Shown piece by piece: positions 1 to 64,000 of a stretch of 64,000 bases of DNA. The stretch is from Labrys monachus. GTDB lineage: Bacteria; Pseudomonadota; Alphaproteobacteria; Rhizobiales; Labraceae. The notes beneath the pieces are model-generated. The model worked only from the letters and a program-made list of their open reading frames with translations, made no database searches and was not told where the DNA came from. Each line of letters opens with the position of its first letter. The first letter of the stretch is position 1. The translations under genes and the position numbers were made by a program. The stretch lies in assembly GCF_030814655.1 (NCBI RefSeq), contig NZ_JAUSVK010000001.1, positions 6,827,001 through 6,891,000 on the forward strand, given 5' to 3'.

Positions 1-1
1 C

Positions 2-340
2 CTCTCGCCCGCCCGCCTGGCCGACCCCGTCACGCTCGGCGTGGCGCTCGGCCTGTTCGCCGGCAAGCAGGCGGGCGTGTTCGCTTTCGCCGCGCTGGCG
101 ATCCGCGCCGGATGGGCGGAGCTGCCGCATCGGGCGAGCTGGGTCCAGCTCTATGGCGTGGCGCTGCTCTGCGGCATCGGCTTCACCATGAGCCTGTTCA
201 TCGGCGGCCTGGCTTATGCCGACACGCCGCTGCTGCTCGACGAGACCAAGATCGGCGTGCTGCTGGGCTCGGTGCTCTCCGCCGTCGCCGGCGCCATCCT
301 GCTCCGCTTGGCGCGGCCGGCCGCCCGGCGCAGGCTTTGA
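2..340 (+). CDS. nhaA: Na+/H+ antiporter NhaA, C-terminal part (cut by the window edge)
   Basis: Open frame from the window edge to a TGA at 338-340, so only about the last 112 residues are present. NhaA is an inner-membrane antiporter that exports sodium in exchange for protons and supports pH and salt homeostasis. The visible part holds the family's late transmembrane segments, including [14 protein letters not shown], a highly characteristic NhaA stretch, followed by a final hydrophobic helix and a short basic tail (RPAARRRL). The N-terminal part and the paired aspartates of the transport site lie outside the window. It ends 81 bases before asd on the same strand, and nothing suggests the two are functionally linked. 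Confidence 0.88.
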
Positions 341-421
341 TTGCCAGCGTGGCGTGCGGGTGATATGCCAGCCCGCCGTCTCCCGAGGGGGACAGGCTTA
401 TCGAGGAGAAGGACGAAAACA

Positions 422-1456
422 GTGGGTTACAAGGTCGCCGTCGTGGGCGCCACAGGCAATGTGGGCCGCGAAATGCTGAACATCCTGGCCGAGCGGGCCT
501 TCCCCGCCGATGAAGTGGTTGCTCTGGCCTCGCGCCGCAGCCTGGGCACGGACGTTTCGTATGGCGACAAAACGCTGAAAACCAAGGTCCTCGACAATTA
601 CGACTTCTCCGACACCGACATCGCGCTGATGTCGGCGGGCGGCGACATCTCCCGGGAATGGTCGCCGAAGATCGGCGCGCAGGGTTGTGTCGTCATCGAC
701 AATTCCTCGGCCTGGCGCTACGATTCCGACGTGCCGCTGATCGTTCCGGAAGTGAATGCCGACGCCGTCGCCGGCTTCACCAAGAAGAACATCATCGCCA
801 ATCCCAACTGCTCCACGGCGCAGCTCGTCGTGGCGCTGAAGCCGCTGCATGATCGCTTCGGCATCAAGCGCGTCGTCGTCTCGACCTATCAGTCGGTGTC
901 CGGCGCGGGCAAGGAAGGCATGGACGAATTGTTCGCCCAGACCAAGGCCATCTACGTCAACGCCGCGGTCGAGGAGAAGAAGTTCCCCAAGCGCATCGCC
1001 TTCAACGTCATCCCGCATATCGATGTCTTCATGGAAGACGGATATACGAAGGAAGAGTGGAAGATGATGGTCGAGACCAAGAAGATCCTCGACCCCAAGA
1101 TCAAGCTGACGGCGACCTGCGTCCGCGTGCCCGTGTTCATCGGCCATTCGGAGGCCGTCAACATCGAGTTCGAGAAGCCGGTCACCGCCGAGGAGGCGCG
1201 CGATATCCTGCGTTCGGCGCCGGGCTGCCTCGTCGTCGACAAGCGCGAGCCGGGCGGCTACATCACGCCCTACGAGGCCTCGGGCGAGGATGCGACCTAT
1301 ATCTCGCGCATCCGCGAGGACATCACGGTCGAGAACGGGCTGGCGATGTGGATCGTCTCGGACAATCTGCGCAAGGGCGCCGCGCTCAACGCGATCCAGA
1401 TCGCCGAGGCGCTGGTGAACCGCAAGCTGCTGCGCGCCAAGAAGAAGGCGGCCTGA
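422..1456 (+). CDS. asd: Aspartate-semialdehyde dehydrogenase
   Basis: Cytoplasmic enzyme that reduces aspartyl phosphate to aspartate semialdehyde with NADPH, the branch point for lysine/diaminopimelate, threonine and methionine. The 344-residue protein begins GYKVAVVGATGNVGREML, the N-terminal NADP-binding fold with GATGNVG. It carries the active-site cysteine in NPNCSTAQ (Cys130) and the family segment FIGHSEAVNIEF. I chose the GTG at 422 because GAGGAGAAGG lies 9 bases upstream and the NADP-binding strand starts right there. The same frame stays open upstream to 341, but that extension (PAWRAGDMPARRL...) does not look like the family. Length fits alphaproteobacterial Asd. Confidence 0.96.
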   Translation: MGYKVAVVGATGNVGREMLNILAERAFPADEVVALASRRSLGTDVSYGDKTLKTKVLDNYDFSDTDIALMSAGGDISREWSPKIGAQGCVVIDNSSAWRYDSDVPLIVPEVNADAVAGFTKKNIIANPNCSTAQLVVALKPLHDRFGIKRVVVSTYQSVSGAGKEGMDELFAQTKAIYVNAAVEEKKFPKRIAFNVIPHIDVFMEDGYTKEEWKMMVETKKILDPKIKLTATCVRVPVFIGHSEAVNIEFEKPVTAEEARDILRSAPGCLVVDKREPGGYITPYEASGEDATYISRIREDITVENGLAMWIVSDNLRKGAALNAIQIAEALVNRKLLRAKKKAA

Positions 1457-1514
1457 CCGCCACCAAGACCGGATGCGGCCGGCAGGCCGCATCCACGCCG
1501 GATCGGCGCGGGGC

Positions 1515-1617
1515 GGGAGCGCGGACATCCTGTCCGCATCCTATCTTTGCTTAGAGGACCGGCGTTTCCAGGAGCGGGCGGGCGACATGGCAAGCCATGC
1601 GCCGGGATGTCCGCTCC
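1515..1617. repeat. Dispersed mirror repeat (GCGGACATCC type)
   Basis: GGGAGCGCGGACATCC at 1515-1530 faces GGGATGTCCGCTCC at 1604-1617, giving imperfect inverted arms about 75 bases apart, between asd and the EamA permease. The layout (short GC-rich phrase, non-conserved middle, phrase inverted) is shared with the repeats at 2533-2615 and 6945-7025, although the phrase differs. It may act as an mRNA hairpin between the two genes; that is inference. Confidence 0.6.
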
Positions 1618-1629
1618 GCCGGGGATTTC

Positions 1630-2529
1630 ATGTCAGCCGTCGACTCCACACCCCGTCCGGCCCTTTCCTCGCCGGTGCTGGCCGCCCTGTTCGTGCCGCT
1701 GTGGTCGACAGGCTTCGTCACGGCGCGGCTGGTGGCGCCGCATGCCGAGCCGCTGACCTTTCTCGGCCTGCGCTTCGGCGCGGCGGGCCTGCTGCTGGCG
1801 ATCTACGCGCTCTATCGCGGCGCGCTCTGGCCCGCGACGCTGCGCGGCTGGCTCGACGCTTTCGTCGCCGGCATGCTGATCCACGGGCTCTATCTCGGTG
1901 CCGTGTTCTGGTCGGTGGCGCATGGCCTGCCCTCCGGCATTTCGGCCCTGGTCGCGGGGCTGCAGCCGCTGCTCACCGGCCTTCTCGCCAGGCCGCTGCT
2001 GGACGAGACGGTGACGCCGCGCCGCGCGGCGGGCATCGTGGTCGGCGCCCTCGGCGCGGGGCTGACGCTGCTGCCCAAGCTCGGCGCCGCCGGCGAGGGC
2101 GGCATCCCCACCTGGCCGCTCGCCGTCTGCACCTTCGGCATGGTCGCCATCACCTTCGGCACCATCTGGCAGAAGCGGCGCGGGCGCGGCGCCGACCTCG
2201 CCACCAACACCGCGATCCAATATGCCGGCGCGCTGGCGCCGATGCTGATCGGCATCGCCCTCACCGAGCGCGGGCATTTCGACGTCGCGGCGCCGGCCGC
2301 GTGGGCGGGCCTCGTCTGGTCGGTGTTCGGCATGTCGATCGGCGCCATCCTGCTGCTGATGGTCCTGATCCATCGCGGCGCGGTGGCGCAGGTCGCCTCG
2401 CTGCTCTATCTCGTGCCCGGCGTGTCGGCGCTGATGGCCTGGGCGATGTTCGGGGAGGCGCTGACGCCGGTGCAGATCGCCGGCCTGCTGGTGGCGGCGC
2501 TCGGCGTGGCCATCGCCAACAAGGGGTGA
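1630..2529 (+). CDS. EamA/DMT-family membrane permease
   Basis: Drug/metabolite transporter superfamily protein of 299 residues, with two tandem EamA repeats and about ten hydrophobic segments (for example VLAALFVPLWSTGFV near the N-terminus, LTFLGLRFGAAGLLLAIYAL, and the C-terminal ALMAWAMFGEALTPVQIAG). The sequence TGFVTARLVAP followed by FLGLRFGAAG is typical of the first EamA unit, and MFGEALTPVQIAGLLVAALGVAIAN of the second. Members export amino acids, nucleosides or drugs; the substrate cannot be read here. ATG 1630 was taken because a further upstream ATG (1597) adds only repeat-derived residues (RRDVRSAGDF). The upstream ribosome site is weak. It converges on the lipoprotein gene, with an inverted repeat between them. 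Confidence 0.85.
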   Translation: MSAVDSTPRPALSSPVLAALFVPLWSTGFVTARLVAPHAEPLTFLGLRFGAAGLLLAIYALYRGALWPATLRGWLDAFVAGMLIHGLYLGAVFWSVAHGLPSGISALVAGLQPLLTGLLARPLLDETVTPRRAAGIVVGALGAGLTLLPKLGAAGEGGIPTWPLAVCTFGMVAITFGTIWQKRRGRGADLATNTAIQYAGALAPMLIGIALTERGHFDVAAPAAWAGLVWSVFGMSIGAILLLMVLIHRGAVAQVASLLYLVPGVSALMAWAMFGEALTPVQIAGLLVAALGVAIANKG

Positions 2530-2532
2530 GCC

Positions 2533-2615
2533 CCCCGGGGACCGCAGGCTTCCAGCCTGCATCTTCCTGAAGCGTCGAGGTTCCAAGAGCAGGCTGGAAG
2601 CCTGCGGTCCCGGGG
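2533..2615. repeat. Large inverted repeat between convergent genes (possible bidirectional terminator)
   Basis: Arm 1 (2533-2560) contains GACCGCAGGCTTCCAGCCTGC. Arm 2 (2589-2615) is its inverse complement, matching over about 27 bases apart from one extra C and G in the C/G run. The loop is 28 bases. Each arm also carries a small internal palindrome (GCAGGCTtccAGCCTGC). It fills the whole gap between the EamA stop (2529) and the lipoprotein stop (2617), so it could end transcription from both sides, though no long T run follows either arm. It has the same architecture as the repeats at 1515 and 6945. Confidence 0.8.
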
Positions 2616-2616
2616 G

Positions 2617-2910
2617 TCAGCCCCAGTGGTAGATCCAGTATTGCCGCTTGCTGGCGGGGTCGACGAAGCCGTCGCGGCTGCCGCTCTCGATCCGGTCGCC
2701 CTTCTGAAACATGCGGCAGCGGCCGCTCGCCAGTTCGGCGTCGGCCTGCCGCTGGAAGCCGGCCCCGGCACTGTGCAGGGCCTGGACGCTGTCCCGGTTG
2801 CGGCAGGCGAGGGTGTTGCGGTCGAGCGAGCGCACGGTCGGCACCGGCGGCTGCACCGTGCAGGCGGCGAGCAGAAGGAGGGCGAGGACGGCGGGGGCCT
2901 GGCGAAGCAT
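2617..2910 (-). CDS. Small predicted lipoprotein of unknown function
   Basis: A 97-residue protein starting MLRQAPAVLALLLLAACTVQPP: basic n-region, hydrophobic core and the lipobox LAAC (Cys17 by count), so it should be lipidated and anchored to a membrane facing the periplasm. The mature part has two cysteines (LACRN and GRCRMF) that could pair, and ends QYWIYHWG. ATG 2910 follows GGAGAG at a good distance and coincides with the start of the signal peptide. The longer in-frame extension upstream overlaps the VOC gene and lacks a signal. I do not recognise the family. It lies just downstream of the VOC gene on the same strand (29-base gap) and may share its transcript. Confidence 0.7.
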   Translation of the reverse strand: MLRQAPAVLALLLLAACTVQPPVPTVRSLDRNTLACRNRDSVQALHSAGAGFQRQADAELASGRCRMFQKGDRIESGSRDGFVDPASKRQYWIYHWG

Positions 2911-2938
2911 GGTCTCTCCGTGAAGGGGGAAGCGGCGC

Positions 2939-3337
2939 TCAGGCCGAAGCCGGACGATGGCAGCACACGCAGAGCTTGTTGCCGTCGGGATCGCGAAAAT
3001 AGGCGCCGTAATAATCCGCATGATAGTGCGGACGAAGGCCCGGCGCACCCTCGCAAATGCCGCCATGGTTAAGGGCTGCCCGATAGGCCCTGTCCACCGC
3101 GGCGCGGTCCGGCGCCAGCAGCGCCGTCATCGTGCCGTTGCCGGCGGTCGCCGGCCCGCCGTCGAAGGGGCGTCCGATCAGGACGATCGGCCGCGCTCTG
3201 CCGGCCTCGATCCAGCCGGCCCAGGGGCGGGCATCGTCGCGGAATTTGAGCGTGAAGCCCAGTTCGTCCATCACGGCGGCGTAGAAGGCGAAGGATCGGG
3301 CGAAATCGTCGACGCCGAGGAAGACATGCGAGATCAT
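2939..3337 (-). CDS. VOC (glyoxalase/dioxygenase-fold) family protein
   Basis: A 132-residue single-domain vicinal-oxygen-chelate protein beginning MISHVFLGVDDFARSFAFYAAVMDELG, the classic first beta-alpha-beta unit, and ending with YYGAYFRDPDGNKLCVCCH, the DPDGN turn of the second unit. Such proteins are metal-dependent glyoxalases, dioxygenases or resistance proteins; the substrate is not predictable here. The start sits 5 bases after the proB stop on the same strand, so the two are probably cotranscribed. The HADYYGAYFRDP segment is shared with many rhizobial VOC proteins of unknown role. Confidence 0.85.
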   Translation of the reverse strand: MISHVFLGVDDFARSFAFYAAVMDELGFTLKFRDDARPWAGWIEAGRARPIVLIGRPFDGGPATAGNGTMTALLAPDRAAVDRAYRAALNHGGICEGAPGLRPHYHADYYGAYFRDPDGNKLCVCCHRPASA

Positions 3338-3341
3338 CGCC

Positions 3342-4490
3342 TCACTCCGGCGTCACCGTGCTCAGGTCCTCGAAGCGGCTGAACAGGGCCATGTCGTCGC
3401 GGTGGATCATCTCGGTGGGGCCATGCCAGCCGAGGATGTCCTCGATGCTGCGGCTCTTCTTGCCGGTGATCTGCGCGGCGTCGCCGATGTCGTAGGCGAC
3501 GAGGCCGCGGCCGATCTCGGCGCCGGAGGGATCGCGGATGACGACGGCGTCGCCCTGCGAGAAGGTGCCCTCGACGCGCTTCACGCCGGCCGGCAGCAGG
3601 CTCGCGCCGTTGCGCAGCGCCTTGGCCGCGCCGCTGTCGACATGCAGCGTGCCGCGCGGCTCGAGATGGCCGGCGATCCATTTCTTGCGCGCCGTCACCG
3701 GATTGGACGCGGTGAGGAACCAGGTGCAGGGGCCGCCCTTCTCGATCTGCGTCAGCGGCGCGTCGACCTTGCCTGAGGCGATCACCATCGTGGTGCCGCC
3801 GCCCACGGCGATTTTGGCCGCCTCGACCTTGGTGCGCATGCCGCCGCGCGAGAGCTCCGAGCCGGCATCCCCGGCGATGCTCTCGATGGCCGCGGTGATG
3901 CGCTGGACGACGGGGATGAGCGTGGCCGCCGGATCGAGATGGGGCGGCGCGGTGTAGAGCCCGTCGATGTCGGAGAGCAGCACGAGGCAGTCGGCGCCCG
4001 CCATGGTGGCGACGCGCGCGGCCAGGCGGTCATTGTCGCCGTAGCGGATCTCGGTGGTGGCGACGGTGTCGTTCTCGTTGACCACCGGCACGCAGTTCAT
4101 TTCGAGCAGCTTGTCGATGGTGCGCCGCGCATTGAGATAGCGCCGGCGTTCCTCGGTGTCGCCGAGGGTGACGAGGATCTGCGCCGCCGTCAGGTTGCGC
4201 GCGCTCAGCGTCTCGGCCCAGGCCTGCGCCAGCGCGACCTGCCCGACGGAGGCCGCGGCCTGGCTCGCCTCGAGCGCGAGCGGGCCCTTGGGCAGCTTCA
4301 GGATGGTGCGGCCGAGCGCGATGGCGCCGGAGGAGACGACGATGATCTGCGCCCCGCGCTCGGCATGGCGGGCGAGGTCGTCGACGAGCGACATCAGCCA
4401 GTCGCGGCGAAGGCTTCCCTTCGCCTGGTCGACCAGCAGCGAGGAGCCGATCTTCACGACGATACGGCGAAAGGAACTGAGTTCGGGCAT
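3342..4490 (-). CDS. proB: Glutamate 5-kinase
   Basis: First step of proline synthesis: ATP-dependent phosphorylation of glutamate to gamma-glutamyl phosphate in the cytosol. The 382-residue protein has an N-terminal amino-acid kinase domain ([13 protein letters not shown], then [21 protein letters not shown] and [10 protein letters not shown], all hallmark segments) and a C-terminal PUA domain (about residue 280 to the end, including [13 protein letters not shown] and [10 protein letters not shown]). ATG 4490 was chosen because the kinase strand starts a few residues later; the open frame upstream adds a low-complexity stretch. In many alphaproteobacteria proB follows obgE and precedes proA. 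Here it stands apart from both and is followed by the VOC gene. Confidence 0.95.
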
Positions 4491-4677
4491 GGCGGTGTTC
4501 TGTCGTTTCGGGGATGGGCATCCCCGCCGGCGGCACTGCAGGCGAGGGATGCCCGGCGCGGGGCGGCCGCTGTCCTGCCGCCGGGCCGGGATCATCGCCT
4601 AATAGGGTATAAAGCATTCGACAAGCCCTAATCGGGGCCGATCGGGCTTGCGAGGGCTGCGCAGTCGCTCCATGCTA

Positions 4678-4688
4678 TTGTCATACCA
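4678..4688. promoter_or_regulatory. Candidate GntR/FadR-type operator
   Basis: TTGTCATACCA fits the loose FadR-subfamily pattern T-N-G-T-N3-A-C-N-A and lies about 130 bases before the FadR-type regulator at 4819, between that gene and the divergent proB. Autoregulation would be normal for the family. A single short match in GC-rich DNA is weak evidence. Confidence 0.25.
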
Positions 4689-4818
4689 GTGGAGAGGATG
4701 AGTCGCGGATCGCGGAGGCTCTGCCGCTGATCCGCCAAGATCACGCGATCGTCGGAGCCGGGCGGCGGATTTCCCTCGCCCTTGCGAATCGCACCCCTGG
4801 ATAGGGAAGGAACGTTCG

Positions 4819-5553
4819 ATGACACGCAGCGCTGGCCGTGCTCGCATGGGGCCGACGCAGACCCGTCACAGCCGTGCTGCCTCCCTGATCGGCCAACGCA
4901 TCGTCGCGGGCGAATGGTCGGTCGGCATGGCCCTGCCGACGGAAGCGGATCTGTCCCGGGAACTCGACGTCTCCAGGGCCTCCCTGCGCGAGGCCATCAA
5001 GCTGCTCGCCGGCAAGGGGCTGATCACCTCCACGCCGCGGCGCGGCACCATCGTGCAGCCCCATTCGAACTGGAACCGGCTCGATGTCGACGTCCTCGTC
5101 TGGCAGACCTCCGGGGGCGCCACCAAGAGCTTCGTCAAGGACCTGTTCGAGCTGCGCCGCATGATCGAGCCGGAAGCGGCGGCCCTGGCGGCCGAACGCG
5201 CCGGCCCGGCCGAACGGGCGGAGGTGGCGGCGACCTTCCACGCCATGGAGAGCGCCGAGGACGTGCAGGCCTCGATCGACGCCGATCTCGCCTTCCACCG
5301 CGCCATCGTGAGAGCCGCCAACAACGTGCTGCTGGCTGCGTTCTCGCCGGCCATCGAAGCCTCGCTCGCGGTTTCCTTCACGGTCTCCCGCGCCGGCCGG
5401 ATCCAGCCTCATATCGTGCCGCTGCACCGGGCCGTGGCGGAGCCGATCATCGCCGGCGATGCCGCCGCCGCCCGCATCGCCATGAACACGCTGCTCGATC
5501 GCTCCGAAAGCGACGCCGCCAGCGTGGCCGTCGACGACAGGGCCGCCCGGTAG
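4819..5553 (+). CDS. FadR-subfamily GntR transcriptional regulator
   Basis: A 244-residue DNA-binding regulator with an N-terminal winged helix (roughly residues 14-80: ALPTEADLSRELDVSRASLREAIKLLAGKGLI, then a RRGTIV wing) and an all-alpha FCD ligand-binding domain (residues about 100-230: FELRRMIEPEAAALAAERA, DLAFHRAIVRAANN, HRAVAEPIIAGD). FCD regulators usually bind an organic acid or sugar acid and release repression of a catabolic operon. ATG 4819 follows GGAAGGAA at a good distance. No catabolic operon is adjacent: proB is divergent and a sugar epimerase lies downstream, so the target is unknown. The last residues (DDRAAR) are unstructured. Confidence 0.9.
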   Translation: MTRSAGRARMGPTQTRHSRAASLIGQRIVAGEWSVGMALPTEADLSRELDVSRASLREAIKLLAGKGLITSTPRRGTIVQPHSNWNRLDVDVLVWQTSGGATKSFVKDLFELRRMIEPEAAALAAERAGPAERAEVAATFHAMESAEDVQASIDADLAFHRAIVRAANNVLLAAFSPAIEASLAVSFTVSRAGRIQPHIVPLHRAVAEPIIAGDAAAARIAMNTLLDRSESDAASVAVDDRAAR

Positions 5554-5781
5554 GCGGGCGGGCCGCCCTGCGCCGCCACGGATCGTTGCCGGCAGGCGAT
5601 TTGTGAACGGCGGGGCTCAAAATTTGGCTTAATCTTAACCGCTATGGGATTTGGTCGGCCACCGTCGCTTGAAAGCGCCGGGCCGAAGAGCGTATGGAGA
5701 CGCCCGATTGAACCAGCGAGCCAAGGCCTGCTTCTCCCCGGCGCGCATCGACGCAGGGCCCCGCGCCCGCCAGGCCCTCCC

Positions 5782-6795
5782 ATGAAGATCTGGATTACCG
5801 GCAGCGCCGGCTTCATCGGCTTCCATCTCGCCGGGCGCCTGCTCGGCGAGGGGCATCTCGTCACCGGCATCGACGGTCTCACGCCCTATTACGATCCCGG
5901 CCTCAAGCGGGCCCGGCATGCCCTCCTCGAACGCTCCAACGCCTTCCGGCCGCATATCTTCATGCTGGAGGATCGCGAGGCCCTCGGCCGGCTCGCCGCC
6001 GAGGATCCGCCCGAGGTCATCATCCATCTCGCCGGGCAGGCGGGGGTGCGCTACAGCCTCGAAAACCCGCGCGCCTATGTCGATTCCAATCTCGTCGGCC
6101 TGTTCAACCTGATGGAGGTGGCGCGCGAGGCGCAGGTCCGCCACTTCCTGTTCGCGTCGACGAGCTCGATCTACGGCGCCAACGCGTCGATCCCGTTCCG
6201 TGAGACGGACCGGGCCGACCAGCCGCTGACCCTCTATGCCGCGACCAAGAAGAGCGGCGAGGGCATGCTGCATTCCTATGCCCATCTGTGGTCGATGCCG
6301 GTCACCTGCTTCCGCTTCTTCACGGTGTACGGTCCGTGGGGGCGGCCGGACATGGCGACGTTCAAATTCGTCGACGCCATCGAGGAGGGCCGCCCGATCG
6401 AGATCTACGGCGAAGGGCGCATGGAGCGCGACTTCACCTTCATCGACGATCTCGTCGAGGCGATCGTCCGCCTCGTCCCGCAGGTCCCCCGCATCGGCGA
6501 GCCCGCCGGGCCCGCCGGGCTCGATTCGCTGTCCCCCGTGGCGCCGCACCGCGTCGTCAACATCGCCGCCGGCCGCCCGGTCGGCCTCCTCGACTTCGTC
6601 GAGGCGATCGAGACGGCGATGGGCCGCAAGGCGATCCGCCGGATGCTGCCGATGCAGCAGGGCGACGTGCCCCGGACCTTTGCGAGCGCCGAACTGCTGG
6701 AGGCGCTGACCGGATACCGGCCGTCGACGGAACTGGCGCAGGGCATCCGCGCCTTCGTGCAGTGGTACCGGGCGTGGAAGATGTCGGCCGTCTGA
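5782..6795 (+). CDS. UDP-glucuronate 4-epimerase-like NAD-dependent epimerase
   Basis: Extended short-chain dehydrogenase/epimerase of 337 residues. It begins [17 protein letters not shown] (GxxGxxG NAD site) and has the catalytic SSS...YxxxK set ([18 protein letters not shown]). Other family segments are [16 protein letters not shown] and [18 protein letters not shown], closely matching bacterial UDP-glucuronate 4-epimerases (LpsL/Cap1J group), which make UDP-galacturonate for lipopolysaccharide or capsule. The start at 5782 is where the NAD-binding strand begins; the open frame upstream is not family-like. No glycosyltransferase or polysaccharide genes lie alongside in this window. Substrate assignment is by resemblance only. 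Confidence 0.88.
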
Positions 6796-6944
6796 GGCGT
6801 TCTGCGAATGGCGGAACGGGCGGCGATCGCAAAGACGTGTCCGAAACCGCGTTGTGTGCCGTCCTCAACGGGATATGCTGCGGCGAAAGGCGTCCCGCAT
6901 CGGGTCGCAGGCGCGGCCGGAGATCCAACCGTCAAGGCCCCCCC

Positions 6945-7025
6945 GGGAGCGCGGGCGTCTCGCCTGCTTCTTCCTGTCGGCGGCAGGCCGTCGGAGAAAA
7001 GGGCGGGCGAGACGCCCGCGCTCCC
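6945..7025. repeat. Dispersed mirror repeat (GGGCGTCTCGCC type)
   Basis: A perfect 20-base inverted repeat: GGGAGCGCGGGCGTCTCGCC at 6945-6964 and its inverse complement at 7006-7025, separated by 41 bases. It sits between the epimerase and the DUF3455 gene. The GCGGGCGTCTCGCC phrase occurs as a dispersed repeat in several unrelated bacterial phyla. Architecture matches the repeats at 1515 and 2533. Confidence 0.8.
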
Positions 7026-7059
7026 AGGACCATGGCCAGGCCCGGCAAAGGAAAGATCG

Positions 7060-7593
7060 ATGATCGGACAAAAGCTCATCTCGGCGGTGGCGGCCCTCGT
7101 CCTGCTCATGGCCGCGGCCGGGGCCGCCATGGCCGGCGATGCGGTGCCGCCCGACATCCGGCCGGCCGGCGGCAAATTGCTGTTCGCGGCCGAAGCCCGG
7201 GGCGTGCAGATCTATACGAGCACGGCGGCGGGCGGCGGTCCCGCCAAATGGGTGCTGGAAGCGCCGCTCGCCGAGTTGACCGGCGAGGATGGCAAGCTGA
7301 CGATCCATCACTATGCCGGCCCGTCCTGGGAGGCTTCCGACGGAAGCAAGGTCGTTCGCGACAAGGACGTCCCGGTCAGGTCCGTCCCGGCGCCCGACGC
7401 CGCGGCCGACATCCCCTGGCTGCTGGTCACGGTGAAGGCCGATCCGGCCGCCGGCGTCCTCGGAGACGTCGGATTCGTGCAGAGGATCAAGACGCATGGC
7501 GGTGCCGCGCCGGCGGCGGCGCCTGTCCGCGCCGACACCAAGGTGGGCGTTCCCTACACCGCCACCTACCTCTTCTATGGGAAGGCGGAGTGA
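7060..7593 (+). CDS. Secreted DUF3455-like protein
   Basis: A 177-residue exported protein: MIGQKLISAVAALVLLMAAAGAAMAGD is a clear signal peptide with an AMA cleavage site near residue 25. The mature part contains GGKLLFAAEARGVQIYTST, WVLEAPLAELTGEDGK, IHHYAGPSWEASDGSKV and VPYTATYLFYG, which is the pattern of the DUF3455 family. No enzymatic role is established for that family as far as I know. GGAAAG lies a few bases before ATG 7060. A palindromic repeat precedes it and another follows it, so it is probably its own transcription unit. Confidence 0.75.
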   Translation: MIGQKLISAVAALVLLMAAAGAAMAGDAVPPDIRPAGGKLLFAAEARGVQIYTSTAAGGGPAKWVLEAPLAELTGEDGKLTIHHYAGPSWEASDGSKVVRDKDVPVRSVPAPDAAADIPWLLVTVKADPAAGVLGDVGFVQRIKTHGGAAPAAAPVRADTKVGVPYTATYLFYGKAE

Positions 7594-7632
7594 GTCTCGC
7601 CTCGGCGGGCCCTCATGCCGGCCGAAGTCTGG

Positions 7633-7655
7633 ATACCCGGGACAAGCCCGGGTAT
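7633..7655. repeat. Short dispersed palindrome (ATACCCGGG)
   Basis: ATACCCGGG and CCCGGGTAT flank a 5-base loop, preceded by GTCTGG and followed by GACA. This is a very common alphaproteobacterial intergenic palindrome. It lies between the DUF3455 gene and ggt and can form a strong hairpin, but it lacks a T run. Confidence 0.7.
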
Positions 7656-7735
7656 GACAAAACTGCGCCTCTTGTCTCCGCGCATCGGGACCGGAGGCCA
7701 AGGCGGCATGGGCCGAGCATCGGGGAAGGATCGGC

Positions 7736-9493
7736 ATGAGACGGGTTCTCTTTCTGGCAGCGCTCGTGCTCGCTCTCACGCCTTGCGCAGCCGGCGCCGC
7801 TTCGCGTCCGGCAGTGGAGGCCCCCGACGGCATGGTGGTGACCTCGCAGCACCTGGCCTCCGAGGTCGGCGCCGACATCCTGCGCCGGGGCGGCAACGCC
7901 ATCGATGCGGCGGTCGCCGTCGGCTATGCCCAGGCGGTGACCAATCCGTGCTGCGCCAATATCGGCGGCGGCGGCTTCATGGTGATCCATCTTGCCCGGG
8001 ACAACCGCGACACCTTCATCAATTTCCGCGAGAAGGCGCCGGCCGCCGCCCGCCGCGACATGTATCTCGACGGCCAGGGCAACCTCGTGAAGGGCGCGAG
8101 CCTCGTCGGCTATCGCGCCGTGGCGGTGCCCGGCAGCGTGCTCGGGCTCGACACCGCGCTGCGCGAATACGGCACTCTGCCGCGGGCCGCGGTGATGGCG
8201 CCGGCCATCCGGCTGGCGCGGGAGGGCTTCGTGCTCGCCCGCAGCGATACCGACATCATCGACGCGGGCGCGCCCGCCCTGAAACGGGATCCCGAGACCG
8301 CGCGGATCTTCTTCCGCCCCGACGGCGCGCCGCTCCAGCCCGGCGACCGGCTGGTGCAGACCGACCTCGCCGCCACCCTGCAGGCGATCGCCGACGGCGG
8401 CCCCGACGTCTTCTACAAGGGCGAGGCCGCCCGCCGGATCGACAGCGCCATGAAGGCGCATGGCGGCATCGTGACCGCGCAGGACCTCGCCGACTACACG
8501 GTGACCGAAGGCGCGCCGGTGACGTGCCGCTATCGCGGCTATGTCCTCGCCTCGGCGGCGCCGCCTTCCTCGGGCGGCACCACGCTGTGCGAGATCCTCA
8601 ACATCCTCGAAGGCTACGATCTCAGGGCGATGGGCTACCATTCGGCCGCCGCGGTGCATGTGATGGTCGAGGCGATGCGCCACGCCTATATGGACCGCAA
8701 CACCTATCTCGGCGATCCCGCCTTCGTCACCAATCCGCTCGGCCGCCTGCTCGGCAAGGACTATGCGGCGCAGATCCGGGCGACGATCCTGCCGGACCGG
8801 GCGACGCCGTCGAGGCAGGTCCAGCCCGGCACGGCGCCGCATGAGAAGACGGAGACGACGCATTATTCGATCGTCGACCACGAAGGCAACGCCGTCTCGG
8901 TGACCTACACGGTCAACGGCCTGTTCGGCGCCAATGTGATGGCGCCCGGCACCGGCTTCGTGCTGAACGACGAGATGGACGATTTCACCACCAAGACCGG
9001 CGTGCCCAATCTCTTCGGGCTGGTCCAGGGCGAGGCCAACGCCATCGCGCCCGGCAAGCGCCCGCTCTCCTCGATGGCGCCGACGCTCGTCACGCGGGAC
9101 GGGCATATCGCCGCCGTGCTCGGCAGCCCCGGCGGTTCGCGCATCATCACCATCACGCTGCAGACCGCGCTCGACATGATCGACTACGGCATGCAGCCGC
9201 AGGAGGCGGTGGATGCCCCGCGCATCCATCACCAATGGCTGCCCGACAAGATCTTCGCCGAGCCCTTCGCGCTGTCGCCGGACACCGTCCGGATCCTCGA
9301 GGGCATGGGCTACGACATCGTGGAGCAGACGCCGTGGGGCGCCGCCGAGCTGGTGGCGTTGCCGGCGATGACCGGCGGCTCGGACGCGGCCACCTCCGCC
9401 AGCGATTCGACCTTCGGCGGCAGGATGCGGCCCGGCTTCGTCTACGGCGCCACCGACGACCGCCGCCCGGCCGGGCTGGCGGTCGGGGAATGA
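7736..9493 (+). CDS. ggt: Gamma-glutamyltranspeptidase
   Basis: Periplasmic N-terminal-nucleophile hydrolase that cleaves or transfers the gamma-glutamyl group of glutathione and related compounds. The 585-residue precursor has a signal peptide (MRRVLFLAALVLALTPCAAGA). The large-subunit segments are VTSQHLASEVGADILRRGGNA and NIGGGGFM. The autoprocessing site is TTHYSIVD, whose first Thr (Thr374) would become the nucleophile of the small subunit. The oxyanion segment is KRPLSSMAPT and the C-terminal part contains GSPGGSRI. Length is as expected. The ATG lies just after a GGAAGGATC ribosome site. The IS110 element begins 55 bases downstream and does not touch the gene. Confidence 0.95.
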   Translation: MRRVLFLAALVLALTPCAAGAASRPAVEAPDGMVVTSQHLASEVGADILRRGGNAIDAAVAVGYAQAVTNPCCANIGGGGFMVIHLARDNRDTFINFREKAPAAARRDMYLDGQGNLVKGASLVGYRAVAVPGSVLGLDTALREYGTLPRAAVMAPAIRLAREGFVLARSDTDIIDAGAPALKRDPETARIFFRPDGAPLQPGDRLVQTDLAATLQAIADGGPDVFYKGEAARRIDSAMKAHGGIVTAQDLADYTVTEGAPVTCRYRGYVLASAAPPSSGGTTLCEILNILEGYDLRAMGYHSAAAVHVMVEAMRHAYMDRNTYLGDPAFVTNPLGRLLGKDYAAQIRATILPDRATPSRQVQPGTAPHEKTETTHYSIVDHEGNAVSVTYTVNGLFGANVMAPGTGFVLNDEMDDFTTKTGVPNLFGLVQGEANAIAPGKRPLSSMAPTLVTRDGHIAAVLGSPGGSRIITITLQTALDMIDYGMQPQEAVDAPRIHHQWLPDKIFAEPFALSPDTVRILEGMGYDIVEQTPWGAAELVALPAMTGGSDAATSASDSTFGGRMRPGFVYGATDDRRPAGLAVGE

Positions 9494-9561
9494 GGACGTT
9501 TGGGAACGGTGCCGTCATCCCCGGCGAGCCGCGCAGCGGCGAGGGAAGCAACCATAATCGT

Positions 9562-10614
9562 TCATGGTGTTTTTTCTTGCCAGGGCGAGCGTCTGGCGAG
9601 AACGGTATTTGCGTAGATGAGAAGCTTTCTGGCGCATGCGACCATGGCCTGCTTTTTGGTTTTGCCAGCAGTGATGAGGCGCTTGTAGACGGCTTTGAGT
9701 TGCGGGTTCCAAAAATGGGCAGCGGGGACGGCAGCGCCGTAGAGAGCTTTGCGGACTCTGGCCCTGCCGCCGGCAATGCGTCGTTGGCCGTGGCTGTCGC
9801 CGCTGTCGCAATCGAAGGGGGCGAGGCCGGCCAGGGCAGCGATCCGCTCGCGTGAGAGGGTTCCCAATTCGGGCATGGCGATCACAAGGGTGATTGCCGT
9901 GCGCGAGCCGATGCCGGGAATGGAGAACAGCAGTTCGTATTTCTCGGCGAGATCGGGATATTGCTTGAGGTGATCGCGCAGCCGCCGCTCCTCGACGCCG
10001 CTTTGCAGACGACAGCGGCGGATGTCGGCCTCGATCATGCGTCGGACACGCTTGTCCTTGCAGTGCTCGAGGCGTGTTTTATGGCGCGCCTCGTCCGCCT
10101 CGATCTGCTCCAGATGCACCAGCGTGTCCCACAAGGCGGTCAGGCGGGGATCCGGCTTGTGGGTTCGCCCGCCCAGAATCGCGGTGAAGGCTGCGATCAG
10201 AACCGCGTCGATGCGATCATTCTTGGCCCGCTGCAGCCGGGCCTTGGCGAAAGCCCGCATCTGGATAGGCTGATGCAGGATCACCTCGAAGCCCGCCTGG
10301 CGCAGAGCCTGGGCGATGCCCCGCTCATAGCCGCCGCTGGCCTCCATGCCGACGCGTGTCACGCCCTGGGCCTTGAAGCGCTCCACCACGGCTTGCCAGC
10401 CGGCCGCATCGTTTTCATCCGCCCACACGCCACTCTGATTGTGAATGGCGCTGTCCAGCTTGGCCTTGCCGACATCGATGCCGGCTGAGCGGCCGGCGTC
10501 TTTGACGGGGGCGGCCGCCGCCGGCTCGGAGCGTTCGATGCCTCCTTTTTTGACGGAGCCAGCTTTTACCGTGCTGGCCTGACTGATTTTGGACTTTGTG
10601 CTAAGTTTGCCCAT
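9562..10614 (-). CDS. IS110-family transposase (RuvC-like DEDD plus Tnp_20)
   Basis: A 350-residue recombinase. The N-terminal RuvC-like domain has the DEDD set: Asp47 in GIDVGKAKLD, Glu91 in MEASGGYER, and Asp133/Asp136 in KNDRIDA. A helical middle follows, then the C-terminal Tnp_20 domain (FSIPGIGSRTAITLVIAM, IAALAGLAPFDCDSG, RRIAGGRARVRKALY), whose serine in DSG is the expected second nucleophile. ATG 10614 is preferred because GGGGAGACGAAG lies directly upstream; the frame stays open to 10662. All catalytic residues are present and there is no frameshift, so the element may be active. It would work with a bridge RNA from the adjacent non-coding segment. Confidence 0.93.
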   Translation of the reverse strand: MGKLSTKSKISQASTVKAGSVKKGGIERSEPAAAAPVKDAGRSAGIDVGKAKLDSAIHNQSGVWADENDAAGWQAVVERFKAQGVTRVGMEASGGYERGIAQALRQAGFEVILHQPIQMRAFAKARLQRAKNDRIDAVLIAAFTAILGGRTHKPDPRLTALWDTLVHLEQIEADEARHKTRLEHCKDKRVRRMIEADIRRCRLQSGVEERRLRDHLKQYPDLAEKYELLFSIPGIGSRTAITLVIAMPELGTLSRERIAALAGLAPFDCDSGDSHGQRRIAGGRARVRKALYGAAVPAAHFWNPQLKAVYKRLITAGKTKKQAMVACARKLLIYANTVLARRSPWQEKTP

Positions 10615-10818
10615 CTTCGTCTCCCCAACCTTGCTACGCGAACCCGAGGTTCGATCAACCACACGGGGTGAAGGAAGAGGCGATCACGATCCAGCTTCCC
10701 CACAGCCCCAGGGCTTCGGGAATCACGATCCGATGATCGCCGCCGGGCCTGGGGTGGCCACCCCAGGCCCGGCGCCTCTACAAGGCGAGACAATTTTGGC
10801 AGATTTTGATTATACAAG
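10615..10818 (-). ncRNA. Candidate bridge-RNA region of the IS110 element
   Basis: IS110-group elements encode a structured guide (bridge) RNA in the non-coding end upstream of the transposase; this 204-base segment is that position. It holds a perfect 34-base palindrome (10741-10774, centred on GGTGGCCACC), a 6+3+6 hairpin CGAACC-CGA-GGTTCG (10639-10653), and the direct repeat ATCACGATCC (at 10683 and 10722). On the transposase strand GGGGAAGCTGGATC (10688-10701 inverted) resembles the insertion target GGGAAG-GG-GATCC, a possible guide, but I could not fold it. Ends of the RNA are unknown. Confidence 0.4.
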
Positions 10819-10935
10819 GGGATCCATGGCCAGGACATCGCCCGACGGCATGGACCCTCTTCCCTCGCTTCGCTCGCCGGGGATGACGGAGCTTCGGACG
10901 ACGGCCGTTTCGAAGGGAGCGCGAGAGCCTGCCTC

Positions 10936-10972
10936 AACAAAAATCCCGGACACGCTTTCGCATGTCCGGGAT
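10936..10972 (-). terminator. Rho-independent terminator for the L,D-transpeptidase gene
   Basis: On the minus strand a perfect 10-base stem ATCCCGGACA/TGTCCGGGAT (10943-10952 and 10963-10972) with a 10-base loop is followed by TTTTTG. It begins 27 bases after the stop of the gene at 10999, in the right orientation and distance. Confidence 0.85.
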
Positions 10973-10998
10973 GAAATTCAGCCGGCGGCCGGCATGCT

Positions 10999-12579
10999 CT
11001 ATTGCGCGTCGGCGACGCGGGACTGGGTCCCGAAATCGAGATTGTAGATGTCGGGACGGAAATGGGCCGTGCCGTCCGGGGTGACATAGGCGGTCATGTA
11101 GACCCAGTGCACCGGCACCCGGTCCGGAATCGCCTCGTCCTTGCGCTCGCCGGTGGCGATCTGCTGGGCGACGCGGTTGGCGTCCCAGCCGGAGCCGAGC
11201 AGCCAGGCGGCGAGGTCGTTGACGCCCTGCACGCGGACGCAGCCATGCGAGAAGAAGCGGTCGGTGGCGCCGAACAGCTTCTTCGACGGGGTGTCGTGCA
11301 TATAGACCGCTTCCGAATTCGGCATCTGGATGCGCAGCTGGCCGAGCGCATTGCCGAGGCCGGAATCCTGGCGGACGATATAGGTGGAGGCCTTCTCGCT
11401 CGACCAGTCGATCGTCTTCGGGTCGATCGCACGGCCGGAGCCGTCCATCACCTTCATGTTCTCACGGGCGAGGTAGGACGGGTCCTTGAGCATATGCGGG
11501 CCGATCTCCTTCTTGATGATGGAGGCGGGCACGGTCCAGGTCGGGTTGAAGTTGATGGCGCTGATGGTGGCGTCGACTTCCGGCGAAGGGTTCTGCGGCC
11601 GGCCGGCCACGGCGACGTAGCGCCGCACGACCTGGCCGCCGTCGATGGCCTCGACCTGCGCGCTCGGGATGTTCACCACGACATAGCGCTGGCTGAAATT
11701 GATGAAGCGGGCGCCGAGCCGCTCCATGTTGTGGCCGATCTGCTCCAGGCGCTGCTGGACCGGCACCGCCATGGCGGCGCGCGTGCGGTCGTTGATGGAG
11801 CCGGTCGGCGCCAGGCCGTAGCGCATCTGGAAACGGTCGACGGCGGCGGTGAGGCCGGCGTCCCAGCGCGGATTCTCACGGTCGACCGCCGGCAGGTCCC
11901 GCTCGATCACCAGGCGCTGGCGCAAAGCGAGGACGGCCGAGCCGGAGGAGCGGGGGCCGAGGCCGACCGGCGGGGCGGCCGGGAAGCCGCCATTGCGGGC
12001 GATCTTCGCGTAATATTGGGCGAGGCCGTTGAGTCGGTCGAGTGAGCCGGCATCGAAGGTCGGGATGCCGGACCACGGCGTCTGGGCGATCACGGCCGGG
12101 GCCGACGGCGCATAGGATGCCGCGACCTTCTTCTTCCGCACCACGGGCTTGACGGCCTCGGCCGGAGCGGAGGCCTCCGCCGCCGGGGCGGGTGCGGCCA
12201 CCGACGCATCCGGCGCGGGAGCGGTCGCCTCGACGTTCGGAGCCGTCGCCTGGTCGGGCGCCGGGGCTTCGGCGGCGGCGGGAGCCGCTGCGTCGGGAGC
12301 GGGCGCCGGGGCGGCCGGCGTCACCGCGGCGGCCGGCGCAGCCGGCACCGGCAGGTCGTTCGAGGTGGGAGTGGGGGCGGCGGCGACCGTCGCCGGGGCC
12401 GCAGGCGCCACGGCCTGCGGGGTCGGCGCAGCGGAAGAATCGGTTGCCGCCGAGCCGGCCGGCGTCGCGGCGAGCGGGATGCTCGCCGTGGAGGGAACAT
12501 CCTGCGCCACGGCCGGAAGGGCCGCGGTCAGCGCCAAAACGGAAACGGCCGCGAGGGCGATATGAACAAACTGCTTCAT
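10999..12579 (-). CDS. L,D-transpeptidase with peptidoglycan-binding domain
   Basis: Periplasmic peptidoglycan cross-linking enzyme (YkuD fold) of 526 residues. MKQFVHIALAAVSVLALTAALPAVAQ is a signal peptide. About 150 residues of Ala/Pro-rich linker follow (many APAP-type steps), then a basic KKKV patch, a peptidoglycan-binding motif (SAVLALRQRLVIERDL, FQMRYGLAPTGSINDRT), and the catalytic YkuD domain with the SHGCVRV signature, whose Cys is the nucleophile. ATG 12579 starts the signal peptide; the upstream extension is unlike one. A second, similar enzyme lies at 39108. The long low-complexity linker may span the periplasm to reach the wall. Confidence 0.92.
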   Translation of the reverse strand: MKQFVHIALAAVSVLALTAALPAVAQDVPSTASIPLAATPAGSAATDSSAAPTPQAVAPAAPATVAAAPTPTSNDLPVPAAPAAAVTPAAPAPAPDAAAPAAAEAPAPDQATAPNVEATAPAPDASVAAPAPAAEASAPAEAVKPVVRKKKVAASYAPSAPAVIAQTPWSGIPTFDAGSLDRLNGLAQYYAKIARNGGFPAAPPVGLGPRSSGSAVLALRQRLVIERDLPAVDRENPRWDAGLTAAVDRFQMRYGLAPTGSINDRTRAAMAVPVQQRLEQIGHNMERLGARFINFSQRYVVVNIPSAQVEAIDGGQVVRRYVAVAGRPQNPSPEVDATISAINFNPTWTVPASIIKKEIGPHMLKDPSYLARENMKVMDGSGRAIDPKTIDWSSEKASTYIVRQDSGLGNALGQLRIQMPNSEAVYMHDTPSKKLFGATDRFFSHGCVRVQGVNDLAAWLLGSGWDANRVAQQIATGERKDEAIPDRVPVHWVYMTAYVTPDGTAHFRPDIYNLDFGTQSRVADAQ

Positions 12580-12769
12580 GCGAGGCTCGTCGTCGGCCGT
12601 GGGCCGGTACAAAGAGGGATCATGAGCGGACCATAACACGGGCCGGATAGGCGCGGTATCTCCGCCATATTATCGCCGCACGATTGTAATGCGGCGTAAC
12701 AAATTAACCACAACGCCAGATGATCGGTTCCTGCCGCCGCAGAAATGCCGAGCACCCGAAGTCAGGCGA

Positions 12770-13051
12770 TCAGTCATAGGGATTCGAAGTTAACAATCCG
12801 GTTACGAAATCGATGCCGCTCTGCTCGGCCGCGGCCATGATGACGCACCCGACGGACCGCTCTCCTCGCGACGTGGCCCGGAACTCTACGCAAACCATAC
12901 ACGGTCCGGCCGTCACGATCGACAAAGGGCGCCCGGCGATCACGATATTATGATAGGGGACGACAGGGGTCTGCCGGGCAGCCGGCCTGCGGGGACCGTT
13001 CTCGGGCTGCCAGAGTGTTCGACCCTCGGATCGAATCACCAAGAATTGCAA
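12770..13051 (-). CDS. Hypothetical small protein, doubtful
   Basis: An open frame of 93 residues fills part of the 532-base gap between two minus-strand genes. It reads MQFLVIRSEGRTLWQPENGPRR at its start and ends GIDFVTGLLTSNPYD, with three cysteines and a moderately hydrophobic middle. I recognise no family, no signal peptide and no convincing ribosome site. The rest of the gap (12580-12769) is somewhat AT-richer and should hold the promoter of the L,D-transpeptidase gene. It may be chance coding; conservation would decide. Confidence 0.3.
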   Translation of the reverse strand: MQFLVIRSEGRTLWQPENGPRRPAARQTPVVPYHNIVIAGRPLSIVTAGPCMVCVEFRATSRGERSVGCVIMAAAEQSGIDFVTGLLTSNPYD

Positions 13052-13055
13052 AATC

Positions 13056-13114
13056 CTTTTGATACCAATGCGCTAAATAGGTGATCCGCTGCTGCTTGAA
13101 CGCATTTTGCCCTA
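13056..13114 (-). repeat. Dispersed Rhizobiales-type repeat (CTAGGGCAAAATGCGTTCA) at the end of the hydroxyacyl-CoA dehydrogenase gene
   Basis: On the minus strand the sequence CTAGGGCAAAATGCGTTCA leads to CACCTATTTAGCGCATTGG and TATCAAAA. Related text occurs at 43021 (CTAGAGCAAAGCGCGTTCA) and a fragment at 25413 (CTAGGGCAAAAT). The TAG stop of the gene at 13112 is the TAG of this repeat, so the repeat supplies the end of the coding sequence. Confidence 0.6.
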
Positions 13115-13993
13115 GCGGGTGGCGACCGGCTTTTCGCCGCGGTAATCGTAGAAGCCGCGCTTCACCTTGCGGCCGATCCAGCCGGCCTCGACATATTTCA
13201 CCAGAAGCGGGCAGGGGCGATATTTGGAATCGGCCAGTCCCTCGTGGAGGACCTGCATGATCGACAGGCAGGTATCGAGGCCGATGAAGTCGGCGAGCTG
13301 GAGCGGCCCCATCGGATGGTTGGCGCCGAGCCGCATCGCGGTGTCGATCGATTCCACCGTGCCGACGCCCTCATAGAGCGTGTAGATCGCCTCGTTGATC
13401 ATCGGCAGCAGGATGCGGTTGACGATGAAGGCGGGAAAATCCTCGGCGACGGCGATCTGCCGGTCGAGCCTGCCGATGAAATTGCGCGCCGCCTCGAAGG
13501 TCTCGTCGCCGGTGGCGATGCCGCGAATGAGTTCGACGAGCTGCATCACCGGCACGGGATTCATGAAATGGATGCCGATGAAGCGCTCGGGCCGGTCGGT
13601 CGCCGCCGCCAGGCGCGTGATCGAGATCGACGAGGTGTTGGTGGCGAGGATGGCCTCCGGCTTCAGATGGGGACAGACGGCGCCGTAGATCTTGACCTTG
13701 ACCTGCTCGTTCTCGGTGGCGGCCTCGATGACGAGGTCGCAATTGCCGATGCCCTCGACATTCGGCTCCGGCTTGATGCGGGCGAGCGTCTCCTCGCTCT
13801 GGGCCTGGGTGATGGTTCCCTTGGCGACCTGGCGCTTGAGGTTGCCGTTGACGGTGGCCAGGCCGTTGTTGACCCGGTCGAGCGAAACGTCGTTGAGCAC
13901 CACGTCCAGCCCGGCCAGGGCAGCGACATGCGCGATACCGCTGCCCATCTGTCCGGCGCCGATGATGCCGAGCGTCCTGATATCCACCGTCAT
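13112..13993 (-). CDS. 3-hydroxybutyryl-CoA dehydrogenase (3-hydroxyacyl-CoA dehydrogenase family)
   Basis: NAD-dependent oxidation of (S)-3-hydroxyacyl-CoA to 3-ketoacyl-CoA, or its reverse, in beta-oxidation or butanoate metabolism. The 293-residue protein has the Rossmann motif IIGAGQMGSG, ATNTSSISIT, the catalytic His segment GIHFMNPVPVMQLVE, and the C-terminal domain with NRILLPMINEAI, GANHPMGPLQLADFIGLD and GRKVKRGFYDY. ATG 13993 is preferred over GTG 13999 because AGGGA sits 7 bases before it. It is the last gene of a likely etfB-etfA-hbd operon, 168 bases after etfA, consistent with electrons from acyl-CoA oxidation feeding ETF. Confidence 0.94.
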   Translation of the reverse strand: MTVDIRTLGIIGAGQMGSGIAHVAALAGLDVVLNDVSLDRVNNGLATVNGNLKRQVAKGTITQAQSEETLARIKPEPNVEGIGNCDLVIEAATENEQVKVKIYGAVCPHLKPEAILATNTSSISITRLAAATDRPERFIGIHFMNPVPVMQLVELIRGIATGDETFEAARNFIGRLDRQIAVAEDFPAFIVNRILLPMINEAIYTLYEGVGTVESIDTAMRLGANHPMGPLQLADFIGLDTCLSIMQVLHEGLADSKYRPCPLLVKYVEAGWIGRKVKRGFYDYRGEKPVATR

Positions 13994-14161
13994 TTCCACT
14001 TCCCTGGTCCCTGATCCATCTTATCGAGGCAATCCGGCAGATGGAAGACGTTTGGTCGGCTTCGCCCGGCCGGCCCCGCCGGCGGATCGCGGGGCATCGG
14101 CACATCGACAAGACGCCGTGGCGGCGGCAGCGGCCGGGGACGCCCGCTGCCGCGTCGCCGG

Positions 14162-15103
14162 CTATTTGCCGATCTTCGCCAGTTCGTCCCGCAGCGCCGG
14201 CAGGGCGGTGAAGAGGTCGGCCACCAGGCCGTAATCGGCGACCTGGAAGATCGGCGCCTCCTCGTCCTTGTTGATGGCGACGATCACCTTGGAGTCCTTC
14301 ATGCCGGCGAGGTGCTGGATCGCGCCGGAAATGCCGACGGCGATGTAGAGATCCGGGGCGACCACCTTGCCCGTCTGGCCGACCTGCCAGTCGTTCGGCG
14401 CGTAGCCGGCATCGACGGCGGCGCGCGAGGCGCCCATGGCGGCGCCGAGCTTGTCGGCGACCGGTTCGATATAGGTGGTGAAATTCTCCCGGTTCTGCAT
14501 GGCGCGGCCGCCGGAGATGATGATCTTGGCGGAAGCGAGTTCCGGCCGGTCCGACCGGGCCAGCGCCTCGCCCTTGAAGCTGGAAATGCCGGGATCGGCC
14601 GTCGCCGCCACCGGTTCGACCGGCGCGGCACCGCCTTCGCCCGTCGCGGCGAAGGAGGCGGTACGGACGGTGATCACCTTCTTGGCGTCGGAGGACTGCA
14701 CGGTCTGGACGGCGTTGCCGGCATAGATGGGGCGTTCGAACGTATCGGCCGACACGATCTTGACGACGTCGGAGATCTGCATGACGTCGAGCAGCGCGGC
14801 GACGCGCGGCAGCACGTTCTTCCAGGCGGCGGTGGACGGGGCGACGATCGCATCATAGGCCGGAGCGAGGCCGACGATGAGGGCGGCCGTCGGCTCGGCG
14901 AGCCGGTGGGCATAGGACGCGTCGGCCAGCAGCACCTTTTCGACCCCGGCGAGCCTGGCGGCCTGCGCGGCGGCGGCCTCGGCGCCTTCGCCCGCCACCA
15001 GGACATGGATGGGGGCGCCGAGCGCCGCCGCGGCGGTGAGGGCCCGGGCCGTGACGTCCTTCAGGCCGGAGGCGTCGAGTTCTGCAACGAGAAGTGTGGT
15101 CAT
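14162..15103 (-). CDS. etfA: Electron transfer flavoprotein alpha subunit
   Basis: FAD-binding subunit of ETF, which takes electrons from acyl-CoA and other flavin dehydrogenases and passes them to ETF:ubiquinone oxidoreductase. The 313-residue protein starts [16 protein letters not shown]. Its C-terminal FAD domain carries [52 protein letters not shown] and [13 protein letters not shown], the family signature. AAGGA lies upstream of the ATG. It follows etfB by 21 bases on the same strand. Confidence 0.97.
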
Positions 15104-15124
15104 CGTGTCAATCCTTCGCTTCTC

Positions 15125-15874
15125 TCAGAGCACGCCGGCTTCGTTCTTGAGCTTGTCGACCAGCTCGGCCACCGAGGCGACCTTCTTGCCGGCCTGGCGG
15201 GCGGCGGGCTCCACCGTCTTGAGCACGGCGAGGCGCGGCGCGATGTCGACGCCGAGCGCTTCGGGCGACGTCTCGTCGATCGGCTTCTTCTTCGCCTTCA
15301 TGATGTTGGGCAGCGAGGCGTAGCGCGGCTCGTTGAGGCGCAGGTCCGTGGTGACGATCGCCGGCAGGTCGAGCGTCACCGTCTGCAGGCCGCCGTCGAC
15401 CTCGCGGGTCACGTCGAGCTTGCCGCCGTCGAATTCGAGCTTGGAGGCGAAGGTGCCCTGCGGCCAGCCGAGCAGCGCCGCGAGCATCTGCCCGGTGGCG
15501 TTCATGTCGTCGTCGATGGCCTGCTTGCCGAGAATGACCAGGCCCGGCGCTTCCTTGGCCACCAGGGCCTTGAGGATCTTGGCGACGGCGAGCGGCTCGA
15601 CCATGGCGTCGGTCTTGACCAGGATGCCGCGGTCGGCGCCCATCGCCAGGCCCGAGCGCAGCGTTTCGGCGGCCTGCGCCGGGCCGATCGAGACGACGAC
15701 GACTTCCGTCGCCTTGCCGGCTTCCCTGAGGCGCAGCGCTTCCTCGACGCCGATCTCGTCGAAGGGGTTCATCGACATCTTGACGTTGGTCAGATCGACG
15801 CCGGATCCATCACCCTTGACGCGGATCTTCACATTGTAATCGACGACCCGCTTGACGGGCACGAGCACTTTCAT
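15125..15874 (-). CDS. etfB: Electron transfer flavoprotein beta subunit
   Basis: The 249-residue partner of EtfA. It starts [20 protein letters not shown], followed by [17 protein letters not shown] and the AMP-site region ([46 protein letters not shown]). These match the family from end to end. GGAGAAG lies just before the ATG. It is the first gene of the etfB-etfA-hbd unit; the 195-base gap upstream to the rhomboid gene should hold the promoter, though I see no clear consensus box. Confidence 0.97.
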
Positions 15875-16069
15875 GGGGCTTCTCCAGAAGGCGGGCCGGA
15901 AGGCATATGAGCGATATCGGTCGACGGCATAAAGATCTCACGCCTCGCCCGCTATCGGTGAACCGACAAGTCGCGTCGCGGCCAGGCCGCCATCGCAACA
16001 ACTCGATGACGTGTTTCAGCTAATGGCCGCAGCTTTTTGTGTCAACGCGACACACGCGCGGAACGTGCA

Positions 16070-16816
16070 TCAGCCCTGGCTGGACGACCCGTTGCCGTCG
16101 AAGGAGGGCGGCCGGGGCTTGCGGTCGAAGAGGCGGGCATCCGCGCTCTTGAGCGGCAGCACGAGGATGGCACCGGCGATCAGCCCGCCGACATGGGCGA
16201 ACCAGGCGATGTCGTCGGTGCTCGGCGCGATGAAGGCGTTGAAGGCCTGGAACACGATCCAGGCGCCGATGGCCCAATAGGCCGGCAGCTTGAGCGGGAT
16301 GCGGAACAGCACCAGCACCCAGATCTTGACGCGCGGATGCAGCAGCACATAGGCCGCCACCACGCCGGACACCGCCCCGGAGGCGCCGATCAGCGGGCTG
16401 GTCGAATTGGGCAGCGCCAGCGCATGCGCCATGGCGGCCAGCACGGCGCAGGCGAGATAGAAGAAGAGATAGCGCACATGGCCGAGGTCGTCCTCGACAT
16501 TGTCGCCGAACACCCACAGGAACAGCATGTTGCCGGCCAGGTGCATCCACGAGCCGTGGACGAAGGACGAACTGACGGGCGTCAGCCATTCGGGGATGCG
16601 CAGATATTCCGGCGGCAGGTTCATCTTCTCGAACAGCACCACCGGAATCATGCCGTAGGAATAGGTGAAGCCGGCGGTGTCCGCGACATAGGTGCCGGGC
16701 ACATAGCCCGATTGGAAGAACAGGAAGACGACGACGTTGGCGGCGATCAGCAGCCAGTTGACATAGGCCTGCGAAATGCGTCGGTGCGGGTTGTCGTCGT
16801 AGAGCGGGATGATCAT
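16070..16816 (-). CDS. Rhomboid-family intramembrane serine protease
   Basis: A 248-residue polytopic membrane protein starting MIIPLYDDNPHRRISQAYVNWLLIAANVVVF. The catalytic serine sits in GASGAVSGVVAAYV and the catalytic histidine in WFAHVGGLIAGA, on separate predicted helices; the segment HLAGNMLFLWVFGDNVED is the conserved loop of the family. About six membrane helices are visible. ATG 16816 matches the usual start of alphaproteobacterial members (MIPLxDDNP). The C-terminus is a short cytosolic tail (RKPRPPSFDGNGSSSQG). Substrate unknown. Confidence 0.93.
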   Translation of the reverse strand: MIIPLYDDNPHRRISQAYVNWLLIAANVVVFLFFQSGYVPGTYVADTAGFTYSYGMIPVVLFEKMNLPPEYLRIPEWLTPVSSSFVHGSWMHLAGNMLFLWVFGDNVEDDLGHVRYLFFYLACAVLAAMAHALALPNSTSPLIGASGAVSGVVAAYVLLHPRVKIWVLVLFRIPLKLPAYWAIGAWIVFQAFNAFIAPSTDDIAWFAHVGGLIAGAILVLPLKSADARLFDRKPRPPSFDGNGSSSQG

Positions 16817-17098
16817 GGCGCGCCCGGATCGATGCCGATGCAAGATCGCGTGCCGGCAAGATCATTCTAGCAAAGGTCCGTCACGCCGAACATAAGCAAA
16901 ACCGATGCCAAGCCCGATCTCTTCGGGAAAAAACGCGCCGACGCCCGCGAATGGGCGCGGAAAGGCCGGGTTTCGAGCCCGGGGGCGGCCTTTGGCGGGG
17001 CGGCCGTCCGAACCCGCCCTGCGCGCGGCGGGCCCGGGAGGCGATGCCGGCGGCGGAAGGGCGATCCGCTCGGGGTCGCCGGCCCGCCGGACGGCGAA

Positions 17099-17731
17099 TC
17101 ACAGGATCTCGGCGATCTCCTGCGGCGCGAAGCGGGGACCGCGCGGGTGCAGCCCCTCCGGATTGCCATAGCCGATATTGACGAGGATGTTGGACCTGAA
17201 GCGCCCGTCGGCAAAGAACTCGGCGTCGACCTTGGCGTTGTCGAAGCCGCCCATCGGCCCGGCATCGAGGCCGAGCGAGCGCAAGGCCAGGATGAAGTAG
17301 CCCGCCTGCAGGGTGCCGCTGGTGCGCGCCGTCGCCGTCGCGGCCGCCTCGCTGCCGGCGAACCTGGCGCGCGCGTCGACATGCGGGAACAGCCGGGGCA
17401 GGTGGTCGTAGAATTTCAGGTCGTAGGCGAGGATGGCGGTGACCGGCGCCGCCATGGTCTTGGCGCGGTTGCCCTCCGCCAGCGCCGGTTCCAGCCGCGC
17501 CTTGGCCGCGGCGCTGCGCAGGAAGACGACCCGAAGCGGCAGGCTGTTGAGGGCCGTCGGCCCCTGGACCGCGAGTTCGACCGCCTCGTGCAGCAGGGCG
17601 TCCGGCACGGGCCGGTCGAGAAAGGCGTTGTAGGTGCGTCCCTTGTGGAAGATCCGGTCGAGCGCGGCGGGCTCGAGCCTCGATGGGGTCGCGGGGCCCG
17701 TAGCGCCGCCGCCGATTGTTTCCGCGCGCAT
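17099..17731 (-). CDS. RutE-like nitroreductase-family protein (probable malonic semialdehyde reductase)
   Basis: A 210-residue FMN-dependent nitroreductase-fold protein. The segments FHKGRTYNAFLDRPVPD, VQGPTALNSLPLRVVFL, LRSLGLDAGPMGGFDNAKVD and NILVNIGYGNPEG match the RutE/HadB/YdfG-type group, which reduces malonic semialdehyde to 3-hydroxypropionate in pyrimidine breakdown. No other rut genes are present, so the in vivo substrate is open. GGAGACGC precedes ATG 17731. It is divergently transcribed from a LysR regulator, which probably controls it. Confidence 0.85.
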   Translation of the reverse strand: MRAETIGGGATGPATPSRLEPAALDRIFHKGRTYNAFLDRPVPDALLHEAVELAVQGPTALNSLPLRVVFLRSAAAKARLEPALAEGNRAKTMAAPVTAILAYDLKFYDHLPRLFPHVDARARFAGSEAAATATARTSGTLQAGYFILALRSLGLDAGPMGGFDNAKVDAEFFADGRFRSNILVNIGYGNPEGLHPRGPRFAPQEIAEIL

Positions 17732-17837
17732 GATGCGTCTCCGATAGGGTCGGCGCCGTCGCCGACAGGGGTGTCCGATGCGTTCCGTCGAACGTCGATA
17801 CCGATATCGCGTCCCCCATTCATCACTTCAATCGGCC

Positions 17838-17858
17838 AAATGGTGATATATTCCATCG
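17838..17858. promoter_or_regulatory. Candidate LysR-type binding site in the divergent promoter region
   Basis: In the 140 bases between the RutE-like gene and the LysR gene, ATGG (17840-17843) and CCAT (17853-17856) form an interrupted dyad around the AT-rich centre TGATATATT. It lies about 16 bases before the LysR start codon. LysR boxes are T-N11-A dyads of this size; the assignment is positional inference. Confidence 0.35.
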
Positions 17859-17871
17859 GTGGAGGTGATGG

Positions 17872-18813
17872 ATGCTCGATACGCTGACGCTGGACCAGCT
17901 GCGGATCCTGATCGCCGTGGCGGAGGAGGGCAGCTTTTCGGCGGCCGCGCGCCGGCTCGGCCGCGTCCAGTCGGGGGTGAGCCAGGCCGTGCAGGGGCTG
18001 GAGGAGGCGCTCGACCTCGCGCTGTTCGACCGTTCCGGACGCAGGCCCGTCCTCACCGAAGCGGGATCGGCCATCCTCGCCGAGGCGCGGCAGGTCGTCG
18101 GCCGGGCCAACGGGCTCAGGGCCCATGCCGCCACGATCGCGGGCGGCGACGAGCCGGACCTCACCCTCGCCGTCGATCCGCTCTTTCCCAACGCCGTGCT
18201 GATGGAGAGCCTGCGCGCGCTGCAGCGGGCCTTCCCGCTCCTGCCGGTGACCCTGCTCACCGAGGGCCTCGGCGGCCCGGAACAGAGGCTGCGCGACGGC
18301 GTGGCGCGGCTGGCGATCTACGGCCTGCTGTCGGCCGCCGCCGCCGACCTCCATGCGGAAAAACTGACCGACGTCCTGATGGTGCCGGTGGTCGCCGCGG
18401 ACCACCCGATGGCATCGCAGCCCGAGCCGGTCGCCCGCGGCTTCGTCGAGGAGCAGACGCAGCTCGTCCTCACCGAACGCACGCCGCTTTCGCAGCGCGC
18501 CAGCGGCGGCATCTTCTCGGCCCGGCTGTGGCGCTTCATCGACCTCGCCACCCGGCTGGAATACCTGCTCGCCGGGTTCGGCTGGTGCCACATGCCGCTG
18601 CATCTGGTCGAACCGCATATCCAGGCGGGCAGGCTGAAGCGGCTCAGACTCGAGCAGAGCGCCGGCATGGCCCTCGGCCTCCACGTCGTGCGCCAGCGCG
18701 GGCAGAGGCTGGGCCGGGCCAGCCAATGGCTGGTGGACGACCTGCGGCGCCGGCTCGTCGCCATCGACCCGCCGGCGGCAGCCGCCGGCACCGATCGGCG
18801 CCCTTCACCATAA
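17872..18813 (+). CDS. LysR-family transcriptional regulator
   Basis: A 313-residue regulator with an N-terminal winged helix (LTLDQLRILIAVAEEGSFSAAARRLGRVQSGVSQAVQGLEE, residues about 5-45) followed by LALFDRSGRRPVLTEAG, and a periplasmic-binding-fold effector domain from about residue 95. It is preceded by GGAGG at 17861. Its divergent neighbour is the RutE-like nitroreductase, the usual arrangement for a LysR regulator and its target. The last 20 residues (PPAAAAGTDRRPSP) are unstructured. Confidence 0.93.
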   Translation: MLDTLTLDQLRILIAVAEEGSFSAAARRLGRVQSGVSQAVQGLEEALDLALFDRSGRRPVLTEAGSAILAEARQVVGRANGLRAHAATIAGGDEPDLTLAVDPLFPNAVLMESLRALQRAFPLLPVTLLTEGLGGPEQRLRDGVARLAIYGLLSAAAADLHAEKLTDVLMVPVVAADHPMASQPEPVARGFVEEQTQLVLTERTPLSQRASGGIFSARLWRFIDLATRLEYLLAGFGWCHMPLHLVEPHIQAGRLKRLRLEQSAGMALGLHVVRQRGQRLGRASQWLVDDLRRRLVAIDPPAAAAGTDRRPSP

Positions 18814-18924
18814 ACCGCCCCTTAACGCCTGAGGTCTAGCTTGCTGGACGGGCTGTCGGTGTTGCGTTCCCATATTCTGGCACGTGATCCGGTCTGCCGC
18901 ATCCTATGATCGAGGCGACCGGCA

Positions 18925-21684
18925 ATGCGGACCATGCGACGCAGTTTTTCCCAAAACTATGCGCTTCCCGACGAGGTGAAGGGCATGCTCGCGCGCCGGC
19001 TCAACGAACTCCTCGGCATCGTTCTCATCGGCGTCGCGGCCCTCGCCGGCCTCGCCCTCGCAACCTGGTCGGTGCAGGATCCGAGCTTCAACCATGCCGG
19101 CGCGACCGGCCCGGTGCGCAACTGGCTCGGCTTCGGCGGCGCCGCCGCGGCGGATTTCCTGATGCAGATCTTCGGCGTCGCCTCCATCGCGATCCTGACG
19201 CCGGCGGCCTTCTGGGGGTGGCGGCTTCTCGCCCACAAATCGGTCGACGCGCAGCGGATGCGGCTGATCTGCCTGGGATCCGGCATCCTGCTCGCCGCCG
19301 GCTTCGCCTCCGGCTTTCCGGTGACGATGCACTGGCCGCTGCCGACGGGGCTCGGCGGGGTCGCCGGCGACTGGGCCTTCGGCATTCCCGCCTTCATGCT
19401 CTTCGTGCATCATTCGCCGATCGGGCAGGGGCTGCTGACCGTCATGCTCGGCATCGGCGCCTTCCTGACGCTCGCCGTCGCGTCGGGCTTCTTCTTCCAT
19501 TCCCGCGAGATCGAGCGTCCGGCGCCCGACATGCCGATGCGGATGCGCGGCGAGCCGCGCCGCCCGCGCGACGAGGACGAGGACGACGAGCGCTCGGTGC
19601 CGCTGCTGGGGGCGGTGATGCACTGGGCGCTCAGCCTCAAGCACACGCTGCTGCGCAAGCGCGTCAAGCCCGGCCCCGAGCGCTACGGCCAGGCCGGCGA
19701 CAGGCCGGGCGGCATCAGCGATCTCCTCGCCCGGGTGAAGACGGCGGCCCATCTCGTCGCGCGGCCGGGGGAAGCGCAGGCCTCCCGCCGGGAGCCGGCC
19801 TTCACGCCGCGGACCGCACCGCGCCCCGATGCGCGCCGGCCGAACGAGGCGATATCGCTGGACGGCGAGGAGGACCTCGGGCGCGTGCCGTCGGCGCCCT
19901 ATGGCGGCATTCCCGCGGACGACGATTACGACGACGAGGAGGCGCCGGCGCCCCCGCCGCGGGCGCGGCCGACGCGCCCGCTCGTCAGCATGGCCGAGGC
20001 GGCGGCGCGCGACATCGACCCGCCGCGCGCCACGGCGCGGGTCGTTCCCCCGCCGACGCCGCCCAAGCAGGGCCGGCGCATCGTGCGCGAGAGCGAGCCC
20101 GACTTCCCCTTCGAGCACCGCTACGAACTGCCGCCCCTCGCCCTGCTGGCCGAGCCGCGGCGCACGGTCGGCGCCACCGTCTCCCAGGATGCGCTCGAGC
20201 AGAATGCGCGGCTGCTCGAAGGCGTGCTGGAGGATTTCGGCGTGCGCGGCGAGATCATCAATGTGCGTCCCGGGCCGGTCGTCACGCTGTATGAGCTGGA
20301 GCCCGCGCCGGGCATCAAGTCCTCGCGGGTCATCGGCCTCGCCGACGACATCGCCCGCTCGATGTCGGCGATCTCGGCCCGCGTCGCCGTGGTACCGGGC
20401 CGCAACGTCATCGGCATCGAATTGCCCAACGCCAAGCGCGAGACCGTCTATTTCCGCGAGATGATCGGCTCGGAGGATTTCGAGAAGTCGAAGTTCAAGC
20501 TCACCATGGCGCTCGGCAAGAACATCGGCGGCGAGCCGGTGATGGTCCAGCTCGAGAAGATGCCGCATCTGCTCGTCGCCGGCACCACCGGCTCGGGCAA
20601 GTCGGTGGCCATCAACACCATGATCCTGTCGCTGCTCTACCGGCTCAAGCCGGAGGAATGCCGCATGATCATGGTGGATCCGAAGATGCTGGAACTGTCG
20701 GTCTATGACGGCATCCCGCATCTGCTCTCCCCCGTCGTCACCGACATGAAGAAGGTGGTGCTCGCCCTCAAATGGGCGGTACGCGAGATGGAGGAGCGCT
20801 ACAAGAAGATGGCCAAGCTCGGTGTGCGCAACATCGACGGCTTCAACCAGCGCGCCGCCGAGGCGAAGGCCAAGGGCGACAAGGTGCTGCGCACGGTGCA
20901 GACCGGCTTCGACAAGGAGACCGGCCAGGCCCTCTACGAGCAGGAGGAGATGGATCTGACGCCGGTGCCCTACATCGTCATCATCGTCGACGAGATGGCC
21001 GACCTGATGATCCAGGAAGGCAAGAATGTCGAAGGGCCGATCCAGCGCCTGGCGCAGATGGCGCGCGCCGCCGGCATCCATCTGATCATGGCGACGCAGC
21101 GCCCCTCGGTCGACGTCATCACCGGCACGATCAAGGCCAATTTCCCCACCCGCATCTCCTTCCAGCTGACGACGAAGATCGACAGCCGCACCATCCTGGG
21201 CGAGCAGGGGGCCGAGCAGCTCCTCGGCCAGGGCGACATGCTGCACATGGCCGGCGGCGGGCGCATATCGCGCGTGCACGGCCCCTTCGTCTCCGACGAG
21301 GAGGTCGAGAAGGTCGTCGCCCATCTCAAGGCGCAGGGCCGGCCCGATTATCTCGACGCCATCACGGCGGAGGACGACGAGGCGGGCGAGGAGGAGGGCG
21401 ACGGTGGCGCCGTGTTCGACAAGGGCGCCTTCGGCGCGGAGGACGGCGGCGACGTCTACGACCAGGCGGTCAAGGTCGTGCTGCGCGACAAGAAATGCTC
21501 GACCTCCTACATCCAGCGCCGCCTGCAGATCGGCTACAACCGCGCGGCCTCGCTCGTCGAGCGCATGGAGAAGGAAGGCATCGTCGGCCCGTCGAACCAT
21601 GCCGGCAAACGCGAGATCCTCGTCTACAGCCGCGATGTGCGCAACGGCGAGGATGGGGAAGCGGACGAGGAAGGCGAGGAATAG
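18925..21684 (+). CDS. ftsK: DNA translocase FtsK
   Basis: Septum-located DNA pump that clears the chromosome terminus from the closing division site. The 919-residue protein has an N-terminal membrane domain with about four helices (residues 33-200). A linker follows (about 200-430) with an acidic patch DEDEDDE and a [14 protein letters not shown] stretch. The RecA-like motor has Walker A GTTGSGKS near residue 555, Walker [13 protein letters not shown], and [20 protein letters not shown]. The C-terminal gamma winged helix ([26 protein letters not shown]) reads KOPS sites. GAGG precedes ATG 18925; ATG 18934 is an alternative. All parts are intact. Confidence 0.97.
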
Positions 21685-21803
21685 GACGGCCCCGCGGCCT
21701 CGTCCCCCGCGCCCCGCGGGGTGGCGCGACGCCCGTCCGGGAGAACGCTCGCCGATCCCGATTCGGGCTCGACGCCACCGGCGCCAGGGCTTAAAGTCCG
21801 GGC

Positions 21804-21995
21804 ATGGCTTCCTTCTTCTACATCCTGGTACCCTTCGCCATTCTTGCCGTCGCCGTCGTGCTGGGCATGGGCCTGCACAACATGATGAAGGGCGGCGACG
21901 GATGGCGCTCGCAGCGGCTGATGCAATGGCGCGTGATATTGCAGGCCGTCGCCGTGGTGGTGATCATGGCCGCGATCTATTTCGCGCATAAATAG
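21804..21995 (+). CDS. HIG1-domain twin transmembrane protein
   Basis: A 63-residue protein with two hydrophobic helices (FFYILVPFAILAVAVVLGMGL and VILQAVAVVVIMAAIYF) joined by the loop HNMMKGGDGWRSQRLMQWR. The RSQRLMQWRV stretch is the core of the hypoxia-induced (HIG1) family; alphaproteobacterial members are the bacterial relatives of mitochondrial respiratory supercomplex factors. Function in bacteria is not settled. It follows ftsK by 119 bases on the same strand. The ribosome site is weak. Confidence 0.8.
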   Translation: MASFFYILVPFAILAVAVVLGMGLHNMMKGGDGWRSQRLMQWRVILQAVAVVVIMAAIYFAHK

Positions 21996-22016
21996 CCGGC
22001 GGGCAGGGCGACGGCG

Positions 22017-23096
22017 TCAGGCCGGCCGGCCGCCGGCCGTTTCGATGCCGGCGGGATCCGGTTTGGGCAGGCGGCCCTGATTGGTGGTGAGGTGCTGCTC
22101 GATCAGACGCCGCGCGCCCGCCTCGTCTCCGGCGGCGATGAGGTCGATCAGCCTGGCGTGCTCCTCGATCGCGCAGGACGAGCCGACATGGTCGTAGAGG
22201 AGAACCGCCAGCGACGTCTTCACCGACAGCGTCCGGACGAAGTCCTCGAGCACGCGGCTTTCCCCCAGCGACGCCACCAGCGAGTGGAATTCGGTCAATA
22301 GCCGGATCAGCGATCCGCGGTCGCCCGCTTTCTCCGCTTCCGCCTGCTGCTCGACGTGCCGGCGCAGCAGCCGGACGTCATGGGCGGTGCAATGCCGGCA
22401 GACATCGGCCACCACCTCGCCTTCGATCAGCCGGCGGGCGGCATAGGCCTGCTCGACCTCCGACATCGAGGGATTGTTGACGAAAGCGCCGCGATTGCGC
22501 TGGAGCACCACGAGGCCGCCGGGCTCGAGCTTGTGGAGGGCCGTGCGAACGGCGGCGCGACCGGCGCCCAGCAGGTCGCCGAGCGCGGCCTCGCTGAGCT
22601 TCTGGCCCGGCCGGAAGCGGCCGTCGGTGATCAGGCGCGCGATGGCCTCGGCGAGCTGGTCGTTGGGAACGCCGCGCGGGGCCGGCGGCGGTTCCGCCCT
22701 CGGCGCGGGCGCAGGAGGGGTCAGGCCGGCCGGGGCGCGCGAGGGGCGAAGCGGCGGCTCGCCGGCGCGCCTGAGCACCTTGAGGATGGTATCGGTGGAC
22801 AGCGCGATGCCCTGACTCTCCAATTCGCGCCTGATCCGGTGGATGCCATGACCGTGCCGGCGCCGGAGATCGAGGATCAGCGTCTCCTCGCGCTCGAACA
22901 CCTTGCGGTTGGGCGAGGAAGCCGGCCGCCGGCTCGGCTCGTCGAGACCGGCCGGACCCTGCTCCCGGTAGCGTCGCAGCCATTTGCGGAAGGTCGGCTG
23001 GGAGATGCCGAAACGCGCGCAGACGGCGCCGACGCTTCCGATATTTTCATACGCCTCGATCCATGCGAGGCGATCGGTCCTGGTCACGGGCTGCAT
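22017..23096 (-). CDS. Fusion regulator: transposase-type HTH plus GntR/FCD domains
   Basis: A 359-residue protein with an unusual order of parts. The N-terminus (about residues 1-110) reads like the DNA-binding half of IS481/IS3-type transposases: WIEAYENIGSVGAVCARFGISQPTFRKWLRRYREQGPAGL, then RRHGHGIHRIRRELESQGIALS. A Pro/Ala-rich hinge follows. Then come a GntR-type winged helix (GQKLSEAALGDLLGAGRAAVRTALHKLE, wing RNRGAFV) and an FCD domain (YAARRLIEGEVVADVC, FHSLVASLGES, HARLIDLIAAGDEAGARRLIEQHL). No integrase catalytic domain is present. ATG 23096 was chosen because the HTH begins soon after. It may be a domesticated regulator with two DNA-binding modules; the ligand is unknown. Confidence 0.8.
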   Translation of the reverse strand: MQPVTRTDRLAWIEAYENIGSVGAVCARFGISQPTFRKWLRRYREQGPAGLDEPSRRPASSPNRKVFEREETLILDLRRRHGHGIHRIRRELESQGIALSTDTILKVLRRAGEPPLRPSRAPAGLTPPAPAPRAEPPPAPRGVPNDQLAEAIARLITDGRFRPGQKLSEAALGDLLGAGRAAVRTALHKLEPGGLVVLQRNRGAFVNNPSMSEVEQAYAARRLIEGEVVADVCRHCTAHDVRLLRRHVEQQAEAEKAGDRGSLIRLLTEFHSLVASLGESRVLEDFVRTLSVKTSLAVLLYDHVGSSCAIEEHARLIDLIAAGDEAGARRLIEQHLTTNQGRLPKPDPAGIETAGGRPA

Positions 23097-23225
23097 CCAC
23101 AATGATGTGTACTCACTACGATTGCCGGTCCGCGCCGTCAATGCCGCCGGCCTGCGCCCCGGGCTCCGAATTGAGGTCGGCAAAGCCTGGGCGAGACGGG
23201 TGGGAGGACTGCCCGGTAACGCTCC

Positions 23226-23310
23226 GTCCTGTCAGGCGAGCCGCGCAGCGGCGGGGGAAAGAGGGATCCATGGGCGAGGAAGCCACCTGCCGCATGGATC
23301 CCCTCGCATG
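23226..23310. repeat. Degenerate copy of the GTCATCCCC-type palindromic repeat
   Basis: GGCGAGCCGCGCAGCGGCGG, then GGGATCCATG and, inverted, CATGGATCCC (from 23293). The inner GGATCCATG arms and the GAGCCGCGCAGCGGCG text match the repeat split by the IS110 element; the outer arms have decayed. It occupies the 379-base gap between the fusion regulator and the first antitoxin gene, in which I see no gene. Confidence 0.6.
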
Positions 23311-23475
23311 ATGCCGGCTTCAAGTTTCGCCGTATCCTGTGTTTCGACACCCTCGACACCCGCAAAAGGGGGAGGGTGCGGCTCAGACCGGGCGAAACGG
23401 CTTTCAGCCAAAAGCTGGGCATTTGCCTACAAAGTATGATGAAGTATGCGCTTCACGTTTCGAGAGGAGTTCGCC

Positions 23476-23763
23476 GTGGGTGACATCGAACGCATGACCA
23501 TACCGATGCCTGCCGAGATGGCGGCCGTGGTGAAGAGCGCTGTCGATGCTGGCGATTACGCTTCCACAAGCGAGGTCGTACGCGCCGCGTTGCGCGACTG
23601 GAAAACCAAGCGCGCGCTGCAGATTGAGGAATTGGCGGCTTTGAAGGCCGATATCGATGCGGGCCTTGCCGACGTTGCGGCAGGCCGCGTCAAGGACTTC
23701 GACTCCGCACGCATTGTCGAACGAGGGAGGAAGCTATTGGCCGCCCGCTCGCCCTCCGTCTGA
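23476..23763 (+). CDS. ParD-type antitoxin (toxin partner broken)
   Basis: A 95-residue protein with an N-terminal ribbon-helix-helix (RMTIPMPAEMAAVVKSAVDAGDYASTSEVVRAALRDWKTKR) and a C-terminal helix that would wrap a ParE toxin (LAALKADIDAGLADVAAGRVKDFD). GTG 23476 was chosen because GAGAGGAG lies 6 bases upstream; the frame is open 30 bases further. Its 3' end overlaps the toxin reading frame, the normal parDE arrangement. The toxin is frameshifted, so this antitoxin is an orphan unless it acts on other ParE proteins. The region is visibly less GC-rich than the core genes around it. Confidence 0.88.
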   Translation: MGDIERMTIPMPAEMAAVVKSAVDAGDYASTSEVVRAALRDWKTKRALQIEELAALKADIDAGLADVAAGRVKDFDSARIVERGRKLLAARSPSV

Positions 23764-24064
23764 CCGACGCGGCGGAGGCCGACCTTGCTGAAATCTGGTT
23801 CTACGTCGCCGGCGAAGCATCCGAGGTGACAGCGACGCGCCTGATTGATCGCATCAAGCAGATTGTGAGCCGCTGCGTCATCTTCCTCTCGCCGCGCCGG
23901 CGCGCGAAAATTTTGCCCCCGGCCTGCGCGTGAGTTTTTCCGGCAATTGCGCCCTTTACTATCTGCATAACGAATATGAGCTTGTGATTGTCCGGGTTCT
24001 CCATGGCGCGCGCGATGCCGCGCTCTGGCAGAGCATGGCGGATTCACTGGATGACGTCGGTTGA
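23736..24064 (+). pseudogene. ParE-type toxin, frameshifted
   Basis: Two frames together spell a ParE-like toxin. The first gives RLTDAAEADLAEIWFYVAGE and TATRLIDRIKQIVSRC, then runs into a stop at about 23934. The second, shifted by one base, continues PLAAPARENFAPGLRVSFSG and ALYYLHNEYELVIVRVLHGA to the TGA at 24062. The switch lies near 23880. The frame also lacks a normal start: the only codon well spaced after GGAGG (23726-23730) is ATT at 23736. A dead toxin with an intact antitoxin is a common end state of such modules. Confidence 0.8.
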
Positions 24065-24157
24065 AGAAGCGGGGAGGATTCGCCCGCCATGCACCACACG
24101 ATGCCTAAGATTGCTATTTTTAGGCATTCCGTTCATAATGGAGCCTTGGAGGTACCC

Positions 24158-24418
24158 ATGAATATGAACGTGTCCCTCACCGATCAGCTCGCGGAGTTCG
24201 TCAAGGCCAAGGTCTCGACCGGGCGCTACAGCTCATCCAGCGAAGTCGTTCGCGAGGCTCTACGGCTGATGGAAAAACTGGAACAGCAGGAATCCGAAAA
24301 GCTGGAATTTCTGCGCCAGGCCTGGAAACAAGGCATCGACAGCGGCGACGCCGGCGAGCTGGACTTCGCCAGCCTAAAGAAGGAAGCGCGCGCGCGGCTT
24401 GACGCACCGAAAGCGTGA
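24158..24418 (+). CDS. ParD-type antitoxin, second module
   Basis: An 86-residue ribbon-helix-helix antitoxin: MNMNVSLTDQLAEFVKAKV, then GRYSSSSEVVREALRLME. The C-terminal toxin-binding region includes LRQAWKQGIDSGDAGELDFA. GGAGG sits 6 bases before ATG 24158. The stop is 4 bases before the GTG of its toxin, so the pair is cotranscribed and probably autorepressed. The protein differs clearly from the antitoxin at 23476 and belongs to the CC2985/ParD branch. Confidence 0.93.
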   Translation: MNMNVSLTDQLAEFVKAKVSTGRYSSSSEVVREALRLMEKLEQQESEKLEFLRQAWKQGIDSGDAGELDFASLKKEARARLDAPKA

Positions 24419-24422
24419 GCGC

Positions 24423-24722
24423 GTGAGCAACGTTCGTTTTACGCGCCGCGCCCGCGAAGACCTTCTGAATATCTGGGTTTATATCGCGAACCAGAATCCC
24501 CTTGCCGCCGATCGGGTGTATGACCGCATCGAGGAGACCTGCCGACTACTGGAAGATCATCCCCGGCTCGGGCCTGCCCGTCCGGAAATTGCCGAAGATG
24601 CCAGATCGCTCGTTGTCGACCGATGGATCGCATTTTATCGAGTGATGGAAGACGGCGTGCAGATTGTCCGGATCGTCGACGGTGCGCGCGACCTCACCAG
24701 CCTTGAATGGGCGCCGAAGTAA
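24423..24722 (+). CDS. ParE-type toxin, intact
   Basis: A 99-residue RelE/ParE-superfamily toxin: NVRFTRRAREDLLNIWVYIA, DRVYDRIEETCRLLEDHPRLG, then LVVDRWIAFYRVMEDGVQIVRIVDGARD. The Tyr and Arg-rich strands are those of the family, and the DGARD ending is typical of ParE. ParE toxins usually poison DNA gyrase. I chose GTG 24423, just past the antitoxin stop; a TTG at 24399 inside the antitoxin is the alternative. This is the only complete toxin-antitoxin pair in the window. Confidence 0.92.
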   Translation: MSNVRFTRRAREDLLNIWVYIANQNPLAADRVYDRIEETCRLLEDHPRLGPARPEIAEDARSLVVDRWIAFYRVMEDGVQIVRIVDGARDLTSLEWAPK

Positions 24723-24809
24723 CGCGGCACGGTTTTCGAAATCAACTCCCTTGGTCCGTATTATCGCCTATATGAATCCGACGCAGAGAAAGCTTGTGCG
24801 GTGTCTCTA

Positions 24810-25212
24810 ATGTTCGAGGAACCTGCCAAAAGAGATATCGATGCAGCTCTTTCAGTTTTGATGAATGAAGCGCGGCGTCAGGTTCAGGACGCGAAGAACC
24901 GCGTCACGTCGGATGCGATCAAGCAAGGCGCTGCCAGAAGCAACCGTGTCATCATTGCGATCGCCGACGACGCGGACAAGGTACACAAAGCCAGCATTGA
25001 CCAGGGTAAAAAGATACTTCTCGACTTTATCGAACGCATGCAGTTGCCCCGCCACCGAGATCACGGCATGGGCGCGCCCTCACCTCGAAAATCTCGGCAA
25101 TGCCGTTATCAGCATCATACCGCCGAACGGCGTTCCCAACGATCACCAGCGCATTGGGACACGATCCATGAAGACGGAACGGTGTCCCGGCAAGCCGGGG
25201 AAGCTTCAGTAA
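24810..25212 (+). pseudogene. Frameshifted gene of unknown function
   Basis: The first frame gives MFEEPAKRDIDAALSVLMN, then QVQDAKNRVTSDAIKQGAAR, DDADKVHKASIDQGKKILL and DFIERMQLPR. A plus-one shift near 25055 continues plausibly as TEITAWARPHLENLGNAVIS, then IIPPNGVPNDHQRI. The tail after that (to the TAA at 25210) looks like random GC-rich translation, so the gene is probably cut short as well. I do not recognise the family. It lies between the toxin-antitoxin genes and a run of repeat fragments, consistent with a decaying accessory island. Confidence 0.4.
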
Positions 25213-25270
25213 TCCGACGGTCCTGATGTCCCCCCCAAAATTTGATCTCAAGCAAGCCCTTTTGGGCAAC

Positions 25271-25301
25271 GGGATCTGCTTCCGCTCGCCGGGGATGACG
25301 G
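25271..25301. repeat. Half copy of the GTCATCCCC-type repeat
   Basis: GGGATCTGCTTCCGCTCGCC followed by GGGGATGACGG equals one outer arm of the repeat that flanks the IS110 element (compare 10861-10889). A fragment of another repeat family, CTAGGGCAAAAT, follows at 25413. The stretch 25213-25513 otherwise shows no gene. Confidence 0.6.
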
Positions 25302-25513
25302 ACACGAGGGCTGTTGAATATCAACCGCAATTTGCACACCCAAAGCCTGCGCCGCCCTGCCCCTGATTCGGGCTCGTCACGGTGCGGGGCCGGGCGTGTG
25401 TTGCCGATATGCCTCTAGGGCAAAATTTCATTTCCTGACTGCTTTGTGTCCAAGTTGGGGCTTGGCTCGCCATGGTCTTCTGCTATCGTCCCATTCATGA
25501 GGATGAATCGAAA

Positions 25514-26068
25514 ATGAAGCGATTTTCTTTTTGTGTTTTACTGGGGCTCATAATGGCCTCTCCTGCAATTGCCGCCGACTACAACGGCGCCATCGCCTCG
25601 CCCACGGATCCGTTCATCGACGAAGTCCGCCTCGGCGGCTTCCTGCATGACCTGATCAGCCCGGAAAAGAACCGAGGCCCGGATCTCAATGCCGAGATCC
25701 TGTTCGCCAAACCCTGGGGAACGGCGGACGAGTGGTGGATGCCCCGCCCGCATGTCGGCACCACCGTCAATTTCCACGGCGGCACCAGCACGATCTATGC
25801 GGGCGCGACCTGGCAGTACAATGTGACGAGCTGGGCCTTCATCGAAGGTTCGTTCGGCGGCAGCCTCAACAACGGCAAGGATGACGGCACGCCGGACCGC
25901 AACGCGGTCGGGTGCGTGGCCCTGTTCCGGGAATCCGCCACGCTCGGATTCAACATCACCGATCATTGGCGCCTGATGGGCACGATCGAGCACAATTCGA
26001 ATGCGGGCCTGTGCGACCGCAATCGCGGCCTGACCAATTACGGCGTGCGCGTCGGCTACAAGTTCTGA
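25514..26068 (+). CDS. PagL-like acyloxyacyl hydrolase (lipid A 3-O-deacylase)
   Basis: A 184-residue outer-membrane beta-barrel enzyme. MKRFSFCVLLGLIMASPAIA is the signal peptide. The mature protein has amphipathic barrel strands (TWQYNVTSWAFIEGSFGGSL, ESATLGFNITDHWRLMGTIE) and near the end HNSNAGLCDRNRGLTNYGVR with VGYKF. HxSNAG is the PagL signature: the His and Ser belong to the His-Ser-Glu triad, and the barrel ends with an aromatic residue as outer-membrane proteins do. PagL trims a 3-O acyl chain from lipid A. ATG 25514 starts the signal; the upstream in-frame GTG/ATG codons add non-signal residues. Confidence 0.88.
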   Translation: MKRFSFCVLLGLIMASPAIAADYNGAIASPTDPFIDEVRLGGFLHDLISPEKNRGPDLNAEILFAKPWGTADEWWMPRPHVGTTVNFHGGTSTIYAGATWQYNVTSWAFIEGSFGGSLNNGKDDGTPDRNAVGCVALFRESATLGFNITDHWRLMGTIEHNSNAGLCDRNRGLTNYGVRVGYKF

Positions 26069-26102
26069 CGGCCCGTTTGAAACCTGCGGCCCTGTGTTCT
26101 TC

Positions 26103-26189
26103 GGCCATCCCGGCAAGCCGCGCAGCGGCGGGGCTGGGGACCGATGGGCCGGAACGTCGCCATGACGACGGGATGGTCTTCCCAGCCCC
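26103..26189. repeat. Diverged copy of the GTCATCCCC-type palindromic repeat
   Basis: CCATCCCGGCAAGCCGCGCA leads to GGGGCTGGGGACC (26130-26142), which faces GGTCTTCCCAGCCCC (26175-26189) with CCATGACGACGGGATGG inside the loop. It shows the same outer-arm, GCGCAGCGGCG and inner-arm order as the copy at 9512, with substitutions. It lies between the PagL-like gene and the adenosyltransferase gene. Confidence 0.55.
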
Positions 26190-26259
26190 TTCCGTCCCGT
26201 CCGGCTGCATGCCGGCGGGATTCCGATTTGAATTTCCCAACGGTGGCAGCAATCGCAGC

Positions 26260-26844
26260 ATGGTTCGCCTGAATCAGATCTACACCCGCACGGGTGACGA
26301 CGGCACGACCGGGCTCGGCACCGGCGAGCGCCGCTCCAAGGCGGACCTGCGCGTGGAAGCCTATGGCGCGGTGGACGAGGCCAATGCGGCCATCGGGCTC
26401 GCCCGTCTCCACAGCGCCGGCGAGGAGCCGGCCATCGATGCCATGCTGGCCCGCATCCAGAATGACCTTTTCGATCTCGGCGCCGACCTGTGCACGCCGG
26501 AAGGCGGGGAGAAGCCGATCACCTGGACGGCCCTGCGCATCGCGCAGGCGCAGTCCGACCGGCTCGAGCAGGAAATCGACGCGATGAATGCCAGCCTGCC
26601 GGCGCTGAAGTCCTTTGTGCTGCCCGGCGGCACGCCCTGCGCCGCCGCCCTCCACCTCGCCCGTACCACCGCCCGGCGCGCCGAGCGCTGCATGGTGGCC
26701 CTGTCGCAGCGGGCGGGCGAGATCGTCTCGCCCGAGGCGCTGCGCTATATCAACCGGCTGTCGGACCACCTCTTCGTCGCCAGCCGCGTACTCAACCACA
26801 GGGGGGGCGGCGACATTCTCTGGGTGCCCGGCGAGAACCGGTGA
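26260..26844 (+). CDS. Cob(I)yrinic acid a,c-diamide adenosyltransferase (PduO type)
   Basis: Transfers the adenosyl group of ATP to cob(I)alamin or cob(I)inamide to form coenzyme B12. The 194-residue protein has the PduO signature TRTGDDGTTGLGTGERRSKAD and VEAYGAVDEANAAIGLAR at the N-terminus and FVLPGGTPCAAALHLARTTARRAER near the end, followed by NRLSDHLFVASR. All nucleotide-binding residues of the family seem present. ATG 26260 directly precedes VRLNQIYTRTGDDG, the usual start. The neighbours are unrelated, so this may serve B12 salvage or methylmalonyl-CoA mutase elsewhere in the genome. Confidence 0.95.
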   Translation: MVRLNQIYTRTGDDGTTGLGTGERRSKADLRVEAYGAVDEANAAIGLARLHSAGEEPAIDAMLARIQNDLFDLGADLCTPEGGEKPITWTALRIAQAQSDRLEQEIDAMNASLPALKSFVLPGGTPCAAALHLARTTARRAERCMVALSQRAGEIVSPEALRYINRLSDHLFVASRVLNHRGGGDILWVPGENR

Positions 26845-26985
26845 ACGGCGTGCGGAGGCCGGCCGCGGCCGTCGCCGGTGCCTGACTCCCCCTTTTACAC
26901 GCTTTGCGTGCCGATCGGCCGCCGCGCCGCGTTTCGGCTCGGGTTTCGCCATCTTTCATTTACCTTGATGATTCATGATCGAGGC

Positions 26986-28173
26986 ATGAAACCCTCGATC
27001 GCCCTCGTCCTGGCCATGCTCGCCTGCTCTGCCCCGCCCGCAGCGGCAGCCTCGTTCCAGTCCTGCCTCGCGGCGATCGGCAGTCGCGCCGTGGCCGCCG
27101 GCGTGAGCCCCGCCGTCTTCGAACGCAGCACCAGCGGGCTGCAGCCGGACATGACGATCATCGACCTGATGAACAAGCAGCCGGAGTTCAGGACGCCGAT
27201 CTGGGATTACATGGCCGGCCTCGTCGACGCCCAGCGCATCGCCGACGGCCGGCGCATGCTGGCCAAATGGGGCGCGGTGCTCGGCAACGTCCAGCGGCGC
27301 TACGGCGTCGATCCGGCGGTGGTGGTCGCGGTCTGGGGGGTGGAATCGAATTTCGGCGAGAACCAGGGCTCCTATCCGCTGGTGCAGTCGCTCGCCACGC
27401 TCTCCTGCTATGGCGGGCGCCGCCACGCCTATTTCCAGGGCGAGTTCATCAATGCGCTGAAGATCATCCAGCGCCGGGACGTCGATCCCGCCCATCTCAT
27501 GGGCTCGTGGGCCGGTGCTTTCGGCAACACCCAGTTCATGCCGTCGACCTTCCTGCGCAGCGCCGTCGACGGCGATGGCGACGGCCGGCGGGACATCGTC
27601 GATTCCGTGCCCGATGCCCTCGCCTCGACGGCGAACTATCTCGCCAAGGCCGGCTGGGTTCCGGGCAGCCGCTGGGGCTACGAAGTGCGTCTGCCGTCCG
27701 GCTTCCGCCCGGGCCTGGCCGGGCGCGGCCGCAAGCGCCCGCTTGCGGCCTGGGCGGCCATGGGCGTCAGGCGGGTCGACGGCTCGCCGCTGCCGGCCGA
27801 CAATGCCCGCGCGGCGATCCTGCTTCCCGCCGGCGCCAGCGGGCCGGCCTTCGTGGTCTTCCGCAATTTCGACGCGATCTATTCCTACAACGCAGCCGAA
27901 TCCTACGCGCTGGCCATCGCCCATCTGTCGGACCGGATCCGCGGCGGCGGGCCTTTCGCCACGCCCTGGCCGACGGACGATCCGGGCCTGTCGCGGGCCC
28001 AGCGCCGGGAATTGCAGGCCCTGCTGACGCGGCGGGGCTATGACGTCGGCCCGGCCGACGGCGCGATCGGCGCCAAGACGGTGCTGGCCGTCAAGGACAT
28101 GCAGCGTAGGCTTGGCCTCGCCGTGACCGGCCATCCGGGCCTCAAGATCCTGACCGCCCTGCGGGGCGGCTAG
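26986..28173 (+). CDS. MltB-type lytic murein transglycosylase with peptidoglycan-binding domain
   Basis: Cleaves glycan strands of peptidoglycan with formation of 1,6-anhydro ends. The 395-residue precursor has a signal peptide (MKPSIALVLAMLACSAPPAAAA). The SLT_2 domain includes RYGVDPAVVVAVWGVESNFG, where the Glu of GVESNFG is the catalytic acid, then GSWAGAFGNTQFMPSTFL and the DGDGDGRRDIVDSVPDALAS segment. A C-terminal peptidoglycan-binding fold follows (LSRAQRRELQALLTRRGYDV, DGAIGAKTVLAVKDMQRRLG). The start is the first Met of the signal; no strong ribosome site is visible. It is one of several cell-wall enzymes in the window. Confidence 0.94.
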   Translation: MKPSIALVLAMLACSAPPAAAASFQSCLAAIGSRAVAAGVSPAVFERSTSGLQPDMTIIDLMNKQPEFRTPIWDYMAGLVDAQRIADGRRMLAKWGAVLGNVQRRYGVDPAVVVAVWGVESNFGENQGSYPLVQSLATLSCYGGRRHAYFQGEFINALKIIQRRDVDPAHLMGSWAGAFGNTQFMPSTFLRSAVDGDGDGRRDIVDSVPDALASTANYLAKAGWVPGSRWGYEVRLPSGFRPGLAGRGRKRPLAAWAAMGVRRVDGSPLPADNARAAILLPAGASGPAFVVFRNFDAIYSYNAAESYALAIAHLSDRIRGGGPFATPWPTDDPGLSRAQRRELQALLTRRGYDVGPADGAIGAKTVLAVKDMQRRLGLAVTGHPGLKILTALRGG

Positions 28174-28270
28174 CGCTCCCGGGGCGTTTCTTTGCCGCAG
28201 ACCGTCATGATGATTGCGCCCGCTCTGCAGGTTGCCTACTATATCCGCCGAGAAAAGCTGTAGAACCACG

Positions 28271-28747
28271 ATGCCGATGCAAACCCTGATCCGTTTCGAT
28301 CGCTCCGCCGAAATGTCGTCGCGGGACCACCAGCGTACCGGCTGCCCGTTCCATGACGTGCGCAGCATGCTGCGCGACGTCGGCCTGCGCCCGACGCGCC
28401 AGCGCCTGGCGCTGGGCTGGCTCCTCTTCCAGAAGGGGGACCGGCACATCACCGCCGAAATCCTGCACGACGAGGCCTCCAAGGCGCGCGTGCCGGTGTC
28501 GCTCGCCACCGTCTACAACACGCTGCATCAGTTCACGGAAGTCGGCCTGCTGCGCGAATTCGCGGTCGACGGGTCCAAGACCTATTTCGACACCAATGTG
28601 CACGAGCATCATCATTATTTCGTCGAAGGCGACAATGAGGTGCTCGACATTCCCGGCGAGATCGGCATGGCTGAAATGCCCGACGTGCCGGAGGGCTATG
28701 AGGTCGCGCGGGTCGACGTCATCGTGCGCCTGCGCCGGAAGAAATAG
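28271..28747 (+). CDS. irr: Irr: Fur-family iron response regulator with heme regulatory motif
   Basis: A 158-residue Fur-family regulator. LRDVGLRPTRQRLALGWLLF, HITAEILHDEASKARVPVSL and ATVYNTLHQFTEVGLLREF form the DNA-binding half. DTNVHEHHHYFVE is the His-rich metal/heme site of Irr. Residues 24-30 read GCPFHDV, a Cys-Pro heme regulatory motif in the position known from Bradyrhizobium japonicum Irr (GCPWHDV). There, heme binding under iron sufficiency triggers degradation; Irr represses heme synthesis and activates iron uptake when iron is scarce. ATG 28271 keeps the motif in frame with a short N-terminal extension; MSS at residue 15 is an alternative. Confidence 0.93.
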   Translation: MPMQTLIRFDRSAEMSSRDHQRTGCPFHDVRSMLRDVGLRPTRQRLALGWLLFQKGDRHITAEILHDEASKARVPVSLATVYNTLHQFTEVGLLREFAVDGSKTYFDTNVHEHHHYFVEGDNEVLDIPGEIGMAEMPDVPEGYEVARVDVIVRLRRKK

Positions 28748-28949
28748 CGCGCCCGTCTTTTCCGCGATTCGCCGCGCGGCCACTTTATGGTCGCCGGCGG
28801 CCCCCAGGAAAACGTGTCGAGACATCGGTTGAATTTGCTCCGGGCCCCGGGACAGGTCCGGCATGGCGAACGCTTTTCCTCGCCTGCGGGACATCGGCCG
28901 AACCCGGCACCTTTGGAACAGGCACTCTTGGAACCCGGCGCCGTCGGCG

Positions 28950-29237
28950 CTACGTCTTCAGCCAGTCCAGCAGGCTGAGGGAGATCAGCGTCGCCGCCAG
29001 GATGGCGGCCGCATAGATCAGGCTATGGCGCCAATTGGCGAGCGGGGATTCGGGCCCGAACAGGGCGTGGCGGCCCAGCATCAGTCCCGCGATCAGGAAG
29101 GCGACGGTCAGGCCGCCATGGCGGATGCCCGTCACCATGTCGTGAAAGATGACCATGCCGCAGATGAGCATGGTCGGAAACCAGGCATGCCTGAATTCGG
29201 TACGCAATGATCGGAAGACGGAGCCAAATTGCTGCAT
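28950..29237 (-). CDS. Small membrane protein of unknown function
   Basis: A 95-residue protein with about three hydrophobic segments: WFPTMLICGMVIFHDMVTGI, GGLTVAFLIAGLMLGRHALF and HSLIYAAAILAATLISLSLL. It has a basic N-terminus (SVFRSLRTEFRH) and ends DWLKT. GAGG lies 6 bases before ATG 29237. The frame is open further upstream, but that part has no membrane character. I recognise no family. It converges on irr and is divergent from acnA. Confidence 0.6.
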   Translation of the reverse strand: MQQFGSVFRSLRTEFRHAWFPTMLICGMVIFHDMVTGIRHGGLTVAFLIAGLMLGRHALFGPESPLANWRHSLIYAAAILAATLISLSLLDWLKT

Positions 29238-29657
29238 GATAACCTCGACCGGCATTCTATCGATATTCTCCTGGCGCTCGTGCGCGCCTGTCGCCCAACG
29301 GCGGTGACCGGGCTGTCGCCCTCGTATCCCCTGCGGATCCTCCGTTCGTGTTGGCGAATCCGGTCTAGCCGCTGAATACGGCACCAACGTGCCAGGCTCG
29401 TGGCCGGTTGCGGGGATCGGCGCCCCAGGGGTGAATCCGCACCGGAATGAGCGGGTAGCGTTAATGATCGGTTTACGCGGGGCCGTCGGGCCCGGGCGCA
29501 CGCAGGCGCGGCAAATTGCCCGGAGGGCAGTAGCGGCTTTCCTGGAATCCTTCTATATACACGGAACATCACGCTCCCCCTCTTCCTCGCGAGCGCGAAT
29601 TCGGGTGACGTCTCATAGGCTTGGGACTATCGTCCGGTCTTTCTCAGGGAACCCGCC
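29238..29657. other. 420-base intergenic region before aconitase
   Basis: No convincing gene, tRNA or repeat found. It lies between divergent genes, so it must contain the promoters of acnA and of the small membrane protein gene. The stretch CTTCTATATACACGG (about 29551-29565) is AT-rich and may belong to the acnA promoter, but no confident -35 partner was seen. AGGGA at 29648 is the acnA ribosome site. Confidence 0.5.
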
Positions 29658-32342
<2,685 letters not shown>

Positions 32343-32373
32343 GGTTGCTGGCGCCGATCGGCCGGATCGATTG

Positions 32374-32518
32374 CCTTCTCCCGGAAGGGAGAAGGTCCCG
32401 GCCGGGGGATGAGGGTTCAAACCTGGGCGAAGAGAACGCGATGGGGCGCTCGAATCGTCAAATCTCAGCCCCTCATCCGCCCTTCGGGGCACCTCCTCCC
32501 GCTCGGGAGAAGGAAGGC
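32374..32518. repeat. CTTCTCCC-type dispersed hairpin repeats
   Basis: CCTTCTCCC (32374-32382) and GGGAGAAGG (32387-32395) form a tight hairpin after acnA. A second part, from CCCCTCATCCGCCCTTCGGG to GCTCGGGAGAAGG, is related to the first half inverted, with GGGGGATGAGGG near 32404 pairing CCCCTCATCC. Similar CCTTCTCCC/GGGAGAAGG arms occur at 59408. The hairpin may help end the acnA transcript. Confidence 0.6.
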
Positions 32519-32599
32519 TGCGCCATTTTCTGCAAATACACCGCCTGTATGCCGTTCCTGCATGAGGAACACGAGGATGTCTCACCCTAGGACACACGC

Positions 32600-33268
32600 A
32601 TGATCCCGGATAGGCTCGTCGCCGGCTACAAATCCTTCCTCGGCGACCGTTTCTCCCGCGAGCGCCAGCGCTACGAGGTGCTCGCCGAGAGCGGCCAGAA
32701 CCCCGAGATCCTGATCATCGGCTGCTGCGATTCGCGCGTGTCGCCCGAGGTGATCTTCGACGCCGGCCCCGGCGAGATCTTCGTGGTGCGCAACGTCGCC
32801 AACATCGTGCCGCCCTACGAGACCAACGGCCAGTTCCACGGCACCAGCGCGGCGCTGGAGTTCGCGGTGGAGGCGCTCAAGGTCCGGCATATCGTGGTGA
32901 TGGGCCATGCCAGCTGCGGCGGCATCCGCTCCTTCGCGCAGAAGAGCGCGCCCCTGTCCTCGGGCGACTTCATCGGCAAGTGGATGTCGATCATCGCGCC
33001 CGCGGCCGACACGCTCGACGATCCCGGCGACAATCCCTCGGACAACTACATGATGCGCCTCAATCTCGCGGCGATCGAGCAGAGCCTCGCCAACCTCATG
33101 ACGTTCGGCAGCGTCCGGCGCCGCGTCAGCGCCGGCGAGCTGCAGCTCCACGGCGCCTATTTCGGCGTCGCCACCGGCCTGCTGCTCGTCCGCGATCCCG
33201 AGACCGGCCGCTTCGCGCCGCTCGCCGAGGATGTCGGCACGCCGCCCTCGCTGCTGCGCTGCGACTGA
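32600..33268 (+). CDS. Beta-class carbonic anhydrase
   Basis: Zinc enzyme that interconverts CO2 and bicarbonate in the cytosol. The 222-residue protein carries the zinc set of the class: Cys42 and Asp44/Arg46 in GCCDSR, His103 and Cys106 in MGHASCGG. It also has FVVRNVANIVPP and GTSAALEFAVEAL, all hallmark segments. An extra cysteine (Cys43) sits next to the ligand. No strong ribosome site precedes ATG 32600. It converges on the secreted unknown protein with only 6 bases between the stops. Confidence 0.95.
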   Translation: MIPDRLVAGYKSFLGDRFSRERQRYEVLAESGQNPEILIIGCCDSRVSPEVIFDAGPGEIFVVRNVANIVPPYETNGQFHGTSAALEFAVEALKVRHIVVMGHASCGGIRSFAQKSAPLSSGDFIGKWMSIIAPAADTLDDPGDNPSDNYMMRLNLAAIEQSLANLMTFGSVRRRVSAGELQLHGAYFGVATGLLLVRDPETGRFAPLAEDVGTPPSLLRCD

Positions 33269-33274
33269 GGGAGA

Positions 33275-34696
33275 TCAGTGCGCGTCGAAGCGGTAGAGCG
33301 GGGTGATCGTGTCCAATCCCATGCTTTCTTCGCCGCAGGCCCGCATGAGCGATGCCAGCATCTTTGTCGTGTGAGCCGTAAGATAGGGAAGGTCCTTCCC
33401 GGCGCGGGCGAGCGGCAGCAGCAGCGCGGCGCTTTCGAGGCCGCGCCCGGAGAGCTGCAGCAGTTCGGCGGCAATGTAGACGTCACCGCCGGGGCGCTGA
33501 TGGTCGCGGATCCGCTGTGCTGCCGCGAGCCACTGCTCCCAAGGAAAATAGACGCTCATCATGTCGGGTCGCGGAGGGGGTGTCCGGATTCGGCCGGTCA
33601 AATAGGGCAGCAGGGCCTGACGGGCCAGCGCCGTGTCGAAATACCCGGGCAAAGGGAATTGATCCGCATCCTGCGACAGGAGGTGGAGATCGAACAGGCC
33701 GGCTTTCTCCAGCAGGTCGTCTCGCTTCCGTCGCCCTATCGTGGCGTCGAGATTGGCGAGGAAGGCCACGACGACCGCGTCGGTATCGTCTGCGGCGACT
33801 TCTCCTTCCTCGATTTGCTGGAAAAGGGCAAGAAGCGGTTCAGCACCGATATACTCCAGGCTGGCGACCCGCCGGAACCATAGGCCGAGAGGATAGGACA
33901 AATTCTCCTCGACAGCCATCATGTCCAGAATGTCCTTGTCGGCGATGCCCAGGGACAGAGGCGCCGAGAGACCGTTGAAACCCAGTCTGCGAAGTTCCGG
34001 CCCTCCGTCATTGGCGAACCAATAGGCGAGACGATGGGTGGGCGGATATGACTGAGGGTGGTCCCGGACATAACGGAGCCAAGGCTGAATATCGTCTTCG
34101 GATGCAAGCACCGTAGCGGAGATCTCGGAAAGGCCCATTTGTTCCAGTTGCGCGGCCAGCTTTGCCTTCGTGGGATCGTCGGTGCCCGAAAGGGCGATGC
34201 CGAAGAATGTCGTCATCAATTTGGGCTGCTCGATCATTTCGGGATCGCGCCTGGCCGCTGCGACGAGAGACGCGAGATTGCCGTCCAGAGCGACCGCACG
34301 GAGGTAACCGACGCTCTGCAGAAGGAAGCTTTTGATGCTGACATGGACTTGTGGTTCGAGCATCTTCAGCCGCCCGCCGGCGGTCTCGACCGTCACCAGA
34401 TAGAGTTCGAGGGAACTGTTGGCGTCTGCGAGGCGCGGTGCGGGCAGTGTATTGAGCAGCGCATGGGCTGCGGCACGGTCGAGGCCGCCATATTTGATCT
34501 TGGCATAGGCGATCTCGGGATCGTGGATGCGCTTGTCGGGCAGCGGCGGGTAATGCGGACGCGCCAGCAGCACGTCGGCGAAGGCGGCGATTTCGGTTGC
34601 CTGCTTGCAGGTGGCGCCGGGCGCGGCCAAGGCGGGACCGGCAAGGATCGAGCCCATGACGAAAGCCGCACAAAGGCGGCGAATCACGATTTTCAT
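33275..34696 (-). CDS. Secreted protein of unknown function
   Basis: A 473-residue protein with a signal peptide, MKIVIRRLCAAFVMGSILAG followed by PALAAPG. The mature part is helix-rich with many Leu/Ala heptad-like stretches (LDRAAAHALLNTLPAPRLAD, KLAAQLEQMGLSEISATVLA, AAELLQLSGRGLESAALLLP) that suggest a solenoid of helical repeats, perhaps TPR/SEL1-like, but no repeat consensus is clear. One Cys is near the mature N-terminus and one near the C-terminus (RACGEESMG). I do not recognise a family. Its codon use looks less GC-biased than its neighbours, and an AT-rich patch lies just upstream; both hint at horizontal acquisition. Confidence 0.7.
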   Translation of the reverse strand: MKIVIRRLCAAFVMGSILAGPALAAPGATCKQATEIAAFADVLLARPHYPPLPDKRIHDPEIAYAKIKYGGLDRAAAHALLNTLPAPRLADANSSLELYLVTVETAGGRLKMLEPQVHVSIKSFLLQSVGYLRAVALDGNLASLVAAARRDPEMIEQPKLMTTFFGIALSGTDDPTKAKLAAQLEQMGLSEISATVLASEDDIQPWLRYVRDHPQSYPPTHRLAYWFANDGGPELRRLGFNGLSAPLSLGIADKDILDMMAVEENLSYPLGLWFRRVASLEYIGAEPLLALFQQIEEGEVAADDTDAVVVAFLANLDATIGRRKRDDLLEKAGLFDLHLLSQDADQFPLPGYFDTALARQALLPYLTGRIRTPPPRPDMMSVYFPWEQWLAAAQRIRDHQRPGGDVYIAAELLQLSGRGLESAALLLPLARAGKDLPYLTAHTTKMLASLMRACGEESMGLDTITPLYRFDAH

Positions 34697-35059
34697 TGAG
34701 GCCCCCCTCATTTGAACGAGAGGTTCAGGCCATGGCGCGGCAAGGTCAAGTCCTTGCCTGTATTATGATACTCCATTGCGTTTCAGGATGTCGGCTGATG
34801 CCGTCGTGGCAGGCGCCTCGGCGACGGTGTCGGCAGGATATCCGGGCTTCCAAGGGGGGATCTTTATACTTTTCTGACGAGGAAGGGGTAAAAATACTAT
34901 ACGATCTTTATTTGAAAAGCGGCCGAGATGGTCGTAGAATGCAGTATCGATTGGTTATCTTCGTTCTGTTCTAAAGTAAAATTTATGGTTCCGCAGACAT
35001 AACCAGGACTGAAGATCCAGAGTGTATCTGCATTTGCGGATGTTTTTCTTGATATTGCA
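34697..35059. other. AT-richer intergenic patch without a clear gene
   Basis: From about 34855 to 35055 the sequence turns visibly AT-rich (for example AAAAATACTATACGATC and TCTAAAGTAAAATTTATGG), unlike the surrounding GC-rich DNA. A 92-codon open frame (34696-34974, plus) crosses it, but it has no family, no ribosome site and a mixed composition, so I do not call it. The patch should hold promoters for the flanking divergent genes and may mark foreign DNA. Confidence 0.5.
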
Positions 35060-35332
35060 ATGAAGACCTCATCATCCCCAAGGCTGGACCTCGTCTCCAG
35101 GGTCACCGTTCATATTTTCATCGGGCAACTGACGATCGCCGCAATCATGGCGGCTTCGAGCCCGAAGGGCTTCATGCCCACCTTTTCGGTCCTGCTCGCC
35201 TTCTTCGCCTTCATTCAGGTCCTGCTGGCGCTGAGCGGCGGGCGGCGTCCTCCTGCCGGTTCTCTCACCGAATGGGACGGCGTCTCCTGGCTGCTTCTGG
35301 TGGCGACGGGGTGCCATCTGCTCTGTCGCTGA
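35060..35332 (+). CDS. Small predicted membrane protein
   Basis: A 90-residue protein with hydrophobic segments VTVHIFIGQLTIAAIMAASS, FSVLLAFFAFIQVLLALSGG and VSWLLLVATGCHLLCR. The start is ATG 35060; no ribosome site is evident, and the upstream DNA is AT-rich. No family recognised. It converges on the oligopeptidase gene, with 21 bases between the stops. It could be part of the same acquired segment as the neighbouring secreted protein. Confidence 0.5.
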   Translation: MKTSSSPRLDLVSRVTVHIFIGQLTIAAIMAASSPKGFMPTFSVLLAFFAFIQVLLALSGGRRPPAGSLTEWDGVSWLLLVATGCHLLCR

Positions 35333-35353
35333 CGGCGCCCGGCCGCGAGACCC

Positions 35354-37186
35354 TTACTCCATCGTCTCCAGTTCGGCGATCATGCCTTCGATCATGCCGA
35401 GCCCGATCTGCCAGAAGGCGGGATCGCGGGCGTCGAGGCCGAAGGGCGCGAGCAGCTCCGAGTGGTGCTTGGTGCCGCCCGCCGCCAGCATGGCGAGGTA
35501 GCGCTCGGCGAAGCCCTCATGCGCCTTCTCGTAGACGCCGTAGAGCGAGTTCACCAGGCAGTCGCCGAAGGCATAGGCGTAGACGTAGAAGGGCGAGTGG
35601 ATGAAATGCGGGATATAGGCCCAGAAGGTCTCGTAGCCCGGGCCGATATGGATGGCGGGGCCGAGGCTCTCCGCCTGCACCGAAAGCCACATCTCGTTGA
35701 TCTGCTCGCTGGTGAGCTCGCCTTCCCGGCGCCCCAGATGCACCTTGCGCTCGAAGGCGTAGAACGCGATCTGCCTGACCACCGTGTTGATCATGTCCTC
35801 CACCTTGGCGGCGAGCATGGCCTTCCTCTGCTGGGGCGTCTGCGCCCTCGCCAGCAGCGCGCGGAAGGTGAGCATCTCGCCGAAGACCGATGCGGTCTCG
35901 GCCAGGGTCAGCGGCGTCGGCGCCATCAGCGGCCCGTTGGGGGCGGCGAGCACCTGGTGCACGCCGTGGCCGAGTTCGTGGGCGAGCGTCATCACGTCGC
36001 GCGGCTTGCCCTGGTAGTTGAGCAGCACATAGGGATGGGCGGAGGGAACGGTCGGGTGGGCGAAGGCGCCCGGCGCCTTGCCGGGGCGGATCGGCGCATC
36101 GATCCAGTTGCGGTCGAAGAACCGGCCGGCGATGCCGGCCATGCGCGGCGAGAAGCCGGCATAGGCGTCGAGCACCGTCGCCTTGGCCTCCTCCCAGCGG
36201 ATGGGCGGCGTCTCGACCTTGGGCAGCGGCGCGTTGCGGTCCCAATGGTTGAGCCGGTCGAGCCCGAACCATTTGGCCTTCAGGCGGTAATAGCGGTGCG
36301 AAAGCCTGGGATAGGCCTCCTGCACGGCGGAGACCAGGGCGTCCACCACCTCGCGCTCGACGCGGTTGGCGAGGTGGCGCGAATCCGCGACGTCCGCGAA
36401 GGAGCGCCAGCGGTCCGAGATCTCCTTGTCCTTGGCGAGGGTGTTGGTGATCAGGGTGAAGAGGCGCAGATTGTCCTTGAAGGTGCGGGCGAGGGCATGG
36501 GCCGCCGCCTCGCGCTTGGCGGCGGACTGGTCCTGAAGGAGGTTCAGGGTCGGCTCCAGCGTCAGTTCCTGGCTGTCGACCTTGAAGCGCAGCCCCGATA
36601 TCGTCTCGTCGAACAGGCGGTTCCAGGCGCCGCGGCCGGTGACGGACTTGTCGTGGAACAATTGCTCGATGCGGTCCTCGAGCTGGTGGGGCTTTTCGTA
36701 GCGGATATCGTCGAACCACGGCTTCCAATGCGCGAGGGCAGGGTCGGCGACGGCCTGCGCCAGCACCGCGTCGTCGATGCGGTTGAGCTCCAGCGTGAAG
36801 AAGAGGAGATGGGAGGAGGCGGTGGTCAGCCTGTCCTGCACGTCGCCGTAGAATTTGGCGCGGGCGGCGTCGGTGGTGTCGCCGGCATAGACGAGGCCGG
36901 CGAAGGAGGCGATGCGGCCGAGCCGGTCCTCGATCGCCTCATAGTCGCGGACGACGGCGGCGAAGAGCGATGCCCCGTCGGGCCGGCCGAGCAGCGCGGC
37001 GAGCCTACCCTTGTGGGCCTCCTCGAAGGCGATGCAGTCGGCGAGGCCCTTTTCGAGGTCCGCGGCCACCTCCGGCGAATCGATGCCGGCATAGAGATCG
37101 CCGAGATTCCATTCCGGCAGGCGGCCGAGCTCGTCGGTTCCCGTCGAATCGCGGGGGGCGGGGCCGGCGGCGGTCTTGCTGTCCAT
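35354..37186 (-). CDS. pepF: M3-family oligoendopeptidase (PepF type)
   Basis: Cytosolic zinc metallopeptidase of 610 residues that degrades oligopeptides. The zinc motif HExxH is in MTLAHELGHGVHQV, with downstream ETASVFGEM providing the third ligand. Other family stretches are HPTVPSAHPYVLLNYQGKPR and FIHSPFYVYAYAFGDCLVNSLYG. AGGAG lies 7 bases before ATG 37186. The protein is full length. It may help finish peptides imported by Dpp/Opp-type transporters, but the one in this window is far away and differently controlled. Confidence 0.94.
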   Translation of the reverse strand: MDSKTAAGPAPRDSTGTDELGRLPEWNLGDLYAGIDSPEVAADLEKGLADCIAFEEAHKGRLAALLGRPDGASLFAAVVRDYEAIEDRLGRIASFAGLVYAGDTTDAARAKFYGDVQDRLTTASSHLLFFTLELNRIDDAVLAQAVADPALAHWKPWFDDIRYEKPHQLEDRIEQLFHDKSVTGRGAWNRLFDETISGLRFKVDSQELTLEPTLNLLQDQSAAKREAAAHALARTFKDNLRLFTLITNTLAKDKEISDRWRSFADVADSRHLANRVEREVVDALVSAVQEAYPRLSHRYYRLKAKWFGLDRLNHWDRNAPLPKVETPPIRWEEAKATVLDAYAGFSPRMAGIAGRFFDRNWIDAPIRPGKAPGAFAHPTVPSAHPYVLLNYQGKPRDVMTLAHELGHGVHQVLAAPNGPLMAPTPLTLAETASVFGEMLTFRALLARAQTPQQRKAMLAAKVEDMINTVVRQIAFYAFERKVHLGRREGELTSEQINEMWLSVQAESLGPAIHIGPGYETFWAYIPHFIHSPFYVYAYAFGDCLVNSLYGVYEKAHEGFAERYLAMLAAGGTKHHSELLAPFGLDARDPAFWQIGLGMIEGMIAELETME

Positions 37187-37482
37187 GGAAACTCCTGTCG
37201 GGCATGGTGGCGGCCCTGCGCAGGCAGGGCCCGAGGGGCGTGTCGCTGCGTCTCATATCGCTGTTGCCGGCGCCCGATTCAACCGGGGCGGCGCAATCGG
37301 ATTTTCGTCGAACGTCGTTAAGCAGTCCTTCACGCTTCTGCTCCTAGATGATCCGAAACGGCACATCGGGGCGCGGCCCCGAGGCGGGCTTGCCCTGGTC
37401 GGAGCTTCGGACCGGCCAGGGCAAGCGCGCGGAATTCGTAGATTGCAAGATTTGGGCATTGCAGGAATTCGGCGGGGGATTG

Positions 37483-39003
37483 ATGGGTTCGACTGTTCTG
37501 ATTGCCGATGATGATCCGGTGCAGCGCCGGCTCCTCGAAGCGATGGTGCGGCGCTTCGGCTACCATGCGCGGCTCGCCGACGGCGGCGAGGCGGCGCTGC
37601 GCGAAATCGAGGCGGGCCGGATCGACCTCGTCATCCTCGATCTCGTCATGCCCGATCTAGACGGCATGGGCGTGCTGGGCCGCCTGCGGGCCAAGGGCAT
37701 CGCGGTGCCCGTCATCGTCCAGACCGCGCATGGCTCGATCGACGCGGTGATCTCGGCCATGCGGGCGGGCGCGGCCGATTTCGTGGTCAAGCCGGTGGGC
37801 GGCGAAAGACTGCAGATATCGATCCGCAACGCCTTGCGGATGCATGCGCTCGAGCGCGATGCCCGCCTGCTGGCGAAGCGTTCGGCCGGCCTTCTCGGCT
37901 TCAGGGACATGGTCGTGCGCAGCCCCGAGATGGAACGCGTGGCCCATCTCAGCGAGCGGGCGGCGGGCTCGGCCATTCCCGTCCTGATCGAGGGCGAGGC
38001 CGGCACCGGCAAGCAGACCGTGGCGCGGGCGATCCACGGGACCGGCGAGCGCCGGGGCCGCCCGTTCGTCGCCGTCAACTGCGCCGCGCTGCCCGAGGAG
38101 ACGGCCGAGGCGATCCTGTTCGGCCATGAGAAGAACAGCGTCGCCGGCGCGCCGGACAGGCAGGTGGGCAAGTTCGCCGAGGCGCATGGCGGCACGCTAT
38201 TCCTGGAAGACATCGGCGAACTGCCGCTGGACCTCCAGGCCAGGATCGTCGAGGCGCTGCGCAGCGGCGAGGTCGGGCCGGTCGGGGCGCGCCGGCCGGT
38301 GCGCACCGAGTTCCGGCTGATCTCCTCGACCAGCTGCAACCTCATCGAGCGGGTCAAGGCCGGCCTGTTCCGCGAGGATCTCTATTACCGCCTGCACGTC
38401 TTTCCCATCATGCTGCCGCCGCTGCGGCTGCGGCGGGACGACGTCGGCGAGCTCGCGCGGCATTTCCTGGCGCGATTCTCGGTCGAGGAGGGCCGGCGCG
38501 TCCGCTCCATCTCGGCCGAGGCGCTGGCGATGCTGGCGGCCTATGACTGGCCCGGCAATGTCCGCCAGCTGGAAAATGCGGTGTTCCGGGCGGTGATCCT
38601 GGCGGAGGGCGACGAGGTCGGGGTGGCCGAGTTCCCGCAGATCGCGGCGCGCGTGGAGGGCTTCGACGTGCGCATCCCCTCCGCGCCGCTGCTGCCGCCC
38701 AGGCCCGTCCATGCCGGCCCGGCGATGATCACCGGGCAGCCCCTGCGGGAGATCGTCACGGTGCGCGATCCCCATACCATGGCGATGCTCGACGCGCGGG
38801 GCGACGTGCGGACCATGGCCTCCCTGGAGGCCGACATGCTGAAATTCGCCATCCGGCACCATCGCGGCCAGATGACGGAGGTCGCCCGCAAGCTCGGCAT
38901 CGGGCGCTCGACCCTTTACCGCAAGCTGAAGGAATTGGGCCTTGACGAAGCGGCGATCGGCGTGAGACCCGAAGTCTTCCCCGATGCCCACCGGGCGGCG
39001 TGA
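37483..39003 (+). CDS. NtrC-like response regulator with degenerate AAA+ domain
   Basis: A 506-residue three-domain regulator. The receiver domain (1-125) has the phospho-acceptor Asp53 in LVILDLVMPDLDG and the Lys of VVKPVGG. The AAA+ domain (about 140-390) has Walker A GEAGTGKQ (171-178) and the arginine region DLYYRLHVFPIMLPPLRLR. The Fis-type HTH ends the protein (MTEVARKLGIGRSTLYRKLKEL). Two key sites differ from sigma-54 activators: the GAFTGA loop that contacts sigma-54 reads NSVAGA (218-223), and Walker B reads LFLED where LFLDE is expected. It therefore may not activate sigma-54 promoters. ATG 37483 begins the receiver strand. Confidence 0.9.
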   Translation: MGSTVLIADDDPVQRRLLEAMVRRFGYHARLADGGEAALREIEAGRIDLVILDLVMPDLDGMGVLGRLRAKGIAVPVIVQTAHGSIDAVISAMRAGAADFVVKPVGGERLQISIRNALRMHALERDARLLAKRSAGLLGFRDMVVRSPEMERVAHLSERAAGSAIPVLIEGEAGTGKQTVARAIHGTGERRGRPFVAVNCAALPEETAEAILFGHEKNSVAGAPDRQVGKFAEAHGGTLFLEDIGELPLDLQARIVEALRSGEVGPVGARRPVRTEFRLISSTSCNLIERVKAGLFREDLYYRLHVFPIMLPPLRLRRDDVGELARHFLARFSVEEGRRVRSISAEALAMLAAYDWPGNVRQLENAVFRAVILAEGDEVGVAEFPQIAARVEGFDVRIPSAPLLPPRPVHAGPAMITGQPLREIVTVRDPHTMAMLDARGDVRTMASLEADMLKFAIRHHRGQMTEVARKLGIGRSTLYRKLKELGLDEAAIGVRPEVFPDAHRAA

Positions 39004-39107
39004 TCGTTCGCACACCGGATTTTGTATTGAAACTGGCATTGTCGCGTTCACAATCCGATTGATGGAAAGGTGGCGCCTTACCTTCGGCGTCATGATTGAG
39101 GGATAAA

Positions 39108-41078
39108 ATGAATTGCCGCGCTAACTTGCTGGCTTCGGTTGCTCTGGCCCTGGCCCTGGGTGCGTTCACCGTCCCGGCCCTGGCCGGGAGCGGCCTCGAG
39201 CCTTCCGCCATCGACGTGCCGGCACTGAGCCCGGCCGAGCAGGAACACGCCTACGCGCCGGCGAGCCCACAGACGGAACCGGCCGCCGCCTCGCCCCGGG
39301 GCGAACGGGCGGCGCTGTCCGCCGATCCGCAGCCGGATCCCGGCCCCGTCTCCACCTCCTCGCTGGCGCCCGCGCCGGTCGGCGACGTGCCGGTGCCGCT
39401 GCCGGCGCTGGCACAGGAGCCGTCGGCGGCGGCGTCCCCCGCCCATGCCGCCGATCCCGCTCTGGCCTCGACCATGCCGGCCGCGCCGTCCGGCCCGGAG
39501 CCGGGGCCGATGCCGGCCGTGCAGCAGCCCGCGCCGGCCGTGCAGAGCACGCCTCCCGCGGCCGCCGCCGAGCCGGTGGAAACACCGCCGTCGGTCCGCG
39601 CGCCGCAGGACGCCGCGGCCGTCGCCGCCAGCCTCGCCGCCCGGCTCGAAGACCTCGTGGCCCGGCACGGCCAGGACGCGCAGGCGATCAGCGATTTCTA
39701 CGGCCTGCGCAATCATGCGCCGCTCTGGGTGGTCGACGGCGCCCTGACGCCGGTCGCCAAGGCGCTGGTCGAGCGCATGAGCCGTGCCGGCGATGACGGC
39801 CTCGACGCTGCGGCCTTCCATGTCGGGGGCCTCGACATCTTGGCCTCGGCCGGCGCCGACGGCCAGGCGCAGACGGAGGTCGCCATCGCCTCCGCCATCC
39901 TGACCTATATCCGGCAGGCTTCGAGCGGGCGGGTGGACACCCGCCAGATCGGCCGCGACATCGTGCCCGCCGTCAACATGCCGGAGGCCGTCGCCGCGCT
40001 GGCTTCGGTCGCCATCGCCGCCGATCCCGTCGCCGTGCTCGAAGGCTACAATCCGGTCGCCCCGCAATATCTGGCGCTGAAGCGCAAGCTCGCCGAGGTG
40101 CGCGCCGCCAATGCCGCGACGGCCCGGACCGCGCCGCCGCTGGTGCCGCCCGGCCCGACGCTCAGGGTCGGCATGAGCGACACCCGCGTGGCGGTGCTGC
40201 GCACCCGCCTCGGGCTGACCGCCAGCGACGGCGACGGCGCCGTCTATGACGAGGCGCTGCAGAAGGCGGTGCGCGACTTCCAGGCGCAGCGCAACCTCAA
40301 GGCCAGCGGCACGCTCGGCCCTGCGACCGTGGCGGCGCTGAACAGCGCGCTGCGCACCCCGCGAATCAATATCGAGAGCGAGATCGTCGCCAATATGGAG
40401 CGCTGGCGCTGGCTGCCGCACGACATGGGCGATTCCTACGTGCTGGTGAACGTGCCGGAATACAAGGTCCGCGTGATCAGGAACGGCGTGCCCGTCCTGG
40501 AATCGAAGGTGGTCGTCGGCAAGCCGAACACGCCGACGCCGCTGTTTTCCGACACCATGGATTTCGTGGTGATGAACCCGTCCTGGAACGTGCCCCAGTC
40601 GATCATCAAGAAGGAATATCTGCCCAAGCTGGCGGAGGATCCCGATTACCTGGCCCGCCACGGCTTCGTGGTGACCTATCGCGACGGCCAGATGCAGGTG
40701 CGCCAGCCGCCGGGCGAGGACAATGCGCTCGGCCACATCAAGTTCATGTTTCCAAACAATTTTTCGGTCTACCTGCACGACACTTCGACACGCAGCCTGT
40801 TCGCCAAGGACAAGCGCGCCTTCAGTCATGGTTGCGTTCGCGTGGATAATCCTTACAACTTCGCGGAGACCGTCATGGGCGCTGAAAACGGCTGGACGGC
40901 GAATCGCGTGGAAAGCATGGTCGGCGGGCGCGAGCAACGCATCGACCTGAAGCAGAAGATCCCCGTCCACATTGCCTATTTCACCGCCTATGTGGACGAG
41001 GGCGGCGAGTTGAAACTTGTCGATGACCTCTACGGGTACGACCAAAAGGTCGTTTCGGCACTTGGCCTGCGGGGGTAG
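39108..41078 (+). CDS. L,D-transpeptidase (YcbB type) with peptidoglycan-binding domain
   Basis: A 656-residue periplasmic enzyme. MNCRANLLASVALALALGAF begins a signal peptide ending near PALAG. A 130-residue Pro/Ala linker follows, then a YcbB-like helical region (DFYGLRNHAPLWVVDGALTP, IGRDIVPAVNMPEAVAAL), a peptidoglycan-binding unit (VAVLRTRLGLTASDGDGAVY, VRDFQAQRNLKASGTLGPAT) and the YkuD catalytic domain ending in FSHGCVRVDNP with the nucleophile Cys. TTGAGGGATAAA precedes ATG 39108. It makes 3-3 cross-links in peptidoglycan. It is followed on the same strand by the DUF882 gene and differs in architecture from the enzyme at 10999. Confidence 0.94.
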   Translation: MNCRANLLASVALALALGAFTVPALAGSGLEPSAIDVPALSPAEQEHAYAPASPQTEPAAASPRGERAALSADPQPDPGPVSTSSLAPAPVGDVPVPLPALAQEPSAAASPAHAADPALASTMPAAPSGPEPGPMPAVQQPAPAVQSTPPAAAAEPVETPPSVRAPQDAAAVAASLAARLEDLVARHGQDAQAISDFYGLRNHAPLWVVDGALTPVAKALVERMSRAGDDGLDAAAFHVGGLDILASAGADGQAQTEVAIASAILTYIRQASSGRVDTRQIGRDIVPAVNMPEAVAALASVAIAADPVAVLEGYNPVAPQYLALKRKLAEVRAANAATARTAPPLVPPGPTLRVGMSDTRVAVLRTRLGLTASDGDGAVYDEALQKAVRDFQAQRNLKASGTLGPATVAALNSALRTPRINIESEIVANMERWRWLPHDMGDSYVLVNVPEYKVRVIRNGVPVLESKVVVGKPNTPTPLFSDTMDFVVMNPSWNVPQSIIKKEYLPKLAEDPDYLARHGFVVTYRDGQMQVRQPPGEDNALGHIKFMFPNNFSVYLHDTSTRSLFAKDKRAFSHGCVRVDNPYNFAETVMGAENGWTANRVESMVGGREQRIDLKQKIPVHIAYFTAYVDEGGELKLVDDLYGYDQKVVSALGLRG

Positions 41079-41179
41079 AATCTGATAAGGAACTGTTAAC
41101 CCTATTTCGCGTTGGTGTGTTGCCACCAATTCTGCCTTCCTCTTTTTGCCATGTTCCGCAGGCAAGGAGATGTTTCAAA

Positions 41180-41195
41180 AGCCGCTTCGGCGGCT
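41180..41195. other. Hairpin with UUCG tetraloop
   Basis: AGCCGC-TTCG-GCGGCT is a perfect 6-base stem with the very stable C(UUCG)G loop, 102 bases after the L,D-transpeptidase stop and 130 bases before the DUF882 start. There is no T run on the plus strand; on the minus strand it is followed by TTTTG, but no minus-strand gene ends here. It may stabilise the 3' end of the upstream transcript. Confidence 0.45.
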
Positions 41196-41230
41196 ATTAA
41201 AAAGGGGTCGAACGGTGCATCAACGGTGCC

Positions 41231-41238
41231 TTAACCAT
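41231..41238 (+). promoter_or_regulatory. CtrA-like half site TTAACCAT
   Basis: TTAACCAT, the 8-base half-site form used by the alphaproteobacterial cell-cycle regulator CtrA, lies 87 bases before the DUF882 gene; GTTAACCC occurs at about 41095. The motif is short, and I cannot test enrichment. Confidence 0.25.
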
Positions 41239-41324
41239 TCTCGGCGAGACTCCCGCCCTTCGGACTACGCTCGGGGCGCTCTTGCGGCCTCGCTCCCGCA
41301 GTCTAACCGCCGAGAGCCGTAATC

Positions 41325-43004
41325 GTGCAAAACCCATTCAGCTTTCTGCCCCGGATCCGAGTGTCGCGTGCCGGCCGAATCATGGCCACCGCCTTTGCCT
41401 CGACCATGGCGATGTGGGCCGCGGTCGACCAGACCGAGAGCGCGATCGCCAATGGCGAGACCCGCTCGCTGTCGATGAAGCATCTCCATACCGGCGAGAC
41501 GATCAACATCACCTACAAGCGCGACGGCCGGTATGATTCCGACGCGCTCAAGAAGCTGAACTGGTTCCTGCGCGACTGGCGGCGCGACGAGCCCACGCGC
41601 ATGGATCCGCGCCTGTTCGACACCATCTGGCTCGCCTATCACGCGGTCGGCGCCACCCAGCCCGTCAACGTCGTGTGCGGCTACCGTTCGCCCGAAACCA
41701 ACGGCATGCTGCGCCGGCGCTCGCGGGGCGTCGCCAAATTCAGCCAGCATACGCTCGGCAAGGCGATGGACTTCTTCATTCCCGGCGTGCCGCTGTCCAA
41801 GCTGCGCGTCGCAGGCCTTCGCCTCCAGCGCGGCGGCGTCGGCTTCTACCCGACCTCGGGCTCGCCCTTCGTGCATATGGATGCCGGCGGTGTCCGCATG
41901 TGGCCGCGCATGTCGCGCAGCGAGCTGGCCTCCGTGTTCCCCGACGGGAAGACGGTGCTCATCCCGGCCGACGGCCGCCCGATGGCGGGCTATCAGGTCG
42001 CCATGAACGAGATCCTGCGCAAGGGCGGCACCGTCGGCGGCCGGCAGGGCGCGGGCGACGATGACGGCGGTGGCGGCGACGACAATGGCGGCGGCGGTTT
42101 CTTCGCGAGCCTGTTCGGCCATCGCAGCAGCCAGACGCCTTCCGAGACCATGATGCAGGCCTCGGCATCCTCGCGCGGCGGCCTCGTGGCGCCGTCCTCG
42201 TCCGCACCGGCTCCCACCGTCGTGGCGATGGCCAGGCCGGCCCAGCTCGAATCGCCCGCCCGCATGGCCTCGATCCCCCTTCCCGAACGGCGGCCCTCGG
42301 GCATCGACGCCTCGGTTGAGGTCGCCGATGCCGGCGACAGCGTTCCCGACATGACCAGCGCTTCGGCGTCCAACGTGCCGCTGCCGCCGGTCCGTCCGGA
42401 TGGCGGACCGGTGCCGTCGGCGCCGCCCCAGCAGGTTGCGTCTCTCGATGGCCCGGCCATCGCCCAGGATGTGAGCGCCGCGGCGCCGGCCGCCGCGATG
42501 CCGGCACGGCCGGCTTCGATCACGCCGTCCGCCGAGAAGGTTCCGGTGGCCCGTCCCGCCTCGGCCTCCGCGACGCTGCAGCCGCGCCCTGCGATCTTCG
42601 CCGACCTGTCCAAGGGTGGCGAAGGCTTCATGAAGCGCAGTGCCGGCCGGCAGCCCCAGCGGGCGCTCGGTTTCGCCGATGTTTCGCCGGTGACCCGTAC
42701 GGCCCGGCCGCCTCGTCCGACCCTGACGGCGACCCGCTTCGAGAAGCTCAACTTCGTTTCCCTGTCGGCCCCGGTCCCTTCGGCGCGCAACAAGGAGCAG
42801 GCCCAGCTCATCAAGCCGGACCTGACCACGACGGCCTCGCTGATCGCCGCCCCATCGCGCACGGTGCTGATCAAGTTCGGCGTCGCGGCCTATCAGGACC
42901 TGCGCGCCGAGAAATTCTCGGGCGCGGCGGTGAAGCCCCTGCGCACCGCGAGCTTCTCGCCGATGCCGGACATCTTCACCGGCTCGATCGTCTCCTCGAA
43001 CTGA
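41325..43004 (+). CDS. DUF882 / peptidase M15-like cell-wall protein with long disordered tail
   Basis: A 559-residue exported protein. The N-terminus (RAGRIMATAFASTMAMWAAV, after a basic stretch) is a signal or anchor. The DUF882 domain (about 45-200) contains CGYRSPETNGMLRRRSRGVA, SQHTLGKAMDFFIPGVPLSK, GVGFYPTSGSPFVHMDAGG. The His/Asp/His positions match the zinc site of M15 D,D-peptidases such as MepK/YcbK, which cut peptidoglycan cross-links. The last 330 residues are Pro/Ala/Ser-rich with a DDDGGGGDDNGGGGFF patch, probably disordered. GTG 41325 is the only suitable start. It follows an L,D-transpeptidase, an apt pairing since MepK-type enzymes cut 3-3 links. Confidence 0.88.
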   Translation: MQNPFSFLPRIRVSRAGRIMATAFASTMAMWAAVDQTESAIANGETRSLSMKHLHTGETINITYKRDGRYDSDALKKLNWFLRDWRRDEPTRMDPRLFDTIWLAYHAVGATQPVNVVCGYRSPETNGMLRRRSRGVAKFSQHTLGKAMDFFIPGVPLSKLRVAGLRLQRGGVGFYPTSGSPFVHMDAGGVRMWPRMSRSELASVFPDGKTVLIPADGRPMAGYQVAMNEILRKGGTVGGRQGAGDDDGGGGDDNGGGGFFASLFGHRSSQTPSETMMQASASSRGGLVAPSSSAPAPTVVAMARPAQLESPARMASIPLPERRPSGIDASVEVADAGDSVPDMTSASASNVPLPPVRPDGGPVPSAPPQQVASLDGPAIAQDVSAAAPAAAMPARPASITPSAEKVPVARPASASATLQPRPAIFADLSKGGEGFMKRSAGRQPQRALGFADVSPVTRTARPPRPTLTATRFEKLNFVSLSAPVPSARNKEQAQLIKPDLTTTASLIAAPSRTVLIKFGVAAYQDLRAEKFSGAAVKPLRTASFSPMPDIFTGSIVSSN

Positions 43005-43021
43005 GACGGGATCGCATCCCC

Positions 43022-43124
43022 TAGAGCAAAGCGCGTTCAGGCAGAAACGGCGGTTTGTTCTAACTCTTTGTTTTTCGACGCGTCTTTGCGTTTTGCCGAT
43101 TCCGTCAAAACATAAAACGCTCTA
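43022..43124. repeat. Dispersed Rhizobiales-type repeat bounded by TAGAGC/GCTCTA
   Basis: The element starts TAGAGCAAAGCGCGTTCAGG and ends AAACGCTCTA, so its ends are inverse complements (TAGAGC, 43022-43027; GCTCTA, 43119-43124). Inside are GTTCTAACTCTTTGTTTTTC and TTTTGCCGATTCCGTC. The left end is related to the repeat at 13056-13114. Its last bases provide the TAG stop of bolA (43122-43124). Confidence 0.65.
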
Positions 43125-43409
43125 CCAGCGGGCCGGTTCGCCCGGCGCGCTGGCTTCGATCGCCAGGGCATGAACGCCGCGTGCGAAGGCGGGCGCCAGC
43201 GCCTCGTTCACCATGCGGTGGCGGTCGACACGGCTGCGGCCGGTAAAGGCCGCCGAAACGATGCGTACGCGAAAATGGCTCTCTCCTCCGTCTCGATGGC
43301 CGGCATGCCCGGCATGATCAGCCGATTCGTCGAGCACGGCCAGGCGCTCGGGCCGCAGGGCCGCGTGAAGGGACGCTTCGATCAGATCGCGGATGGCAGG
43401 AACGGACAT
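43122..43409 (-). CDS. BolA-family protein
   Basis: A 95-residue BolA fold protein: MSVPAIRDLIEASLHAALRP, HAGHRDGGESHFRVRIVSAA, then GRSRVDRHRMVNEALAPAFA and GVHALAIEASAPGE. The SHF and RHRMV segments are family signatures. BolA proteins work with monothiol glutaredoxins in iron-sulfur trafficking and can bind DNA. GGGAG precedes ATG 43409. The coding sequence ends inside a dispersed repeat. An extra His cluster (HAGHAGH) sits in the loop that carries a cluster ligand in relatives. Confidence 0.92.
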   Translation of the reverse strand: MSVPAIRDLIEASLHAALRPERLAVLDESADHAGHAGHRDGGESHFRVRIVSAAFTGRSRVDRHRMVNEALAPAFARGVHALAIEASAPGEPARW

Positions 43410-43627
43410 GGTGACTCCCGGGCAGCGGATTTTCCGTTCGGAGGGGGCGGGCAGGCTCGGCTGAAGGTCGCTGCGTCTGCCGCCGCGAGGCCTGGGCGCC
43501 CGGCGACGGATGTCGCGGTTGCTGGCCGCCGAAATACCTCATTTCATTCCGATAGAGCAAGCCGGACCGGCTGACGGTTCCATCCAGTCGGCCGCCAGCG
43601 GCCGTCACCCCATCGCGAGACCAAGCC

Positions 43628-44698
43628 TTGCCGACCTCCCCTCCCGCCCCATCGCAGCGTCGTGCCTCGGGTAGGCGCGTCTTCCTGCCGACCCTGCTTC
43701 TCGGCGTCGTCGTCGTCGCGTGGTCCGGCTTCTGGTGGTACGCCTCGACGCGCGTGCAGTCCGAATGGAGCCGCTTCGTGGTGCGGCAGGCGGAACTCGG
43801 GCGCCAGATCCGCTGTGCCGACCAGAGCTTCGGCGGCTATCCCTTCCGCCTGGAGGTCCGCTGCACCAATCCGCAGGTCACCTCGACCCGGCCCGGGCAG
43901 TCCTTCGACGTGCACCTGGCCGATCTCGGCGCGGTGGCGCAGGTCTACCAGCCCAATAAGGTCATCCTCGAGGCCAAGGGTCCGCTGACCGTCGTCGACG
44001 GGGAAGGCGAGGGCGCGACGGTCACCGCGAACTGGGCGAGCGCCGAGGCCAGCATGGGGATCTGGACGTCGGGTCCGAGCAATGCCGACATCGTCATCAA
44101 AGGGCTCGACGCCAACGCCACCAGAGCGGGGCAGGCGACCTCCCTCGTCGCCGGCGCCAATGTCGAGGCCCACATCCGGCTGGCGGTGGGCGCCAATGCG
44201 GCGCCCGGCGCCTATGACGTGGTGGCCAAGGCCGATGCGGGCAGCATGCCGCCGCTCGACAGGATGCTGGGCGGACCGGAGCCCCTCAGCGGCGAGTTCC
44301 AGGCGACCGTCACCCAGATCGACCTGCAGCCCAGGCCGATGCGGGAGCGCCTGCGTGCCTGGGCGGCCGATGGCGGTTCGCTGCAGATCGTGCTCGCGCA
44401 GCTCAATCGCGGGCCGAGCAGCGTGAAGGCGGCGGGAACGGTGGCGCTGGACGATGGCGGCCACCCCGCCGGCGACCTCACCGTCGCCCTCGCCGGCATC
44501 AACGAGATGAGCGGTTCCCTGCAGCAGGCGGGGCTGGCGTCGGGCCGGCTGGTCGGCCTGATGGGCGTCGGCCTGTCGATGCTCGGCAAGCCGACGAACA
44601 TCGACGGCAAGACCGCCGTGGAGGTGCCGGTCAGGCTCGCCAACGGCAAGGTCAGCATCGGCTCCTTCCCGGCCGGCCGGCTGCCCAGCCTGTTCTGA
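43628..44698 (+). CDS. DUF2125 membrane-anchored protein
   Basis: A 356-residue protein with one N-terminal helix (VFLPTLLLGVVVVAWSGFWW) after a basic leader, then a large periplasmic beta-rich domain with RQIRCADQSFGGYPFRLEVR, typical of the alphaproteobacterial DUF2125 family, and paired Cys in RCADQ/RCTNP. Function is not known to me; the fold resembles AsmA-like lipid-transfer proteins only loosely. The start is TTG 43628, with no strong ribosome site. It converges with the tartrate dehydrogenase gene: the stops are immediately adjacent (44698/44699). Confidence 0.82.
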   Translation: MPTSPPAPSQRRASGRRVFLPTLLLGVVVVAWSGFWWYASTRVQSEWSRFVVRQAELGRQIRCADQSFGGYPFRLEVRCTNPQVTSTRPGQSFDVHLADLGAVAQVYQPNKVILEAKGPLTVVDGEGEGATVTANWASAEASMGIWTSGPSNADIVIKGLDANATRAGQATSLVAGANVEAHIRLAVGANAAPGAYDVVAKADAGSMPPLDRMLGGPEPLSGEFQATVTQIDLQPRPMRERLRAWAADGGSLQIVLAQLNRGPSSVKAAGTVALDDGGHPAGDLTVALAGINEMSGSLQQAGLASGRLVGLMGVGLSMLGKPTNIDGKTAVEVPVRLANGKVSIGSFPAGRLPSLF

Positions 44699-45772
44699 TC
44701 ACGCCTCGCGGCGGATCGCGCTGCAGACCGCGGCGGTGATCTCCTGCGTGGTCGAGGTGCCGCCGAGATCCGGCGTGAGCGGGAAATTGCCGCCCGTGAC
44801 CTGCTCGATGGCCCGCATCAGCCGGGCGGCCGCCGGTGCTTCGCCGAGATGCTCCAGCATCATGGCGCCGGTCCAGAACGTCGCCAGCGGATTGGCGATG
44901 CCCTTCCCGGCGATGTCGAAGGCCGAGCCGTGGATCGGCTCGAACATCGAGGGATATCGGCGGCTCGGGTCGATGTTCGCCGTGGGCGCGATGCCGAGGC
45001 TGCCCGCGAGCGCCGCGCCGAGATCGCTCAGGATGTCGGCGTGGAGATTGGTGGCGACCACCACGTCGAGGCTTTCGGGCTTCAGCACCATGCGTGTCGT
45101 CATGGCGTCGACCAGCACCTTGTCCACCGCCACCTCGGGAAAGGCGGCCGCGACCTCGGCGGCGATCTCGTCCCACAGCACCATGCCGTGGCGCTGGGCG
45201 TTGGATTTCGTCACCACGCTGACCTGCCGCCGGGTGCGCGTCATGGCGAGCCGGAAGGCGAACTCCATGATGCGCCGGACGCCGGTGCGCGTGAAGATCG
45301 AGGTTTCCGTCGCCACTTCCTCCGGCTGGCCGCGATGGGTGCGACCGCCATTGCCGGAATATTCGCCCTCGCTGTTCTCGCGCACGATGACGAAATCGAC
45401 GTCCTCAGGCCGGGCGTTGCGCAGCGGGCCGGCGATACCCGGCAGGAGCCGGACGGGCCGCACATTGGCATATTGGTCGAAGCCCTGGCAGATGGCGAGG
45501 CGCAGGCCCCACAATGTGAGGTCGTCGGGCAGGCCGGGATCGCCGACCGCGCCGAAATAGATGGCGTCGAAGCCGCGCAGCGTGTCGAGGCCGTCGGCGG
45601 GCATCATGCGCCCGGTCTGGCGGTAGAAATCCGATCCCCACGGAAATTCGGTGACCGCCAGCCGGAAGTCGCCGCAGCGCCGCTCCAACTCGGCGAGCAC
45701 CTGGAGGCCGGCCGCGATGACCTCCTTTCCGATGCCGTCGGCGGGAATGGCGGCGATCGAATGCTGACGCAT
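44699..45772 (-). CDS. Tartrate/D-malate dehydrogenase family protein, paralog 1
   Basis: NAD-dependent beta-decarboxylating dehydrogenase of 357 residues (isocitrate/isopropylmalate dehydrogenase fold). It has IAAIPADGIGKEVIAAGLQV, FDAIYFGAVGDPGLPDDLTL, RENSEGEYSGNGG, the catalytic Lys region VVTKSNAQRHGMVLWD, ATNLHADILSDLGAALAGSL and FEPIHGSAFDIAGKGIANP. LTLWGLRL and RENSEGEYS favour the tartrate dehydrogenase/D-malate group over leucine or TCA enzymes. GAGGAGAAAG lies just before ATG 45772. A clear paralog is at 55635 within the tarD operon. It is divergent from the SDR gene at 46089. Confidence 0.9.
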   Translation of the reverse strand: MRQHSIAAIPADGIGKEVIAAGLQVLAELERRCGDFRLAVTEFPWGSDFYRQTGRMMPADGLDTLRGFDAIYFGAVGDPGLPDDLTLWGLRLAICQGFDQYANVRPVRLLPGIAGPLRNARPEDVDFVIVRENSEGEYSGNGGRTHRGQPEEVATETSIFTRTGVRRIMEFAFRLAMTRTRRQVSVVTKSNAQRHGMVLWDEIAAEVAAAFPEVAVDKVLVDAMTTRMVLKPESLDVVVATNLHADILSDLGAALAGSLGIAPTANIDPSRRYPSMFEPIHGSAFDIAGKGIANPLATFWTGAMMLEHLGEAPAAARLMRAIEQVTGGNFPLTPDLGGTSTTQEITAAVCSAIRREA

Positions 45773-46088
45773 GGGTCTTTCTCCTCGGCCTCGGCCGGCA
45801 GGGTTGCAGCAGGGGCGCCCGCCCGCCGGGGCGGGAGCGGAGATGCCTGCCGTCCGACCTCGATAGCGGCGGCGGCCGGGCCTGACAAGCGAGCCGATGC
45901 GAGGCGGCGTGAAGGAAGCGCGCTGGCCGCCCGCGATCTCCGAGGATAGGCTTGCCGAGGTCGGCGGCGCAGGAGGTCGGGACGATGAACACACCTGTCC
46001 CTTTTCACCCGCGTTCTCTTGCCCCTCGGGGTGACAGGGGCGTTCCCGGCGCCGCCGCCGTTTTTCCGCCAGCAAAGGAGGGGCCAGG
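45773..46088. other. Divergent promoter region, 316 bases
   Basis: Lies between the minus-strand tartrate dehydrogenase paralog and the plus-strand SDR gene. No gene seen. I looked for the GGTCTGACC operator found at 47952-48090 and did not find it here, so this pair may be controlled separately. A strong ribosome site, AAAGGAGGGG, precedes 46089. Confidence 0.45.
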
Positions 46089-46847
46089 ATGGCCATGAAG
46101 ACCGCAATCATCACCGGAGGCGGGATCGGCATCGGCCGGTCCTCCGCCTTCGCCTTCGCCCGGGCCGGCTACCGCGCGATCGTGACCGACGTCCTCGAGG
46201 CGGAAGGCCGCGATGTCGTCGAGGCGATCGCCGCCGAGGGCGGCAGCGCCGAGTTCCACGCGCTCGACGTGCGCAGCACGCAGCAGGCCGATGCGGTCGT
46301 CGCCGAGGTGGAGAGGAAATACGGACCGCTCGACGTCGTGCTCGCCAATGCCGGCATCGCCCACAAGGTGCCGCTCGCGCAGCTGACCGACGAGAAATGG
46401 GACCAGACGCTCGACATCGACCTCGGCGGCGTCTTCCGCATCGTGCGCGCCGCCGCGCCGGCCATGCGACGCAACGGCAAGGGCAGCGTCATCGCGCTGT
46501 CCTCGATCATGGGCGTCGCCTATGGCTGGGACGAGCATGTGCACTACTCGGCCGCCAAGACCGGCGTCGTCGGCCTGGTGCGCGGCCTCGCCGTCGAACT
46601 GGCGCGCGACGGGGTGCGCGTCAACGGCATCGCGCCCGGCTATATCCGCACCGCCCAGGCGCTCTCGAAGGAGCACTCCCTCGGCCCCGAGGGGCTGGAG
46701 GCCGCGGCGAAGTTCATCCCGCTCGGGCGCACCGGCGAGCCGGAGGAGGTCGCCGATGTCGCCGTGTTCCTCGCCTCCGAGGCGGCCCGCTACATCACCG
46801 GACAGGTGATCGTGGTGGATGGCGGCCTGCTCGTCGGGCGGTATTGA
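46089..46847 (+). CDS. SDR-family oxidoreductase, cluster-associated
   Basis: A 252-residue classical short-chain dehydrogenase: AIITGGGIGIGRSSAFAFAR (NAD(P) site), LANAGIAHKVPL, the catalytic Ser and YSAAK (ALSSIMGVAYG, HYSAAKTGVVGLVRGLAVEL), and RVNGIAPGYIRT. It belongs to the FabG-like sugar/hydroxyacid dehydrogenase group; the substrate is unknown. AAAGGAGGGG precedes ATG 46089. Its setting between a tartrate dehydrogenase paralog and an asparaginase suggests a role in hydroxy-acid catabolism (inference). Confidence 0.9.
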   Translation: MAMKTAIITGGGIGIGRSSAFAFARAGYRAIVTDVLEAEGRDVVEAIAAEGGSAEFHALDVRSTQQADAVVAEVERKYGPLDVVLANAGIAHKVPLAQLTDEKWDQTLDIDLGGVFRIVRAAAPAMRRNGKGSVIALSSIMGVAYGWDEHVHYSAAKTGVVGLVRGLAVELARDGVRVNGIAPGYIRTAQALSKEHSLGPEGLEAAAKFIPLGRTGEPEEVADVAVFLASEAARYITGQVIVVDGGLLVGRY

Positions 46848-46941
46848 GAGGCTGCGTCGGGCCTGCAAGCCGCGCATGTGCTGGGAGAAGGTCGGTCGGT
46901 GACCGACGCTCCCCGCACAGGGCCGCTGCCGGCCGATGGCG

Positions 46942-47919
46942 CTACCCGCCGAGATAGTCGATCTCCGCCCTCAGCGCCTCGCTGTCCAGGCCGAGCCCGA
47001 GAAGCAGGGCGGCGAGGATGCGCGCCTTGGGGCCGTTGAGGTCGCCGGCGAAGATCACGCCGCCGTCGGCGAGGTCCCGGCCGCCGCCATTGCCGTAGAC
47101 CGGCTTCACCCGGCCCTTGGGGCAGCGCGAGGTCATGATCACGGGAATGCCGGCGCGGACGATCTCGACCGCCGCCGCCGTGACGGCGGGCGGGGCGTTG
47201 CCGAGCCCGAACCCCTCGAGGACGAAGGCCTTGGTGCCATGGGCGGCGGCATAGCGCAGATAACCGTCGGTCGAGCCCATCGAGAGCTTGACGAGCTCCA
47301 CCGCCGGCTCGAGGGCGGCGGGCGCATAGGTCCGGCGCAAAGTCGGCCGGCGATGGACGAACACCTGTCCCGCGTCGATCTCCCCGAGCTTGCCGTGCTC
47401 GCCGGACATGAAGGTGTCCACCCGCGAGGTATGGGTCTTGGTCACGTCGCGGGCGGCGTGGAATTCCTGCTCGAAGCAGATCATGGCGCCGAGGCCGCGG
47501 GCCGCTGGCGCGGCGGCGAGGCGCACGGCGTCGGCGATGTTGCGGGGGCCGTCGGTGTCGGGCTGGTCCGCGGCGCGCTGGGCGCCGGTGAACACCACGG
47601 GCTTGTCGCCGCGCAGGAGCAGCTCGGCCATGTAGGCGCTCTCCTCCATCGTGTCGGTGCCGTGGGTGACGACCACGCCGTCGCAGCCGCCGTCGAGCTT
47701 GGCGTTGATGCGGGCGGCGAGCGCGAAGGCCAAAGGCAGGTCGAAGGCATAGCTGCCGATGTTGCAGAACTCCTCGACCTCCAGCTCGATGTCCGGCAGC
47801 GGATCGTGGAGGCTGGCCCGCAAGTCATGGCCGCTGACGCCGGCGACCGTATGGCCCGTCTCGCTGTTGCGCCGCGATGCGATCGTGCCGCCGGTGGTTA
47901 TCAAACAAATCTTCTTCAT
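46942..47919 (-). CDS. Asparaginase family protein
   Basis: A 325-residue type I/II asparaginase-fold amidohydrolase, MKKICLITTGGTIASRRNSE. TGGTIA and the VVTHGTDTMEESAYMAELLL segment carry the two active-site threonines and the Asp/Lys partners. There is no signal peptide, so it is cytosolic. These enzymes hydrolyse asparagine or glutamine side-chain amides, but relatives act on other amides. It is divergent from the ABC importer operon, and the shared promoter region holds three palindromic operator-like sites, suggesting that the amidase and the importer are coregulated. Confidence 0.92.
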   Translation of the reverse strand: MKKICLITTGGTIASRRNSETGHTVAGVSGHDLRASLHDPLPDIELEVEEFCNIGSYAFDLPLAFALAARINAKLDGGCDGVVVTHGTDTMEESAYMAELLLRGDKPVVFTGAQRAADQPDTDGPRNIADAVRLAAAPAARGLGAMICFEQEFHAARDVTKTHTSRVDTFMSGEHGKLGEIDAGQVFVHRRPTLRRTYAPAALEPAVELVKLSMGSTDGYLRYAAAHGTKAFVLEGFGLGNAPPAVTAAAVEIVRAGIPVIMTSRCPKGRVKPVYGNGGGRDLADGGVIFAGDLNGPKARILAALLLGLGLDSEALRAEIDYLGG

Positions 47920-47951
47920 CTGGCTCTATCTCGGTTGCGCTGCCGCCGACG

Positions 47952-47964
47952 TTGGTCTGACCAA
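47952..47964. promoter_or_regulatory. Operator-like palindrome 1 (TTGGTC-T-GACCAA)
   Basis: A perfect 6-1-6 palindrome, TTGGTCTGACCAA, 33 bases before the asparaginase start and downstream of an AT-rich TATATAATT stretch that could be its promoter. It fits the FadR-subfamily consensus T-N-G-T-N3-A-C-N-A with full symmetry, so repression by the FadR-type regulator at 54776 is plausible. Confidence 0.6.
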
Positions 47965-48038
47965 ATATTCTATATAATTCAAATTTTGGCCATAAAGTGC
48001 AAAGTTTGTGCAGATGCTGCTCATTTTTTTCCATTGAC

Positions 48039-48055
48039 GGCCTGACCAATATAAT
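48039..48055. promoter_or_regulatory. Operator-like palindrome 2 overlapping a -10-like TATAAT
   Basis: GGCCTGACCAA (48039-48049) is a near copy of site 1 and runs directly into TATAAT (48050-48055), a perfect -10 box for the plus-strand importer operon about 85 bases before its start codon. No good -35 box lies 17 bases upstream. An operator abutting the -10 box would block RNA polymerase. Confidence 0.5.
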
Positions 48056-48079
48056 GGCTCTATCTAAGTGGCAAATCTC

Positions 48080-48090
48080 GGTCTGACCAA
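48080..48090. promoter_or_regulatory. Operator-like palindrome 3 (GGTCTGACCAA)
   Basis: GGTCTGACCAA lies 50 bases before the substrate-binding-protein gene. It shares the GGTC-T-GACC core with site 1. Three copies in about 140 bases of a short divergent promoter region are unlikely by chance. Confidence 0.55.
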
Positions 48091-48140
48091 AAAGGCAAAA
48101 GGCGGAGCTTGCCGCCACACCATCACCCCTGGGGATCAAC

Positions 48141-49805
48141 ATGTCTGACCCGTTTACGCGAATGAAGCTTGGGCCTTCCCGCCGGCAATTCCTGCAGGTG
48201 GCCGCGGCGGCCGGCGGCGCCGCGGTGCTGCCCGCGTCCTTCGGGGCGAACGAGGCGGCGGCGCAGGGCGCCGGCGACACGCTGGTGATCGCCGCGCCGG
48301 CGACGCCGCAGGGGCTCGACATCGAATTCGACGTGAGCCTCGGCTCCATCGACTCGCTGGGGGCTCTCTACGAATACATGCTCGGCTATGAGAAGGTACC
48401 CGACCCCGACGCCCCCGGCGTGCTGCGGGAGGATACCTCGGTGCATGCCGACAAGCCCGACGGCATGGCGCTCAAGGGGCGCCTCGCCGAATCCTGGGAG
48501 GTCTCGCCGGACGGTCGCAAGGCGACGTTCAAGCTGCGCGAGGGCGTCAAGTCCAACTGGGGCAATACCTTCTCGTCCAAGGACGTCAAGTGGACCTGGG
48601 ACCGCAAGTTCAACCTGAAGGGCCAGGGCCTGTTCCAGACCGCGGTGCTCGGCCTGACCTCGCCCGACCAGATCAAGGTCGAGGGCGAGCATGCGATCTC
48701 CTTCAATCTCGAAAAGCCCAACCCGCTGTTGCTGAAGCAGCAGTGCAACCTCGCCAATCCCATCTACGACGCCACCAAATGCGCCGAAGTCGGCGGCTCG
48801 GCCGACCCCTGGGCCGTCGCCTTCCTCAAAAACGACAGCGCCGGCTTCGGCCCCTACCGCCTCGCCCAGCTCGTGCGCGGCCAGCAGGCCGTCTTCGAGG
48901 CGCGCGACGATTACTGGGACACCAAGCCGGCGATGAAGCGCGTGATCATGCGCGAAGTGCCGCAGTCGGCGAGCCGCTTCTCGCTCCTGCAGGGCGGCGC
49001 CGTCGACATCGCGCAGTTCCTGCAGCCGCGCGAGCTGGAGGCCCTGAAGAAGCAGAAGAACGTCGCGGTCGATGCCGTCAACTCGTCCTACATGATCTGG
49101 CTGGAACTCAACGCCAAGATCAAGCCGTTCGACAATGTCGACGTGCGGCGCGCCGTCAACCTCGCTCTGCCGCGCGACGAGATCATCCGCACCATCTATT
49201 ACGGCTATGCCGACGCCCAGACCGCGCCGATGCCCTACATCTATCCGATGGTGGACAAGAGCTTCTTTTCCTACAAATATGATGTCGCCAAGGCCAAGGA
49301 CCTGCTCGCCAAGGCCGGCTTCGGCAAGGGCGTGAGCACGACGCTGTCCTACAATGCGGGCGATCCGACGCAGGAGCCGATCGCGCTCCTGATCCAGACC
49401 TCGCTGCGCCAGATCGGCATCGAGCTCACGCTGGAAAAGCTTCCGGCGGGCGTGTTCTACGAGAACGTCACCAAGCGCGCCAAGCCGATGATCTTCTATC
49501 TGGATTCGCCGTGGACGCCCGATCCGGGCTACTCGACCTATCTCTATTTCAACTCCAAGAGCTATGTGAACTACTCGAACTACGAGAATACCACCGTCGA
49601 CCAGCTCATCACCGACGGCCTGGCGACGCTCGACAACAATGTCCGCCTGGAGAAGTACAAGCAGGTCCAGAAGACGCTGATGGACGAAGCGCCCTGGGGC
49701 TTCCTGGCCTATCCGAAATATACCCTGGCCCGGAAGGCGAACCTCAAGGGTTACACCTACTACACGTCGAACAACCTGCGCTTCCAGGACTTCTCGCGCG
49801 GTTGA
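48141..49805 (+). CDS. ABC importer substrate-binding protein, peptide (family 5) type
   Basis: A 554-residue exported binding protein of the DppA/OppA superfamily. The leader has the twin-arginine motif SRRQFLQ followed by VAAAAGGAAVLPAS and a cleavage site near AAAQG, so export is probably by Tat. Family segments include LAESWEVSPDGRKATFKLRE, VKWTWDRKF, GFGPYRLAQLVRGQ and VRRAVNLALPRDEIIRTIYY. Despite the name, members bind peptides, opines, sugars or other compounds. It is the first gene of a compact operon (binding protein, two permeases, two ATPases, SDR) linked to tartrate genes. A 20-base tandem repeat covers its stop codon. Confidence 0.93.
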   Translation: MSDPFTRMKLGPSRRQFLQVAAAAGGAAVLPASFGANEAAAQGAGDTLVIAAPATPQGLDIEFDVSLGSIDSLGALYEYMLGYEKVPDPDAPGVLREDTSVHADKPDGMALKGRLAESWEVSPDGRKATFKLREGVKSNWGNTFSSKDVKWTWDRKFNLKGQGLFQTAVLGLTSPDQIKVEGEHAISFNLEKPNPLLLKQQCNLANPIYDATKCAEVGGSADPWAVAFLKNDSAGFGPYRLAQLVRGQQAVFEARDDYWDTKPAMKRVIMREVPQSASRFSLLQGGAVDIAQFLQPRELEALKKQKNVAVDAVNSSYMIWLELNAKIKPFDNVDVRRAVNLALPRDEIIRTIYYGYADAQTAPMPYIYPMVDKSFFSYKYDVAKAKDLLAKAGFGKGVSTTLSYNAGDPTQEPIALLIQTSLRQIGIELTLEKLPAGVFYENVTKRAKPMIFYLDSPWTPDPGYSTYLYFNSKSYVNYSNYENTTVDQLITDGLATLDNNVRLEKYKQVQKTLMDEAPWGFLAYPKYTLARKANLKGYTYYTSNNLRFQDFSRG

Positions 49806-49838
49806 ATCGCTTCTCGCGCGGTTGAGCCGCTTCTCGCG
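49790..49838 (+). repeat. 20-base tandem repeat at the binding-protein stop codon
   Basis: CTTCTCGCGCGGTTGAATCG (49790-49809) is followed by CTTCTCGCGCGGTTGAGCCG (49810-49829) and a partial third unit CTTCTCGCGGCTGA. The unit contains the last codons and TGA of the gene (FSRG, stop), so the C-terminus has been duplicated downstream. It lies in the 94-base gap before the first permease gene. Confidence 0.85.
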
Positions 49839-49899
49839 GCTGAACGCCTGCCTCTCCGGGACCGTCCCGGGGAGGCTTCCACGAAAGGGCCATGCCTGC

Positions 49900-50850
49900 A
49901 TGCTCGCCAGACTTCGCCTGTTCGGTCGCCTCGCGCTGGTCAGGCCGCGTTTCGCCGTCGGCTATGTGATCGTCGCGATCGTCGCCCTTCTCGCCATCCT
50001 GGCGCCGCTGATCGCGCCCTATTCGCCGACGGAAGCCGATTCCCTGAACTTCCTGCAGCCGCCGGGCGCCGACCACCTCTTCGGCACCGACAATGTCGGC
50101 ATGGACATCTTCAGCCGGGCGATCTACGCGCCCCGTATCGACCTGACCATCGCCATCCTCGGCACCATGCTGTCGGCGCTGCTCGGCGGCTCGATCGGGG
50201 CGCTGGTCGGCTATTACAGCAGCGGTCGCGGCGTGCGCGTGTGGCTCTCCTATATCGTCATGCGGGCCGCCGACGTGCTGCAGGCCTTCCCCGTCTTCGT
50301 CTTCGCCATCGCTCTGGTGGCGAGCCTCGGCCAGAGCATCCAGACGGTGGTACTGGCGATCGCCTTCGTCAACGCGCCGATCTATCTGCGCCTGATGCGC
50401 TCGCAGGTGCTCAGCATCCGCTCGATGCGCTATGTCGAGGCCTCCACCGTCAACGGGCTCTCCGATTTCCAGACCATCACCCGCCACGTCATCCCCAACG
50501 CGATGGGGCCGGTCCTGGCGCAATTGTCGATCAATATCGGCTGGGGCATCCTGTTGACGGCCTCCCTCTCCTTCATCGGCGCCGGCGTGCGCGCGCCGAC
50601 GCCCGAATGGGGCAGCATGATCGCCATGGGCTTCCAGAACGTCGTCACCGGCCAATGGTGGCCGTCGATGTTCCCGGGCGCCATGCTCGCGGTCACGGTG
50701 TTCGGCTTCTCTCTGGTCGGCGCCTCGATCGAGGTGCTGGCGGATCCGGCCCGCCGCCGGCAATTGCTGAGCGAGGTGCGCCAGCGCGGCGCCCGCGGCG
50801 CGGCGGCCGGCCAGGCCTCGATGGAGCAAGCCTCGGTGGAGCAGGCCTGA
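49900..50850 (+). CDS. ABC importer permease, DppC type
   Basis: A 316-residue inner-membrane permease. The N-terminus has the OppC_N helix (VGYVIVAIVALLAILAPLIA) and PYSPTEAD; the body has five further helices and the EAA loop YVEASTVNGLSDFQTITRHV, which contacts the ATPases. HLFGTDNVGMDIFSRAIYA is the DppC/OppC signature. ATG 49900 follows AAAGGG. The C-terminal tail is an Ala/Gln/Glu-rich run with a short repeat (ASMEQASVEQA). Its stop overlaps the start of the next permease (TGATG). Confidence 0.93.
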   Translation: MLARLRLFGRLALVRPRFAVGYVIVAIVALLAILAPLIAPYSPTEADSLNFLQPPGADHLFGTDNVGMDIFSRAIYAPRIDLTIAILGTMLSALLGGSIGALVGYYSSGRGVRVWLSYIVMRAADVLQAFPVFVFAIALVASLGQSIQTVVLAIAFVNAPIYLRLMRSQVLSIRSMRYVEASTVNGLSDFQTITRHVIPNAMGPVLAQLSINIGWGILLTASLSFIGAGVRAPTPEWGSMIAMGFQNVVTGQWWPSMFPGAMLAVTVFGFSLVGASIEVLADPARRRQLLSEVRQRGARGAAAGQASMEQASVEQA

Positions 50851-51860
50851 TGCGCGTCCTCAGCTATCTCGCCAAGCGCCTCGCCTTCGTCATCCCGCAA
50901 TTGCTCGGCATCGTCCTCGTCAGCTTCCTCCTGGTGAAGAGCATTCCCGGCGATCCGGCCGTGCTGATGCTCGGCCCGACCGCGACGCCGGACGCCATCG
51001 CGGGCCTGCGCCAGTCGCTCGGGCTCGACCAGCCGCTCTACATCCAGTTCGTCATCTATGTGAAGAACCTCCTGCATGGCGATCTCGGCACGTCCTGGCA
51101 GACGACCCGGCCGGTGCTGGAGGATCTCGTCCAGCGCTTTCCGGCGACGCTCGAACTCGTGACCCTCTCCCTCCTGCTCGCGGTCCTCGTCGGCATGACC
51201 CTTGGCGTGCACGCCGCCAAGCGGCCCAATGGCTGGATCGCCCGCCTGTCCGACCTCTACGGCCTGGCGGCCGGCGCGCTGCCCGATTTCTGGTTCGCGC
51301 TCGTGCTGATCTTCGTGTTCTACACGCTCCTCGCCTGGGCGCCGGCCCCGCTCGGGCGGATGGACATGATCGTCATCCCGCCGATGCCGGTGACGGGGGC
51401 CTATACGATCGACGCGCTGCTCGCCGGCGATCTCGAAGCCTTCGGCTCGGCCCTGTCCCACCTCGTGCTGCCGGTCCTCACCCTCGGCCTGCTCAACGCG
51501 GCGCCGATCCTGAAGATGACGCAGACGACGATGGAGAAGATGCTGGATTCCGATTTCAGCCGCTATGAAGTGCTGTGCGGCGTGCCGCAGGCCATCGTGG
51601 TGCGCCATGCCCTGCGCAACGCGCTGCCGTCGATCGTCACCATCATCAGCGTGCTCTACGGTTTCCTGATCGGCGGCGCGGTGCTGGTCGAGATCGTGTT
51701 CTCCTGGGGCGGGGCCGGCCAATATGCGGTGCAGGGCGTGCTCAACGCCGACATCTATCCGGTGCTCGGCTTCGTGCTGTTCTCCGCCGTCTTCTCCCTC
51801 GTCGTCTATATCGTGGTCGACCTGATCTACGTCCTCCTCGATCCGCGCATCAGCAATTGA
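50850..51860 (+). CDS. ABC importer permease, DppB type
   Basis: A 336-residue permease starting MRVLSYLAKRLAFVIPQLLG. It has the family segments FLLVKSIPGDPAVLMLGPTA, QSLGLDQPLYIQFVIYVKNL, HGDLGTSWQT and LPDFWFALVLIFVFYTLLAW, and an EAA-like loop (DFSRYEVLCGVPQAIVVRHA). Six membrane helices are visible. Gene order here is DppC before DppB, the reverse of the most common dpp operons. The start overlaps the previous stop, so translation is coupled. Confidence 0.94.
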   Translation: MRVLSYLAKRLAFVIPQLLGIVLVSFLLVKSIPGDPAVLMLGPTATPDAIAGLRQSLGLDQPLYIQFVIYVKNLLHGDLGTSWQTTRPVLEDLVQRFPATLELVTLSLLLAVLVGMTLGVHAAKRPNGWIARLSDLYGLAAGALPDFWFALVLIFVFYTLLAWAPAPLGRMDMIVIPPMPVTGAYTIDALLAGDLEAFGSALSHLVLPVLTLGLLNAAPILKMTQTTMEKMLDSDFSRYEVLCGVPQAIVVRHALRNALPSIVTIISVLYGFLIGGAVLVEIVFSWGGAGQYAVQGVLNADIYPVLGFVLFSAVFSLVVYIVVDLIYVLLDPRISN

Positions 51861-51868
51861 GGCCAGGA

Positions 51869-52891
51869 ATGTCGCAAGCCGCGGTCACATCCGAACACAT
51901 GCCGCCGCATCGCGTGGCGACGGCGACGGCCCCGCTCGTCGACATCCGCGGCCTCGAGGTCGATTTTCCCGGCGCGAGCGACTCCAAGCGCGTGCTGAAG
52001 GGCGTCAGCCTCTCGGTGCAGCCCGGCGAGATCATCGGCCTCGTCGGCGAGAGCGGCGCCGGCAAGACCACCCTGGCGCGCTCGATCCTCGGCGTGCCGC
52101 CGGCACCGGGGAAGATCGTCGGCGGCGAGGTGGTCTTCGAAGGCCGCAACATCCTCGCTCTGCCCGAGCCGGAGCTGCGCAAGCTGCGCGGCCGCCGCCT
52201 GTCGGTGGTGGTGCCCAACCCGCGCGCCGAACTCAATCCGACCATGACCATCGGCAGGCAGATCGCCGCCATGGCGCAGATCCATCTCGGCGTCGGCCGC
52301 AAGGAAGCGCTGCGCCTGGCGCTCGGCATCCTGCGCGACGTGCAGATCCCCGATCCAGAACGGCGCATGAACGCCTATCCGCACGAATTGTCCGGCGGCA
52401 TGGCCCAGCGCGTGGTGATCGCCATGGCGCTGATCTGCAACCCCGCCTTCATCATCTCGGACGATGCGACCAGCGGCCTCGACGTCACCGTGCAGTCGCA
52501 GATCCTGTCGCTGCTCGGCCGCCTCGCCGCCGACCATGGCAGCGCCATGCTGTTCATCACCCGCGACATCGGCATTACCGCCCATTTCTGCGACCGCGTC
52601 GCGGTGCTCTATGGCGGCGAGATCATGGAGCTCGCCCCGCGCGAGGACCTGTTCCTGCGGCCGGCGCATCCCTATACGCTGATGCTGCTCGCCGCCTTCT
52701 CGCACAGCCCGGCCCTGCGCGACGCCTGGAGCGTGCCCGAGACGGGCCGGCGCCGGACGCAGGCGAAGGGCTGCCACTATGCCGGCCGCTGCCCGATCGC
52801 CCAGCCGGTGTGCAGCGAGAAGCGCCCTCCCTTCGCCGAGATCAGCCCGGGCCATTTCGCGCTCTGCCACTTTCCCGTGAGCCACGAATGA
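51869..52891 (+). CDS. ABC importer ATPase, DppD type, with degenerate catalytic motifs
   Basis: A 340-residue ATP-binding protein. Walker A is intact (GESGAGKTT, 61-69), as are the signature LSGGMAQR (about 174-181) and the C-terminal oligopeptide-binding Cys motif (CHYAGRCPIAQPVC). Three catalytic positions are changed: the Q-loop Gln is Pro116 (VVVPNP where FQDP is usual), the Walker B Glu is Asp199 (ISDDATSGLD), and the H-switch His is Arg232 (FITRDIG). It should bind ATP but hydrolyse it poorly. Its partner at 52888 is canonical in these positions, so the heterodimer would have one active and one degenerate site. Confidence 0.93.
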   Translation: MSQAAVTSEHMPPHRVATATAPLVDIRGLEVDFPGASDSKRVLKGVSLSVQPGEIIGLVGESGAGKTTLARSILGVPPAPGKIVGGEVVFEGRNILALPEPELRKLRGRRLSVVVPNPRAELNPTMTIGRQIAAMAQIHLGVGRKEALRLALGILRDVQIPDPERRMNAYPHELSGGMAQRVVIAMALICNPAFIISDDATSGLDVTVQSQILSLLGRLAADHGSAMLFITRDIGITAHFCDRVAVLYGGEIMELAPREDLFLRPAHPYTLMLLAAFSHSPALRDAWSVPETGRRRTQAKGCHYAGRCPIAQPVCSEKRPPFAEISPGHFALCHFPVSHE

Positions 52892-53949
52892 CCCCGATCC
52901 TCACCATCGACCATCTCTACAAGCGTTTTCCGATCGCCGGCTCCAGCCAGGTGGTGCAGGCGATCAACGACGTCAGCCTGTCGATCGAGCCGGGCGAGAC
53001 CCTCGGCCTCGTCGGGGAAAGCGGCTCCGGCAAGACCACGGTCGGCCGCTGCATCATCGGCCTGCTGGAACCCAGCGCCGGCGAGATCCGCTTCAAGGGC
53101 GAGCCGATCGCCGAGAACGGCCGCTTCAAGCGCTCGATCCGGGGCCGCATCCAGTTCGTCTTCCAGGAGCCGGCGGAATCGCTCGATCCGCGCATGAAGA
53201 TCGGCCAGTCGATCAGCGAGCCGCTGCTGCCGCTGAAGCTCGACCGGGCCACGCGCCAGCGCCGGACGGTGGAGGCGATCAAGCTGGTCCGGCTCGATCC
53301 GGACCTGCTCGACGCCTATCCCTCGGAATTGTCGGCCGGCCAGCAGCAGCGCGTCGGCGTCGCGCGGGCGATGGTGACGCAGCCCGAGCTGGTGGTGCTC
53401 GACGAGCCGACCTCGGCGCTCGACCCGACGGCGCGCGCCGAGATCATCGACCTGCTGCAGCGCATCCAGGCCGAGCGCAACACCGCCTATCTGTTCATCT
53501 CGCACGATCTGTCGACCATCCGCTTCATCAGCCACCGCGTCGCGGTGATGTATCTCGGCATGATCGTCGAGCAGGGCGACGCGGCCGCGGTGTTCAACCG
53601 TCCGCATCATCCCTATGCCAGCGGCCTGCTCTCCTCCGTGCTGCTGCCGCATCCCCATCTCGCCATCGAGAGCTCCGTCAGCCTGAAGGGCGAGATCCCG
53701 AGCCCGATCAACCTGCCGAAGGGCTGCTTCCTCGCCTCGCGCTGCCCCTTCGTCATCGATCGCTGCCGCACCGAGATGCCGCCGGCTTCCGTCGTCGACG
53801 AGCGGCATTTCGTGCACTGCTTCCGGCATGAGGAGGTCGCGGCCGCGGTGCCGGCCTCCGACACCTTCAACGTCTTCATGCGCGAGGCCGAACGGATCCT
53901 CGCCCGCAAGACCGGCAAGGCATCCACCGTTCCCGTTCACTCTCCATAA
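52888..53949 (+). CDS. ABC importer ATPase, DppF type, canonical
   Basis: A 353-residue ATPase: Walker A GESGSGKTT, Q-loop FVFQEPAESLDP, signature LSAGQQQR, Walker B VVLDEPTSALDP with the catalytic Glu, H-switch FISHDLS. The C-terminal oligo_HPY-type region includes CFLASRCPFVIDRC. The start overlaps the previous stop by 4 bases (ATGA), giving translational coupling. It pairs with the degenerate ATPase upstream. Confidence 0.94.
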   Translation: MTPILTIDHLYKRFPIAGSSQVVQAINDVSLSIEPGETLGLVGESGSGKTTVGRCIIGLLEPSAGEIRFKGEPIAENGRFKRSIRGRIQFVFQEPAESLDPRMKIGQSISEPLLPLKLDRATRQRRTVEAIKLVRLDPDLLDAYPSELSAGQQQRVGVARAMVTQPELVVLDEPTSALDPTARAEIIDLLQRIQAERNTAYLFISHDLSTIRFISHRVAVMYLGMIVEQGDAAAVFNRPHHPYASGLLSSVLLPHPHLAIESSVSLKGEIPSPINLPKGCFLASRCPFVIDRCRTEMPPASVVDERHFVHCFRHEEVAAAVPASDTFNVFMREAERILARKTGKASTVPVHSP

Positions 53950-53964
53950 AAGCAAGGACACGAC

Positions 53965-54714
53965 ATGGCAGGACGTCTTCAAGGCAGGAAAGCGCTGGTC
54001 ACCGGCGGCGCGCGCGGCATCGGCGGCGCGATCGCGACCGCCTTCGCGCGCGAGGGGGCGGATGTCGCCGTCCTCGACCTCAAGCTCGCCAGCGCCGAGG
54101 CGAAGGTGGCGGAACTCGCGCAGTTCGGCACCGGGACCTTCGCGGTCGCCGCCGACGTCAGCGACGAGGCCGCGGTGAAGGCGGCGGTCGCGGCGGCGAC
54201 GCAGGCGCTCGGCCAGATCGATATCCTCGTCAACAATGCCGGCATCGACACCACCTCCGTCGTCGCGGAGATGGAGACGGCGATGTGGGACGAGATGATG
54301 GCGGTCAACCTGCGCAGCGTCTTCCTGTGCACGCGCGCCGTGCTGAAGCCGATGATCGCCCGCAAATTCGGCCGCATCATCAACATCGCCTCGCAGCTCG
54401 GCCACAAGGGCGCGCCGGAGATGGCCCATTACGCCGCCGCCAAGGCCGGCGTGATCGGCTTCACCAAATCGCTCGCCTACGAGGTCGCCCGCGACGGCGT
54501 CACCGTCAACGCGATCTGCCCCGGCCCGATCGACACCGAGCTCTTCCGCGGGCTGCCCGAGGAGTGGCGCCGGCACAAGCTCGGCGAACTGCCGATCGGG
54601 CGCGCCGGCCAGGTGACGGAAATCGCCCCGACCGCGGTCCTCCTCGCCTCCGAGGAGGGCGCCTATTACATCGGCGCGACGATGAACCCCAATGGCGGCG
54701 ATATCATGCTTTGA
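53965..54714 (+). CDS. SDR-family oxidoreductase, importer operon
   Basis: A 249-residue classical SDR: KALVTGGARGIGGAIATAFA, DILVNNAGIDTTSVV, INIASQLGHKGAPEMAHYAA with the catalytic Tyr-x-x-x-Lys (YAAAK), and NAICPGPIDTELFRGL. It lies 15 bases after the ATPase gene and is surely cotranscribed with it. The likely substrate is a hydroxy acid or sugar acid related to the imported compound (inference). It differs from the SDR at 46089, so the cluster encodes two. Confidence 0.9.
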   Translation: MAGRLQGRKALVTGGARGIGGAIATAFAREGADVAVLDLKLASAEAKVAELAQFGTGTFAVAADVSDEAAVKAAVAAATQALGQIDILVNNAGIDTTSVVAEMETAMWDEMMAVNLRSVFLCTRAVLKPMIARKFGRIINIASQLGHKGAPEMAHYAAAKAGVIGFTKSLAYEVARDGVTVNAICPGPIDTELFRGLPEEWRRHKLGELPIGRAGQVTEIAPTAVLLASEEGAYYIGATMNPNGGDIML

Positions 54715-54775
54715 TTCAGCGCCGTTTTCTGCTTGTTCCGGCGGATCGGCGACGCGAACGAGGTGGCAGCGAGAC

Positions 54776-55528
54776 ATGGGGCATGACGAGAAGGCGGACA
54801 TGGCCGTGCCGATGGCCGAGGACGGGTCGAAGGACAGGCGCGACTATGCCGTCGGCGTGACGCGGACGACCGTGACCCGCCTGCAGGAGATGATCCGCGA
54901 CGGGCGCCTGCGGCCCGGCGACGCGCTGCCCCCGCAGCGCGATCTCGCCGAGGATCTGAAGATCAGCCGGGCGACGCTGCGCGAGGCGCTCTCGATCCTC
55001 GCCACCATCGGCCAGATCGTCGCCCGCCCCGGCGGACGCGGCTTCATCGTCAACACCGAGGACGCCATCTCGACGCCCTCCTGGCGCTTCGCGGCGCGCT
55101 ATTCGCCCCGCGAGGTCTACCAGTTCCGCTACATCGTCGAGAGCTATGCCGCGGAGCTCGCGGCGATCGGCCATACCGAGCAGGACGTCGAGGAATTGCG
55201 GGAAAGCGTCGAGGCGTTCCGGGCGGCGACGCGGGCGAACGACCTGGCGGCCTATGCGCAGGCCGATTTCGAGTTCCACCAGATCATGCTGCGCATCTCC
55301 CGCAACAAGCTCCTCGTCGACATGCACCAGACCTTCGCCAGCGTGCTGTTCGAGAGCCAGCGCCTGGCCACCGCCCAGCGCGGCAATCTGTGGAACGCCG
55401 TCAACGAGCACGAGCGCATCCTCGAGGCGGTGGCGATGAGCGATCCGGAGGGCGCCAGCTACTACATGCGCAAGCATATCAGCATGGCGGGGAGCCGCGC
55501 CGGCCTGCCCGTCACCGAACTGCCCTGA
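54776..55528 (+). CDS. FadR-subfamily GntR regulator of the tartrate/importer cluster
   Basis: A 250-residue regulator with a winged helix (TRLQEMIRDGRLRPGDALPP, QRDLAEDLKISRATLREALS, wing ARPGGRGFIV) and an FCD domain (YQFRYIVESYAAELAAIGH, ADFEFHQIMLRISRNKLLVD, VNEHERILEAVAMSDPEGAS). It is the only regulator inside the cluster, 61 bases after the SDR gene. The three TTGGTCTGACCAA-like sites between the asparaginase and importer genes match its family's consensus, so it is the best candidate to bind there and respond to a hydroxy acid. ATG 54776 follows GAGGTGG; ATG 54800 is possible. Confidence 0.92.
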   Translation: MGHDEKADMAVPMAEDGSKDRRDYAVGVTRTTVTRLQEMIRDGRLRPGDALPPQRDLAEDLKISRATLREALSILATIGQIVARPGGRGFIVNTEDAISTPSWRFAARYSPREVYQFRYIVESYAAELAAIGHTEQDVEELRESVEAFRAATRANDLAAYAQADFEFHQIMLRISRNKLLVDMHQTFASVLFESQRLATAQRGNLWNAVNEHERILEAVAMSDPEGASYYMRKHISMAGSRAGLPVTELP

Positions 55529-55634
55529 TCCCCGTCCTCGCTGCGGCGCCCGAAGCCGCCTTCAAGCGGCGGATCGACATGCCCACGATCGACAGGCCCA
55601 GTATCGACGGGCCCTGGCCAGCAAAGAGGTTTCG

Positions 55635-56708
55635 ATGAAGAACAATCTGAGGATCGCCGTCATCGCCGGAGACGGCATCGGCAAGGAAGTCGTGCCGGAA
55701 GGCCTGCGCGTGCTGGAGGCAGCGGCTTCGAAGTTCAACATCGACATGCGCTTCGATATCTTCGACTTCGCCTCCTGCGACTATTATGCCGCGCACGGCA
55801 CGATGATGCCGGACGACTGGAAGGCGCAGATCGGCGGCCACGACGCCATCTTCTTCGGGGCGGTGGGCTGGCCCGCCACGGTGCCCGACCATGTCTCGCT
55901 GTGGGGCTCGCTGCTGAAATTCCGCCGGGAATTCGACCAATACGTCAATCTGCGCCCGGTCAGGCTGATGCCCGGCGTGCGCTCGCCGCTGGCCGGCCGC
56001 AAGCCGGGCGACATCGACTTCTTCGTCGTGCGCGAGAATACCGAAGGCGAATATTCCTCGATCGGCGGCAAGATGTTCGCCGACACCGAGCGCGAGATCG
56101 TCGTCCAGGAAACCGTGATGAGCCGGGTCGGCGTCGACCGCATCCTGCGCTTCGCCTTCGAGCTGGCGCAGAAGCGGGAGGCCCGGCACCTGACTTCGGC
56201 GACCAAGTCGAACGGCATCTCCATCACCATGCCCTATTGGGACGAGCGGGTGGAGGCGATGGCCAAGAGCTATCCCGACGTGCGCTGGGACAAATATCAT
56301 ATCGACATCCTGACCGCGCATTTCGTGCTCAACCCCGACCGCTTCGACGTCGTCGTCGCCTCGAACCTCTTCGGCGACATCCTTTCCGATCTCGGCCCGG
56401 CCTGCACCGGCACGATCGGCATCGCGCCGTCGGGCAACATCAATCCGGAGCGCAAATTCCCCTCGCTGTTCGAGCCGGTGCACGGGTCGGCGCCGGACAT
56501 CGCCGGCCGGGGCATCGCCAATCCGGTCGGCCAGATCTGGGCCGGCGCGATGATGCTCGACCATCTCGGCCATGCCGAGGCCGCCGCCGGCATCCTCGCC
56601 GGCATCGAGGCCGTCCTCGCCGACGAGACCTTGCGCACGGCCGACCTCGGCGGCAAGGCGGGCACGGCCGCCTGCGGCAAGGCGATCGCCGACGCCGTGT
56701 CGGCCTGA
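55635..56708 (+). CDS. Tartrate dehydrogenase/D-malate dehydrogenase, paralog 2
   Basis: A 357-residue NAD-dependent beta-decarboxylating dehydrogenase: RIAVIAGDGIGKEVVPEGLR, HDAIFFGAVGWPATVPDHVS, LWGSLLKFRREFDQYVNLRP, VRENTEGEYSSIGGK, TSATKSNGISITMPYWDE, ASNLFGDILSDLGPACTGTI and FEPVHGSAPDIAGRGIANP. The match to TtuC/YeaU-type tartrate/D-malate dehydrogenases is strong. These convert tartrate to oxaloglycolate or D-glycerate plus CO2, and D-malate to pyruvate. AGAGG precedes the ATG. It is 10 bases ahead of tarD and probably forms an operon with it. Confidence 0.92.
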   Translation: MKNNLRIAVIAGDGIGKEVVPEGLRVLEAAASKFNIDMRFDIFDFASCDYYAAHGTMMPDDWKAQIGGHDAIFFGAVGWPATVPDHVSLWGSLLKFRREFDQYVNLRPVRLMPGVRSPLAGRKPGDIDFFVVRENTEGEYSSIGGKMFADTEREIVVQETVMSRVGVDRILRFAFELAQKREARHLTSATKSNGISITMPYWDERVEAMAKSYPDVRWDKYHIDILTAHFVLNPDRFDVVVASNLFGDILSDLGPACTGTIGIAPSGNINPERKFPSLFEPVHGSAPDIAGRGIANPVGQIWAGAMMLDHLGHAEAAAGILAGIEAVLADETLRTADLGGKAGTAACGKAIADAVSA

Positions 56709-56718
56709 GGGAGCGTCG

Positions 56719-57882
56719 ATGCGTATCGTTGCCATCCGCGAGAAGACCGTGTCGATCGCCTCGCCGATCGCCAACGCCTATATCGACTTCTCCAAGATGA
56801 CCTGCTCGGTCGTCGCGGTCGTCACCGACGTGGTGCGCGAGGGCCGGCCGGTGGTCGGCTACGGCTTCAATTCCAACGGCCGCTACGGGCAGGGCGCGCT
56901 GATGCGCGAGCGCTTCATCGCCCGCGTGCTCGAAGCCGATCCCGACACGCTTGTCGACGAGGCCAACGACAATCTCGACCCCTTCGCCGTCTGGACGGCG
57001 CTGATGACGAATGAGAAGCCGGGTGGCCATGGCGAGCGTTCGGTGGCGGTCGGCACCATCGACATGGCGGTGTGGGACGCGGTGGCGAAGATCGCCGGCA
57101 AGCCGCTCTACCGCCTGCTGGCCGAGCGCTATCGCGGTGGGACGGCCGACGACAGGGTCTGGGTCTATGCCGCCGGCGGCTATTATTATCCCGGCAAGGA
57201 CCATGCCGAACTCCGCGACGAGATGAAGTCCTATCTCGACCGGGGCTACAGGGTGGTCAAGATGAAGATCGGCGCCGCCTCGCTCGACGAGGACCTCCGC
57301 CGCATCGAGGCGGTGATCGGCGTGGTGGGCGAGGGCGGCCGGGTGGCGGTGGACGCCAATGGCCGCTTCGATCTCGGGACGGCGGTCGCCTATGCCAAGG
57401 CGCTGAAGCCCTATGGGCTGTTCTGGTACGAGGAGGCCGGCGACCCGCTCGACTATGCGCTGCAGGCCGAACTCGCCGAGCATTATGACGGGCCGATGGC
57501 GACGGGCGAGAACCTGTTCTCGCATCAGGACGCCCGCAATCTCCTGCGCTATGGCGGCATGCGGCCGGACCGGGACTATCTCCAGTTCGACTGTGCGCTG
57601 TCCTACGGGCTGGTCGAATATATGCGCACGCTGGCGCAGATGGAGGCGCTGGGCTGGTCGTCCCGCCGGGTCGTGCCGCATGGCGGCCACCAGATGTCGC
57701 TCAACATCGCGGCCGGCCTGCATCTCGGCGGCAATGAATCCTATCCCGACGTCTTCCAGCCCTTCGGCGGCTTCGCCGATGCGATTGCGGTGGAGGACGG
57801 CCATGTGCGCCTGCCGGACGATCCCGGCGTCGGCTTCGAAGCCAAGTCGAAGCTCTACGCCGTGATGAGGGACTTGGCATGA
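56719..57882 (+). CDS. tarD: D(-)-tartrate dehydratase, enolase superfamily
   Basis: A 387-residue enzyme that dehydrates D-tartrate to oxaloacetate. From memory it matches the characterised Bradyrhizobium japonicum enzyme along most of its length, including SSPIANAYIDFSKMTC-like and YGFNSNGRYGQGALMRERF text. The metal ligands are Asp212 (VDANGRFD), Glu238 (FWYEEAGDP) and Glu264 (ATGENLFS). Catalytic Lys183 is in VVKMKIG and His321 in VVPHGGHQMSLNI; each sits one residue before the published B. japonicum positions, which I recall as Lys184 and His322. AGGGAG precedes ATG 56719. It is full length and intact. Confidence 0.92.
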   Translation: MRIVAIREKTVSIASPIANAYIDFSKMTCSVVAVVTDVVREGRPVVGYGFNSNGRYGQGALMRERFIARVLEADPDTLVDEANDNLDPFAVWTALMTNEKPGGHGERSVAVGTIDMAVWDAVAKIAGKPLYRLLAERYRGGTADDRVWVYAAGGYYYPGKDHAELRDEMKSYLDRGYRVVKMKIGAASLDEDLRRIEAVIGVVGEGGRVAVDANGRFDLGTAVAYAKALKPYGLFWYEEAGDPLDYALQAELAEHYDGPMATGENLFSHQDARNLLRYGGMRPDRDYLQFDCALSYGLVEYMRTLAQMEALGWSSRRVVPHGGHQMSLNIAAGLHLGGNESYPDVFQPFGGFADAIAVEDGHVRLPDDPGVGFEAKSKLYAVMRDLA

Positions 57883-57987
57883 TGATGAAGGGCCTGGCAT
57901 GAGGACGCGATGCCGCATGCGATCGCCCGCCCTCTCGCGCCTTCGGGCGAAAGGGCCTATTTCAAGCAGGACACGAGCAGAGGAGAC

Positions 57988-58878
57988 ATGCCCATGAAGG
58001 TCGGTTTCATCGGACTTGGACAGATGGGCGTCGGCATGGCCGCCAATCTGTTGAAGGCGGGCCATGAGGTGACCGTCTACAACCGGACGCCCGCGAAGGC
58101 CGAGGCGCTCGTCGCCCAGGGCGCCCGGGCCGCGGCGACCATCGCGCAGGCCTGCGCGGGCGATGCCGTGATGACGATGCTCTCCAACGACGAGGCGGCG
58201 ACCGAGGTGGTGTTCGGCGAGGGCGGGCTCCTCGCCAGCCTGCCCGCCGGAGCGGTCCACGTCTCCTCGAGCACCATCAGCGTCGCCCTGTCGGAACGGC
58301 TGGAGGCGGCGCATGCCGGCGCGGGGCAGCGCTACGCCTCCGTGCCGGTGTTCGGGCGGCCGGACGCCGCTGCCGCCGGCAAGCTCTATCTGGTGGCCGG
58401 CGGCGAGGCCGCCACCATCGCGGCCGTTCAGCCGCTGCTCGATGCGGTCGGGCAGAGCACCTTCGTCGTCTCGGAGCAGGCGAAAGTCGCCAACATCGTC
58501 AAGCTCAGCGGCAATTTCCTGTTCGCCTCGGTGATCGAATCGCTCGGCGAGGCCATCGCGCTGATCGGCAAGGCCGGCGTCGACCGGCGGCAATATCTCG
58601 ACTTCCTGACCTCGACCATCTTCGACACGCCGATCTACAAGACCTATGGCGGGCTGATCGTCGACCGGGACTTCGAGCCGGCTTCCTTCGCGGCCTCGCT
58701 GGGACACAAGGACATCCGGCTGGCGCTCGCCGCCGCCGAGGAGCTGCGCGTGCCGATGCCGCTCGCCAGCCTGCTGCGCGATCGTTTCCTCACTTTGCTC
58801 GCCCATGGCGGCGACAATCTCGACTGGGCCGCCATCGGCGCGCTCGCTGCCCGCGACGCCGGCAAGGGCGGCGCCTGA
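57988..58878 (+). CDS. 3-hydroxyisobutyrate dehydrogenase family NAD(P) oxidoreductase
   Basis: A 296-residue beta-hydroxyacid dehydrogenase: MKVGFIGLGQMGVGMAANLL, NRTPAKAEALVAQGA, SSSTISVALSERLEAAH, then the catalytic Lys in ANIVKLSGNFLF. Its family includes tartronate semialdehyde reductase (GlxR/GarR), which would suit a tartrate pathway, but the usual substrate segment DAPVSGG is replaced by ASVPVFGRPDAAAAG, so the substrate is open. GAGGAGAC precedes ATG 57988. The 105-base gap from tarD is short enough for one transcript. Confidence 0.9.
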   Translation: MPMKVGFIGLGQMGVGMAANLLKAGHEVTVYNRTPAKAEALVAQGARAAATIAQACAGDAVMTMLSNDEAATEVVFGEGGLLASLPAGAVHVSSSTISVALSERLEAAHAGAGQRYASVPVFGRPDAAAAGKLYLVAGGEAATIAAVQPLLDAVGQSTFVVSEQAKVANIVKLSGNFLFASVIESLGEAIALIGKAGVDRRQYLDFLTSTIFDTPIYKTYGGLIVDRDFEPASFAASLGHKDIRLALAAAEELRVPMPLASLLRDRFLTLLAHGGDNLDWAAIGALAARDAGKGGA

Positions 58879-58900
58879 GGAGCCGGCCGGGAGGTCGGCC

Positions 58901-59254
58901 ATGACGGTCCGCCTCAAGCGTGCCTATGATCCGCCCGGAGACGGGGACGGCCTGCGCGTCCTCGTCGACCGGCTGTGGCCGCGCGGCCTCGCCAAGGCGG
59001 AGGCGCATGTCGATTTCTGGGCGCGGGAGGTGGCGCCGAGCACGGCGTTGCGCCGATGGTTCGGCCATGATCCGGCGCGGTGGAGCGAATTCCAGTCCCG
59101 CTACGAAGCCGAACTCAGCGACAACAGGGCAGCTCTCGCGTCGCTCCGCACGCGGATCGGCGCCTCCCCAGCCACGCTGCTCTATGCCGGAAGAGACAGC
59201 GAGCACACGCATGCCATCGTCCTCGCACGCGCCCTGGAGCGGCTGGCGGAATAG
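58901..59254 (+). CDS. DUF488 family protein
   Basis: A 117-residue cytosolic protein: MTVRLKRAYDPPGDGDGLRV, LVDRLWPRGLAKAEAHVDFW, APSTALRRWFGHDPARWSEF and ATLLYAGRDSEHTHAIVLAR. RLWPRG and the YAxxD-x-x-H-N/T stretch define DUF488. No function is established to my knowledge. GGGAGG precedes the ATG, and the gene follows the oxidoreductase by 22 bases, so it probably rides on the same operon without an obvious link to tartrate. Confidence 0.92.
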   Translation: MTVRLKRAYDPPGDGDGLRVLVDRLWPRGLAKAEAHVDFWAREVAPSTALRRWFGHDPARWSEFQSRYEAELSDNRAALASLRTRIGASPATLLYAGRDSEHTHAIVLARALERLAE

Positions 59255-59377
59255 GGCGGCGGCGAGGCTACATGGAACGGCGGTCCCGTGTCCGCGCCGC
59301 ACAGCCTTGCAGGGTGCGGCGCGCACGGGATGACGCGGGATCTTCGAATATGGTCGCCCTTGGCCGAGGGGCTACAC

Positions 59378-59506
59378 CCATATGCGCCAACATAAGGGAA
59401 ACATCCGCCTTCTCCCGGTTCGGGACACCGCATTTCCTTTGGAAATGCGAAGTCCCGCATGGGAGAAGGAAAATCGCGCTATTGTCGGCAAAGTCAGCGC
59501 ATATGG
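59378..59506. repeat. Nested palindromic repeat between DUF488 and pckA
   Basis: Three nested pairs: CCATATGCGC (59378) with GCGCATATGG (59497), CCTTCTCCC (59408) with GGGAGAAGG (59461), and an inner stem CGGGAC...GCATTTCC (59421-59437) with GGAAATGC...GTCCCG (59441-59457), loop TTT. The whole 129-base segment folds back on itself. It fills most of the gap between the convergent DUF488 and pckA genes and may stop transcription from either side. The CCTTCTCCC arms recur at 32374. Confidence 0.75.
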
Positions 59507-59509
59507 TCC

Positions 59510-61057
<1,548 letters not shown>

Positions 61058-61487
61058 CGTCGGTCCTCGTCGCGGGAAAAGTCTGGAGCGGTACTCAGGC
61101 GAAGTATTCGGGCGAACGTCTGGCGGGATATCGGGCGAGCAAATCGTATCAGGGCCGGATGTGTCAATGGTCCCGTCTCGCGACAAGACGCCTCGTTTCG
61201 AGCGATTCGAGGGCGGGCGGCCATCGCTGCCGTCCTCGGCGCCGAAACCCGGCAATTCCCGGCCTGCGCTGCCCGTGCCGGCGCGGATCCGTGCGCCGCC
61301 CCTCGAAGAAGCTTGCGGGCGTCGGACCGCATGTTCTATCTGCAAGGGGGCCGCGGGATGGTCCCGGCGGCGCTCGTGCATTCCCTGCGCGCCGGCCCGT
61401 CCCGCGCCTGCATCCCGTGGCCCCGGCGGGCCTCACCGCGGATGGCAGCATCGTCTCATCTCGCGCCGCTAGGCATCGTGGTTTCCT
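61058..61487. other. 430-base divergent region between pckA and lldD
   Basis: No gene, RNA or repeat recognised; open frames here are short, GC-driven and lack family features. The region must contain both promoters. GCGAACGTCTGGCGGG and CGGGCGAGCAAATCGTATC occur close to the pckA side but match no motif I know. Confidence 0.45.
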
Positions 61488-62618
61488 ATGATCATCGCAT
61501 CTCCCTCCGACTATCGTCTTGCAGCGCGGCGCAGGCTGCCGCGCTTTCTGTTCGACTATATCGATGGCGGTGCCTATGCCGAGCATACGCTGCGGACCAA
61601 TGTCGGCGATCTCGAAAAGGTCAGCCTCAAGCAGCGCATCCTCAGGAACGTATCGAGCCTCAGCCTCGAGACCGAACTGTTCGGCCGCCCGATGTCGATG
61701 CCGGTGATCCTGGCGCCGGTGGGGCTGACCGGCATGTATGCAAGGCGCGGCGAGGTGCAGGCGGCGAAGGCGGCGGCGGCGAAGGGGATTCCGTTCACGC
61801 TGTCGACCGTCTCGGTCTGCCCGATCGAGGAGGTGTCGACGCAGAGCCCGCAGCCGATCTGGTTCCAGCTCTATGTGCTGCGCGACCGCGGCTTCATGCG
61901 CAATGCGCTCGAGCGCGCCCAGGCCGCGGGGGTGAAGACGCTGGTCTTCACCGTGGACATGCCGACGCCGGGGGCGCGCTACCGTGACCCCCATTCGGGC
62001 CTGTCCGGCCCCTATGGGGCGCAGCGGCGCATGCTGCAGGCGGTGCTGAAGCCGCAATGGGCGTTCGACGTCGGCCTGATGGGCCGGCCGCACGATCTCG
62101 GCAACATCTCGAAATATCTCGGCAAGCCGACCGGCCTGGAGGATTATATCGGCTGGCTCGCCAAGAATTTCGATCCCTCGATCAGCTGGTCCGACCTCGA
62201 ATGGATCCGCGATTTCTGGAAGGGCTCGATCGTCATCAAGGGCATCCTCGATCCCGACGACGCCAGGGATGCCGTGCGCTTCGGGGCCGACGGCATCGTG
62301 GTGTCCAACCATGGCGGGCGCCAGCTCGACGGTGTCCTGTCGACCGCCCGCGCGCTGCCGGGCGTCGCCGAGGCGGTCGGAGGCGACCTCGCCGTCCTCG
62401 CCGATTCCGGCATCCGCTCGGGCCTCGACGTCGTGCGCATGCTGGCCCTCGGCGCCAGGGCCGTGCTGCTCGGGCGCGCCTCGACCTATGCGCTCGCGGC
62501 TGCCGGCCAGGCCGGCGTCGAGAATCTCCTCGACATCTTCGCCAAGGAGATGCGGGTCGCGATGACGCTGACCGGCGTGACCTCGATCGGTCAGCTCGGC
62601 AGCGACAACCTGGCCTGA
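61488..62618 (+). CDS. lldD: FMN-dependent L-lactate dehydrogenase
   Basis: Membrane-associated flavoenzyme that oxidises L-lactate to pyruvate and feeds the quinone pool. The 376-residue protein starts [39 protein letters not shown] and continues with [49 protein letters not shown] and the active-site segment [20 protein letters not shown] (His and Arg), then [20 protein letters not shown]. It matches LldD rather than glycolate oxidase. The start is ATG 61488; the ribosome site is poor. Confidence 0.95.
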
Positions 62619-62764
62619 GGGCCGGCGGGACTCAGCGGCTTCCGCGCCGCCATGCCGTCCGGAGATCGACAGGCGCGGCGGCGTCGACCGTTCGCGCCGA
62701 TCGCCGGCGCCTCTCGATAGCAGCTATCTCCGGAGAAGATTTCCCGCCTGCGAGGCACGGGTGC

Positions 62765-63658
62765 TCATCGGGCGCCGGCGATCTGCTGCGCCAATGCCAC
62801 GAAGGGTTCCACGAGCTGGTTGCGCGCCGTGCGCGACCAGACGAGGCTGGTGTGGACGGTGGCATGCGCGGCGTCGACGGGGTGCAGGACGAGGCCGTCG
62901 TCCACGCCCGCCCGCAGCGCGCCGGCATGGAAGGAGATGCCGAGGCCGGCCCTCACCAGGTCGAGGACCAGCGGCATGCCCGGCGCTTCGCACCGCACCG
63001 AGCCCGGCCCGCCCGCCGGCGCGGCGCAGACGTCGAGCAGGCGGCGGAAGGCCGACCAGCCCGGCAGCGCGCCGAGAACGAGAGGCCGGCCGGCGAGATC
63101 GGCCCATCGCACGCTCTTGCCCGCCCCGGCCTGCCCCGCGGCGGGGAACACCGCCATCAGCGGTTCGGAGGCCAGCACGCGGCTGTCGAGCCCGGGGCCG
63201 CCGAACGAGCCCAGCACGATGCCCGCATCGAGGTCGCCCGACAGCAGGGAACGGCGCTGCAGGTCGCTGTCGCAGCCGACGAGCGCCAGATGCGCTTCGG
63301 GGAAACTGTCCGCGAAAGCCTTCGCCAGCCTGCCGCAGAGGCCCTGCGACGCGGTTTCGTCGATGCCGAGGCGCAGCCGCCCGCGCTGCCCGGACGCGAC
63401 CAGGCGCGCATTGAGTGCGATCGCGCCGACCCGTTCCTCGAAGTCGCGCGCATCGGCGAGGAAGGCCGCCCCCGCCGGCGTGAGCGCGACGGTTCGCGTG
63501 GAGCGGAGGATCAGTTCCGCGCCGATGCGGGCTTCGAGGTCGGCGACGGCGCGGCTGACGACCGACTGGGCGATGCCGAGCTTTCGCGCGGCGGTGCTGA
63601 AGTTCAGGGTGTCGCATACCGCGAGGAAAGCCTTGATATGGCGGGTCTCGAACTCCAT
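62765..63658 (-). CDS. LysR-family transcriptional regulator
   Basis: A 297-residue regulator: MEFETRHIKAFLAVCDTLNF, STAARKLGIAQSVVSRAVAD form the winged helix, then LEARIGAELILRSTRTVALT. The effector domain follows (LRLGIDETASQGLCGRLAKA onward). AGGAGG lies 5 bases before ATG 63658. It is divergent from the hydantoinase/oxoprolinase gene that starts at 63949 and so probably regulates it. The 290-base region between them shows no further gene. Confidence 0.93.
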   Translation of the reverse strand: MEFETRHIKAFLAVCDTLNFSTAARKLGIAQSVVSRAVADLEARIGAELILRSTRTVALTPAGAAFLADARDFEERVGAIALNARLVASGQRGRLRLGIDETASQGLCGRLAKAFADSFPEAHLALVGCDSDLQRRSLLSGDLDAGIVLGSFGGPGLDSRVLASEPLMAVFPAAGQAGAGKSVRWADLAGRPLVLGALPGWSAFRRLLDVCAAPAGGPGSVRCEAPGMPLVLDLVRAGLGISFHAGALRAGVDDGLVLHPVDAAHATVHTSLVWSRTARNQLVEPFVALAQQIAGAR

Positions 63659-63948
63659 CCATGCCTCCTGCGCATCAATCCATGCCATCAAAGCATTTCT
63701 CGCACGCCCCCGCCAAGCCTAGTCTCGCGGCCGTCCCGAAACCTGCGCATCGGCCAGACAGGCGGGGACGTCGTGGAGGGGGAACGTCGCCTCGTGTCGG
63801 TTCCGGCATCGTCGTGGGAGGCCGCAGGCTTTCCGGCTGCCGGCGCGCCGGTCGTGCACGCCCTTCCATCATACCGAAACCAGGGTTCGCGGATGCCGCT
63901 ACGGCATCCCGCGCCTGCTGCCGCGGCAGACCGATTGGAGGAGGAACG

Positions 63949-64000
63949 ATGATCAGGGTGGGTGTCGACGTAGGGGGAACCTTCACCGATCTGGTGCTCG
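63949..64000 (+). CDS. Hydantoinase/oxoprolinase family protein, N-terminus only (cut by window edge)
   Basis: Seventeen residues are visible: MIRVGVDVGGTFTDLVL. GVDVGGTFTD is the start of the Hydant_A_N domain of HyuA/OplA-type ATP-dependent hydantoinases, 5-oxoprolinases and acetone carboxylase subunits. TTGGAGGAGGAACG gives a strong ribosome site before ATG 63949. The divergent LysR gene suggests an inducible catabolic operon continuing outside the window. Confidence 0.8.
   Translation, partial: MIRVGVDVGGTFTDLVL

What the first reader, a model, noticed from the sequence alone, without database searches (positions are those of the whole stretch)
9512..10889. IS110 element inserted cleanly in the core of a dispersed palindromic repeat, target fully reconstructable
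The repeat text stops after GAGGGAAG at 9548 and resumes with AAGGGGATCC at 10816. Rejoined, it is an intact palindrome of about 110 bases whose arms recur elsewhere in the window. This gives exact element ends, a candidate core (AAG/CTT or the CT within it) and a natural target sequence. IS110 relatives are known to prefer REP-like repeats, so this one may be a repeat-specific recombinase with many identical targets in its genome.
Basis: partly seen in the sequence, partly recalled or inferred. Interest (0 to 1): 0.75.

Follow-up and report, generated by a model that had tools for sequence, protein, structure and literature searches.

The report
RNA-guided IS110 element in palindromic repeat
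A 1,270-base jumping gene of the IS110 family sits precisely inside a scattered palindromic repeat because its own guide ("bridge") RNA reads a roughly 14-base site that the repeat carries; this is a new, clean example of a mechanism published in 2024, not a new mechanism.

Summary
A 1,270-bp IS110-group element (window 9549-10818, one core copy included; transposase on the - strand) splits a 108-bp imperfect palindrome with an AG (CT in transposase sense) core. Four full copies, differing by one base in total, lie in the 6.92-Mb genome. Two (window, L003) are at the same nucleotide of the repeat. The other two (L002, L004) are in or at the end of unrelated reading frames. A truncated, ~80% identical relic also abuts the repeat at that nucleotide.

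Specificity is therefore not for the repeat as such. Between the left end and the transposase lies an IS621-type bridge RNA with identifiable target and donor guides. They pair with GGATCCC|CT|TCCCT (repeat), equally well with CGATCCC|CT|TCTCT (L002), and poorly with L004. Its stems covary with those of Sinorhizobium and Defluviicoccus relatives (15 of 40 pairs change on both sides), whose different guides fit their own targets.

"Many identical targets" is wrong. The repeat has about 40 degenerate copies, and GATYCCCTTCCC occurs unoccupied only once, in the other arm of the palindrome split by L003. Insertion of IS110 elements into REP-like palindromes (IS621, ISRm19) and its guidance by a bridge RNA are published. 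New member of a known kind; modest interest.

The parts
9512..9548 (+). left part of the split palindromic repeat (CCGTCATCCCCGGCGAGCCGCGCAGCGGCGAGGGAAG); its last bases AG are the target core
9547..9548 (-). core dinucleotide CT (AG on +) at the right end of the element; the shared stretch is AAG/CTT
   Evidence: comparison of four copies; CT core by homology with IS621 (PMC11208158)
9549..9556 (-). right-end donor half-site (left donor, TATGGTTG before CT)
   Evidence: pairs with the left donor guide
9549..10818 (-). the IS110-group insertion sequence, 1,270 bp with one core copy
   Evidence: four copies identical except one base
9562..10614 (-). transposase/recombinase gene; probable ATG start at 10614 (350 aa), longest frame from GTG at 10662 (366 aa)
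   Evidence: Pfam DEDD_Tnp_IS110 4.3e-19 and Transposase_20 7.4e-19; IS621 and ISCro4 structures
10623..10669 (-). donor-binding loop of the bridge RNA
10630..10637 (-). right donor guide GTAGCAAG, complementary with one bulge to the left end CTTGTAT
   Evidence: read from sequence
10656..10663 (-). left donor guide TGTGGTTG, matching the right end TATGGTTG
   Evidence: read from sequence
10679..10741 (-). target-binding loop of the bridge RNA
10695..10701 (-). right target guide GGGGAAG, pairs with CTTCCC(T)
10717..10725 (-). left target guide TGATTCCCG, pairs with GGATCCC|C
10742..10775 (-). 5' stem-loop of the bridge RNA
10808..10818 (-). left end: core CT plus right-donor half-site CTTGTATAATC, with a TATAAT (-10-like) hexamer at 10809-10814
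   Evidence: promoter role not tested
10819..10889 (+). rest of the palindromic repeat; its other arm holds a related site GGACCCT|CT|TCCCT

Best explanation
This is an autonomous IS110-group insertion sequence that works like IS621. A DEDD recombinase and a bridge RNA, encoded between the left end and the transposase start, bring the element's joined ends (donor TATGGTTG|CT|TGTATAAT) to a target matching the guide (about GGATCCC|CT|TCCCT) and recombine at the CT core without gain or loss of other bases. The dispersed palindromic repeat is hit because its consensus contains close matches to that 14-mer, one in each arm in opposite orientation. Sites outside the repeat are used when they match. 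Shown: ends, copies, targets, guide-target fit, RNA fold and covariation. Inferred: the circular intermediate, RNA expression and catalysis, all by homology with IS621.
For: Four full copies with the same ends. Pfam and PDB matches to IS110 recombinases, IS621 E = 5e-20; D63, E107, D149, D152 and S287 of the 366-aa frame are invariant in relatives. Guide fit: L001, L003 and L002 each score 10 of 12, reached by 1 of 6,246 CT sites in the window. Whole genome: GATYCCCTTCCC occurs once unoccupied and the element fills two more such sites; GATYCCCTTCTC occurs eight times unoccupied and once filled. RNA fold z = -4.3. Covariation with relatives: 15 of 40 pairs changed on both sides, 0 of 500 shuffles as high, no slid version above 4. 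S. meliloti relatives have another guide that fits their own targets 10 and 12 of 12, and guides swapped between species fit far less well in most combinations.
Against: The L004 target fits the guide poorly in register (6.5 of 12, reached by 10% of CT sites), unless one target base is bulged. Position 9 of the left guide is G where IS621 has the U that pairs with the core. No expression or activity data.
Confidence: 0.93

Rival explanations
1. The recombinase recognises the palindrome itself (protein or cruciform recognition of the repeat).
For: Two of four copies and the relic lie in the repeat, about 2e-6 for random insertion; the palindrome could extrude.
Against: L002 and L004 are in non-repeat sequence, and L002 carries the same GATCCCCTTC core sequence. 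The insertion point is within an arm and not at the axis. The guide RNA fully explains the three well-matched sites.
Confidence: 0.04
2. The two repeat insertions are one event copied by segmental duplication or gene conversion, so the repeat association rests on a single insertion.
For: The elements are identical and the bases next to the junctions are the same on the left.
Against: Unique flanks outside the repeat differ, and the repeat spacer and right arm differ between L001 and L003; the relic L005 at another locus gives a third case of diverged sequence.
Confidence: 0.03

Closest known systems
IS621 (E. coli, IS110 group; PMC11208160, PMC11208158)
   Same: DEDD recombinase, bridge RNA in the left end with target loop then donor loop, CT core, targets in a REP element, no target-site changes other than the core
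   Different: Different guides and targets; recombinase only distantly similar (E = 5e-20 by phmmer); longer right guide (GGGGAAG); left guide position 9 not complementary to the core; N-terminal extension of about 35-50 aa
ISRm19 of Sinorhizobium meliloti (PMC1525189: 4 of 4 copies in REP); the relatives L069 and L070 are probably this element, not confirmed by name
   Same: About 49% amino-acid identity, same RNA layout with compensatory stem changes, inserted in a palindromic host repeat
   Different: Guides GCCGGCACC and GGAGAAG fit the Sinorhizobium repeat instead
IS110 element of a Defluviicoccus vanus plasmid (NZ_CP053924.1, L068)
   Same: 57% amino-acid identity over the alignment, same RNA layout, guides fit its own target 8 of 12
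   Different: Single copy whose target is not evidently a palindromic repeat
seekRNA-guided IS1111/IS110 elements (PMC11187229, abstract only)
   Same: A non-coding region of the element supplies an RNA that selects the target
   Different: IS1111 group has subterminal inverted repeats, and PMC11208160 places its RNA in the right end; here the RNA region is in the left end

Membership tests
IS110 family, IS110 group | DEDD (RuvC-like) plus Transposase_20 domains with catalytic serine | tested here: met
   Pfam PF01548 and PF02371 above cut-off; IS621 and ISCro4 chains by phmmer; acidic residues and serine invariant in relatives
IS110 family, IS110 group | Long non-coding left end holding the RNA, short right end | tested here: met
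   About 200 bp before the ATG against 13 bp after the stop
IS110 family, IS110 group | Bridge RNA with target and donor loops | tested here: met
   Fold z = -4.3, covariation, guide matches (and sequence)
IS110 family, IS110 group | CT core and insertion without further target duplication | tested here: met
   Junctions of four copies; reading frame restored across the rejoined L002 site; CTT is shared, so the CT position within it is by homology
IS110 family, IS110 group | Circular intermediate that makes a promoter at the joined ends | not testable with these tools
   TATAAT at the left end; no convincing -35 seen by eye in the right end
REP-specific insertion sequence | All or nearly all copies inserted in the repeat | tested here: not met
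   2 of 4 full copies, plus one relic

The most novel reading that the evidence does not exclude
This branch of IS110 elements repeatedly rewrites its target guides to follow whatever palindromic repeat is common in each new host (this genus, Sinorhizobium, and by eye several other alphaproteobacteria), while tolerating poorly matched or one-base-bulged targets such as L004, which would let it move between repeat families.
Probability: 0.3. Interest if true: 0.5.

Novelty: new member of a known kind. Interest (0 to 1): 0.3.

Why it matters
It gives a compact natural test set for bridge-RNA targeting: one guide, three distinct natural targets, a diverged relic with the same guide region at the same repeat position, and relatives whose guides and targets changed together. 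It also shows that apparent repeat specificity can be a by-product of a short guide match. The recombinase is distant from the solved ones and has a long right guide, so it could be a candidate for comparison with IS621.

Tried and rejected
Protein searches of genome contigs and viral contigs with the single sequence found no relative; an alignment query found five. No relative passing 1e-60 in 398 genomes of the order, so the element is rare there. An empty orthologous locus in sister species was not found: the flanking transpeptidase gene is conserved but the neighbouring intergenic stretch is not. The idea that the host has lost exact target sites relative to a sister species was not supported: 0 exact sites in 1.2 Mb of each. 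A first pattern for the repeat was mis-typed and uninformative. Rfam has no matching family.

Full report
What is there. The sequence between GAGGGAAG (ends 9548) and AAGGGGATCC (starts 10816) is an insertion sequence with a transposase on the - strand. The protein carries the DEDD_Tnp_IS110 and Transposase_20 domains, and its only solved relatives are ISCro4 and IS621 transposases. The longest frame starts at GTG 10662, but relatives start at the position of the ATG at 10614, right after the RNA region, so 350 aa is more likely.

Copies in the genome. The window lies at 6827001-6891000 of a single 6,920,400-bp contig. There are four full copies, differing at one base (9841 G to A in L004), and a 150-bp relic 80% identical to the left-end region. 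The window copy and L003 (4689194-4690460) sit at the same point of the palindromic repeat with different unique flanks. L002 (6791587) interrupts an open frame of 266 codons that closes perfectly when the flanks are rejoined. L004 (4083579) lies near the 3' end of a frame that also stays open across the join. [quoted passage not shown]

The repeat. Rejoined it is 108 bp. Complete copies elsewhere are 77-85% identical and run across the join. A profile found 7 places in 1.2 Mb of this genome, about 40 if extrapolated to the whole genome, and none in 1.2 Mb of a sister species, although that species has some copies elsewhere. Each arm contains a version of the target, in opposite orientation, and L003 still has an exact target in its other arm. 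Most copies deviate from it. Genome-wide, GATYCCCTTCCC is found unoccupied once, and the GATYCCCTTCTC form eight times.

The guide RNA. Using the layout of IS621 (PMC11208158), the region read on the - strand gives: 5' stem-loop; target loop with outer stem GGCGATCA/TGATCGCC, left guide TGATTCCCG, hairpin AGCC-CTGG-GGCT, linker GT and right guide GGGGAAG; donor loop with left guide TGTGGTTG, linker AT, hairpin GAACC/GGTTC and right guide GTAGCAAG. The 12-nt hairpin and GT linker of the target loop have the same sizes as in IS621. The RNA folds better than all 200 shuffles (z = -4.3). In its free fold, the two target guides pair with each other in part. On an alignment with three relatives, 95% of pair cells form standard pairs, 15 of 40 pairs change on both sides, and shifted controls fall to 4 or fewer. 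The relatives were chosen by protein similarity, but the structure was drawn on the window sequence, so the control percentages favour it somewhat; only four sequences, two nearly identical, are involved.

Guide against target. Scoring 7 left and 5 right positions (wobble 0.5), the repeat target and L002 each reach 10 of 12; one in 6,246 CT sites in the window does so. The S. meliloti elements reach 10 and 12 with their own guides, and D. vanus 8. Cross-species combinations score 8.5 or less: the S. meliloti guide on L002 is the best (8.5 by the printed counts), because both right guides read CTTCNC. L004 reaches only 6.5, which is not better than chance on its own. A one-base bulge would give ATTCC(T)C and restore the match; tolerance for insertions in off-targets was noted for IS621 (PMC11208160), but this remains a guess. 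Flanks of L004 could also have been changed by later recombination, although the frame across the join argues for a simple insertion.

Donor guides. The left donor guide repeats the right end of the element (TATGGTTG). The right donor guide is complementary to the left end, with one unpaired base. S. meliloti changes both sides together: left end CTTGCAT, guide ATGCAAG. These were read from the sequences, not scored statistically.

More distant relatives. Multi-copy elements from three other alphaproteobacterial genomes (38-42% identity; G773, G119, G463) appear, by eye, to sit in other palindromic repeats starting with CGTCATCC, CCTCATCC and TGTCATCC. A Mesorhizobium plurifarium element is flanked on one side by a palindromic CTTCTCCCC repeat, its other end being masked, and a Kiloniellaceae element has guides resembling its own target. 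I did not score these.

Verdict. REP targeting by IS110 elements was reported in 2006 (PMC1525189) and the RNA-guided mechanism in 2024 (PMC11208160, PMC11208158, PMC11187229), so this is a new member of a known kind.

Noticed in passing
genome 2273464-2274369 (L022) and 6242168-6243073 (L023): A second, unrelated IS110-type transposase (35% identity) in two copies in the same genome; its targets were not examined.
   Followed up: no
L005, genome 388534-388683: Relic that keeps the left end and target loop but has lost the donor loop and transposase; its target guides are unchanged although the rest is about 20% diverged.
   Followed up: partly
L004 flank, and more than 100 places in G000-G003: A different abundant dispersed repeat (about 75 bp, GAAAAGCCGACCGACTTTTCGATCAAGAAAATGCGTCAAAATA) shared across the genus.
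   Followed up: no
window 10600-10662 (- strand): The transposase has an N-terminal lysine- and serine-rich extension of roughly 35-50 residues absent from its S. meliloti and D. vanus relatives.
   Followed up: no
L002 flank, right of the element: The gene interrupted by L002 contains CCCTTGTATAA, an 11-base match to the target-left-end junction, probably chance within coding sequence.
   Followed up: no
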